36,979 nt of DNA from a virus. Below are positions 1-36,979 of this stretch, in pieces; position 1 is the stretch's first letter; every line of letters begins with the position of its first letter. The notes under the pieces are model-generated. The model was not told the DNA's origin. It was given only the letters and a program-made list of their open reading frames with translations, and ran no database searches. The stretch lies in the IMG/VR virus record IMGVR_UViG_3300022693_004340, positions 1 to 36,979 of that record, one strand, 5' to 3'. The position numbers and the translations under genes are program-made.

Positions 1-1191
1 TTAGCTCTCGTCGCTGCTGGCATCTTTGGCATCCGTGACGACGCCATTTTCAGATATTTCCACGCTGACGGGCTGAATGTCTGCTCCATCACGCATGGCC
101 ATTAATCCATCGACGATCAGGGCTTCGCCTGGGGCGATGCCGTCGGTGACGATCCACGCGTTTTGATAACTTCCGTGTTCGGTCAGCTCGCGTTGCTCCG
201 CCTTGCCATCAACGGCCACAAAAGCGGTGAGCGTGCCGTCTGCAGCCCGCGAGGTGGCCCCTTGGGGCACCATAACGGCGCGTGTCGTGCCAAGCTCGAT
301 TTCGACGCGCAGGAATTGCCCCGGCAGAATATGTCGCTCCGGATTGTCAAAACGGATGCGGAACTCAAAGCTGCCGGTTGTGGTGGAGACGCGCGTACCG
401 GGTGACTCAAGCGTGCCCTTTTGATCGTATTGGACGCCGTTCTCCAGCGTGAGCGTCAGATCCAGCCCTTCGCCCCGTTGCAGCGTGCCACCTTCCATCA
501 ACGCGCGAACCTCTGCGAGGCGTTTACTGGATTCCTCAACATCGATGTAGATCGGATCGAGACGGGTCACCGTGGTGAGCGCATTAGCCTGATTAGCTGT
601 GACCACGGCCCCAACGGAAACTTCGGGAACCGCGACAATGCCCGTGATCGGGCTGCGGATCTCGGTCCGTTCCAGATTCAGTCGAGCCAGTTTGAGTTTT
701 GCGTTTGCCGAGCTCAGCTCCGCCTTGTTCTGCAGCACCGTCACGCGGGCGTTTTCCACGTCCTCAATGGTCACGCCTGTTCCCTGCAGGCGCTCATAGC
801 GAGATAATGTGGCCTCGGCTGCGGTGACGGCGGCCTCTGCGCGCGCGACTTCGGCCTCGGCTGCGGCGACGTCTACCTCAAAGGTGTCACCTTCAATGCG
901 AAACAGAACATCGCCTTTTTCGACCTTGCGCCCGGCTTCATAGGGTATTTCGCTAATAGTGCCGTCGACGCGCGGGCGGATATTGACCTCTTCATAGGCG
1001 ATAGCGCGTCCGGGCAGCGTTACCGAGAAAGGCACCTGTGCCTCGCGGAGTGTGATCACCCCAGCCGGTATGGGGCCGCGATCACCGCCGGGCATCGGTT
1101 GGGCAGACGCACTCGCGGATAAAGCCAGAGAAATCAGCCCGGCGCTGATCCATTTCAGCGGGGCGTAAATATAAGTCGACGAATAAGCCAT
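1..1191 (-). CDS. RND efflux pump periplasmic adaptor (membrane fusion protein)
   Basis: Periplasmic adaptor that would link an inner-membrane RND transporter to an outer-membrane channel. The 396-residue length is normal for the HlyD/AcrA-like family. A hydrophobic N-terminus ending ASASAQ (about residues 10-31) looks like a signal peptide. Next come a lipoyl-like segment (around 65-100, with the typical EAGRKVEKGDVLFRIE stretch), an Ala/Glu-rich coiled-coil hairpin (about 105-170), the second lipoyl half with IRSPITGIV, and a beta-barrel region. The start has AGGA five bases upstream. The gene is complete, and its stop lies at the window edge. The transporter gene is expected just outside the window. 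This is host DNA beside the prophage. Whether insertion altered its promoter cannot be told from the sequence. Confidence 0.93.
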   Translation of the reverse strand: MAYSSTYIYAPLKWISAGLISLALSASASAQPMPGGDRGPIPAGVITLREAQVPFSVTLPGRAIAYEEVNIRPRVDGTISEIPYEAGRKVEKGDVLFRIEGDTFEVDVAAAEAEVARAEAAVTAAEATLSRYERLQGTGVTIEDVENARVTVLQNKAELSSANAKLKLARLNLERTEIRSPITGIVAVPEVSVGAVVTANQANALTTVTRLDPIYIDVEESSKRLAEVRALMEGGTLQRGEGLDLTLTLENGVQYDQKGTLESPGTRVSTTTGSFEFRIRFDNPERHILPGQFLRVEIELGTTRAVMVPQGATSRAADGTLTAFVAVDGKAEQRELTEHGSYQNAWIVTDGIAPGEALIVDGLMAMRDGADIQPVSVEISENGVVTDAKDASSDES

Positions 1192-1384
1192 GCGTATCCT
1201 TGATAGGTCGGGGCGGCGCTGCGCCTGTCAAATGTGTTACGGCTACCATTTAACGTTCTGTCGCTTGTGAAACGCATTTTTTGGATAAAGTCCAGAAAGT
1301 CAGACCTTTATCTGCTTCGCCTATCTAGGTGTCGAATTGGTGTAGAACTAGTGTAGTATCAAAGTGTTCTAGGATGGTTCTTTT
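1192..1384. other. Host-prophage junction region (candidate left attachment site)
   Basis: This non-coding stretch between the host efflux gene and the integrase must contain the left prophage end. Two inverted repeats are visible: GATAAAG at 1284-1290 with CTTTATC at 1306-1312, and TAGAAC at 1343-1348 with GTTCTA at 1366-1371. The second lies just past the integrase stop, where an attachment core often sits. A TTGACA-like element near 1225-1230 could serve the efflux gene. I found no matching direct repeat at the right side of the window, so the core is not defined. Confidence 0.4.
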
Positions 1385-2617
1385 TCAGCTTCTTGACTGA
1401 CGCAACTTCACAACATTGTTTGCTGCATCTGACCGCGCCCGAGAGTAGCGGCTCGTGGTCATCACATCTTTGTGCTGAGCGGCATCGCGGAGCATGTAGG
1501 GATCTGCGCCCAGGCTCTTTGCTTCTGTGACAGCACCTGCCCGAACATCCATCATTCGGATCTCACTGGGTAGGCCAGTTCGGTTCCGTAATCGTGACCA
1601 AGTTTTCCCCCACGCGTGCACGGTATAGGGCAAGCCTGAACGCGGGTTGATGATAACTGGGCCCACGGCATCTTTGGGTCGCAGCTCTCTCAGTCGAGCT
1701 TGGATCTCCGGTGTTCCGGTGAGGTCAAAGATATAGGGCTCAGTGAGGCTCTTCCGGGTTTTTGAGATCAGCTTTTCCATTCGGGTTAGATCGTTGTCGA
1801 TCATGTCCCATGTCAGGCCATCCTGCCAGCGGGTGCCATCCAGGACGATGCCCCCTTCCTGTTCGTCAGTCTGCAGCCAGTGGCCGCGCACATCGACAGC
1901 ACGCAGCGCAAACTCGTATTGGATCATGATACCTAATGCGAAGGCTTTGAGACCTGATGCATCCGCCGCATGGATGATGGTGTAAACCTGTTCACGGGTC
2001 GGAGCCACTTGACGTGCTGGACTCATCTGAAATTTCATCGCGCTCAGTGTCTCCGATACTTCACGAGCGGGTTGTATTTGGAGAGCCTTTCCATACTTGG
2101 CGATCATACGCAGGGTGCTAAAGAAGCGATGGATGTAGGCAACCGATCGGCCCTTCTGCTTCATTGCGTTCTGTAACTTCTTGATCGACTCGTAAGTCAT
2201 CGTCGAAATCTTGGTGTGACCGATCACATCCTCCAGCAGGCGAAGGCGTTCTATATATCCCGCTCGGGAATTCGCCTTCACATCATGGATTGGTGAGAAT
2301 TCATCCATCTGATACCGAGCGATCAGGTATTTCCATGTCGACGGGTCCACCTTGGGCTTTTCCTGCTCCTCAAACCAACGGAGCATTTCCTTGGTGAGCT
2401 CACGGCAGCGCAGTGCACGGGCGGGCTGGTGTTCGTCATCCTTGCGGCCCGGCGGATCTAGTTTCACCGGCCCATACGCATAGCCAGCCTTCTTGTATTT
2501 GGCTGGCGGGTTCCATTGTGGGTACTGGATTGCTGGGTTCTTCCCCACATTCCATTTGATACCCGGCGCATAGAGTGGGTCTGAACCGTCCCACAACGCT
2601 GGTTTAAATCCTATCAA
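1385..2617 (-). CDS. int: Tyrosine-recombinase phage integrase
   Basis: Integrase that would catalyse site-specific integration and excision. The C-terminal catalytic domain shows the tyrosine recombinase set: box-I arginine near R239 (FALRAVDVRG), box-II arginine R359 (MMDVRAG), H382 (AQHKDV) and the nucleophile Y391 (TSRYSRA). The first histidine of the usual HxxR box is replaced by Met356, a common family variation. The N-terminal half carries a SAM-like core-binding region (about 90-185). Translation starts at a TTG preceded by GAGGAG seven bases upstream, inside the end of the small excisionase-like gene (14-base overlap), so the two are probably translationally coupled. Its position at the prophage edge fits. 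Confidence 0.93.
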   Translation of the reverse strand: MIGFKPALWDGSDPLYAPGIKWNVGKNPAIQYPQWNPPAKYKKAGYAYGPVKLDPPGRKDDEHQPARALRCRELTKEMLRWFEEQEKPKVDPSTWKYLIARYQMDEFSPIHDVKANSRAGYIERLRLLEDVIGHTKISTMTYESIKKLQNAMKQKGRSVAYIHRFFSTLRMIAKYGKALQIQPAREVSETLSAMKFQMSPARQVAPTREQVYTIIHAADASGLKAFALGIMIQYEFALRAVDVRGHWLQTDEQEGGIVLDGTRWQDGLTWDMIDNDLTRMEKLISKTRKSLTEPYIFDLTGTPEIQARLRELRPKDAVGPVIINPRSGLPYTVHAWGKTWSRLRNRTGLPSEIRMMDVRAGAVTEAKSLGADPYMLRDAAQHKDVMTTSRYSRARSDAANNVVKLRQSRS

Positions 2618-2870
2618 AATTAAACTCCTCTTCTGGTACCTCAGCGTGTGCCCTATGGATCCTGTCGGGCACTTGACGCCGACGATCTATCCAAGCATCA
2701 ACGTCAGCTTTTAGATAGGTACCAGTGATCTTGTCGGGCCTTGGGAAACCATCTGTTTCCATCTGCGACCTCTTTTTCTTGAAGGTTTCACGCGAGAGAC
2801 CACACCGCATAGCAGCCCAAGAAACTGAGCCGAACAAGCTGATCTCGCTGATGGTGTAGTCTTTCGCCAT
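2604..2870 (-). CDS. Small excisionase-like DNA-binding protein
   Basis: An 88-residue basic protein. Residues near 5-35 (SLFGSVSWAAMRCGLSRETF) resemble the winged helix-turn-helix of AlpA/Xis-type recombination directionality factors. The later KADVDAWIDRRR is the C-terminal helix typical of that fold. AGGAG seven bases before the ATG fixes the start; an in-frame upstream ATG has no comparable site. It lies directly ahead of the integrase and overlaps it by 14 bases, the usual arrangement of xis with int. The function as excisionase is inferred from position and fold. It could instead be a transcriptional regulator of the integrase. Confidence 0.7.
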   Translation of the reverse strand: MAKDYTISEISLFGSVSWAAMRCGLSRETFKKKRSQMETDGFPRPDKITGTYLKADVDAWIDRRRQVPDRIHRAHAEVPEEEFNFDRI

Positions 2871-2952
2871 GTCAGGTCTCCTGCTGTGCGTGTACCCTAG
2901 TCTTCGGATTCGACCTGGCACCGGCATTGCGCCGTAACGAGATCAAGGGCCA

Positions 2953-4824
2953 TCATGCCGATGACTCCGTGCTAAGTTCGGGTGGCAACCAACTCGCGAT
3001 TTTATCGAGTGACGCCTGGCTGAGGTTCAAAGCACTTTGGAAATCGCTGTCATTGAACAGCCGGTGTAGGTGATTGACCTTTTCACCCTTTTTCAGCTTG
3101 TCGAACGCGAGCGGATCTTCCTCAGCCGATTGATCAGAGACCAAGTCTTTCCAGATTTGCTCAAGGGATCCTTTGTCGATCCGGCTGAAATAGGTAGGCG
3201 TATCAGGTGTCCAGACTGACCGGATATCTGGTTTGACCATCGGCGCCAGCAAGGACATGCCAATTGAGTTCATGGTTGGGCCATTGATGGCCCGGATCAG
3301 GTGACGCGTCAGGACCGTGTTGCGGTGCTTCTTACCTTTGGCCCGAAAGTCCTTGAAGGAGCTGGCATAGTCGCCCCGTGTTCCACCCAGTTGCCTCTGG
3401 TTGCTGCCGTCGGTGAGCGCTTCATCGACGGTCCATGCTCCCTCGACCTCTGGTTCGATCTGCGGGTCGGTCAATGTAACGTTGAACAAACCGCTGTGGC
3501 AGGCATATCCAAGTTCGAGTTGCCACGCGAAGAGATCCAGCACCAACTCGGTTTTCCCAAGGGTGGCCGTCTGCAGGGCTAAAAGCCGGATCCTCCGGAT
3601 ATCTTCGACTCCAGCCTGTGTGAGCTTCGGGCTTGGTGCGGACGCCGCGCCATCGGCGGTGTCGGCGCTCCCTTTTGCACCACTGCGTTTTGCGTCCCTG
3701 TACGCCCCGTCGATCTTCAATCTTCCCGATGTATCGACATGAACAAAGATGCCGCAATCCGCACGGGTCTTTTCGCCCCAGCTGCGTTTGGTCTTTGCCT
3801 CCAGCTCTTCCAGACGCGCGAGTTCTACATCAGTCAGGCCTTCGTCGTACTCTTTGGCTTCAAGTTGGGCTTGCTCGTCCTGATCTTTCGTGGACAGGGC
3901 GACCTTCTCGCCCTGTATATGATCGTAACCCGAATGGGCTGAGTATGGCACATAGGACTCGGTGCAGGTCTCAACCCACTTCCAGCCAAACTGGGCCTTG
4001 ATGCCCTCGGCGATGTCGGTGAGTTTTTGTTCGAAGAGCTGGTCGAGGATGTCGGGATCATCGAGGTAAGCGGCATCATCAAAGAGATCTTCACGCAACC
4101 GGCCACCAGCAGCCACATAGGCATCGGTGCCGACATAGACGGCCTTGTAGTTGTTGGCTCGCACCTTGCTGTCAGTGAGCCGCTGCTTGACCCACCAAGC
4201 GCCCTGATCGTCCAGAGCTCCGCTTAACACCTCCAGCTCCTGATCAGCATCGCGGGCTATGGTCAGTAATTTGGCAACATCGAGAGAGATCTGTCCTTCC
4301 CGCAACGCGTCCATTGTTTGTGGCTGAAGATGTGCCAGCGCCAATCGTCCCTTCACGTGGCGTACTGTCTGGGCAAAGGCTCTGGCGATCATCTCGGCAG
4401 AGTTGCCTTGCTCGGCCATCGCGGCATAGGCACGGATCTCGTCGGCGGGATGTAGTGGTTTCTGCGTGGCGGATTCTGTGCCCGCCCAGGCTCGGGCAAG
4501 CAAGGCATCATCGGTCACCCTGACAGGAATCGCGGCAAAGTCCGGGGCCTTGCTGTCAAACGATTGTGCGCCGGTTTCTTTTAAGTGCATCAAGCCGCGC
4601 AAGCGCCGGCCGCCGGCGACGATACCGATTTTTCCCGATCGTTTTGGGTCCGCGTACCCCAATAGGTTCTGCAGCAGGCCATTGATGGTAATGGACTCTG
4701 CAATGGCGCCCACATCTTCATCAGAAGTGCTCTGACGCGGGTTCATATCGTGCAAATAGAGCTTGTTTATAGGCAGATACTGTAGATCGGTGCCGATACC
4801 GTCGATCGAAGTGTGTTTGGTCAT
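2953..4824 (-). CDS. ParB/Spo0J-like N-terminal domain protein (large)
   Basis: A 623-residue protein with a ParB/Srx-type N-terminal domain (about 14-105). It contains the NPRQS segment and the GGRRLRGL motif at 71-78, the counterpart of the GERR nucleotide-binding box. A KorB-like helix-turn-helix follows (around 135-170, MIARAFAQTVRHVKGRL). The long C-terminal part is not recognised. ParB proteins bind DNA and hydrolyse CTP in segregation, but phage members also act as nucleases or regulators, and no ParA partner is present here. GGGAG six bases before the ATG supports the start. It is the third gene from the left operator and lies after a strong terminator, so its expression may need readthrough. 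Confidence 0.8.
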   Translation of the reverse strand: MTKHTSIDGIGTDLQYLPINKLYLHDMNPRQSTSDEDVGAIAESITINGLLQNLLGYADPKRSGKIGIVAGGRRLRGLMHLKETGAQSFDSKAPDFAAIPVRVTDDALLARAWAGTESATQKPLHPADEIRAYAAMAEQGNSAEMIARAFAQTVRHVKGRLALAHLQPQTMDALREGQISLDVAKLLTIARDADQELEVLSGALDDQGAWWVKQRLTDSKVRANNYKAVYVGTDAYVAAGGRLREDLFDDAAYLDDPDILDQLFEQKLTDIAEGIKAQFGWKWVETCTESYVPYSAHSGYDHIQGEKVALSTKDQDEQAQLEAKEYDEGLTDVELARLEELEAKTKRSWGEKTRADCGIFVHVDTSGRLKIDGAYRDAKRSGAKGSADTADGAASAPSPKLTQAGVEDIRRIRLLALQTATLGKTELVLDLFAWQLELGYACHSGLFNVTLTDPQIEPEVEGAWTVDEALTDGSNQRQLGGTRGDYASSFKDFRAKGKKHRNTVLTRHLIRAINGPTMNSIGMSLLAPMVKPDIRSVWTPDTPTYFSRIDKGSLEQIWKDLVSDQSAEEDPLAFDKLKKGEKVNHLHRLFNDSDFQSALNLSQASLDKIASWLPPELSTESSA

Positions 4825-4879
4825 CGGGTACTCCCAATTGCCGCGCGTCGTTGCGCTTTTTGGATGCGGTGTCTTGAAT

Positions 4880-4937
4880 AAAAAAACCGGCAGGTGGCGA
4901 GTGGGTTTGCCATGAGTGGTGTTGGGCCACCTGCCGG
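4880..4937 (-). terminator. Strong intrinsic terminator between early genes and parB
   Basis: On the minus strand a perfect 11-bp stem (CCACCTGCCGG paired with CCGGCAGGTGG, 29-nt loop) is followed immediately by seven U residues. It follows the stop of the small early gene and precedes parB by about 55 bases, so it would limit transcription into parB, xis and int. Confidence 0.8.
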
Positions 4938-4943
4938 GAGTTG

Positions 4944-4996
4944 CGCGCTGCGGGACATGTGAACCGCCCCGACAGTGACAGGGCGGGTGCAGCGCG
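4944..4996 (-). other. Nested inverted repeat upstream of the terminator
   Basis: CGCGCTGC (4944-4951) pairs with GCAGCGCG (4989-4996), and inside it CCGCCC (4964-4969) pairs with GGGCGG (4981-4986). On the leftward transcript this hairpin begins about eight bases after the upstream stop codon and sits directly before the terminator stem. The two form a tandem structured element. Confidence 0.6.
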
Positions 4997-5003
4997 GGTT
5001 CGG

Positions 5004-5231
5004 TTAACTGTTGAGGACTTCTTCAGCCCAAGCGCAGATCGCAGCGTCTTCACCAGCGCCGAGCGCGGAATACCCCGCCAACTGGACCTCAAGCGGTGTG
5101 TGATCAGGAATATCGGATGGATAGGCGCCGCCCGCCTCAATCACGGCCGTAGCAAAACTGTCGCGGCGCTCTTCACGCGATAATGCCAGCAGCGTTTCGG
5201 CGAATGTGGTGATCGGGCAGGGGAGGCTCAT
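5004..5231 (-). CDS. Small early-left protein, unknown function
   Basis: A 75-residue acidic protein with no family I recognise. It starts at an ATG that overlaps the upstream stop by four bases (ATGA), which implies translational coupling as the second gene of the leftward early operon. There are no membrane segments or metal-binding clusters. The text is rich in Ala and Glu (LLALSREERRDSFATAVIEA), suggesting a compact helical protein. Because it is under the left operator it is expected to be repressed in the lysogen and expressed early after induction. Confidence 0.65.
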   Translation of the reverse strand: MSLPCPITTFAETLLALSREERRDSFATAVIEAGGAYPSDIPDHTPLEVQLAGYSALGAGEDAAICAWAEEVLNS

Positions 5232-5470
5232 GCGGAGCGATCACCTGTCAGGGGGTAACCGCGATCGCGGGCATAATTGCGCACGCGTTCCATCAATGAC
5301 GTTTCATCAATGATCTGATGCATCGAGCCCGGCAGGTTTTCCGGGCGATAGATTTGGCCGCGTTGCGCCTTCAGCTCCGCCCAAGCGAAGTGAAAGACCT
5401 CGGGCGAATTTGCATGCTGTTCGGGGTTGCGAAGGATCGCAGCGGCGTCTTTGACGGGGTGGTTCGACAT
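5228..5470 (-). CDS. First gene of the leftward early operon, unknown function
   Basis: An 80-residue soluble protein, not recognised. The ATG has GGAGG five bases upstream, and that site lies in the 3' arm of a perfect inverted repeat. It is the first gene after the left operator/promoter. By analogy with lambdoid phages this slot often holds a delayed-early or anti-host function, but nothing in the sequence points to a specific activity. It is coupled to the following gene by an ATGA overlap. Confidence 0.65.
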   Translation of the reverse strand: MSNHPVKDAAAILRNPEQHANSPEVFHFAWAELKAQRGQIYRPENLPGSMHQIIDETSLMERVRNYARDRGYPLTGDRSA

Positions 5471-5475
5471 TCAAT

Positions 5476-5495
5476 CCTCCATCGGTTGATGGAGG
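5476..5495 (-). promoter_or_regulatory. Inverted repeat over the ribosome binding site of the first leftward gene
   Basis: On the minus strand CCTCCATC, loop AACC, GATGGAGG form a perfect 8-bp hairpin whose 3' arm contains the GGAGG ribosome binding site. If the transcript starts upstream of the repeat, the site would be sequestered. The promoter predicted here would start within the 5' arm, so the repeat may instead act as DNA, for example as a protein-binding site. Confidence 0.5.
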
Positions 5496-5497
5496 TG

Positions 5498-5525
5498 AAG
5501 ATATAGGAGTTAAATCCTATGTCAA
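5498..5525 (-). promoter_or_regulatory. Leftward early promoter (PL-like)
   Basis: A perfect TTGACA -35 box (minus strand, 5520-5525) lies between the two left operators. A TATCTT -10 box (5498-5503) lies 16 bases downstream and abuts the promoter-proximal operator. Repressor bound to either operator would block polymerase. Confidence 0.7.
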
Positions 5526-5551
5526 TCATAAATAGGATTTAACTCCTATAT
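5501..5551. promoter_or_regulatory. Left operator pair (OL-like), perfect 20-bp inverted repeat
   Basis: ATATAGGAGTTAAATCCTAT at 5501-5520 is repeated exactly inverted at 5532-5551, with an 11-base spacer that carries the -35 box. Each 18-bp core (ATAGGAGTTAAATCCTAT) is itself a near-palindrome (16 of 18 positions), so each arm is likely one dimer site. The same core recurs next to the repressor gene, which supports a role as the repressor's operators. Confidence 0.8.
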
Positions 5552-5674
5552 AGCGTGGAATCATCATCTGAAGCAGGTGCGTTTCAGGGCGACTTAGGCA
5601 TCGCCAGTGCTTCGTCTAGGGGGAGAAAATTCCGCTGTCTGCGGGATATCAGAGAGGGTTCTGTTCGTAAGCTG
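5552..5674 (-). terminator. Short intergenic region with a weak terminator-like hairpin
   Basis: Between the left operators and the stop of the membrane-protein gene. On the minus strand CCGC (5641-5644), a five-base loop and GCGG (5632-5635) are followed by AATTTTC. The four-base-pair stem is weak, so termination here is only possible. Nothing else stands out. Confidence 0.3.
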
Positions 5675-6199
5675 TCAGCTGGCTTGACCGCTTGCCGCCA
5701 GTTCTGTAGCGCGCTTTTCTGCTTCTAGAATTGTTGGATATCTGCCCTCGCCATTTACAGAGATGCCATCTGAGTATTTGTGCAGTTCAAAGCCCTTATA
5801 CATCCTGAGAAAGCGTCCTTCAGCGTGCGGATCGGATGAATAGGACGGCAGAGGTGCTGGAGAGGGCGTGCGAGGCGCGCTTGCTGAAGGAACGTGAATA
5901 GGTGCGAGGTGGGGGCGTTCTGTTTGGAGTGGCGGTTGTGCGAGCTGCTGTACTATTCGTCTAGTGTTAATAGCAGTCGCGACTTGAGCCTGAACCAGTT
6001 GCGCAGCTAGCACTAAGCCTAGTCCGGATGCGGCTCCGACAGCGCCACTGCCGAGATAAATTAGTGCGGATGTTCCTGATGGATTGTCGCTAGATCCCCA
6101 GATCAACGCAGTGCCCAATACTGCACTAATGCAGACCATCCAGCCTGCAATTTCTATCACATTGGCGAGCGTCTTTGCGGTAGTAAATGTCTGATTCAA
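5675..6199 (-). CDS. Lysogeny-region membrane protein, candidate superinfection exclusion or cargo
   Basis: A 174-residue protein with two hydrophobic segments (about 13-35, and 45-70, the latter rich in Gly/Ala: LGSGAVGAASGLGLVLAAQL). A proline-rich linker follows (about 90-122), then a small C-terminal domain (about 128-174) ending in an EAEKRATELAASG helix. The start is a TTG with AGAGGA suitably spaced. It sits between the two operator pairs, directly downstream of the repressor on the same strand, so it is probably transcribed with it in the lysogen. Genes in this slot often encode superinfection exclusion or immunity functions. That role is inferred from position only; the family is not recognised. 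Confidence 0.7.
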   Translation of the reverse strand: MNQTFTTAKTLANVIEIAGWMVCISAVLGTALIWGSSDNPSGTSALIYLGSGAVGAASGLGLVLAAQLVQAQVATAINTRRIVQQLAQPPLQTERPHLAPIHVPSASAPRTPSPAPLPSYSSDPHAEGRFLRMYKGFELHKYSDGISVNGEGRYPTILEAEKRATELAASGQAS

Positions 6200-6326
6200 A
6201 TTATGTTTCCTCTGTGTCTCTAGCTCTCTACAATCCGCCGTTCCGCCTGAAATATGGTGGGGCGTGTTTCAATTATGCTGATTTGTGGGTGGGTTATTGG
6301 AGTCGATAAATTGACAGACCAGCAAA
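6200..6326. other. Intergenic region between repressor and membrane-protein gene
   Basis: 127 bases. A TTGACA occurs on the plus strand near 6311, which would read against the repressor gene, but no convincing -10 box follows. No terminator is seen between the two leftward genes. Confidence 0.3.
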
Positions 6327-6686
6327 TCATTCATTTTCTGCATCGTCTTCTTTCGGAGACTGACCCGAAGCTGCAACAAGACCTCGTCCATAGCCGAGAA
6401 GCTGTTGCTTTAGCGGCTCGGGTAGCTGAGCAAATAGACGCACAATTTCTTGTTCTTCTGCGGTCTGGGCGTTGCTCATGAACTCCTCAAGCGTCGTCCC
6501 TAGGGCGGCGCAAATCTTTCGCATGGTGGTGACGCGAGGACTGGAGTTGTTCTTGAACATCGAACGTATCGCTGAATTGTCTAGCCCGGCCCTTACGGCA
6601 AGACCCGCAGCGGTGAGTGTTGGATCGGAGTCAATCCGATCTCGCAACCTGAGTAAAAAGGGTTCTGTGATTTGGTCTTGGTCCAT
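6327..6686 (-). CDS. Short XRE-family phage repressor (CI-like, no peptidase domain)
   Basis: A 119-residue protein with an N-terminal helix-turn-helix (about 20-75; LAVRAGLDNSAIRSMFKN followed by MRKICAALGTTLEEFM) and a C-terminal segment VRLFAQLPEPLKQQLLGYGR. That segment recurs in short phage repressors and probably mediates dimerisation. There is no LexA/S24 autocleavage domain, so induction by RecA-stimulated self-cleavage is not expected. It diverges from the Cro-like gene across the right operator pair and would repress both early promoters and possibly itself. The ribosome binding site is weak. It is the best candidate for the lysogeny master regulator. Confidence 0.82.
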   Translation of the reverse strand: MDQDQITEPFLLRLRDRIDSDPTLTAAGLAVRAGLDNSAIRSMFKNNSSPRVTTMRKICAALGTTLEEFMSNAQTAEEQEIVRLFAQLPEPLKQQLLGYGRGLVAASGQSPKEDDAENE

Positions 6687-6720
6687 GTAGGCATTTTCTA
6701 CTAGGCGCGGGTGATTTGAA

Positions 6721-6762
6721 ATCGGATCAAACTCCTTGACGCAGATAGGAGTTTGATCCTAT
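6721..6762. promoter_or_regulatory. Right operator pair (OR-like)
   Basis: ATAGGAGTTTGATCCTAT at 6745-6762 is an operator core nearly identical to the left pair. An inverted, less perfect copy, with GGATCAAACTCCT at 6724-6736, lies six to nine bases away. The pair sits between the divergent repressor and Cro-like genes and brackets a promoter, as in lambda OR. Confidence 0.78.
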
Positions 6763-6765
6763 CCA
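6736..6765 (+). promoter_or_regulatory. Rightward early promoter (PR-like)
   Basis: TTGACG at 6736-6741 and TATCCA at 6760-6765, with an 18-base spacer, overlap the right operator core. The predicted transcript start falls at about 6772, on the ATG of the Cro-like gene, so the mRNA may be leaderless. Confidence 0.6.
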
Positions 6766-6771
6766 GTGATC

Positions 6772-6987
6772 ATGGAAGAATTCATTTCTGAAATCCGGGC
6801 CTATGCCACCCGTGTTGGGGTTATGCCAACAACTGTCATTCAGCGCGCAAAGGCGGGGAATGGCAGCACGTGGCGTCGTTGGGAAAGTGGCGACAGCAGC
6901 CCGACCCTGCAAACCGTTGACCGGTTGCGGAACTACATGGCTGAGAACCCACCGTCTGATGTAGCTCAAGAAGGGGATGCCCAATGA
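6772..6987 (+). CDS. Cro-like helix-turn-helix regulator
   Basis: A 71-residue protein with a helix-turn-helix region (YATRVGVMPTTVIQRA, then STWRRWESGDSSPTLQTVDRL), similar in layout to small XRE/Cro proteins. It is the first gene of the rightward operon and diverges from the repressor, the position of cro. A GTG lies six bases upstream in frame. However, the promoter predicted from the operator would start the RNA at the ATG itself, and no good ribosome binding site exists for either, so the ATG was chosen. It overlaps the next gene by four bases. Confidence 0.75.
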   Translation: MEEFISEIRAYATRVGVMPTTVIQRAKAGNGSTWRRWESGDSSPTLQTVDRLRNYMAENPPSDVAQEGDAQ

Positions 6988-7307
6988 GCCGCCCACGCCT
7001 AACCCTGATTGTAAACAATGATTTATCATACCCGAATGCTGAATCGGGTGTGACGACAAAGTCTTGGTCAAATCAGTTTGACCCGTATGCGCTGAAGGTT
7101 TGCGCGCCTGAGCTATGGTCGCAGTACTTTCGCCACCGGTTCAACAGCCCACGCGAAATAGCGCTGTTCTGTGATGTCTCGTTCCAGACTGCATTGAACT
7201 GGTGGGGGGCGGTGACCGCACCCACCAGTCACATCGCATTGCTGGTCATTCTAACCGATCCAAACGCAGCGGCGTATTTCGCTGACCAAATCGCGAGGGC
7301 GGCGTGA
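6984..7307 (+). CDS. Small early-right protein, possible DNA-binding regulator
   Basis: A 107-residue protein that overlaps the Cro-like gene by an ATGA. The middle (FNSPREIALFCDVSFQTALN, then WWGAVTAPTS) reads like a helix-turn-helix with a Trp-rich recognition area, and the rest is hydrophobic helix. It is compatible with a CII-like or replication-control regulator, but the family is not recognised. It is expected to be transcribed from the rightward early promoter. Confidence 0.65.
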   Translation: MSRPRLTLIVNNDLSYPNAESGVTTKSWSNQFDPYALKVCAPELWSQYFRHRFNSPREIALFCDVSFQTALNWWGAVTAPTSHIALLVILTDPNAAAYFADQIARAA

Positions 7308-7341
7308 TGGGCGGCCAGCGCATAATTATGGAGGACTTCCA

Positions 7342-7671
7342 ATGTCTAAACGCGCCCTGCGGCCAATGCTCGGGCACTGGTTCCGCTACCTGTTCAGTTT
7401 CCGGTATCGCTTTGAGGTCGAGTATGACGCGCTCATGGCGCGGCGCGAGGAAGACCGTGAACCTCCGGAACCGCTTACGGTCGATCATCCTAGCCTTGCA
7501 GGGTACAGCCCCGGCAAACGAGCCATGTACGTCCGGATCGCAAATGGTGAAGATCCTGGGCCTTCTCATATCGCTAGGCGCAGCGGTATCCCTGTTAGGG
7601 TGTATCCTGGGGACCCTGAATTTGATCCAGTTCGAGCAAAGTCTCGAAGACATGCTTCTCGATCGCAGTAA
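7342..7671 (+). CDS. Small early-right protein, unknown; overlaps an opposing gene
   Basis: A 109-residue basic protein, not recognised. GGAGG eight bases before the ATG is a good start signal. The N-terminal 70 residues look protein-like (an aromatic HWFRYLFSFRYRFEVEYDAL stretch, then a Glu/Pro-rich linker). The last 25 residues are Arg/Pro-rich and lie opposite the end of the leftward coiled-coil gene (77-base antisense overlap), so the true C-terminus or the gene end may have been reshaped by insertion of that gene. Confidence 0.5.
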   Translation: MSKRALRPMLGHWFRYLFSFRYRFEVEYDALMARREEDREPPEPLTVDHPSLAGYSPGKRAMYVRIANGEDPGPSHIARRSGIPVRVYPGDPEFDPVRAKSRRHASRSQ

Positions 7672-7897
7672 GGGTTTCTTTCCCTTCTGGAAATTTGAAG
7701 TCAAAGAGTTCGGGTGCCACCTTGCAGTATTCTTGCAACGTCAGCGTCGTACCTTTGGAATTGTAGGCCAGCAGCAGCAGAACAATCGCATGGACCGAGC
7801 TTGCTTGCTCCATGACATCATCCAGATCCTCGCGCAGGTACTTGACGACACTCTCAAGTTTTTTCACTCGCGCTTCGAGGTTGCTGGTATCGCTCAT
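7595..7897 (-). CDS. Coiled-coil small protein, unknown function
   Basis: A 100-residue acidic protein. Residues 5-35 (LEARVKKLESVVKYLREDL) form a clear heptad coiled coil, followed by a hydrophobic helix (HAIVLLLLAY) and an acidic C-terminal region. AAGGA eight bases before the ATG supports the start. With the next upstream leftward gene it forms a small island read against the surrounding rightward operon, with a perfect hairpin 40 bases upstream of the start. Opposing orientation suggests an independently regulated accessory gene. No function can be assigned. Confidence 0.65.
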   Translation of the reverse strand: MSDTSNLEARVKKLESVVKYLREDLDDVMEQASSVHAIVLLLLAYNSKGTTLTLQEYCKVAPELFDFKFPEGKETLTAIEKHVFETLLELDQIQGPQDTP

Positions 7898-7937
7898 ATG
7901 CTTCGTCCTTTTGTTCGTTTGGTTTGCTCCTCGAACG

Positions 7938-7980
7938 ATGCATGCAACCGAGATGTGCGTAAAGCACAGGTTGCATGCAT
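7938..7980. repeat. Perfect 12-bp inverted repeat with inner hairpin
   Basis: ATGCATGCAACC (7938-7949) pairs with GGTTGCATGCAT (7969-7980). The spacer contains TGTGC, loop GTAAA, GCACA. It lies about 40 bases before the leftward coiled-coil gene and has no T-run on either side, so an operator or a structured leader is more likely than a terminator. Confidence 0.7.
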
Positions 7981-8034
7981 TAACTTAGAGCTCGCGAGGT
8001 CGGCGTGATGCGCAATCACACGTCAAGACGCGAT

Positions 8035-8244
8035 CTACTTTGCCTCTTGCTCATCCAAGCGATCGATTATGTCGGCCAGATCTTCGGTAGCTTCCATCAG
8101 AGATTTAAAGCCGTTGGCAAAGTGCTCCGCGCTTTGTTCTGTTCGGCCCCGCAGAAGTTTGACGGTGGCGTACTGCATATCTCTTCTTGCGTCGCGTATT
8201 TTACTGCGTGCTTTCTGTGTATTGCGGGTGTGTCGATCTTCCAT
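8035..8244 (-). CDS. Small charged helical protein, unknown function
   Basis: A 69-residue highly charged protein (about half Arg, Lys, Glu and Asp), helical throughout (EHFANGFKSLMEATEDLADI). The start is fixed by a near-consensus GGAAGGAGG six bases before the ATG; an upstream in-frame ATG would disrupt this. It is the first gene of a two-gene leftward island whose second gene is the coiled-coil protein. Small size and charge could suit an antitoxin-like or DNA-binding role, but nothing specific is seen. Confidence 0.65.
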   Translation of the reverse strand: MEDRHTRNTQKARSKIRDARRDMQYATVKLLRGRTEQSAEHFANGFKSLMEATEDLADIIDRLDEQEAK

Positions 8245-8573
8245 TGCTGGCCTCCTTCCGTCGGGCAAGCTGCACGTGCGTTGCGTACTGGGGACTGTTT
8301 GACCGCACGCGATAGATTAGAGCGACATACCGGATGGCTCTTACGATTGTCTTACGGTGCGGGATTTTTCCGCAAAAACTACAGCTATAGCGTGCATCGG
8401 CTCCGTTTGGCACGCTGGATTGCAGCAGGTTCCAGCGGCATGTACCCCGCTGGGTGTGACACCGATCTAGGGGCAGGTGACCTGCAGGCAGCCCCCACTT
8501 CAACCACTCCCTGTTGGGTTTGGGCACGTGGTGGCGTTGTTCGCCACGTGCCCCTTTTTCGGGGAGTCGGGTC
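8245..8573 (+). other. Non-coding region with four consecutive hairpins (structured leader or small RNA)
   Basis: 329 bases without a credible gene; the open frame across it has no coding character. Successive perfect inverted repeats are AGCGTGC/GCACGCT (8389-8395, 8410-8416), CCAGCGG/CCGCTGG (8432-8438, 8447-8453), GGGGC/GCCCC (8470-8474, 8491-8495, with the palindrome CAGGTGACCTG inside) and GGGCACGTGG/CCACGTGCCC (8522-8531, 8544-8553). It precedes the replication operon on the plus strand. A TATAGC at 8386-8391 could be a -10 box, but no -35 is convincing. Confidence 0.55.
8522..8559 (+). terminator. Intrinsic terminator-like hairpin before the replication operon
   Basis: A perfect 10-bp stem (GGGCACGTGG / CCACGTGCCC, 12-base loop) is followed by CTTTTT. 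It lies 15 bases before the ATG of the next gene. The CCCC at its foot (8551-8554) can alternatively pair with GGGG of the ribosome binding site (8561-8564), giving two exclusive structures. Confidence 0.7.
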
Positions 8574-8852
8574 ATGAGCGCGCATAGCGTTAAATGTCGT
8601 GCAAGGCACCCGGATCCCAAAACCTATGCGCGTGAGCAATATCGCGTTGGGCACATCCTCTTTGAGGTGTGCGATCACCCTGAAAACGGCAAGACCTTTG
8701 CTTTGATCGCTGGCGAGGCGACTGAAGCCAAGTTCTTGCGTCCTTTGTTTACTGGCTTCGTCCAGCGCGGGATGGGCACGCAACTGCGCCGTTTGGCGCA
8801 CCGCTTTGATGAGCTTGAAGCAGATCTTCCACCAAATGGAGATGACAGATGA
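8574..8852 (+). CDS. First gene of the replication operon, unknown function
   Basis: A 92-residue basic protein with no recognised family. GGGGAG seven bases before the ATG fixes the start; an upstream ATG in frame lies inside the hairpin and is unlikely. It contains conserved-looking aromatic and His residues (YRVGHILFEVCDHPENGKTF). It overlaps the ParB-like gene by an ATGA and so begins a chain of coupled replication genes. Its ribosome binding site can be captured by the preceding CCCC, so translation may be controlled by RNA folding. Confidence 0.7.
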   Translation: MSAHSVKCRARHPDPKTYAREQYRVGHILFEVCDHPENGKTFALIAGEATEAKFLRPLFTGFVQRGMGTQLRRLAHRFDELEADLPPNGDDR

Positions 8853-9709
8853 CCCTTCGCCCCATCGACGTGTCAGACCAACCGCCAGTCAAGTGCAGGG
8901 CTCCGAATGGTGAGCCGGAACTGAGGTGGCTGGATGTTACGGATCTGGTCGTAAACGATCTGTATCAGCGGCCCATTGGTGCAAAAGGTTGGGGGGTGAT
9001 CCGCAAGATTGCCGGTAAGTTTGATTGGTCGAAGTTCACGCCGATCACCGTCGCACCCAGCGGTTCAGAGATCGGTAGCTTTGCAATCATCGATGGGCAG
9101 CACCGTGTGCATGCCGCTGCGATGATCGGTGTGCGCCGGGTTCCTGCGCTTGTGGCTGACATACCGCCCGCGAGGCAAGCGGCTTGTTTCGCGGCAATCA
9201 ACTCCGCGCGCACCAATGTGACCGCATTTCACCTTTTCAAAGCGGGGCTTGCGGCTGGTGAAGTTTGGGCAGGCATTGCCAATGCCGCAGTTGATAGCGG
9301 TGGGTGTCAGCTGATGACCTACAATAAGTCCAGTAAAAATCGCGAGCCGCGAGAGATCTACGCCATCGGATTGATCCGGGGCTACACCTCGCAGAAGAAC
9401 GGCGTTTGGGTTGTTACTCGTGCATTGCAGGCGCTGAGTGGATCGAAGTGCGCCGAGGATCCGAATTTATACCAATCACGTATTCTAAAGCCTTGGTTGT
9501 CAGTCCTCTGGGACGATCAGAAACTCTGTCAGCTGGATCTCGAAACGTTCGTTTCGAAGGTGAACCTGGTCAGTGTTCGGGATCGGATCGGGGCGATGCG
9601 CGAGAAACCAGAGTTCGCAAAGTGGTCAGATTACGCCTTGGCTGCCAAGTCGTTCAAAGCCCTTCTGAACAAGGCTGTCCGGGATGGCGAAATTGGCGAC
9701 CGCGCATGA
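8849..9709 (+). CDS. ParB-like nuclease-fold protein
   Basis: A 286-residue protein. Residues about 25-110 form a ParB/sulfiredoxin-like domain with the motif FAIIDGQHRVHAAAMIGV (DGQHR corresponds to the ParB GxxR box) and a preceding YQRP segment. The rest is helical (ALAAKSFKALLNKAVRDG) and not recognised. Phage ParB-like proteins of this type may be nucleases or DNA-binding replication accessory factors; the sequence does not decide. It overlaps both neighbours by four bases in the replication operon. It is a second, unrelated-length ParB-fold protein besides the large leftward one. Confidence 0.78.
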   Translation: MTLRPIDVSDQPPVKCRAPNGEPELRWLDVTDLVVNDLYQRPIGAKGWGVIRKIAGKFDWSKFTPITVAPSGSEIGSFAIIDGQHRVHAAAMIGVRRVPALVADIPPARQAACFAAINSARTNVTAFHLFKAGLAAGEVWAGIANAAVDSGGCQLMTYNKSSKNREPREIYAIGLIRGYTSQKNGVWVVTRALQALSGSKCAEDPNLYQSRILKPWLSVLWDDQKLCQLDLETFVSKVNLVSVRDRIGAMREKPEFAKWSDYALAAKSFKALLNKAVRDGEIGDRA

Positions 9710-10101
9710 CGGCCGTTGCAATGAACGAGGTTGAAGAACACCGGCAGGGATCAATATTGGTCGACCTTTGCGTGTTGCTGCAAGCTGTGCGACCTGAAGA
9801 TATCCGAAAGGTGTCGATGTTGCTGGTCTCCTGGTTGGATGACGTCAGCGCCGGATCGCCTCAGCTCGATCCCTTCGGCGATTTGCGGGGGGACGCCCAG
9901 TTTTGGGCCGAGACTGCTCATCCTGCTGAACTTGAGTCCTACGTCGCGGCCGGAACCCGCCGTTTAGAACGCACTCAACTCTCTGAGGCGGCTCGGAAAA
10001 GGCTCTTTGTGGTTTTCTGGGAGATCATGTCCGATGCGGATCGTCGCAAATTCCTGCAGCGCGCGGATCCCTCCGGGGCGTTCCAGAAGGTGAACCCGTG
10101 A
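9706..10101 (+). CDS. Replication-operon protein, unknown function
   Basis: A 131-residue acidic protein beginning at an ATG that overlaps the previous stop by four bases; an open frame extends further upstream, but that part is antisense-like and has no start signal. Amphipathic helices dominate (VRPEDIRKVSMLLVSWLDDV; LSEAARKRLFVVFWEIMSDA). No known domain is recognised. Position between the ParB-like and primase-like genes, with overlaps on both sides, suggests a replication accessory role. Confidence 0.7.
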   Translation: MTAVAMNEVEEHRQGSILVDLCVLLQAVRPEDIRKVSMLLVSWLDDVSAGSPQLDPFGDLRGDAQFWAETAHPAELESYVAAGTRRLERTQLSEAARKRLFVVFWEIMSDADRRKFLQRADPSGAFQKVNP

Positions 10102-10949
10102 AGGATGGTTTGGATTTGGTGGATTCTGGTGATCCCTTCGATCTTGTCACACCAATTGGTGGATCTGGCGAGATGGATGCCGCTCAGAAGCCTGCGGCGT
10201 CTGTTGCTGCGAGTGACCCCTATCGCAAGCAAGCGATAGCGGGTGCGCGGGAGATCCTACGAACTTCCTATCCCGGCGAACGTGGCGTGGTTCGTGCCTA
10301 TTTGCGGGCCTGCAAAATCGAGTTGGATCCGCTGCCAGAGCTTCTCAGGTTTCGACTGGATCACCCTTATGTCAAAAAGACCGGCGGTGAGTATCAGGTG
10401 CTGCATCGAGGACCTTGTGTCCTAGCTCCGATTCATGACGAAGGCGGGCAGGTCATTGGTGTGGTGCAGATCTGGGTTGATCTTCAGCCCCCGCATCATC
10501 GGGCGAAGATACAGCTCAATGATAAGCTTGTGTCGGCAGAAATTGTCCGTGGGTCCAGTAAAGGCGGGTTCGTCCCTCTCATCACCCCTAAGCGGGCAGA
10601 CACGCTTGTGATGTCAGCTTCGATCGAAGCTGCTTTGCTCACTTATATGGATCGGCCAGATGCACTGCAGGATGCTGCGTTCTGGGCAGGTGCTGATCTG
10701 AAGAATATGTCGGGCAAGATGTTGCGGCAAAAGGGCATGCGATACTCAGGTCTCCCCGATCTCACTGATACCTCCAGTTTTGTGCCCCCTCATTGGGTAA
10801 AGCGCTTGGTCTTCCTTCAGGAGGGGAGCGCCGCCGGCACCAGGGAAAAGCTCGAGTGTGGATTGAAGCGCGCAATGCACATCCGACCAGGGCTGAAAGC
10901 GTCGATCGTTCGGGTCTCCGGCACGGTTGGCGGTGCGGGTAGATCATGA
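10098..10949 (+). CDS. Toprim-type primase-like protein (DUF7146-like), degenerate active site
   Basis: A 283-residue protein resembling the N-terminal half of phage/plasmid primase-helicases. The N-terminal region carries YLRACKIELDPLPELLRF and the segment LAPIHDEGGQVIGVVQIWVD, typical of the DUF7146/primase-like domain. A Toprim-like part (about 165-280) follows, with SASIEAALLTYM in place of the glutamate motif. The usual DxD-type loop reads FLQEGSAAGT, so a metal-binding aspartate appears to be lost. It probably works with the downstream ATPase, taking the place of a fused primase-helicase. Overlaps of four bases on both sides mark one operon. Whether it still primes is doubtful from the motif. 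Confidence 0.7.
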   Translation: MKDGLDLVDSGDPFDLVTPIGGSGEMDAAQKPAASVAASDPYRKQAIAGAREILRTSYPGERGVVRAYLRACKIELDPLPELLRFRLDHPYVKKTGGEYQVLHRGPCVLAPIHDEGGQVIGVVQIWVDLQPPHHRAKIQLNDKLVSAEIVRGSSKGGFVPLITPKRADTLVMSASIEAALLTYMDRPDALQDAAFWAGADLKNMSGKMLRQKGMRYSGLPDLTDTSSFVPPHWVKRLVFLQEGSAAGTREKLECGLKRAMHIRPGLKASIVRVSGTVGGAGRS

Positions 10950-11227
10950 CGATTGAGTTCCTCTGCGCCTCTGATGCGGCAGTTGCAGACTACGCAAGCG
11001 AGACTGCAGAAGAGTTCTATTCCGCGCGCCGGCCGGATCTGAAGGCACAGGATTTTGCGGCGATCTCAACTTGGTTGGCGTGGAAATCTGGCCAGTCTGG
11101 GCAGTTGGCGAAAAAGGCGGGCCTCGAAGGCGACACTGAGCTGTCTGCCGAGCTGAAAGAGTGGCGGAACGTCCTCTTTCAAGCGGCGCTTCTCACACGT
11201 GAATTCAGCAAATCAAAAGAGCTTTAA
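10946..11227 (+). CDS. Small replication-operon protein, unknown function
   Basis: A 93-residue helical protein with ATGA coupling to the primase-like gene. Visible features are an acidic N-terminal helix, a Trp-rich middle (ISTWLAWKSGQSGQLAKKAG) and a C-terminal amphipathic helix (LKEWRNVLFQAALLTREFSK). No domain is recognised. It may be an accessory or loader for the downstream ATPase, from position only. Confidence 0.62.
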   Translation: MTIEFLCASDAAVADYASETAEEFYSARRPDLKAQDFAAISTWLAWKSGQSGQLAKKAGLEGDTELSAELKEWRNVLFQAALLTREFSKSKEL

Positions 11228-11255
11228 CGAGCCAAATGACGAAAGGAGTGCGGGC

Positions 11256-13130
11256 ATGACGCAGGACGATAGTCCGCTTCGGGCGGATTTCGAAAACGAA
11301 GAAGTCGTCGCGCCGATGGATAACACGCCGCAACCTCAGGAGCTTCGAGGAGCGGTATCGAAGGCCAGTGCGGTGAAACGCTCATCGGGGCGAGGCGATA
11401 AGCGGGGAGGCGGAAAACCGTCCTCGATCTTGCCTGAGGGATTTCCTGTGCAACCACTCGGCATGTCGGCTGGGAAGTATTATTTTCTCAATGCGCGCGG
11501 TGAGCGTATCGATTTGACAGCCGGCGCGTTAAGCCAGCGCGCCAATCTCGTGTCTCTGTTGGCAGGCAGCACAATGCCGAAGCGGCACCTGAAAGATCTC
11601 GCGCCGCCGGATTCGCGCAAAGATACGGATTTCAATCCTGCGAATGCAGCCGACAAGCTCATGCAGGCTTGTGCTGAGATGCCACTTTATGATCCTTCAA
11701 AGCCAGTTCGGCATTTCGGGACTTGGCGTGGCGGATCGGTCCACCCGGTTGTCCATCTAGGAGAAACTGTCGAGACCTCACCGGAAGAAGATGTCGTCGG
11801 CCGTATGATCGGCAGTGACCTCTACCCCGCGGTGCCGACGCTGGGCCTCCCTGATAGGGCCGCGGCCACCGCAGAAGACATGAATATCATCCGGGTGGCG
11901 CTCCGCGATGGCTGGAACTGGGTTTCTCCAGATGCAGTGGATATCGTGATCGGGTGGATTGGCCAGGCCGCACTGGGCCAGTACCCCCGCTGGCGCAGCC
12001 ATATGTGGATTCGCGGGCGCTCCGGCGCCGGTAAGACTACCTTGCTCGAAGTCATTTCCTCTTTGCTTGGTGGGATGTCTACGGGTGTGAAGAGCAGCGG
12101 CTCATCGGCCTCGATCAGGCAGACCACCAACCGGATGGCAATCGCACGGATCTTTGATGAGGCAGAGGGTACCGGGACCGGCGACATCGAAGATGTGATC
12201 GCTCTCTTTCGCCTGATGTCTGATGCCCATGGTGCGCGAGTGGAACGTGGGACGTCCGACCACACTGGGATCCGGTTTGAGATCTACGGTGCCGGCCTGC
12301 TGGGCTCGATCATTCCGGGCTCGATGACGCCACAGGACCGATCCCGTTTTGTTGTTCTTCCTTTGAAGGTTAGAGAAAAGTCTTCCGATCCGGCCCGCGA
12401 TGCCGTCGAGCTCGACAAGTTGGAACGAAAGGCAAAGGAGCTTGGGCCCCGAGTTTGGCGGCGCATGCTGAACCTGGCGTCCCAGCGTTGGGATAGCACG
12501 TTCCGGGTCTACAACAGCCTGGTGCAGAGCCTCGGCGCCCAGGCACGTGCTGGAGACACAGTGGGTGCATTGCTTGCCGGCTGGGACCTGATGCTGTTCG
12601 AGAGGCCGCTGGTCGATCCGACGACCAAGGAGGCGGATCCAGAGCGAATGGAGCGCGCCTTGCAAATCGCTTTGCCGCTGGTGGAGGAGACGCGCGAAGC
12701 CGAAGAGGAGGGCGAAGGTGAGCGCCTGCTGACCTGGATCTTCGGAGCGATGATCCACAAGGATCACGGTGGCATGGTCTCTGTCAGCGAACTGATACAG
12801 ACCATTCAGGACTATCAGGACATCAAGTCCGGGGAGTACCAGAACAAACTGCTGGGGCGCCTCGGTCTCAGGGTCATGCCGGGCGAGCGTGGGCAGCGCG
12901 ACCTCCTCGTTGCGAATGGTGAAAATCCGCAGCTGAACAAGGCGCTTGCCAATACCCGGTGGCGTGGCGGTGGGCACCGCGCAGCGCTTGATACGATGCC
13001 TGAAGTCGCGCCTACGCCCAAGCCCGTCAGAGTGGATGGCCGGAGCAAGAGGGGCCTCGTGGTGCCCGCGCGATTCCTCCCCGGTTACATCAAGGATACC
13101 GCCTCAAAAGAGGGGGGAAATCCCAGTTGA
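11256..13130 (+). CDS. P-loop replication ATPase / helicase
   Basis: A 624-residue protein with a clear Walker A (GRSGAGKT, residues 254-261) and Walker B (ARIFDEAE, D301/E302). These are followed by a sensor-like region (YGAGLLGSIIPGSMTPQDRSRF) typical of DUF927/plasmid-phage helicase ATPases. The first 60 residues are charged and disordered-looking. AAGGAG seven bases before the ATG fixes the start; an upstream GTG within the previous gene lacks such a site. As the last gene of the replication operon, beside a repeat-rich non-coding region, it is the likely replicative helicase or initiator. It carries no primase domain of its own, which the separate Toprim protein may supply. Confidence 0.8.
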   Translation: MTQDDSPLRADFENEEVVAPMDNTPQPQELRGAVSKASAVKRSSGRGDKRGGGKPSSILPEGFPVQPLGMSAGKYYFLNARGERIDLTAGALSQRANLVSLLAGSTMPKRHLKDLAPPDSRKDTDFNPANAADKLMQACAEMPLYDPSKPVRHFGTWRGGSVHPVVHLGETVETSPEEDVVGRMIGSDLYPAVPTLGLPDRAAATAEDMNIIRVALRDGWNWVSPDAVDIVIGWIGQAALGQYPRWRSHMWIRGRSGAGKTTLLEVISSLLGGMSTGVKSSGSSASIRQTTNRMAIARIFDEAEGTGTGDIEDVIALFRLMSDAHGARVERGTSDHTGIRFEIYGAGLLGSIIPGSMTPQDRSRFVVLPLKVREKSSDPARDAVELDKLERKAKELGPRVWRRMLNLASQRWDSTFRVYNSLVQSLGAQARAGDTVGALLAGWDLMLFERPLVDPTTKEADPERMERALQIALPLVEETREAEEEGEGERLLTWIFGAMIHKDHGGMVSVSELIQTIQDYQDIKSGEYQNKLLGRLGLRVMPGERGQRDLLVANGENPQLNKALANTRWRGGGHRAALDTMPEVAPTPKPVRVDGRSKRGLVVPARFLPGYIKDTASKEGGNPS

Positions 13131-13144
13131 CCCGTTGGAGGCGC

Positions 13145-13421
13145 GTTACGCTTGCTCCCAAACGTAACGCCAACGTAACGCCTTAAGTAACGGAGGTAAT
13201 GCGATGAAAAGATTGCGGAATACTTGAAGAAAGTCTGTGAAGTTACGGTGTTACGCGGCAGGGAGAGCTTCCTTGACGGGCAGGCGCGTGAATGGTGCGC
13301 ACAAAATCACCGTAACGCCGTTACTTAGATCTATCTGATTGGAAAAAGATATTAATAAACAAGGTCTTGGGTGAGTTACGGAGGCCGCTACGGTGGCGTT
13401 ACACTCAAATCAAAGCGTAAC
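13145..13421. repeat. Iteron-like cluster of GTAAC/GTTAC repeats, candidate replication origin
   Basis: Eleven copies of the pentamer GTAAC or its complement GTTAC occur, most extended to GTAACG/CGTTAC, at 13145, 13164, 13175, 13187, 13242, 13250, 13312, 13320, 13375, 13398 and 13417. Spacings of 8-11 bases recur, and an AT-rich stretch (GATATTAATAAAC) lies at about 13349-13361. The location right after the replication ATPase and the density make a replication origin or a cluster of initiator sites the best reading. Confidence 0.65.
13204..13328 (+). pseudogene. Possible small gene with a frame break
   Basis: An ATG with GGAGG seven bases upstream opens a frame of only seven codons (MKRLRNT). 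A -1 shift in the AAAA run after the start would give a 41-residue protein, MKKIAEYLKKVCEV... to ...HRNAVT, that has normal protein composition and runs to a TAG. This could be a decayed small gene, a sequencing indel or a programmed shift; the run is too short for a strong slippery site. It overlaps the repeat cluster. Confidence 0.3.
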
Positions 13422-13460
13422 GGGCGAAGAAGGGCAGTGGAAATGATGATGAGGGTGAAC

Positions 13461-14048
13461 ATGACAGGTAGTTCGGCAATAGCAGGCAGCGTGCTATGCA
13501 ATCCTGGTCCGGCGCGGTGGCATGCGTTGTTCGTAGCATCTCAGAAGGAAGAGCAGGCCGAAGCGTGGCTGGCACGCAGAGGTGTCTATGGGTTCCACCC
13601 TGTGACTACCAAGAAGACTAGCAGGGCCGGGAAAGCGCGGCAGTACCATCGGCGATATCTGCCGGGCTACGTGTTTGCCCGTTTCCCAGGTGAAGCGATT
13701 GTACATGCGGTCACAGCCTGTCCGTTTGTCCATGGCGCACTTAGCAGGACGGACGGATCTTGGGGTGTGATCCTCCCGAAAGACCTGCGCTCTCTTCATG
13801 CGATGCGCAAGCTAGACGAAGAGGCTGACCGGTCACGCAGGAGTGCGGAGCGTAAGCGGCGCAGAGACGCGGTTGTGAAGCGGGGTGATGCTGCATTGTT
13901 CAGTTCAGGTGCTTTTGCGGGCCATCGCTGTGAGGTGGTCGAGTTGCTTGCTAACGGAGGTGCACGCGTCAATTTCAGTCTCTTTGGCCGCGAGGTGCTA
14001 ACGACCACCGATACTGCTGATCTAGTTACGATCCACCGCAACGGTTGA
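13461..14048 (+). CDS. NusG/RfaH-family transcription antitermination protein
   Basis: A 195-residue NusG paralogue. The NGN domain (about 19-118) has WHALFVASQKEEQAEAWL, the hallmark RRYLPGYVFARF and the central FVHGALSR. A basic linker (about 120-138) and a KOW domain (about 139-190; KRGDAALFSSGAFAGHRCEV, then FSLFGREVLTT) follow. Such proteins ride on RNA polymerase and suppress pausing and termination in specific operons. GAGGG five bases before the chosen ATG supports this start; ATGs 18-12 bases upstream are possible. It lies alone between the origin-like repeats and the late operon. The leader of that operon has hairpins, so it probably acts as the late-gene antiterminator (inference). 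Confidence 0.82.
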   Translation: MTGSSAIAGSVLCNPGPARWHALFVASQKEEQAEAWLARRGVYGFHPVTTKKTSRAGKARQYHRRYLPGYVFARFPGEAIVHAVTACPFVHGALSRTDGSWGVILPKDLRSLHAMRKLDEEADRSRRSAERKRRRDAVVKRGDAALFSSGAFAGHRCEVVELLANGGARVNFSLFGREVLTTTDTADLVTIHRNG

Positions 14049-14241
14049 CTCCGCAATTTCATCGGAACTAACGTCCACACCCATAGCCTTATTCCGGCAG
14101 GTCCCCGCGCGATACGCGGCAGCGCCCCGGATGCTGGGCGGCGGGCTCTGGTTTAAAACGCTCAGAGTGACCCGCCTTCAATGTGCCCGGAGCGATCGTA
14201 GCTGCCGGGCCTTTCAACATCTTAAGGACATGTTGCGTTAG
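14049..14241 (+). promoter_or_regulatory. Late-operon leader with hairpins
   Basis: 193 bases between the NusG-like gene and the HNH gene. CCGCG/CGCGG (14105-14109, 14115-14119) forms a small hairpin. GCCCGGAGC, a seven-base loop, GCT, a bulged G and CCGGGC (14185-14210) form a longer one followed by CTTTC, a weak terminator. CAACAT/ATGTTG follows. No clear promoter is visible. The arrangement suits a leader at which the NusG-like protein could be loaded. Confidence 0.45.
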
Positions 14242-14619
14242 ATGGGACGCTTGAAGGGTCGAGGGTTCAAGAGCCCTCTGCAGCCGAGTCGTGGTCGGAT
14301 GCAGCTTCAACCAAAAAGCAGCGATGCGAGCCATAAGCACTGCCGTGTGAACAAGGTTCCTCATTGGAAGAGGTGGTACGACACAGCACGCTGGAAGCAG
14401 CTGCGTGAAGACGTCCTCAAGCGTGATGACTACACGTGTCAGGCAACCGGCGTCCTACTGGTTGGTGCGCTCAACGCTTGGAACAGTCCAATCGCTGACC
14501 ACAAGATCCCGCATCGCGGAGATCCAGAGCTGTTCTGGGATCCGGACAACGTCTGGGCGGTGTGCAAGCGCTGGCACGACAGCGAGAAGCAGCGTCTCGA
14601 GAAGCGCGGCCTCGTCTGA
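14242..14619 (+). CDS. HNH endonuclease of the packaging module
   Basis: A 125-residue HNH nuclease with the conserved entry YDTARWKQLREDVLKRDDY, Cys66 (YTCQ) and Cys108 as metal ligands, and the catalytic DH pair at 86-87 (ADHKIPHRG), Asn103 and His112 (WAVCKRWHDSE). Genes of this type sit next to the small terminase of HK97-like cos phages and are required for cos cleavage together with the terminase. No strong ribosome binding site precedes the ATG; an internal ATG about 57 bases later is an alternative, since the first 30 residues are basic and not conserved-looking. First gene of the late operon. Confidence 0.85.
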   Translation: MGRLKGRGFKSPLQPSRGRMQLQPKSSDASHKHCRVNKVPHWKRWYDTARWKQLREDVLKRDDYTCQATGVLLVGALNAWNSPIADHKIPHRGDPELFWDPDNVWAVCKRWHDSEKQRLEKRGLV

Positions 14620-14702
14620 CCCCGCCCAAGGGAGGGGGGGTACGAAACCTACCAGGGCAAAACCCCGGCGACCGGACACCCCATCATTCGGAGATTTTTT
14701 TC
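14620..14702. other. Candidate cos region
   Basis: An 83-base gap between HNH and small terminase genes, the place where cos lies in related phages. It holds CCCCGCCCAAGGGA followed by a run of seven G (14634-14640) and TACG. The assignment is positional only; the cleavage site cannot be read from the sequence. Confidence 0.35.
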
Positions 14703-15200
14703 TTGGAAGAGCAAGAATTTGACCTGTTTGGCGACCCTGTTCGACAGAGCAATGGTCGCCGTGGTCGGCCAAAACACGTGGCCACCCAAGAAAATCGCAA
14801 CAAAGTCATGATGTTACTCGCGATGGGGTGGGGGAATGACAGGATCGCAGCTGCACTGCACTGCTCTCTTCCCACGTTGCGAAAGCATTATTTTTCCGAG
14901 TTGAAAGCGCGGGGGATCCAGCGTGACCGCTTTGATGCTCATCGGTTGATGGTGGCGCTTGAGCAAGCCAACAAAGGTAACGTCGGCGCGATGCGGCTGC
15001 TGAACCAGATGGTCGAGAAGAATGACCTGATGCTTACAACTGGCAAAATCACTGAGGCCCAGAACAAGCGTAACCGAAAGCCCGAGCCTGAGGGCAAGAA
15101 AGCACAGGAACGCCTCGATGCTCAGAGGCTTGTTTCAGGGGAGGGCGGGGATACCGACGAGTGGGGAGATGATTTAACGCCCGAAGCAGGAATGCACTGA
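14703..15200 (+). CDS. terS: Terminase small subunit
   Basis: A 165-residue DNA-recognition subunit that would select phage DNA for packaging. The N-terminal half contains GRRGRPKHVATQENRNKVMM and a helix-turn-helix (MGWGNDRIAAALHCSLPTLR) followed by a coiled-coil-like segment (about 80-115) and a charged tail. The start is taken as a TTG with GGAG nine bases upstream; a frame open further upstream runs into the HNH gene and has no start signal. It overlaps the large subunit by one base (TGATG). Confidence 0.82.
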   Translation: MEEQEFDLFGDPVRQSNGRRGRPKHVATQENRNKVMMLLAMGWGNDRIAAALHCSLPTLRKHYFSELKARGIQRDRFDAHRLMVALEQANKGNVGAMRLLNQMVEKNDLMLTTGKITEAQNKRNRKPEPEGKKAQERLDAQRLVSGEGGDTDEWGDDLTPEAGMH

Positions 15201-16921
15201 TGCTTGATTTTCACTTTGATGATGAATTCGAGCTGGATCCCGCATGGGACACATCGGTTCCCGATTGGGAAGAACGGATCTGCAAAGGTCTGTCGCTGAT
15301 CCCGGATCTTCCACTGTTTGATGGACCTGCAGAAAAAGCGCTCCGTATATTCAAGCGCCTCAAGGTTCCGGATCTCATCGGAACGCCAACCTTTGGAGAG
15401 GTTTGCGAGGATTGGGTTTTTGATTTCGTTCGGGTGATCTTTGGCAGCTACGATCCCGACACGAAGGTTCGAATGCTGCGCGAGTTCTTTCTTCTGGTAC
15501 CGAAGAAGAACGGCAAATCAGCGATCTCGGCTGGTATCATCGTCACCGCTGCGATCATGAATGAACGCCCCCAGGCAGAACTATACCTGATCGCGCCGAC
15601 ACAAAAAATCGCCGGCATTGCGTTCACCACCGCAAAAGGCATCGTCAACCTCGATCCCAAACTGAAAAAGCTATTCAAAGTCCAGGATCACCAAAAGACG
15701 ATCAAGCACCTTACGACAGAAGCGGTTATCATGATTTTGTCGGCCGACGGTGATGTGGTTACAGGTTCGAAGGGTTGTTACATCCTTGTCGATGAGACGC
15801 ACGTTCTTGGCAGCAAGCACAAAGCTCCGGAGATCTTTATCGAGTTGCGCGGCGGGCTGAAGTCCCGCCCTGAAGGCTTTTTCCTGCAGATCACCACGCA
15901 GTCGAAAGAGCGACCGACAGGTCAGTTCGAAAAGGAGCTTCAGACAGCGCGGGCAGTGCGTGATGGTGAAATGCGGCTCCCAATGCTCGCGGTGATGTAC
16001 GAATTCCCCGCCGAGATGATCGAAAAGAAGCAGTGGCGAAACCCGAAGACGTGGTCACTGGTGAATCCAAACCTTGGCCGTTCAGTTCACCTGCAGGATC
16101 TGGTCAACGACCTGAGGAAGGCAGAGCGGGAGGGGCCTGAAGCCGTCGCTCTGTTTATTTCTCAGCACCTGAATGTTGAGCCTTCGATCGGTCTGGGGAC
16201 TGGCAAGTGGGTCGGGGCGCTGTTCTGGAACGATGCCGCTCGAAAAATTGACCTCGACCACATCTTGGCGACCTCTGACGTTTGCGTTGCCGGTGTCGAT
16301 GGTGGCGGATTGGATGACCTTCTTGGGTTTGGCATCATGGGCCGCCATCGAGAAACCAAGGTCTGGCAGTTCTGGGCAAAGGCATGGGCTGACAAAATGG
16401 TTTTGGAGCTTCGCAAGGAGATTGCACCGGAACTTCAGGAGCTGGTCAAAGAGGATCAGCTCGTCTTGGTCGACAATTTGGAAGATGAGGCCATTCCAGA
16501 GATCGTTGAATACTGCCAGCAGGTCCGAGATCGCGGCCTATTTCCTGAGCAGGACGGGATTGGAATGGACCCGGAAGGGGTCGCCAAGATTGTCGATGCG
16601 TTGATCGAGGCGGGTTTCACCATCGAGGACGTGGCTGCGATTTCTCAAGGGTACAAGCTCAACGCCGCGATCAAGGCCGCTCCGGTCAAACTGAAAAACG
16701 GGAGATTGGTCCACTGTGGTCAGCGGATCATGACGTTTGCAGTCGAGAACGCCAAGACTGAGGCGCGCGGCAATGCGGTGATCGTCACCAAAGCGCAGTC
16801 TGGCTCCGCAAAGATCGACCCACTTATGTCCATGTTCAACACGGTTCAGCTGATGAGCTGGAACCCGCAGGCTTCGAACTCCGGTGGAGTTGTGATCCCT
16901 GACGATTATGAGGTTTTTTGA
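15200..16921 (+). CDS. terL: Terminase large subunit
   Basis: The packaging motor: ATPase plus headful/cos nuclease. Of 573 residues, the N-terminal ATPase has the Walker A variant VPKKNGKS (100-107) and Walker B YILVDE (194-199), followed by the coupling motif region ITTQS (about 231-235). The C-terminal RNase-H-like nuclease starts at VAGVDGGGLDD with catalytic D367. This is the Terminase_1 group of HK97-like siphoviruses. Coupled by one-base overlaps to both the small subunit and the portal gene. Confidence 0.96.
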   Translation: MLDFHFDDEFELDPAWDTSVPDWEERICKGLSLIPDLPLFDGPAEKALRIFKRLKVPDLIGTPTFGEVCEDWVFDFVRVIFGSYDPDTKVRMLREFFLLVPKKNGKSAISAGIIVTAAIMNERPQAELYLIAPTQKIAGIAFTTAKGIVNLDPKLKKLFKVQDHQKTIKHLTTEAVIMILSADGDVVTGSKGCYILVDETHVLGSKHKAPEIFIELRGGLKSRPEGFFLQITTQSKERPTGQFEKELQTARAVRDGEMRLPMLAVMYEFPAEMIEKKQWRNPKTWSLVNPNLGRSVHLQDLVNDLRKAEREGPEAVALFISQHLNVEPSIGLGTGKWVGALFWNDAARKIDLDHILATSDVCVAGVDGGGLDDLLGFGIMGRHRETKVWQFWAKAWADKMVLELRKEIAPELQELVKEDQLVLVDNLEDEAIPEIVEYCQQVRDRGLFPEQDGIGMDPEGVAKIVDALIEAGFTIEDVAAISQGYKLNAAIKAAPVKLKNGRLVHCGQRIMTFAVENAKTEARGNAVIVTKAQSGSAKIDPLMSMFNTVQLMSWNPQASNSGGVVIPDDYEVF

Positions 16922-18237
16922 TGGGACTATTTGACATGTTCGCCAGCGGTTCAGATGAGCCGCAGTCCCCATCCATGCGTGACGCTTCGGATGACTTCTG
17001 GTTCGGTGGCACAGGCGTCCGCAGCGAGATTGGTGTTGAGGTTACGGTTGCGCGCGCCCGTCGCGTGCCTGTGATCCGTGATTGTCTTTCTGTGTTGAGC
17101 GAGTCTGTCTCCAGCCTGCAATTCGGGGCGGTGCGCAAGACCTCATCCGGAAAAACAGAGCGGGTCGATGAGCACCCGGTTGTCAAGCTGCTGAACAATC
17201 CTAACAACCGTCACACGGCAGTGCAGTTCATCTACTCAATCGTGGATGACCTGAGCGCAGCGGGCGATTTTTACGCTCGTAAGTTCTATGAAGGCGGTGA
17301 GCTGGTCGGCCTGAAGCGGATCGAGCCGGGCACTGTTTTGCTGGAAGAGACCGTCGAAGAAATCAAACGGTTCCGCTTCACGGATAAATTCGGCGTTGAG
17401 CATGTTTTGCTCGAGGATGAGGTCTGGCACATCCCGCGACCGCCGCTGGTCAGCGACATTAAAGGCACGTCGCCTATCCTCGACGATGGCAAGGAGGCGG
17501 TGGCAGTCGCGATTGCGCTGCAGCGCTACGCCAACATCCTCTTCGCCAATGACGCCACGCCCAGCTACGTCTGGGCCATGCCTGCGGGTCAGAATTTCAA
17601 GGAAAAGGGCGATAAGCGAAAGTTTCTTGATGCGATCGGGCGCTGGGTGGGCGGGAAAAACCGTCACAGACCTGCGGTTGTAGAGTTTGGCATTGAGCCA
17701 AAGCGGCTGGGTCTAACCTCTGAAGAAGCCCAGTTTCTTGAGACCCGAAAAGAACTGTGGCTCGACCTGGCTCGGATCTGGGGTGTGCCGCCCCATAAGG
17801 TCGGCATCCTCGACAAAGCCACATTCTCGAACATCGAGCATCAATCCCTAGAGTTCGTCATCGATACACTGCGCCCAATTTTGGAGCTGATTGAGCAATC
17901 GGTGAACAAGTTCCTCATCGAAGAAGACGATGTGTTCTTTGAGTTTAACGTGCGCAGCTTGCTGCGCGGCGATCTGAAGGCGCGTTATGAGGCTTACGCA
18001 ATTGGCCGACAGTGGGGCTGGCTGAGCGTCAACGACATCCTGCGCTGGGAGAATGAGAACGGGATTGGCTCTGCCGGTGATCGATACATTGAGCCGCTCA
18101 ACATGGTGCCGGTTGGGTCGGGATCTGATCGGCGCGACGGCCATGATGGCGTGCAGAAGTCCATTGCTTTCCTGCGCGAAAGCGTTGCGGCCAATGGTGG
18201 CCGCCCAAGATTGGAGATTATCAAAAATGCCGCATGA
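16921..18237 (+). CDS. Portal protein (HK97 type)
   Basis: A 438-residue dodecameric portal through which DNA enters the head. It shows the family's N-terminal LFDMF, the VARARRVPVIRDCLSVLSES segment, VGLKRIEPGTV, and the GVPPHKVGILDKATFSNIE region typical of HK97 gp3-like portals. The ATG overlaps the terminase stop (TGATG); a TTG one codon earlier is ignored. Its end overlaps the protease gene by 11 bases. Confidence 0.95.
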   Translation: MGLFDMFASGSDEPQSPSMRDASDDFWFGGTGVRSEIGVEVTVARARRVPVIRDCLSVLSESVSSLQFGAVRKTSSGKTERVDEHPVVKLLNNPNNRHTAVQFIYSIVDDLSAAGDFYARKFYEGGELVGLKRIEPGTVLLEETVEEIKRFRFTDKFGVEHVLLEDEVWHIPRPPLVSDIKGTSPILDDGKEAVAVAIALQRYANILFANDATPSYVWAMPAGQNFKEKGDKRKFLDAIGRWVGGKNRHRPAVVEFGIEPKRLGLTSEEAQFLETRKELWLDLARIWGVPPHKVGILDKATFSNIEHQSLEFVIDTLRPILELIEQSVNKFLIEEDDVFFEFNVRSLLRGDLKARYEAYAIGRQWGWLSVNDILRWENENGIGSAGDRYIEPLNMVPVGSGSDRRDGHDGVQKSIAFLRESVAANGGRPRLEIIKNAA

Positions 18238-19138
18238 TATCGCGCGTGTTCTGCAGGCCGCTGCAACTGGCGTCTGGCTGATCGATCCGCAAAAGGCTGC
18301 TGAAATCGCAAGTGTCCTCGCTCTGCGCTCGCAAGGTGTGGCCAGTGAATGGGCTGGTGAGATGAATGAGCCTGTTTATGCTGGCGACCCGGTTCAAGGG
18401 CGCAAAGGGACAATCCATGTCCTCAAGCTGCATGGCTCGATCATGCCGCGCGGTGGAATGATGGCCCGTATGTCCGGAGGTGCTTCCCTTGAAATGTTCC
18501 AGAAAGCCTTCAGCCGTGCAGCAGATGATACTCAGGCACAGGCAATCGTGTTGGAGGTGGATAGCCCCGGCGGGCTGGTGGACCAAGTACCGGAAACGGC
18601 GGCGATGATTTACAAAGCTCGTCGGGCAGGGCGTCCAATTGTGGCGGTGGCAAACACGTTGGCTGCATCCGCCGCCTACTGGATTGCGTCAGCAGCAGAT
18701 GAACTTGTTGTGACGCCTTCTGGCAAGGTTGGCTCGATCGGTGTCTACACCATGCATGACAACATGGCCGAGGCGCTGAAAAAGGCAGGCGTTGATCGCA
18801 CGTTGATCTCCGCAGGGAGCCGCAAGGTTGAGGGCAACCCATTCAACCCGCTCGACGCCACTGCCAAAGCGGCGGTGCAAAAGCAGGTAGAAAACACCTA
18901 CGCCATGTTCTCGAAGGCCGTAGCAAAGCATCGAGGCACTTCCGTTGAGGTGGTGCGAGCGGATCCGGAAAGTGCCGAGGCACATTTTGGGGGCGGGCGT
19001 TCCTATCCCGCAGCAGAGGCGGTGCGTCTTGGCATGGCTGATCGGGTGGCAACCTTTGACGAAACCCTGCGCCGAGTGGCGGCGGGTCGCGTGAGCCGCA
19101 ACCCGTCGATGGCGCGCAAGCGCCTCGCAATGATCTGA
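18227..19138 (+). CDS. Prohead protease, S49 (SppA/ClpP-like) family
   Basis: A 303-residue head maturation protease. The nucleophile is S148 in NTLAASAAYW. The general base is K200 in SAGSRKVEGNPF; the 52-residue distance equals that of the S49 family's SppA-like members. VDSPGG (111-116) forms the oxyanion region. The protein would cleave the capsid N-terminal scaffold region during head assembly. The start is the ATG inside the portal end; a long upstream open frame is out of frame with portal coding and is not used. It occupies the usual portal-protease-capsid order. Confidence 0.92.
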   Translation: MPHDIARVLQAAATGVWLIDPQKAAEIASVLALRSQGVASEWAGEMNEPVYAGDPVQGRKGTIHVLKLHGSIMPRGGMMARMSGGASLEMFQKAFSRAADDTQAQAIVLEVDSPGGLVDQVPETAAMIYKARRAGRPIVAVANTLAASAAYWIASAADELVVTPSGKVGSIGVYTMHDNMAEALKKAGVDRTLISAGSRKVEGNPFNPLDATAKAAVQKQVENTYAMFSKAVAKHRGTSVEVVRADPESAEAHFGGGRSYPAAEAVRLGMADRVATFDETLRRVAAGRVSRNPSMARKRLAMI

Positions 19139-19227
19139 ACTTTCACTTTTGACCATCGGTCTACCGAAGCGGTGCGCGCCGGGCGCGCTGCCGAGGCTTG
19201 CGTATGCCCGGCGAAAAGGAGCAGCAG

Positions 19228-20523
19228 ATGAACAAGCTGGCTGAGCTGAAGAAACACCTCGCAAGCCTTAAGGCGCGCGGGCTGAAACTGGTGGAGAAAG
19301 CGGACGCTGAGGGCCGCGAGTTCACCGATGCAGAGGAAACGGAATACGCCGCGATCGAGGACGATATTGAGCAGGCAAATTCCGATATTGCTCGTGAAGA
19401 AAAAGCTGCCGAGCGTCGTCGTCAGATGGCGGCAGTCACGATCGGTGGGGGTGGAACCGGCCAAAACGCTGTGCGTGATGAGAACCCCGAACTGACCGGT
19501 GGGTTCGCCGATATTGGTGAGTTCGCGGTGGCGGTGCATGGTGCGGTGAATGCCGGTCGTTTGGGCGGTTCCATCGACTCGCGGCTTGTGGCGGCGGGAC
19601 CAACCGGCTCCCATATGGGCGGGTCTGCCGATGGTGAAGGCTACATGTTGCCGCCTCAGTATCGCGATGCGGTCTGGGAGCTTGTGACTGGCTTTGACGA
19701 GTTTGGCCCCTTGATTGATGAGGAGCCTACCGACAAACGCGAAGTAAAGCTGAATGCGGATGAGACCACCCCATGGGGAACGTCGGGGATCCAATCTTAC
19801 TGGCGCGCGGAAGGAACCCCGATGGATCCCTCCAAACTGGCGGGACAAGAACGCAACGTGCCGCTTCATGAGCTTTACACACTGGCTCTCGCCACTGAAG
19901 AACTGCTGGAAGATGCGCCGCGCCTCAATAACCGGCTCGGCCGCAAGGCTGCACAGGCCATCGCATGGCGCAAAAATCAAGCCATTGTGGAAGGCACTGG
20001 CTCAGGCATGCCGCTTGGTTGGACCAAGGGAAAATCCCAGCTGATCGTTCCCAAGGAAGCAGGGCAGGGCGCGAAAACGCTGGTGGCAAAGAACGTCATC
20101 AACATGTTTGCACGCCTGTTGCGCATTCCCGGCGACAAGCCGTTCTGGCTGATCAATCAGGATGTGCTGCCCGAGCTGATGGTGATGACCATCGGCGACA
20201 AGCCGGTCTGGATGCCGCCAAATGGGTTGGTTGATGCCCCCGGTGGTTTCCTTCTGGGCTTGCCCATTCGCTTTTCTGAGTTTGCCGAAACTCTCGGCGC
20301 TAAGGGCGATGTGCAGCTTATCTCGCCGAAGGGGTATTACGGTGCCCGCCGGTCGAGCGGCATGAAGTACGCAACCTCCATCCATCTGTACTTTGACTAC
20401 AACATGCAGGCGTTCCGCTGGGTGTTCCGCTACGGTGGCCAGCCGCACCTGTCAAAACCTGTCGCGCCAAACAAAGGTACCGCCACCAAGTCCCATTTTG
20501 TGGCGCTCGAAGAGCGCGCCTAA
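19228..20523 (+). CDS. Major capsid protein, HK97 fold
   Basis: A 431-residue capsid precursor. The first ~75 residues (MNKLAELKKHLASLKARGLK...) are a charged coiled-coil delta domain that serves as internal scaffold and is removed by the protease. The rest is HK97-like: DGEGYMLPPQYRDAVWEL, ATEELLEDAPRLNNRLGRKA, the GTGSGMPLGW loop and YYGARRSSGMKYATS near the C-terminus. GGAG six bases before the chosen ATG supports the start. An 89-base gap with a GCGCGC/GCGCGC hairpin separates it from the protease. Confidence 0.95.
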   Translation: MNKLAELKKHLASLKARGLKLVEKADAEGREFTDAEETEYAAIEDDIEQANSDIAREEKAAERRRQMAAVTIGGGGTGQNAVRDENPELTGGFADIGEFAVAVHGAVNAGRLGGSIDSRLVAAGPTGSHMGGSADGEGYMLPPQYRDAVWELVTGFDEFGPLIDEEPTDKREVKLNADETTPWGTSGIQSYWRAEGTPMDPSKLAGQERNVPLHELYTLALATEELLEDAPRLNNRLGRKAAQAIAWRKNQAIVEGTGSGMPLGWTKGKSQLIVPKEAGQGAKTLVAKNVINMFARLLRIPGDKPFWLINQDVLPELMVMTIGDKPVWMPPNGLVDAPGGFLLGLPIRFSEFAETLGAKGDVQLISPKGYYGARRSSGMKYATSIHLYFDYNMQAFRWVFRYGGQPHLSKPVAPNKGTATKSHFVALEERA

Positions 20524-20589
20524 GGCGTGCCCCCGGCAGGCGGCATCGCTGCCTGCCACCCCTCCAATTCCTTTTCAGGAGACTGAGAA

Positions 20590-21054
20590 ATGTCACAAAA
20601 GACCACTCCCCCATCCGCATCGATTGGTATCATTGGTTTGATCGAGCCGGACGCAACCGCTGTCGGCGCGCATTCTACTGGTTGGATTTCGATGTCCGAT
20701 TTCCAAGCGATCTCTGCAGTTGTCATGGCGGGCGCTTTGGGCGCTTCAGCTACCGTTGATGCCAAGATCGAACAGGCAAAAAGCGATGCTGGTGCAGACG
20801 CCAAAGATCTGACTGGTGCAGTCATCACGCAACTGACCAAGGACAATGGTGATGACAACAAACAGGCCGTGATCGAGGTCTGGGGCGAAGATCTCGATAT
20901 CAAGAACATGTATTCGCACGTCCGCCTCACCGTGACGGTTGGCGGGGCGAACAGCGATCTTGGTGCAATCGTCCTGGGCACGCATCCCCGCCAAGGCCCT
21001 GCATCGGATCTCAACCTCGCCAGCGTGGCCCAGATCGTCAATCTGAACACCTGA
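20590..21054 (+). CDS. Capsid-associated protein, unknown (possible decoration protein)
   Basis: A 154-residue protein directly after the capsid gene, with AGGAG before the ATG. It has a hydrophobic Ala-rich middle (ISAVVMAGALGASATVDAKI) and a beta-rich C-terminal half (VIEVWGEDLDIKNMYSHVRL, then GASD-like repeats). The family recurs after capsid genes in alphaproteobacterial siphoviruses. A head decoration or head-fibre role is plausible from position but not shown. Confidence 0.7.
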   Translation: MSQKTTPPSASIGIIGLIEPDATAVGAHSTGWISMSDFQAISAVVMAGALGASATVDAKIEQAKSDAGADAKDLTGAVITQLTKDNGDDNKQAVIEVWGEDLDIKNMYSHVRLTVTVGGANSDLGAIVLGTHPRQGPASDLNLASVAQIVNLNT

Positions 21055-21096
21055 GCCTCAATCGGGCAAATGCCTAGATAAGATGGAGCGCGCCGC

Positions 21097-21675
21097 ATGG
21101 CATTCAAAGTCATCACACCACCCGCATCGGAGATCTTTGCAGCAGTTGATCTGCGCGGGCATCTTGGCCTTGAGGCTGGGGAATCCGATCTCGATCCCAT
21201 CGTGAGTGACTACATCGCAGCGGCGCGCGCCAAAGCGCAGACCTACACCCGCAAGCTCTTCCTGACGCAGACCGTACTTGCCACCTTTAATGGTTTTGGG
21301 CGTGGGTGGCTGTGTCTGCCCGTAGGCCCCGTGCAATCCGTCACCAAGGTCGAGTACCGCCCAGATGGTGGCGCATGGCAGGAAATCCCCGACACTGACT
21401 ACCGGGTCTATCTCGCTGAGCAGCCGGGGTATTTGATGCCGCCACATGGTGGCACTTGGCCGACGACCGCCTTTGAACCTGAATGCGTCCGTGTCACTTA
21501 TGTTGCGGGATTTGGGGATGATCGCACCGCTGTTCATTCGGACATTCTGCAAGCGATCCGTCTGATGGTCGCAGATGCCTTCGTCAACCGCGGTGATGAG
21601 GACCTAAAGCCCTTCCCCCGCAACATCCATCCGGGCGCAGAGTGCTTGCTCGCCAGCCATCGGGAGTGGTTCTAA
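21097..21675 (+). CDS. Head-tail connector protein (gp6-like)
   Basis: A 192-residue connector that would form the ring under the portal. The N-terminal helical part (DPIVSDYIAAARAKAQTYTR) and the beta segment with LPVGPVQSVTKVEY and VRVTYVAGFG are the hallmarks of the phage gp6-like/phiE125 gp8 connectors. The C-terminal helix (ILQAIRLMVADAFVNRGDE) fits. It overlaps the head-closure gene by one base. Confidence 0.88.
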   Translation: MAFKVITPPASEIFAAVDLRGHLGLEAGESDLDPIVSDYIAAARAKAQTYTRKLFLTQTVLATFNGFGRGWLCLPVGPVQSVTKVEYRPDGGAWQEIPDTDYRVYLAEQPGYLMPPHGGTWPTTAFEPECVRVTYVAGFGDDRTAVHSDILQAIRLMVADAFVNRGDEDLKPFPRNIHPGAECLLASHREWF

Positions 21676-22019
21676 TGGCCAAGCGCGGCATCGGCAAAAT
21701 GCGGGAGCTTGCAGCCTTTGATCGATCGATCCGGACGCCAGATGGGTCTGGTGGCTTTACGCACTCATGGCAGGAAGAGCATGCCTGCACGGTTGAGTAC
21801 ATCTACGCCCGAGGGTCAGAGGCTGTGGTTGCTGCTCGCCTCAAGGGGCAGGCGATTTACAAGATCCGAATCCATCAAAGCGCAGGCGCGCGCAAGATTG
21901 AGCCAAAATGGCGGATGCGGGATCGGCGTCGCGGCACTGAGTACAACATCCGTGAAGTTGACGCGATCTCGGATCAGAAATGGGTCTATCTGGTGGTGGA
22001 GAGTGGGGTGGCGGCATGA
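21675..22019 (+). CDS. Head closure protein (SPP1 gp16-like)
   Basis: A 114-residue beta-rich protein, MAKRGIGKMRELAAFDRSIR onward. The pattern of strand-rich sequence with RDRRRGTEYNIREVD near the end matches the phage head-tail joining/closure family, which plugs the head after packaging. It starts on the stop of the connector (TAATG) and overlaps the next gene by four bases, the conserved order of this module. Confidence 0.85.
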   Translation: MAKRGIGKMRELAAFDRSIRTPDGSGGFTHSWQEEHACTVEYIYARGSEAVVAARLKGQAIYKIRIHQSAGARKIEPKWRMRDRRRGTEYNIREVDAISDQKWVYLVVESGVAA

Positions 22020-22429
22020 GCATGTCGAACGCTTTTCAACTGGCTGTGATTAGTGCTTTGCAGGCGAACCCCGAACTGAACGCACTTACTGGCGGTGAGA
22101 TCAGCCAAAATGCTCTGTTGGATTATGCCTATCCATACATCTCGCTCGGCCCGTCCTCATTCATTCCGGACAACTCGGATTACATCATTGGCCGAGAGGA
22201 GACCATTCAGGTCGATTGTTGGGATGAGGATGGCGGCAGTCTAGCGCGGGCAAAGCAGATGGTGGATTTGGCCTATGCGACACTCCACGAAGCCGACCTG
22301 ACGCTTGCTGATCCATATGCAGCCTCAGATGTGAATGTCGTTTTGACGCGCTGTTTCCTCGGTCCAGACAACACAACAGCGCGCGGCATATTGCAAGTTA
22401 CCGCCGCGCTTGAGGTCCATCGTTCCTGA
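22016..22429 (+). CDS. Tail completion protein (DUF3168)
   Basis: A 137-residue DUF3168-type protein, starting with the family-like SNAFQLAVISALQANPELNA and continuing with YPYISLGPSSFIP and VQVDCWDEDGG-like text. Members correspond to SPP1 gp17-like tail terminators that join tail to head. ATGA overlap upstream and one-base overlap downstream place it in the coupled joining module. The HK97-gp10-type protein follows. Confidence 0.88.
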   Translation: MSMSNAFQLAVISALQANPELNALTGGEISQNALLDYAYPYISLGPSSFIPDNSDYIIGREETIQVDCWDEDGGSLARAKQMVDLAYATLHEADLTLADPYAASDVNVVLTRCFLGPDNTTARGILQVTAALEVHRS

Positions 22430-22899
22430 TGGCTCGCAGTCTCGAGGCTAAACTGAAGCGCGCAACTGATGCTGTCGATCGCGCGACGACGCGCGCAATG
22501 GAACGGGCGGCTGATGAACTGGTGCGCCTTATGAAGTCGCTTGTGCCGGTGGAGGAGGGGGATCTTCGTGCCAGCATCGGTTGGACTTGGGGGGCTGCGC
22601 CCGATGGTGCAACCGCATCGGACTCCATCTCCTCCGGGGAGAAGAAAATAACGATCTATGCCGGGGTTGGCCTCGATATTCCTGCCATCGCGCGCTGGGT
22701 CGAGTTTGGGACGGAGCCTCACAGTGTCGCCAAAGGGGGCGGGACTAAGGCCGGAAAGTCAGCTTTGGCGAAAGGTGGTGGTGTCCCGCACCCCGGCGCC
22801 AAGGCACATCCGTATTTTTGGCCTGCTTATCGCGCCAAACGGAAATCCATCGTTTCCCAGATGCGCAAGGAAATCCGCAAAGAACTGAAGAAGGTGTGA
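22429..22899 (+). CDS. HK97 gp10-like tail completion protein
   Basis: A 156-residue protein of the HK97-gp10/bacteriophage minor joining family. N-terminal helix with RATDAVDRATTRAMERAADE, the LVPVEEGDLRASIGW segment and the WVEFGTEPHSVAKGG motif, and the C-terminal HPYFWPAYRAKRKSI are diagnostic. Such proteins take part in head-tail joining. Stop and start overlap by one base with the upstream gene. Confidence 0.88.
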   Translation: MARSLEAKLKRATDAVDRATTRAMERAADELVRLMKSLVPVEEGDLRASIGWTWGAAPDGATASDSISSGEKKITIYAGVGLDIPAIARWVEFGTEPHSVAKGGGTKAGKSALAKGGGVPHPGAKAHPYFWPAYRAKRKSIVSQMRKEIRKELKKV

Positions 22900-22900
22900 G

Positions 22901-23095
22901 ATGGCAACTGCAATTTTTCAAAGGGAGTTCAACTACAGCTCCCGCACTCAGAATGCTGGCTGGTCCGTTAGCGCAAGCCCGGATCCGCAGACTTTTCCTG
23001 AAGAGCTTGTCGCTGCGGCTGTTGAGGCCGGTGCGGCAGAACGTGTGAAACCTGCCCGCAAGCGGGCGTCTAGTAAGGGGGCCGACAATGGCTGA
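22901..23095 (+). CDS. Small head-tail region protein, unknown
   Basis: A 64-residue protein with a beta-like start (MATAIFQREFNYSSRTQNAG) and a basic Ala-rich tail. Small proteins of this shape commonly lie between the gp10-like and tail-tube genes in such modules, but no function is established. It begins one base after the previous stop and overlaps the tail-tube gene by eight bases, so it is translated within the operon. Confidence 0.65.
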   Translation: MATAIFQREFNYSSRTQNAGWSVSASPDPQTFPEELVAAAVEAGAAERVKPARKRASSKGADNG

Positions 23096-23531
23096 CGCAG
23101 TAACCGAAAAATATGAGGAGATGGTACTGGAGGTGGAAACTGACACCCCCGGCACCTACGCCCGCATCTGTGGCATGAAGGATGTCACAATCAATCGCGC
23201 GGCTCAGCTGGATAGCGATGAGGTGCCGGACTGCGACGACGAGAGCAAGCCCTTCAGCGTCGAGAAAGAGGTCCGGTCGGTGATGGTTACAGTCGCGGCG
23301 AATGGCACATGGGCGCAGCAATCTCATGGGCAACTCACGGATTGGTTCTATTCCGGTGCCACGAAAAACATCCGTGTCGGCAACCTGAAGGCGCTGGCCG
23401 GTGAAACCGAATACGAACGGGGCCCCGCTTTTCTCACGGCTCTCAATGGCGCGCGCACCAAGGGCAAGCGCGTGACCGCTGACCTCTCGATCGAGTTCAA
23501 CGGCACCCCAGAGCGCACACCGAAAGCATGA
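23088..23531 (+). CDS. Major tail (tube) protein
   Basis: A 147-residue tail-tube protein. VETDTPGTYARICGMKDVTI and SVMVTVAANGTWAQQSH fit the compact tube fold seen in siphovirus tails. It lies in the expected order: joining proteins, tube, chaperones, tape measure. Four-base overlap with the next gene. Tube subunits assemble around the tape measure, so amounts should be high relative to neighbours. Confidence 0.85.
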   Translation: MADAVTEKYEEMVLEVETDTPGTYARICGMKDVTINRAAQLDSDEVPDCDDESKPFSVEKEVRSVMVTVAANGTWAQQSHGQLTDWFYSGATKNIRVGNLKALAGETEYERGPAFLTALNGARTKGKRVTADLSIEFNGTPERTPKA

Positions 23532-23914
23532 GCACTCGTTTGACATGGCAGGGCGGCTCTCATGAATTCCACTTCCGAATTGGTGAGCTGCGCGCCCTGC
23601 AGGATGAAACCGACAGCGGACCAGCCGAAGTTCTGGCCCGCCTGAATTCTGGGTTTTGGCGTGTTGACGACATTCTATGCACGTTGAGGCTCGGGCTTGT
23701 GGGGGCGGGCATGGCTGACGGTGAGGCGCGCAAGATCGTCGACCGCACCTTTGAAGAGGCCAACCTATACAGCATGGCAATGACAGCTTGCGCGGCATTG
23801 ACTGCCCGGCTCGTTGGAAACCCGGATGCGGGTTCGGAGGATGAGCCGGGAAAGCCACAGGGGGAAAGCCCAGCAGGTGGAACTTTGGTGTCCTCTACAG
23901 ATGGGGCGGCGTGA
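23528..23914 (+). CDS. Tail assembly chaperone, GTA gp10-like
   Basis: A 128-residue protein similar to the gene-transfer-agent family gp10/tail chaperone (RIGELRALQDETDSGPAEVL, ADGEARKIVDRTFEEANLY). It occupies the slot of lambda gpG, between tail tube and tape measure. The C-terminal 30 residues are low-complexity. Its stop overlaps the next small frame by one base (TGATG), resembling the gpG/gpT arrangement without an evident slippery site at the junction. Confidence 0.78.
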   Translation: MSTRLTWQGGSHEFHFRIGELRALQDETDSGPAEVLARLNSGFWRVDDILCTLRLGLVGAGMADGEARKIVDRTFEEANLYSMAMTACAALTARLVGNPDAGSEDEPGKPQGESPAGGTLVSSTDGAA

Positions 23915-24075
23915 TGGGGCTTTCCCCCTCTGAGGTGGACAAGCAGGAACTCTGGCCCTTCCGCGAAGCGTGGGAGGGCTTCAAGCAAGCCAATGGCATC
24001 CGCGAGAGCAGCAGCAAGACTGCTGATCTTGAGGAGGCTGATCTGACGCGAATGGGAATTGAAGGGTTTGAGTGA
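23914..24075 (+). CDS. Small tail assembly protein (gpT-like position)
   Basis: A 53-residue frame starting on the stop of the chaperone (TGATG) and ending one base into the tape-measure start. It reads MGLSPSEVDKQELWPF onward with a Trp-rich core (FREAWEGFKQANG) and an acidic end, as in small second chaperones of alphaproteobacterial siphoviruses and gene transfer agents. It is short, but overlaps on both sides and its composition support it. Confidence 0.75.
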   Translation: MGLSPSEVDKQELWPFREAWEGFKQANGIRESSSKTADLEEADLTRMGIEGFE

Positions 24076-26633
24076 TGTCTGACACCGACGGCATGGAAAT
24101 TCCGATCATCGCCAACCAGACGGAGTTCAACCGGGCGATGAGGGACATTTTGCGCACCTCAGACCTGACGACAGATCAAGTTCGCAAGAAATTTGCTGAA
24201 GCAAACCCGAAGGCTGACAAGATGTTTGAGCGGTTTGCAGCCACGCAAACGCGCTCGCTCGATCGGTTGGCTCAGAAGCTAGATCCGGTTGTGCGCGGCA
24301 CTCGCCAATATGAGATGGTGCAGGAACAACTCGATGTAGCGGTTAAATCTGGTGCGGTTGCGCAGGATCGAGCCAATCAGTTGCTGGATCAAGCGCGCGC
24401 AAAATACCTGTCAACTGGCGCTGCAGCCGCGACAGCCGCGACCTCGCAAAAATCCTTTATGGCGGTGTCGGGGCAGGGTCGCTTTATTCTCAACAACACC
24501 ACCAACCAGCTCTCGGACATGTTCGTCCAATATGAGATGGGCACCGATATCTTCCGCATCATGGGGCAGCAGTTGCCTCAAGTCGCGGGTGGTTTTGCGA
24601 TAATGGGCGGCGCTGTCGGCATTGTCGCTGGCTTGCTGGGTACCGTGGCCGCGATCGGCTTTCCTGTTGCGGGCGCATTGCTCACTATGGGCGACAACTC
24701 CGATGAGGCCGGCAAGAAGATCAAGAACTTTGCAGACGCATGGCAGGAAGCTGAAAAGGCCATCCGCTCTGCCCGCTCTGCGATTGATCTTGTTGGCAGC
24801 GATGATGCCGAAAAGCTGATCGATATCTATGGGGAAGCCACCGACAAGGTGCGTGGTCTAGTGCGTGGATTGGCGGATATTCAGGTGCAGGACGTTGTCA
24901 GCAAAACCAACACCGCGCTGAACAAGCTCGGTGATGGGCTTACCCTTCAGGAAATCGTCACCAGCTCAGTTGGCGACATCGGAGCATCGATCATCGAAAG
25001 CTCTCAGGAGGATATCGACTCCCTGCGCCGAGAGATTGCGCTTCTGGAACAGGAACTGGAACACGCAGTGTTCGACAGTCCGGGCCGCAAAAGCCTGTTG
25101 CAAGAGATGCGGGAAGAGCTGGCAATCCTTGAAGGGGATCTCGCGAATGCAGGTTCTCTCGCGGATCAAATGGTGGGATCAGACGCCGAGGTCATCAGAG
25201 TTCGTGAGCTGATCGGCGAAATCAGTCAGGCCATGTCGAGCAGCAATTACGCCAGTGCGGCTGACGGGATCTCAGAATTGCTCACTCTCATGGAGCGGCT
25301 CGGGGTTGAGGTGGATCAGGGATATTCTGCCGAGCTTCGCCGTGCAGAGGATCTCCTTCGCCAAGCGCAAGGACTGATGGGAGATCTTGAGCAGGCGGCG
25401 ATCGATGTGGGCAACGTCGACATGTCTGCGGGCGCGCGTGAACTGGTCGATGAAATCCGCTCTGCGCACGCTGCACTACAAGACCTCAAAGCGGAGGGCG
25501 CGGCGGATCTCGAGGTTGCGCGCCTGCGCAATCAGCATCGCAACGATCCTGTTGCCCTTGCGGGGGCGCTGGCTGGTCGCGAATTCGACCAAAGAACGCA
25601 GCCGATGCGAGACGGGCTGTCTGCTGGTGAAGATGCCTATCTCGATATGCAGCGCAGACAGTACGTTGAGCAGGCTGAAGAGGCCGCTCGGCTGTTGCAG
25701 GAAACCCGTGGTTCGCGCCGCCGGGGCGGTGGTGGATCACGTCGCGAAGGTGGATTGTTCGAGAAAAGCAAGCGTGACGTCGAAGCGCTGAAGCTGCAGA
25801 TCGAGCTGATCGGCAAAACACGCTCTGAAGTCGCGGAGTTGAAGGCCCGTCAGGAGCTGCTGAACGAAGCGCGCCGCCGGGGGATGGATCTTGATGAGCG
25901 CCAAGTGGGATCTGGTCAAACCTTGCGCGAGGAAATCGCTCAGCAGGCTGAAGCGATCGGAAAGCTGACCGAGCAATACGCCGGTGCCAGCGCAGAGGCT
26001 GAAATCTGGAACCAAGCCAATGAGGATCTGCGACAGGGGTTGCTGGACTCCATCCTCGATGGGGAGAGCTTCTCCGAAACGATGGGAGAGGTGGCGAAAT
26101 CGATCGCACGCGCGCGGCTCGAGGCTGCGCTCTTTGGTGAGGAGGGGATATTCACCAAAATTGGCGCTGGTGGCGGGCTGTTCGGGGGCGGAAAGTCTGG
26201 CAGTGGCGGCTTGTTTGGCGGAGCCATTATTCCCGGCATTCTGCATTCTGGTGGCGTCGCTGGGTCTGATGGTTACAGCCATGGCCGGTCCTTCAGCCCT
26301 TCCACATGGTCGGGTGCGCCGCGCTATCACACTGGGGGCATTGCTGGCCTCAAACCAAATGAAGTGCCTGCGATCCTCGAGCGTGGCGAGATTGTCATTC
26401 CAAACGGCAGCAATCTGTCGGGGCAGGGGGCGAGTGCATCGGGCGGTTCAACAAGCCTGTCCGTCATCATTCATAATGCACCAGAGGGCGAGCATAAGGT
26501 GCGCCAGTCAGAAGATGGCCGGGCGCTGGAAATCACTCTTGAGAAAGCTGCCATCAAAGCGATGACCGGACCCAAGGGGCAGCGGGCAATGAATACCACG
26601 TATGGCATCAGAGCGAAGGCGCAGGGCACATGA
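24075..26633 (+). CDS. Tail tape measure protein
   Basis: An 852-residue protein that sets tail length and is ejected with the DNA. It is mostly alpha-helical and coiled-coil, with a hydrophobic Gly/Ala-rich segment at about 170-215 (GGAVGIVAGLLGTVAAIGF), long charged helices in the middle (about 290-600) and a Gly/Ser-rich C-terminal part (about 690-780; GGGLFGGGKSGSGGLFGG). TFull family assignment rests on length, composition and position. The ATG used overlaps the preceding stop; a GTG one codon earlier is possible. Confidence 0.9.
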   Translation: MSDTDGMEIPIIANQTEFNRAMRDILRTSDLTTDQVRKKFAEANPKADKMFERFAATQTRSLDRLAQKLDPVVRGTRQYEMVQEQLDVAVKSGAVAQDRANQLLDQARAKYLSTGAAAATAATSQKSFMAVSGQGRFILNNTTNQLSDMFVQYEMGTDIFRIMGQQLPQVAGGFAIMGGAVGIVAGLLGTVAAIGFPVAGALLTMGDNSDEAGKKIKNFADAWQEAEKAIRSARSAIDLVGSDDAEKLIDIYGEATDKVRGLVRGLADIQVQDVVSKTNTALNKLGDGLTLQEIVTSSVGDIGASIIESSQEDIDSLRREIALLEQELEHAVFDSPGRKSLLQEMREELAILEGDLANAGSLADQMVGSDAEVIRVRELIGEISQAMSSSNYASAADGISELLTLMERLGVEVDQGYSAELRRAEDLLRQAQGLMGDLEQAAIDVGNVDMSAGARELVDEIRSAHAALQDLKAEGAADLEVARLRNQHRNDPVALAGALAGREFDQRTQPMRDGLSAGEDAYLDMQRRQYVEQAEEAARLLQETRGSRRRGGGGSRREGGLFEKSKRDVEALKLQIELIGKTRSEVAELKARQELLNEARRRGMDLDERQVGSGQTLREEIAQQAEAIGKLTEQYAGASAEAEIWNQANEDLRQGLLDSILDGESFSETMGEVAKSIARARLEAALFGEEGIFTKIGAGGGLFGGGKSGSGGLFGGAIIPGILHSGGVAGSDGYSHGRSFSPSTWSGAPRYHTGGIAGLKPNEVPAILERGEIVIPNGSNLSGQGASASGGSTSLSVIIHNAPEGEHKVRQSEDGRALEITLEKAAIKAMTGPKGQRAMNTTYGIRAKAQGT

Positions 26634-26986
26634 GCGCGGTTGATTGGCCAGCGAATATCCGGTTTTGCCCGGTTGGTGATAGCTACGACGAACTGCAGGA
26701 TGACGCGCTGTTGCGTACTTCGATGGATGCAGGCCCAGCCAAGGTCCGACAACGGTTTACAGCCATTCCTGAAAGCGTGCGCATGACGCTGCCCAGAATG
26801 TCGTTGGCGCAGTGCGCGCAGTTCAAGACCTGGCACAAAGTGGATCTGATGAATGGTGCTTTGCCCTTTCAGGCCCAGCACCCTCTGACCCGTGCAATGC
26901 GATCATTCCGGTTCGTGACGCCTCCACGATACAACAGGGCAGGACGCAGCGTGGTGGTTCACTTAGATTTGGAGCTACTGCCATGA
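26630..26986 (+). CDS. Minor tail protein, unknown
   Basis: A 118-residue protein immediately after the tape measure with ATGA coupling. It starts VDWPANIRFCPVGDSYDELQ and has a beta-rich end with FRFVTPPRYNRAGRS. Its position corresponds to the first minor tail (gpM-like) protein in lambda-like tip modules. No specific family is identified from the sequence alone. Confidence 0.75.
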   Translation: MSAVDWPANIRFCPVGDSYDELQDDALLRTSMDAGPAKVRQRFTAIPESVRMTLPRMSLAQCAQFKTWHKVDLMNGALPFQAQHPLTRAMRSFRFVTPPRYNRAGRSVVVHLDLELLP

Positions 26987-27456
26987 GATCGACGCTGAGC
27001 GATACTATGCGCCGCGCCATGAATGCGCAGGAAACGGGCGCGGTGATCCTGCCGCTGATCACGATGACGCAGGATGATTGGGTTGATGAGATCCGCCTTG
27101 TGCCGAACACCGAACCAATCACTCGATTGGGTAAAGTGTTTGAACCACTGGCGTTCACTGTCTCCCTTCCGGATGAGGAAGAGGAAGGCGTTCCGGTTAT
27201 CCAGTGGACTGCTGACAACGTGGACCGGCGATTGGTGCAGGCGCTCCGATCGGTGCGTGGGGTGGTTAAGGCGACGATTGTTTGGGTGTTGGCTGAGACG
27301 CCCGATATCGATGAACTCTTGCCCTTAGAGGTCGAAATGCGCGCCGCTGAATATGACGCGATGACGATCAGCGGAACCATGGGGGTTGAACCCATCTTGG
27401 ACATGCAGTTCGGCCACCTCGTTTTCAATCCAGCGAATACCCCCGGCATTTTCTGA
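26983..27456 (+). CDS. Minor tail protein (DUF1833)
   Basis: A 157-residue DUF1833-type tail protein. STLSDTMRRAMNAQETGAV at the start and YDAMTISGTMGVEPILDMQF near the end are characteristic of this gpL-like family that builds the tail tip. It starts at an ATG overlapping the previous stop by four bases and ends one base into the peptidase gene. The longer open frame upstream is not used. Confidence 0.85.
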   Translation: MRSTLSDTMRRAMNAQETGAVILPLITMTQDDWVDEIRLVPNTEPITRLGKVFEPLAFTVSLPDEEEEGVPVIQWTADNVDRRLVQALRSVRGVVKATIVWVLAETPDIDELLPLEVEMRAAEYDAMTISGTMGVEPILDMQFGHLVFNPANTPGIF

Positions 27457-27836
27457 TGTGGTCCGATCGTTGGGTCGGATTGCCTTACCGTGAACTCGGT
27501 CGGGGTCCGGAGGCGTTCGACTGTCTTGGCTTATTCCTCGCGCTGCAAAGGGTACGGCACGGTCGCGTTCTCTTCGATCCATTGTGTTCAATGACCGAAG
27601 CGGCACGAGCGAGGCTCGCAGATCAGGTGCGTCCAGATTGGCGAAAAGTGCAGGTGGCCGAGGAGGGCGCAGCGCTGCTGTTTCGGGTGCGCGGCCTAGA
27701 GCTGCATGTGGGGTACGCCCTGAACAAAAGACAAATGCTCCACGCCTGCGGCGACGTAGGCGAGAGCGTCATTGAAGATTTTCAGACCGGTGCAATGTCG
27801 CGCCGCTTAGAGGGCATCTACGTCTATGGACGCTAA
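27456..27836 (+). CDS. NlpC/P60-family tail peptidase
   Basis: A 126-residue C40-type cysteine peptidase (gpK-like). Catalytic Cys23 is in FDCLGLF, His84 in LELHVGYAL, with a further polar residue near His96. It would be placed in the tail tip and cut peptidoglycan peptide cross-links during DNA entry. At 126 residues it is the minimal domain; the N-terminal MPN-like half of lambda gpK is absent. It overlaps the J-type gene by 11 bases. Confidence 0.88.
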   Translation: MWSDRWVGLPYRELGRGPEAFDCLGLFLALQRVRHGRVLFDPLCSMTEAARARLADQVRPDWRKVQVAEEGAALLFRVRGLELHVGYALNKRQMLHACGDVGESVIEDFQTGAMSRRLEGIYVYGR

Positions 27837-30800
27837 ATTGTTTGAAACCACTGCTTACCGGCATCCACTGCGCGGCAGGCCGCAATGTCGAAAGATGCCC
27901 GAGGGTGCAACGGTTGCAGACATCGTCCAGCAGGCAGGGATTGAAGCGCGCCTGCTGATGTCGGTGCAGGTGGTGATCAGCAAAGGCATTCACCGCTCCG
28001 TTGTTCCAATGGATCAATGGCACCGCGTGCGCCCTCGCGAGGGGAGCCATGTCCTCATCGGGCCGAAAGTACAGGGGCCGATCACGGGTCTCTTGCTCTC
28101 TGCAGTCTTGCCATCAGTTGCGACTTATGTGGCAGGGACAACCTTTGCCCTGACCGCTGGCACCTTTGCCTATGCGGCAGTCTATGCGGGTGTCACGATT
28201 GTCGGCTCGCTTTTGGTCAACGCGCTTATCCCGCCACCAAGTCAACCCGGTGGCATCCAGCAGGACAACCCCAACTATTCGATCACCGGCTCCAGCAATG
28301 CAGAGGTGAAATACGGCGTCTATCCAACCGTTTTGGGACGTCACAAAATATTTCCGCCAAAGACTGCCAGCGGCTTCACCGAAGGGCAGGGGGATGAGAT
28401 CTACTATCGCGGGCGCTACACCTTCGGATATGGGCCGGTGGCGCTGGAAACGCTGAAGATTGGCACCACGCCTATTACTGAATTCGATGGCGTGACGCTT
28501 GAGTTCCTCAATGTGGACGAAGATCTGACGCTCGCGAACATGCCCGAGCTTGCCAATCTCAACATTGAGGGGTGGCGGCACGGCGCTGAGGTCATGACGC
28601 TTTATCCCGATGACGTGGCCGAAGATCCGTATTCCGTTCGCCTCAATGCAGGTGCAGCAACCCTCCGGACCACGCGCGAGCGCACGACCGCTGCAGAGGT
28701 TGATATCCTGTATCAAGGGTTGGTCGAGTTCGATCGAAAGAACAGGAAGCAGGCGCGGAGCTGCCAGATCGAGTTCAAGTATCGCAAGGTCGGCGATGCC
28801 GCGTTTACCAGTGCGGGCGTTGAAACCCACACCGGCGCGTCCACCGCCAACCTGCGCTTCACGAAGCTGATCGAGTTCCCGGCACCCGGAGAATATGAAA
28901 TCGAGGTCAAACGCCTGTCGGGTGACAGCGGAGACGTCAGCGTGCGCGACGACTCCTATTTGAGCGGCATCAGGTCGATCCGCACCGGCAACCTGCCCAG
29001 CCATTCTGGCGTTGCCGAGATTGCCGTGCGGATCCGCGCGAGTGAGCAGCTCAGCGGTCAGCTTGATGAACTCAGTGGTATCGTGCAGCAACTCGCGCCG
29101 GTTTGGGATGGGACAAGCTGGTCAGAGCCTCAACCGGTGCGCCATCCTGCGTGGATCTACGCTCGCGCGCTCATGGGGCCTATGCTCGCGAAACCGATCA
29201 CCGACAACCGAATTCAGTTGCAGGATGTCCTCGATTGGGCGGAGGAAGAGCCGCATTGGACCTGCGATGCAGTGATCGATCAATCAACCACGGTTGCCGA
29301 GGTGTTGAGTATGATCTGCAGCGCCGGTCGGGCGCGGCGTACATTGCGGGATCTCAAATATTCGATCATCCGCGATGGTGGCGCTGGCCCGGTGGTGCAG
29401 CAGTTCAGCCCGCGCAACAGCTATGAATTTCGAGGGTCGATCACTTTCCCGAAGGAGATCCATGGTTTCAGGGTTCGTTGTCTTTTGGAAAGACTTGATT
29501 GGCAGCAGGATGAGATCACGGTCTATGCGGATGGGTATGACGCCAGCACCGCTACCGAGTTTGAGACGCTGGATCTGCGGGCCGTGGTGCTGACCAAGGA
29601 TGTTGGAAATGGTGGCAACGCATGGCGCTTGGGGCGGTATCATCTGGCGCAAGCAATCCTGCGTTACGAAAAGTTCAGTTGGAAAAGCGACCTCGATCAC
29701 CTTCGGGTGAACATGGGCGACAAGGTGCGGTTCATTCATGACGTGCCAATGATTGGTGTCGGTGCTGGTCGTGTGAAATCCCTGAGCACCGACCCATCGG
29801 GTAGTCTGGTCGATTTTGCCCTCGATGAGCTGATGACCCCTGAGAGTGGTGACTATCGCGTCAATTGGCGCACGGATCTGGGCGATGAGGTGACCTTCAG
29901 GGCCTCACCACCGGCATCATATGATGGGATCTGGACAGCCGATGAGGATGTGTCAGCGCTCGATTTGAAGGTTGGAGACCTCGTTTCAATTGAGCTTATG
30001 ACGCAAGAGAGCGTCGAGCTGCTCATCACCTCAATTCTGCACGATGGCGACTTTCGGGCCACCCTCACTGGTGTGCCTGCAGCGCCGGATGTGCTTCAGG
30101 CCGATTCTGGGACGATCCCGCCCTATGTGCCGACGATCACAAATGTGAAGCCCAACACCTCCCTGAAACCCGGTTCGCCGCGCATCATCTCTGCGGTGGC
30201 GCGCAACATCGTCAGTGAAGATCAATCCGGGGGACGTAGCGCGACGGTCGTGGCTGAATTGGAATGGTTGCCGGGTGCAGCTCTCAGTGCGGAGCGGTTC
30301 ATTGTCTATCGGATCGCACCGGACGGGACGCGGGATCAGGTCGACCAGACTGAAGCAACGGCGGGAACCTACATGCTGCCTGCACCGGGTAGATATCGCT
30401 TTGAGGTGTATGGCGTGAACAGCCATGGCCGATCTGAGCCGGGTGTGGAGTATGTCGACCGGTCGGTGGGCAATGAGACGCCCGGTCCAGTCACGGGGTT
30501 TTCCTCGCGCGTGGCTGGGGATCAGATGTTCCTGTCGTGGAAGCTGGGAGAGGCGATTGTTTCGCACTACCACCTTCGATACTTGGCGCTTGGTGCGTCG
30601 GGCGGGTGGCGGCAAGCCTCACTTGTAGACGATGAAATCTCGGGCAACCAGATCGCGATCCCTGCCGTGAATGGCCGGTATCTGATCAGAGCCGTGTCGT
30701 TGTTCGGTCGAGAGAGTGAAGCTGCAACAGAGGTGATCGTTGAGGGGGCCGGGTTATCGGCTCTCAACGTGGTCGAGCTGGTGCAAGAACACCCGGCTTT

Positions 30801-31527
30801 CTCCGGGGCGAAAACTGCAGGGCTTGGTGTTCAGTCCGGCTCCCTGATGCTGTTGGCGACAACCCCGATCGCGGACTGGGTTTCGCTTGCAGGGGTGAGC
30901 AGCATGGGGGGCTATGGTGGTGTCACGCCTTCGGGTGTCTATGTCTTTGCCGACATCACCGATTTGGGGGAGGTCTATACCTCTCGTTTGAGCGCAGATG
31001 TGCGGGGTTTCGGTTTCCGCCTCGATGACGTGATCGGCTCATGGGGGAAGCTCTCAGACGTTGAGGACCTGACCGGTACCACCACCGATGCCTGGGCAAT
31101 CGATCTGCAGATGTCCTCAACATCTGATGATCCGATGGCTGGCGGTGCGGAGTGGTCTGATTGGGAAACCCTGCGCATGGGTGATCACCGGGCCAGAGCG
31201 TATCGTTTCCGCCTGCTGATCGAGAGTGAGTCCTCGATGGTGGCCGTGCGGGTGGATCAGGTCTCAGTGACGATCGACATGCCGGATCGGATCGAGGGCG
31301 GTGCCGATGTGCCCTGTCCTGCAGGTGGCCTTTATGTGGACTTCGATCCGCCGTTTCGGGTGCGTCCCGCGATCGCTGCAGACGGTCAGGGACTGCCGAC
31401 AGGTGCAATCAGTCTGCGCAGCAATGTGACCCGCGAGGGGTTTCATCAGAAATTTGTCGACGCAACCGGTGCGGATATCGCCTGCACCTTTGATTGGGTC
31501 GCGAAAGGGTACGGGCGGGTGCTGTAG
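27826..31527 (+). CDS. Tail tip host-specificity protein (J-like)
   Basis: A 1233-residue central tail-tip protein that would contact the host receptor. N-terminal part about 1-80 resembles gpI-like (ubiquitin-like tail-assembly) sequence fused to a hydrophobic stretch (about 85-125, AGTTFALTAGTFAYAAVYAG). This amounts to a gpI-J fusion. The J core follows (about 130-780, with NPNYSITGSSNAEVKYG and QPVRHPAWIYARAL). Two fibronectin-III-like domains then occur (about 790-900 and 900-985) before a beta-rich C-terminal region that probably determines specificity. The start is within the peptidase end. Confidence 0.9.
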   Translation: MDAKLFETTAYRHPLRGRPQCRKMPEGATVADIVQQAGIEARLLMSVQVVISKGIHRSVVPMDQWHRVRPREGSHVLIGPKVQGPITGLLLSAVLPSVATYVAGTTFALTAGTFAYAAVYAGVTIVGSLLVNALIPPPSQPGGIQQDNPNYSITGSSNAEVKYGVYPTVLGRHKIFPPKTASGFTEGQGDEIYYRGRYTFGYGPVALETLKIGTTPITEFDGVTLEFLNVDEDLTLANMPELANLNIEGWRHGAEVMTLYPDDVAEDPYSVRLNAGAATLRTTRERTTAAEVDILYQGLVEFDRKNRKQARSCQIEFKYRKVGDAAFTSAGVETHTGASTANLRFTKLIEFPAPGEYEIEVKRLSGDSGDVSVRDDSYLSGIRSIRTGNLPSHSGVAEIAVRIRASEQLSGQLDELSGIVQQLAPVWDGTSWSEPQPVRHPAWIYARALMGPMLAKPITDNRIQLQDVLDWAEEEPHWTCDAVIDQSTTVAEVLSMICSAGRARRTLRDLKYSIIRDGGAGPVVQQFSPRNSYEFRGSITFPKEIHGFRVRCLLERLDWQQDEITVYADGYDASTATEFETLDLRAVVLTKDVGNGGNAWRLGRYHLAQAILRYEKFSWKSDLDHLRVNMGDKVRFIHDVPMIGVGAGRVKSLSTDPSGSLVDFALDELMTPESGDYRVNWRTDLGDEVTFRASPPASYDGIWTADEDVSALDLKVGDLVSIELMTQESVELLITSILHDGDFRATLTGVPAAPDVLQADSGTIPPYVPTITNVKPNTSLKPGSPRIISAVARNIVSEDQSGGRSATVVAELEWLPGAALSAERFIVYRIAPDGTRDQVDQTEATAGTYMLPAPGRYRFEVYGVNSHGRSEPGVEYVDRSVGNETPGPVTGFSSRVAGDQMFLSWKLGEAIVSHYHLRYLALGASGGWRQASLVDDEISGNQIAIPAVNGRYLIRAVSLFGRESEAATEVIVEGAGLSALNVVELVQEHPAFSGAKTAGLGVQSGSLMLLATTPIADWVSLAGVSSMGGYGGVTPSGVYVFADITDLGEVYTSRLSADVRGFGFRLDDVIGSWGKLSDVEDLTGTTTDAWAIDLQMSSTSDDPMAGGAEWSDWETLRMGDHRARAYRFRLLIESESSMVAVRVDQVSVTIDMPDRIEGGADVPCPAGGLYVDFDPPFRVRPAIAADGQGLPTGAISLRSNVTREGFHQKFVDATGADIACTFDWVAKGYGRVL

Positions 31528-31551
31528 CGCCGCCTTAAACAGGAGATATCG

Positions 31552-32691
31552 ATGTCGCAATATGACTTCGGGGTGATTGACCCCGCAAACACCAGTGGCA
31601 CACAGCTCGCAGAGATTTTGGGCAATTTCCGCGATGCGTTGAACAGCACCCACGGGGGCGCAGCGCGCCCCTCTTACGCCGCCGCCGCACTGATATGGGT
31701 GGACACATCATCGCCAGTTCCGGTTCTGAACTATTTCGACGGTGTCAATGATCGCAAACTGTTCGACATTCGTGCTGCTGGAGCGAGGGTGCCCGATGCC
31801 AGCATGCTGAATGGCAAGGTTTCCGGTGATTTTTTGGCAAAGCGCACCGACATGGTCGCTTGGGCTGTCGGCGCGACGCCACTCATTTTTGCCACAGGTG
31901 CCAATGAGGACAGCTATCATCACGATGACAGCACCAATTCTCATATCTTTCGCAGCGATGCGACGACCGGAGATATGGACGATTTGGGGACGTCTCGCGT
32001 CAAAGCCGCCTTCGCTGACTTTAGAGAATGGCGGCACGCTGAAGGTCTGAAGGTGGGCCAGTTGAGCGGTGTGTACGGCATCAGTATTGGAACGGATGCA
32101 AACGGACAGGAAAACTCCGGGCGTTTGTTTTTTGAGAGCACCACAAGTAATTGGGCTATTGTAAATTGGGATGGTGATCTCGGGTTTGCGTCAGGTGGGT
32201 CGTATGGATCGGTCACTGGGCCAACCGTAATCCGTCTTCATGCGGACGGAGCCATCAGCGCCACGCGCGTCACAGGTGCTTGGGTCGCTACCAATTCCGA
32301 AGCCAAAGCCGGAACCAATAACGACCAAGTCATGACACCACTGCGCACTGCGAATAGCATCGCAGCAAATCAGGCGGTGAGAGCTTGGGTCAACTTCGAT
32401 GGCACCGGCACCCCGACCATCCGAGATGCTCACAATGTCACGTCGATCACCGACAATGGCACCGGTGACTACACCGTGAACTTCACCACGGCATTCAGCG
32501 ATACCAACTACATTATGCACTCAGGGGCAGTGCGGGCTGATGACAACACCATCGGTATGGCGGCTCTCATGGGGGGCTATCACTCCGCCCTGACCGGAAA
32601 GCTGACCGGATCTTGCCGCATCCGCACCGGCCCAACAACGACCGTGGCCGGTGCAGATCTCCAAAACATCTATGTCGCCTTTATTGCGTGA
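31552..32691 (+). CDS. Tail fibre protein
   Basis: A 379-residue tail fibre-like protein, likely trimeric and receptor-binding. The N-terminal region (about 1-85) attaches to the tip with a typical ALNSTHGGAARPSYAAAA segment; the middle is Gly/Thr-rich beta structure, and the C-terminal FDGTGTPTIRDAHNVTSITD module is the known end of many phage fibres. AGGAG six bases before the ATG fixes the start. It is followed by two fibre-assembly-like genes. Confidence 0.85.
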   Translation: MSQYDFGVIDPANTSGTQLAEILGNFRDALNSTHGGAARPSYAAAALIWVDTSSPVPVLNYFDGVNDRKLFDIRAAGARVPDASMLNGKVSGDFLAKRTDMVAWAVGATPLIFATGANEDSYHHDDSTNSHIFRSDATTGDMDDLGTSRVKAAFADFREWRHAEGLKVGQLSGVYGISIGTDANGQENSGRLFFESTTSNWAIVNWDGDLGFASGGSYGSVTGPTVIRLHADGAISATRVTGAWVATNSEAKAGTNNDQVMTPLRTANSIAANQAVRAWVNFDGTGTPTIRDAHNVTSITDNGTGDYTVNFTTAFSDTNYIMHSGAVRADDNTIGMAALMGGYHSALTGKLTGSCRIRTGPTTTVAGADLQNIYVAFIA

Positions 32692-32701
32692 GGATCACTC
32701 C

Positions 32702-33025
32702 ATGACTGACAAACGTATCGTCTACCAGAATGATGAGGGCGGGATTTGCGTTCTCATCCCATGGCTCGGGTCTGGTCTCACGGTTGAGGAGATCGCAGCC
32801 AAGGATGTCCCACACGGCAGGCCCTTCAAGATCCTGGATGCTGCTGATGTGCCGACCGATCGCTCAGGTCGTGATCTCTGGGCCGTCGATGAGGCGGATC
32901 TGACCGATGGCGTGGGTGCCGATTATGGCGTCGGGTCAAAGAAGCCCTTTGTGATGCCCGAGCCGCCTGAAGACGAAGCGGTTGAGGAAGAGCCCGCCGC
33001 CCCAGAAGAGGAACCCGTCACATGA
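32702..33025 (+). CDS. Probable tail fibre assembly protein
   Basis: A 107-residue acidic protein with the start MTDKRIVYQNDEGGICVLIP, the same shape as small fibre-associated proteins that follow fibre genes. A Glu/Pro-rich tail (about 85-107) is disordered. GAGG eight bases before the ATG supports the start. ATGA overlap with the DUF4376-like gene argues for joint function as a fibre chaperone pair. Confidence 0.7.
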   Translation: MTDKRIVYQNDEGGICVLIPWLGSGLTVEEIAAKDVPHGRPFKILDAADVPTDRSGRDLWAVDEADLTDGVGADYGVGSKKPFVMPEPPEDEAVEEEPAAPEEEPVT

Positions 33026-33402
33026 GCATTATCTCGATCAGGCCGAAAACCCCAACAGGCGCAGATGTGAATGCAGAGCGCGACCGGCGGCTGCATATGC
33101 AGCCCTTCACCGTGACGGGGTACAATGCAACCATTGTGGTCGAAGGGGACGCATCGGACCGGCAGAACCTGTTGGCGCTTGGCACAATCGCTCAGGGGAT
33201 GATCGAGGCTGGCAATACCGACCTGATGCAATACCGCGATGGCGCAAATGTGGTTCACGCGCTCACACCCGCCCAGATGCATGAACTCTGGATGAAGGGG
33301 GCCGCGTTGATCTCTGCTGTCTCGCGCGCGTCGTGGGTACTGAAGGATGATCCGAACGGGATCCCCGCAGACTTCGCGGAGGATAGCTATTGGCCCGCGT
33401 GA
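33022..33402 (+). CDS. DUF4376-like fibre assembly protein
   Basis: A 126-residue protein of the DUF4376 type: VNAERDRRLHMQPFTVTGYN followed by the QNLLALGTIAQGMI helix and VVHALTPAQMHELW. Such domains occur in tail-fibre-assembly proteins. Coupled to the preceding gene by four bases; together they probably help fold or mount the fibre. Confidence 0.8.
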   Translation: MSIISIRPKTPTGADVNAERDRRLHMQPFTVTGYNATIVVEGDASDRQNLLALGTIAQGMIEAGNTDLMQYRDGANVVHALTPAQMHELWMKGAALISAVSRASWVLKDDPNGIPADFAEDSYWPA

Positions 33403-33458
33403 TCGTTCTAGGTTCGGCACCGCACCTCTTCCCTTTAACGCCAGTTTGAGAGCAGCAC

Positions 33459-33785
33459 ATGGCAATGATTGAAAACAGCGACCGTGGGATCACCTTGAAC
33501 AAATCCCTCGCCTGGACCGTGGCCTGCGGTCTGGTTGGCGCAGGGCTTTGGGTCGGCATTCAGGTGGCCACCCTGCGCGGGGAAACCGCTGCCCTCTCGC
33601 AGACCATCAACGGGTTGCGGGTGGATCTCACCGCCTCGGAGGCGCGCCAAGCGGCGCTGACATCGCGGGTGCGGGCCAATGAGACCGCGCTTGCTCGCCA
33701 GGATGAGCGCCTGTCGCTGATCCTTTCCACCCTGAACAAAATCGACAACCGGCTTGAGCGCATGGAGCGCCTGCCGATCCGCTGA
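33459..33785 (+). CDS. Single-span membrane protein with coiled coil
   Basis: A 108-residue protein with one transmembrane segment (about 17-38, LAWTVACGLVGAGLWVGIQV) and then a coiled coil (about 40-100, with repeating LTSRVRANETALARQDERLS). Topology resembles lysis-cassette accessory proteins or host-surface-remodelling proteins. It is the last gene before a terminator, separate from the holin/lysozyme cluster. Function unknown; a role in lysis or superinfection exclusion is only positional inference. Confidence 0.72.
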   Translation: MAMIENSDRGITLNKSLAWTVACGLVGAGLWVGIQVATLRGETAALSQTINGLRVDLTASEARQAALTSRVRANETALARQDERLSLILSTLNKIDNRLERMERLPIR

Positions 33786-33812
33786 TCCCCTCGAAATTTG
33801 AACACACCCAAA

Positions 33813-33831
33813 GCCCGCCTGCGGGCCTTTT
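33813..33831 (+). terminator. Intrinsic terminator before the lysis genes
   Basis: GCCCG, loop CCTG, CGGGC (33813-33826) and then TTTT (33828-33831). It separates the fibre and coiled-coil genes from the lysozyme gene, whose ribosome binding site follows directly, so lysis genes either need readthrough or their own signal. Confidence 0.7.
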
Positions 33832-33849
33832 CCTGTTGGAGGAATGACT

Positions 33850-34629
33850 ATGCCTGATAAAAAATTGCTTGATGAAAAATGGCGCTGGCTCGCCTCGAGT
33901 TCTTACACGGCGCTGGCCTTTTATGCGCTCGCCGCGATCACATTGGCCCCGGATCTGATCTATCTGGCCACCGGGATTGATACCAATCCCCGCGTCTGGT
34001 CGTTCCTGCAGCTTTGGACCATTCTGCTGGGCATCGTCGGCAGGCTGGTTCTGCAACCGCGTGAAGGCGCATTGCGTCGTCGCATCATTCTCGGTGCCGT
34101 GCTCCTCGGGACTATCATCGTCGCAGCGCAGGCCATGGCGCAAACCACAGCGCGCCAGACGATGCAGGTGCTTGTTCCCCATGTCATCAAATGGGAAGGA
34201 GCGCACCGCTGCAAGGATGCGCCGCAAATGCATTGCGCGTATCTCGATATCGTGGGCGTGCCGACTGTGTGTTTCGGGGAGACCCAAGGCATCAAGCTCG
34301 GTGATCGCTTCACCGACCGGCAATGCCGCGAGATGCTTGATCGTCGCTTGTCTGATGACTACCGCGCGGGCCTGCATCGGTACTTCACGCCTGTCACCAT
34401 TGCGACCCGTCTGACGCCGGAGCGGGACGCCGCCTATGTGTCGCTCGCCTACAATGTCGGAATCCGTGGGGCTGGCCGGTCCACCGCCACCCGGCGTTTG
34501 AATGCGGGTAACATTGCGGGCGGATGCCAGGCGTTGACGTGGTGGAACAAAGCCGGGGGCCGAATGCTGCGTGGCCTCGTGCGCCGCCGGTCAGCGGAAT
34601 ACACGCTCTGCATGGAGGGCGCGGCATGA
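33850..34629 (+). CDS. Membrane-anchored GH24 lysozyme (holin-like N-terminus)
   Basis: A 259-residue lysis enzyme. The N-terminus has three hydrophobic segments (about 20-41, 50-68, 79-97), followed by a muramidase domain of glycoside hydrolase family 24. Catalytic triad-type residues are E116 (IKWEGAHRC), D133 (YLDIVGVPT) and T139. In T4/lambda-type enzymes E and D are nine residues apart; here 17, because of an insertion flanked by Cys121 and Cys129. Further cysteines (141, 159) could form regulatory disulphides as in SAR endolysins. GGAGGA six bases before this ATG decides the start. ATGA overlap with the next membrane protein. Confidence 0.88.
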   Translation: MPDKKLLDEKWRWLASSSYTALAFYALAAITLAPDLIYLATGIDTNPRVWSFLQLWTILLGIVGRLVLQPREGALRRRIILGAVLLGTIIVAAQAMAQTTARQTMQVLVPHVIKWEGAHRCKDAPQMHCAYLDIVGVPTVCFGETQGIKLGDRFTDRQCREMLDRRLSDDYRAGLHRYFTPVTIATRLTPERDAAYVSLAYNVGIRGAGRSTATRRLNAGNIAGGCQALTWWNKAGGRMLRGLVRRRSAEYTLCMEGAA

Positions 34630-34895
34630 TCTATGCATTGATCGCGTTTGCGCTCGCCCAGCTCGCGGACATCGTCACCACCACCAAGGCCCTGAAATCC
34701 GGCGGAACCCGTGAGGCAAACCCCGTGGTGCGCTGGATCATGGATCGGTTTGGCCGAGGCTGGATTGTCCTGAAGGTCGTGGTCTCAGGTGGGGGAGCGT
34801 TTTTGCTCTGGAACGCCGGTTTTGAATTCGGGATCTGGGCCATGGCAGCGATTACCGTGTGGGTCGCCTATCGCAACATGCGGTTTGTCAAATGA
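34626..34895 (+). CDS. Small membrane protein (DUF5658-like), possible holin
   Basis: An 89-residue hydrophobic protein with three likely membrane segments (about 2-14, 43-59, 63-80). LADIVTTTKALKSGGTREAN followed by a proline-less PVVRWIM region is the DUF5658-like signature. The place between lysozyme and spanins makes a holin or pinholin role plausible. It is coupled by four-base overlaps to both neighbours. Confidence 0.75.
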   Translation: MIYALIAFALAQLADIVTTTKALKSGGTREANPVVRWIMDRFGRGWIVLKVVVSGGGAFLLWNAGFEFGIWAMAAITVWVAYRNMRFVK

Positions 34896-35173
34896 ACCGG
34901 TTCGCGATCTCTGCTGCAGTCGCTCTCGCCTTGGTCACTGGCAGTTTGGTGATTGGGTATCACCGGGGAGCAGCTGACTGCCGCGCCGCCCATCGACAAG
35001 AAAAACTGCGACAGATCGAGGCGGGCCGCAAACTTGACGCAGCCCGGATCGCAGTGGAGCGCGCGCGCTACACCCTATCCCGACAACTAGAGGAGAAAGC
35101 CTATGCGGACCCTGTTAGCGTGCCTCAGTGCCTCGGTCCTAAGCGGGTGCTTCGGCTCAACAGCCTTCGTTGA
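34892..35173 (+). CDS. Rz: Inner-membrane spanin subunit (Rz-like)
   Basis: A 93-residue protein with an N-terminal membrane anchor (about 4-25, FAISAAVALALVTGSLVIGY) and a periplasmic charged helical region (KLRQIEAGRKLDAARIAVER). This is i-spanin architecture: it would span the periplasm and contact the outer-membrane lipoprotein to fuse membranes at lysis. The o-spanin gene begins within its last third in another frame. Family sequence is weakly conserved, so the call is on topology and arrangement. Confidence 0.82.
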   Translation: MNRFAISAAVALALVTGSLVIGYHRGAADCRAAHRQEKLRQIEAGRKLDAARIAVERARYTLSRQLEEKAYADPVSVPQCLGPKRVLRLNSLR

Positions 35174-35330
35174 AAGCGCAGATCCCTGCGCGCGTCCCGT
35201 GGCTATTCCAGAGCGTTGGCTTTCAGACCAAGAGGTGGAGATCCTCTGGTCACGCGACCGACGCGAGCTGCTGAACTGTGGCGGTAAGGTGGAGGTGTTG
35301 AGTGGTAGACCGCCTGCCTCTACCTTGTAA
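35103..35330 (+). CDS. Rz1: Outer-membrane spanin lipoprotein (Rz1-like)
   Basis: A 75-residue lipoprotein with signal sequence and a lipobox ending LSGC (Cys16), so it would be anchored in the outer membrane after cleavage before Cys16. It starts inside the Rz gene in a different frame and overlaps it by 71 bases, the embedded Rz1 arrangement. AGGAG eight bases before the ATG supports the start. It contains a Cys-Pro-rich mature region (DPCARPVAIPERW), typical of Rz1. Confidence 0.82.
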   Translation: MRTLLACLSASVLSGCFGSTAFVESADPCARPVAIPERWLSDQEVEILWSRDRRELLNCGGKVEVLSGRPPASTL

Positions 35331-35359
35331 AGCGGCGCAGTGTTCGTTATTTGTTCTTC

Positions 35360-35593
35360 ATGCGTGTTAAGGACTACCCTCTGCCCACAGTCGAAATCGC
35401 TTGCAAACACTGCAAGCGACGTGGCCGATATAGCCTCGATCGGTTTGTTGAGATAGTGGGCGGAGAGACCTTGCTGCCGTGGGCGCTCCACATCATTTCA
35501 CAGGACTGCCCCGAAGATCGTCCCAGCCCGCGCAATCTGGATGGCAAGTGCAACCCCTATTATGCGCAAGATTGGGCGCGCGCCGTGAAGTGA
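35360..35593 (+). CDS. Small zinc-ribbon-like protein
   Basis: A 77-residue protein with IACKHCKRRGRYSLDRFVEI, a CxxC pair, and further cysteines near 48 and 63, consistent with a zinc site. No ribosome binding site is clear, and an in-frame TTG lies three codons upstream. It is the last rightward gene; a short GAGGC/GCCTC hairpin overlaps its stop. Possibly a small regulator. Function unknown. Confidence 0.65.
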   Translation: MRVKDYPLPTVEIACKHCKRRGRYSLDRFVEIVGGETLLPWALHIISQDCPEDRPSPRNLDGKCNPYYAQDWARAVK

Positions 35594-35606
35594 GGCTGAT
35601 GCCTCC

Positions 35607-35906
35607 TTAACTGGATGGGGGTAGATTGGAGGGGAACGATAGTACTTCCGCCGAACTTCGCGCTCCACCCTTCATCTTACGCCACCGGTCAGCTGCATCC
35701 AGATCGCCTTCTTCATCCGAGGCCTTGGCAAAACCTTCGAAGAATTGGTCCAGCTCGGCCCGATCAAACACACGGTCCCGCACCAGTATCAATTCAAGTA
35801 CCGTTACGTATTCACGCAACGCAGAAAGGTCGCGAGCCTGCCTATTCAACTCATCTTTAAGGACTTTAACTGACACACGCCAATCATTTGCTTCCAACTC
35901 AGTCAT
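35607..35906 (-). CDS. Small coiled-coil protein at prophage right end
   Basis: A 99-residue protein with an N-terminal coiled coil (VLKDELNRQARDLSALREYV) and an acidic middle. AGGAG nine bases before the ATG supports the start. It is convergent with the late operon and coupled in order with three other leftward genes, so it likely belongs to a separate transcription unit. Not recognised. Confidence 0.62.
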   Translation of the reverse strand: MTELEANDWRVSVKVLKDELNRQARDLSALREYVTVLELILVRDRVFDRAELDQFFEGFAKASDEEGDLDAADRWRKMKGGARSSAEVLSFPSNLPPSS

Positions 35907-35918
35907 AAAACCCTGCTC

Positions 35919-36089
35919 CTATTCTGGATTGATCGTGACACGGTCATCGCAGCAATGGCGCCATACCCCGTTACGAAGAATGAAAGTGCCGATGGCGGTG
36001 CATATCACCCCGTCCCGGCGCTCACAGATGTTCGGGCGAGCACCGTCCCAGCCGTGACCTTTGGGCGCTGCAACTGTGACGTAATGCAT
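35919..36089 (-). CDS. Small cysteine-rich protein
   Basis: A 56-residue protein starting MHYVTVAAPKGHGWDGARPN with cysteines at about 22, 30, 47 and 48 (ICERRDG, VICTA, RHCCDD), which could bind a metal. An excellent AAGGAG seven bases before the ATG, and a stop 13 bases before the next gene's start, indicate a real gene within this leftward set. Function unknown. Confidence 0.65.
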   Translation of the reverse strand: MHYVTVAAPKGHGWDGARPNICERRDGVICTAIGTFILRNGVWRHCCDDRVTINPE

Positions 36090-36100
36090 CGCCTCGCTCC

Positions 36101-36703
36101 TTAGTTGGATTCTTCACCAAATATGGCACTGATACTTCCGCAGTCTACCATAGAGGAGTTTCCGCCTTGGGCCCCGAGGTTACCAGTAGATGAGTGATTT
36201 ACGATTTTAGCAAACTCGCATTGATTGATATTTAGTTGCTGAACAGCCTTGGCGGCTTCAAGTGACTTTGCAGTAACGTTTTCTATTGAAATCAAAACTT
36301 TGCCCAACTGATCTAACACTTCTTCAATCCTGAGACCGGTAGAGCTGTTCATCGCCACACCACTTGTAATTTTCGCTCTTTCGGAAACGGCGCGCTCCAG
36401 ATCCTCATAAAGGGAGCTGATTTCACGTCGAGCCAATTTCAATTCCAAAATGGTGTTCTCGTTACGAAGATCTGCTTCGCGCAGATCCCCTCTGATAGCT
36501 TCAACACCTTGGACAGCACTAAGTACTGTTAGAATCGGTAACACAACCTGCGCGAAGAGAATTGCATTTTGCTTCCGCGTCGACCCGTCTTTCTTAGGTG
36601 CATAAAGATGCAACAAAACTGGAACCGCTGCAGATGTTACTATGAGAGCGACGGTAAGAGGATCTCCAATCAAATATCGAACAAAAGTTAATTCCAAACC
36701 CAT
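36101..36703 (-). CDS. Membrane protein with coiled coil, lysogenic-conversion candidate
   Basis: A 200-residue protein with two hydrophobic segments (about 15-33 and 49-66) and then a long coiled-coil region (about 70-110; LKLARREISSLYEDLERAVS). The C-terminal part is Ser/Gly/Asn-rich. AAGGAG ten bases before the ATG fixes the start; a TTG nine codons upstream lacks a site. Lower GC than the structural genes, plus orientation against the late operon, suggests acquired cargo. The function is not recognised; a membrane sensor or defence role is speculative. Confidence 0.68.
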   Translation of the reverse strand: MGLELTFVRYLIGDPLTVALIVTSAAVPVLLHLYAPKKDGSTRKQNAILFAQVVLPILTVLSAVQGVEAIRGDLREADLRNENTILELKLARREISSLYEDLERAVSERAKITSGVAMNSSTGLRIEEVLDQLGKVLISIENVTAKSLEAAKAVQQLNINQCEFAKIVNHSSTGNLGAQGGNSSMVDCGSISAIFGEESN

Positions 36704-36730
36704 GAGAACCTTACTCCTTTTTTTGGACAA

Positions 36731-36979
36731 CTACACTGCCAGCAACACAGCTCCGCCCAGTTTCTTTCCGTTGGCCTTACTCCCGTAGGAATGGTGCAAA
36801 CGAATCACGCGAAACTGGGTTTCTGAGTTATCTGGGACATAGACGCTTTCTATCTTGGCGCGCCGGAAGGATTTTTCGATCTCGGCGAATGCGGCGGCAA
36901 CATTCTCAAACTCACCTAATTCTCTGTACAAGTTTCCAGACTGCCGTACCAATGTTGCAACGACAGGCCCCTGAGGCAA
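36731..36979 (-). CDS. Partial leftward gene at window edge
   Basis: At least 82 residues, ending at a TAG and continuing past the window. It reads FENVAAAFAEIEKSFRRAKI, then an acidic/polar part and SYGSKANGKKLGGAVLL. The start is unknown: an in-frame TTG at the edge may be chance. It is directly upstream of the membrane-coiled-coil gene (27 bases) and may be its operon partner. Confidence 0.5.
   Translation of the reverse strand: MPQGPVVATLVRQSGNLYRELGEFENVAAAFAEIEKSFRRAKIESVYVPDNSETQFRVIRLHHSYGSKANGKKLGGAVLLAV

Follow-up and report, generated by a model that had tools for sequence, protein, structure and literature searches.

The window, i.e. the whole stretch of DNA that was analysed, comprises an entire virus record, 36,979 bases long (IMG/VR record IMGVR_UViG_3300022693_004340). 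It encodes an HK97-type portal, and the terminases nearest to its own are those of an Agrobacterium phage and a Labrenzia phage. At the left end lies a host-like RND efflux periplasmic adaptor gene (1-1191, minus strand), which is probably host DNA adjoining the attachment site; a tRNA gene was looked for in the window and none was found. A NusG-like antiterminator of the UpxY/LoaP/RfaH family (13371-14048, plus strand; E=3.5e-10, under the curated cut-off) sits between the replication and packaging genes and is a candidate antitermination factor. The immunity region, which very probably derives from a temperate phage of the Rhodobacterales ("marine-type" bacteria), comprises the following features:

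5228-5470, minus strand: 80-aa first gene of the left operon, preceded by PL and the leader hairpin
5476-5495, minus strand: predicted leader hairpin CCTCCATC-AACC-GATGGAGG, pairing the Shine-Dalgarno (SD) sequence of the first left gene (z=-4.0)
5498-5525, minus strand: putative promoter PL, TTGACA (5525-5520) and TATCTT (5503-5498), spacer 16, leading leftward into an operon with a ParB-like gene and an integrase
5503-5520, no strand: putative operator OL1 between the -35 and the -10 of PL, with the minus-strand core TAGGATTTAACTCCTA and the TTGACN-TAG-N10-CTA layout in 41 loci
5532-5549, no strand: OL2, putative second left operator, 29 bp upstream of OL1
5675-6199, minus strand: 'rex'-position gene with a membrane-protein-like product, lying between the repressor and OL in a slot that varies among relatives
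6327-6686, minus strand: predicted immunity repressor, XRE/HTH, 119 aa, Pfam HTH_3 (E=1.1e-6)
6687-6704, no strand: OR3, weaker putative third site, core TAGGCATTTTCTACTA at 6688-6703, adjoining the repressor start codon and lying over the expected PRM
6721-6738, no strand: OR2, imperfect putative operator with an AAG-N10-CGA frame, its end overlapping the PR -35
6736-6765, plus strand: putative promoter PR, TTGACG (6736-6741) and TATCCA (6760-6765), spacer 18
6745-6762, no strand: OR1, putative operator in the -35/-10 spacer of PR
6772-6987, plus strand: cro-like gene, first in the right operon, encoding a small HTH protein of 71 aa
6984-7307, plus strand: second gene of the right operon, 107 aa, also adjoining the cro-like gene in relatives L001 and L002

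No S24 peptidase domain was detected by Pfam in the repressor, and its AlphaFold model is all-helical with seven helices (pLDDT 83), bearing out the original prediction of a repressor without an autocleavage domain. By sequence, its best relative among proteins of solved structure comes from prophage Lp1 (E=8.5e-11), and a fold search of the PDB returned weak generic HTH matches only. Since a protease domain is missing, induction would proceed by another route, e.g. via an antirepressor. The alphaproteobacterial SOS box GTTC-N7-GTTC was rejected as an induction link, as 3 sites were found versus 1.2 expected and 14 of 100 shuffles reached 3; the SOS-box-like sequence at 35342-35356, just before a small ORF at 35363, was not conserved in the relatives and is probably due to chance.

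Palindromes and promoters of the immunity region

As the original prediction had it, an 18-bp core occurs twice in a perfect 20-bp inverted repeat on the left, as ATAGGAGTTAAATCCTAT at 5503-5520 and as its reverse complement at 5532-5549 (arms 5501-5520 and 5532-5551), and the right-hand copy ATAGGAGTTTGATCCTAT lies at 6745-6762 with an imperfect partner at 6721-6736/8. Allowing up to 3 mismatches, the 18-mer was found at only three places in the window, compared with 0.00 expected from 100 shuffles, and the core TAGGA-N6-TCCTA occurs three times in the 37 kb, all in the immunity region, whereas a Markov-1 simulation gave 0. TAG-N10-CTA, a looser frame, was detected five times in the window, with four occurrences within the immunity region, of which the fourth, in OR3, had previously been missed. 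The frame of OR2 is weaker because one of its ends overlaps the -35 of PR. Dispersed stoperator-type sites were searched for in the window by the 18-mer and frame scans and none were found, the sites being confined to the immunity region.

The hexamers that had been proposed for PL on the minus strand and PR on the plus strand do exist. A promoter scan of the window yielded 2 sites versus 1.6 expected, with PL as one of them and PR absent from the output, so the hexamers do not exceed chance on the window alone; what supports them is their conserved place in about 40 relatives.

Co-variation of operators and repressor across relatives

A pattern scan of all viral contigs with the window's own 18-mer produced 112 stretches; since the motif is not constant among phages, searching by protein was the better way. 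The window repressor matched viral contigs at 82%, 72% and 47% identity, and a search with an alignment of the viral-contig repressors detected 18 loci in bacterial genomes, nearly all Rhodobacterales, together with more viral contigs. In evenly drawn samples, 6 of 397 genomes from the family and 8 of 393 from the order contained a repressor match, counts that include weaker homologues, some with an S24-like extension (L197 and L199 continue into an S24-like domain). Among the named phages in the collection searched, the window query gave no repressor match at E<0.001, and a second repressor query gave partial HTH matches only. One relative, L203, carries its immunity region on a 33.8-kb circular plasmid of Phaeobacter inhibens, pP66_i, possibly a phage-plasmid.

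Both OR and PL were readable in 41 loci (35 non-redundant), mostly from Rhodobacterales genomes and IMG/VR contigs. In all of them a protease-free HTH repressor of about 120 aa lies between two operator groups placed over two divergent early promoters. Across these loci OR1 is located 73-76 bp upstream of the start of the repressor gene and keeps the frame TAG-N10-CTA, apart from a few sites with a one-base deviation; in the left promoter, TTGACN-[TAG-N10-CTA], the operator fills the spacer; and the second left site of the relatives begins about 28-31 bp upstream. A third frame site between OR2 and the repressor start was found in 24 of 35 loci versus 7 of 105 control stretches. Thus, the expected conservation of the motif beside homologous repressors failed for the exact 18-mer, whereas the frame and the geometry were retained in 41 of 41 loci, so that the prediction passes its own refuting condition in a changed and stronger shape; the layout of the proposed two-operator switch stood as well, with OR3 as a third right-hand site added to the two pairs. 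Upstream of the repressor gene, TANNNT occurs 5-8 nt before the start in 20 of 35 loci versus 10% expected, which suggests a leaderless repressor mRNA in many relatives. The window's own repressor gene has no TANNNT at the leaderless position, and its PRM has no clear -10 there.

The gene content of the 'rex'-position slot differs from relative to relative (L001 to L194), several of the products being membrane- or secreted-protein-like. Six proteins from the slot were scanned with Pfam, and five gave no match, only that of L002 being named (DUF7946/7947). The slot is a candidate source of exclusion or defence genes expressed in the lysogen.

Inside the conserved frame the bases differ by phage (TAGGAG, TAGATT, TAGGCT, TAGTCT, TAGTAG, TAGGTA and others), and they change in step within a phage. 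Compared with the PL operator of its own phage, OR1 agreed at 5.26 of 6 specificity positions, versus 2.46 of 6 for other phages (0/100,000 permutations). The same was determined for OL2 (4.71/6 with its own PL site versus 2.48/6 with others, 0/20000) and OR2 (4.11/6 versus 3.13/6, 0/20000), while the inner bases of OR3 followed the operator type weakly (137/20000). By partial Mantel tests with overall identity regressed out, the repressor columns that best tracked the half-site were 42 and 36 (r=0.36 each, 0/2000 permutations), followed by residue 28 (0.25). Operator similarity correlated with residues 36 and 42 at r=0.44, with the HTH at r=0.36 and with the C-terminal half at r=0.00. In the repressor model, the third helix spans 39-46, with residue 42 inside it and residue 36 just ahead of it; in a standard HTH alignment, the two would correspond to positions that set specificity in the 434 repressor.

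Because label-shuffling permutations leave some relatedness, 20 disjoint nearest pairs defined outside the HTH are the better control, and here operator similarity was 0.91 in the 11 pairs with residues 36/42 alike and 0.50 in the 9 pairs with different ones (p=0.00024). The cleanest pair is L120 and L139, whose repressors are 85% identical and carry G36D and L42N in the HTH, and whose operators differ, the two proteins differing also at two residues directly after the recognition helix. Repressors with D36/S42 face several half-sites (GAG, GAC, GTA, GCA), and therefore residues besides 36 and 42 contribute to specificity. No two of the four prophages in one Albibacillus kandeliae assembly have the same operators, and the two in one Epibacterium assembly differ from each other, which in this small sample is as would be expected of distinct immunity types.

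These data bear on two other readings of the palindromes. As perfect inverted repeats, 20 bp long on the left, they could be RNA hairpins, terminators or recombination sites rather than operators, but they have no T-run, each lies in a -35/-10 spacer at a fixed distance throughout the 41 loci, and the sequences of the left and right copies vary together, and also with residues of the repressor. Moreover, several relatives have a separate GC-rich terminator-like stem of their own before OL2, and the sole Rfam match was a microRNA model far below threshold, nothing real; the chance that this reading is right is negligible. Alternatively, OL and OR could match by shared descent or gene conversion alone, without selection through the repressor, given that related phages have whole immunity regions in common. 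OL and OR are usually 0.5-2 kb apart and yet change in step, often with an unrelated gene between them, and operator changes track two HTH residues in independent pairs, which leaves this explanation very improbable.

It is thus very probable that the palindromes are bound by a small phage repressor that maintains dormancy. The inference in the original prediction that the short XRE repressor reads these sites gains support from the OL/OR co-variation and from the tracking by HTH residues 36 and 42 over 41 loci. In the explanation that we favour, to which as a whole we assign a probability of about 0.9, the 119-aa repressor, presumably a dimer, would occupy TAG-N10-CTA palindromes before the left operon (OL1/OL2) and before the right one (OR1/OR2). 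Bound there, it would block PL and PR, since in each pair the inner site occupies the -35/-10 spacer; the layout and its conservation are observed, and the block of polymerase is what they point to. The invariant part of the HTH, probably including Arg41, would read the invariant TAG/CTA frame, whereas residues 36 and 42, as judged from the co-variation, would set most of the inner half-site and hence the immunity type. OR3, beside the repressor start, probably serves autoregulation. Sites and repressor appear to have changed together through residues 36 and 42, giving many lock-and-key types in one family. In L121 (1937-2287), the HTH resembles one repressor subfamily and the C-terminus the other, which suggests that the DNA-reading part has been exchanged among repressor types.

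The Cro-like protein and the left leader

The Cro-like protein has a four-helix HTH-like fold. The cro-like gene was found in 34 loci, and each time its start lies 9-12 bp after OR1, with the start codon 6 nt after the PR -10 in the window, and an SD-like match of at least 4 bases precedes it in only 3 of the 34; with the start so near OR1 and the -10 and so few SD matches, its mRNA is probably leaderless. Cro-like sequence hardly tracked the operator type (Mantel r=0.12, 174/5000). Three co-resident Albibacillus prophages have Cro-like proteins 0.93-1.00 identical and three different operators, those of L120 and L139 are 99% identical beside different operators, and Cro-like identity followed the repressor C-terminus (r=0.56) better than the intervening HTH (r=0.21). 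The term 'lambda-like' in the original prediction therefore suits the layout of repressor and operators, but apparently not the Cro-like protein, which does not seem to read the same inner bases.

This near-blindness to the operators speaks against a classical Cro competing for the same inner bases, and would leave a Mor-like antirepressor, as in TP901-1, or a reader of the invariant frame. A full lambda logic, with repressor and Cro-like protein on the same operators and OR3 as the Cro-preferred site, would agree with a small HTH fold encoded at the cro place and with an OR3-like site overlapping the repressor start region, and a protein reading only the invariant TAG/CTA frame would be compatible with the tests. 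We consider it rather unlikely, in view of the weak tracking of operator type, the near-identical proteins beside different operators and the closer link to the repressor C-terminus; in addition, distant Cro-like homologues in the phages RcapNL and Pyei1 adjoin G-rich sites without the TAG frame.

Somewhat better placed, not far short of an even chance, is a Mor-type antirepressor that would bind the repressor and either lift it off the DNA or make it a co-repressor of PRM, a reading that concerns the partner protein only and is compatible with the repressor-operator explanation favoured above. The CI of TP901-1 likewise has no protease domain, and its Mor has an HTH fold with no demonstrated high-affinity DNA binding (PMC11149083), matching a protein that is nearly blind to operator type and co-varies with the repressor C-terminus. 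Mor, however, contacts the N-terminal domain of CI, while the co-variation here is with the C-terminal part and could arise from linkage or shared descent too, and Foldseek gave generic HTH matches only (E>0.6), with no Mor among the matches listed.

On the left side, 31 of 32 distinct leaders have a predicted hairpin in which the SD of the first left gene is paired; the stem sequence varies between leaders, and eight of them gave z-scores of -2.9 to -5.5. The 5′ arm of the hairpin lies mostly between the PL -10 and the predicted transcription start, which by promoter geometry is nearly always an A right after the pyrimidine-rich 5′ arm; in the window the predicted start is at ~5490, downstream of most of this arm. 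By folding, the predicted SD opening averaged 0.52 in PL-started RNA versus 0.13 in read-through RNA and was higher in 32 of 32 leaders, a gap that is partly built in, as starts were predicted as the first purine after the -10, not mapped, and a shorter RNA can only lose pairing partners; the window's own value was a modest 0.25. Since transcripts from the predicted start would lack most of the 5′ arm, perhaps only the read-through mRNA is locked by the hairpin. Such a lock would stop lysogenic read-through from making left-operon proteins, because the repressor operon is oriented like the left operon and points toward PL. In L120 and L139, a long CGGTGCC...GGCACCG inverted repeat after PL replaces the SD hairpin.

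The co-variation of repressor and operators throughout the family is the most valuable part of these results. It has long been asked how a temperate phage can switch immunity type, given that every one of its operators has to change at the same time. With about 35 natural repressor/operator pairs built on one scaffold, a specificity linked in large part to two positions, and sister pairs differing by little besides residues 36 and 42, the family makes this question directly testable. The four differently keyed prophages in one genome fit immunity as a selective force. It is a tentative view, at distinctly less than even odds for its two parts jointly, that immunity type and lytic partner are uncoupled, two residues rewriting specificity and a near-constant Cro-like protein serving all types, be it as a Mor-like antirepressor or by reading the invariant frame, and that the hairpin locks the read-through mRNA. 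For a switch of the lambda style, a Cro-like protein that is apparently indifferent to operator type, and a translation lock with one half embedded in a promoter, would amount to new wiring.

Comparison with known systems

In T4 gene e, longer transcripts from upstream fold and hide the ribosome site, while near-promoter transcripts start without the 5′ arm (PMC3014915). The near-promoter transcript of the window is likewise predicted to begin without most of the 5′ arm of the SD-hiding hairpin. Here, however, PL, putatively under repressor control, takes the place of the near promoter, and it would be the mRNA of the repressor operon in the lysogen that forms the long transcript, with transcript ends predicted rather than mapped.

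Rhodobacter phage RcapNL and Paracoccus phage vB_PyeM_Pyei1 have a homologous cro-like gene (35-37% identity) with a divergent repressor adjoining it and a palindromic site in the PR spacer. Their repressors differ from that of the window in being annotated as CI-like, with 212 and 232 aa by the annotated coordinates, and their sites are G-rich and GGGGA...TCCCC-like.

The cluster A mycobacteriophages resemble the present family in that one phage group has a spread of repressor/site specificities that give immunity types (PMC6550527). Their stoperators are many asymmetric sites with a 13-bp core distributed genome-wide, and both repressor regions influence specificity (PMC6550527), whereas the window's sites are palindromic and restricted to the immunity region, and only the HTH tracks specificity.

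With CI/Mor of the Lactococcus phage TP901-1, the window shares a protease-free repressor with a helical C-terminus and a small HTH partner that may do without DNA binding of its own (PMC11149083). The partner in the window differs in having no detected homology to Mor; and OL, OR and OD of TP901-1 lie within <1 kb, in contrast to the two pairs that flank the repressor operon here.

The window's immunity region resembles in layout the cI-OR-cro regions of the lambdoid phages lambda, 434 and P22, with divergent repressor and cro-like genes, a multi-site right operator, a second operator set beyond the repressor operon, an accessory (rex-type) gene between repressor and OL, operators over promoters, and an HTH recognition helix that sets the immunity type. 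It differs from them in a repressor of 119 aa without a LexA/S24-type autocleavage domain, an OL of two sites, a Cro-like protein that hardly tracks the operator bases, a cro-like mRNA that looks leaderless and a left leader with an SD-hiding hairpin. Judged by sequence and conservation, the switch in the window is a real lambda-type two-operator switch with a protease-free repressor.
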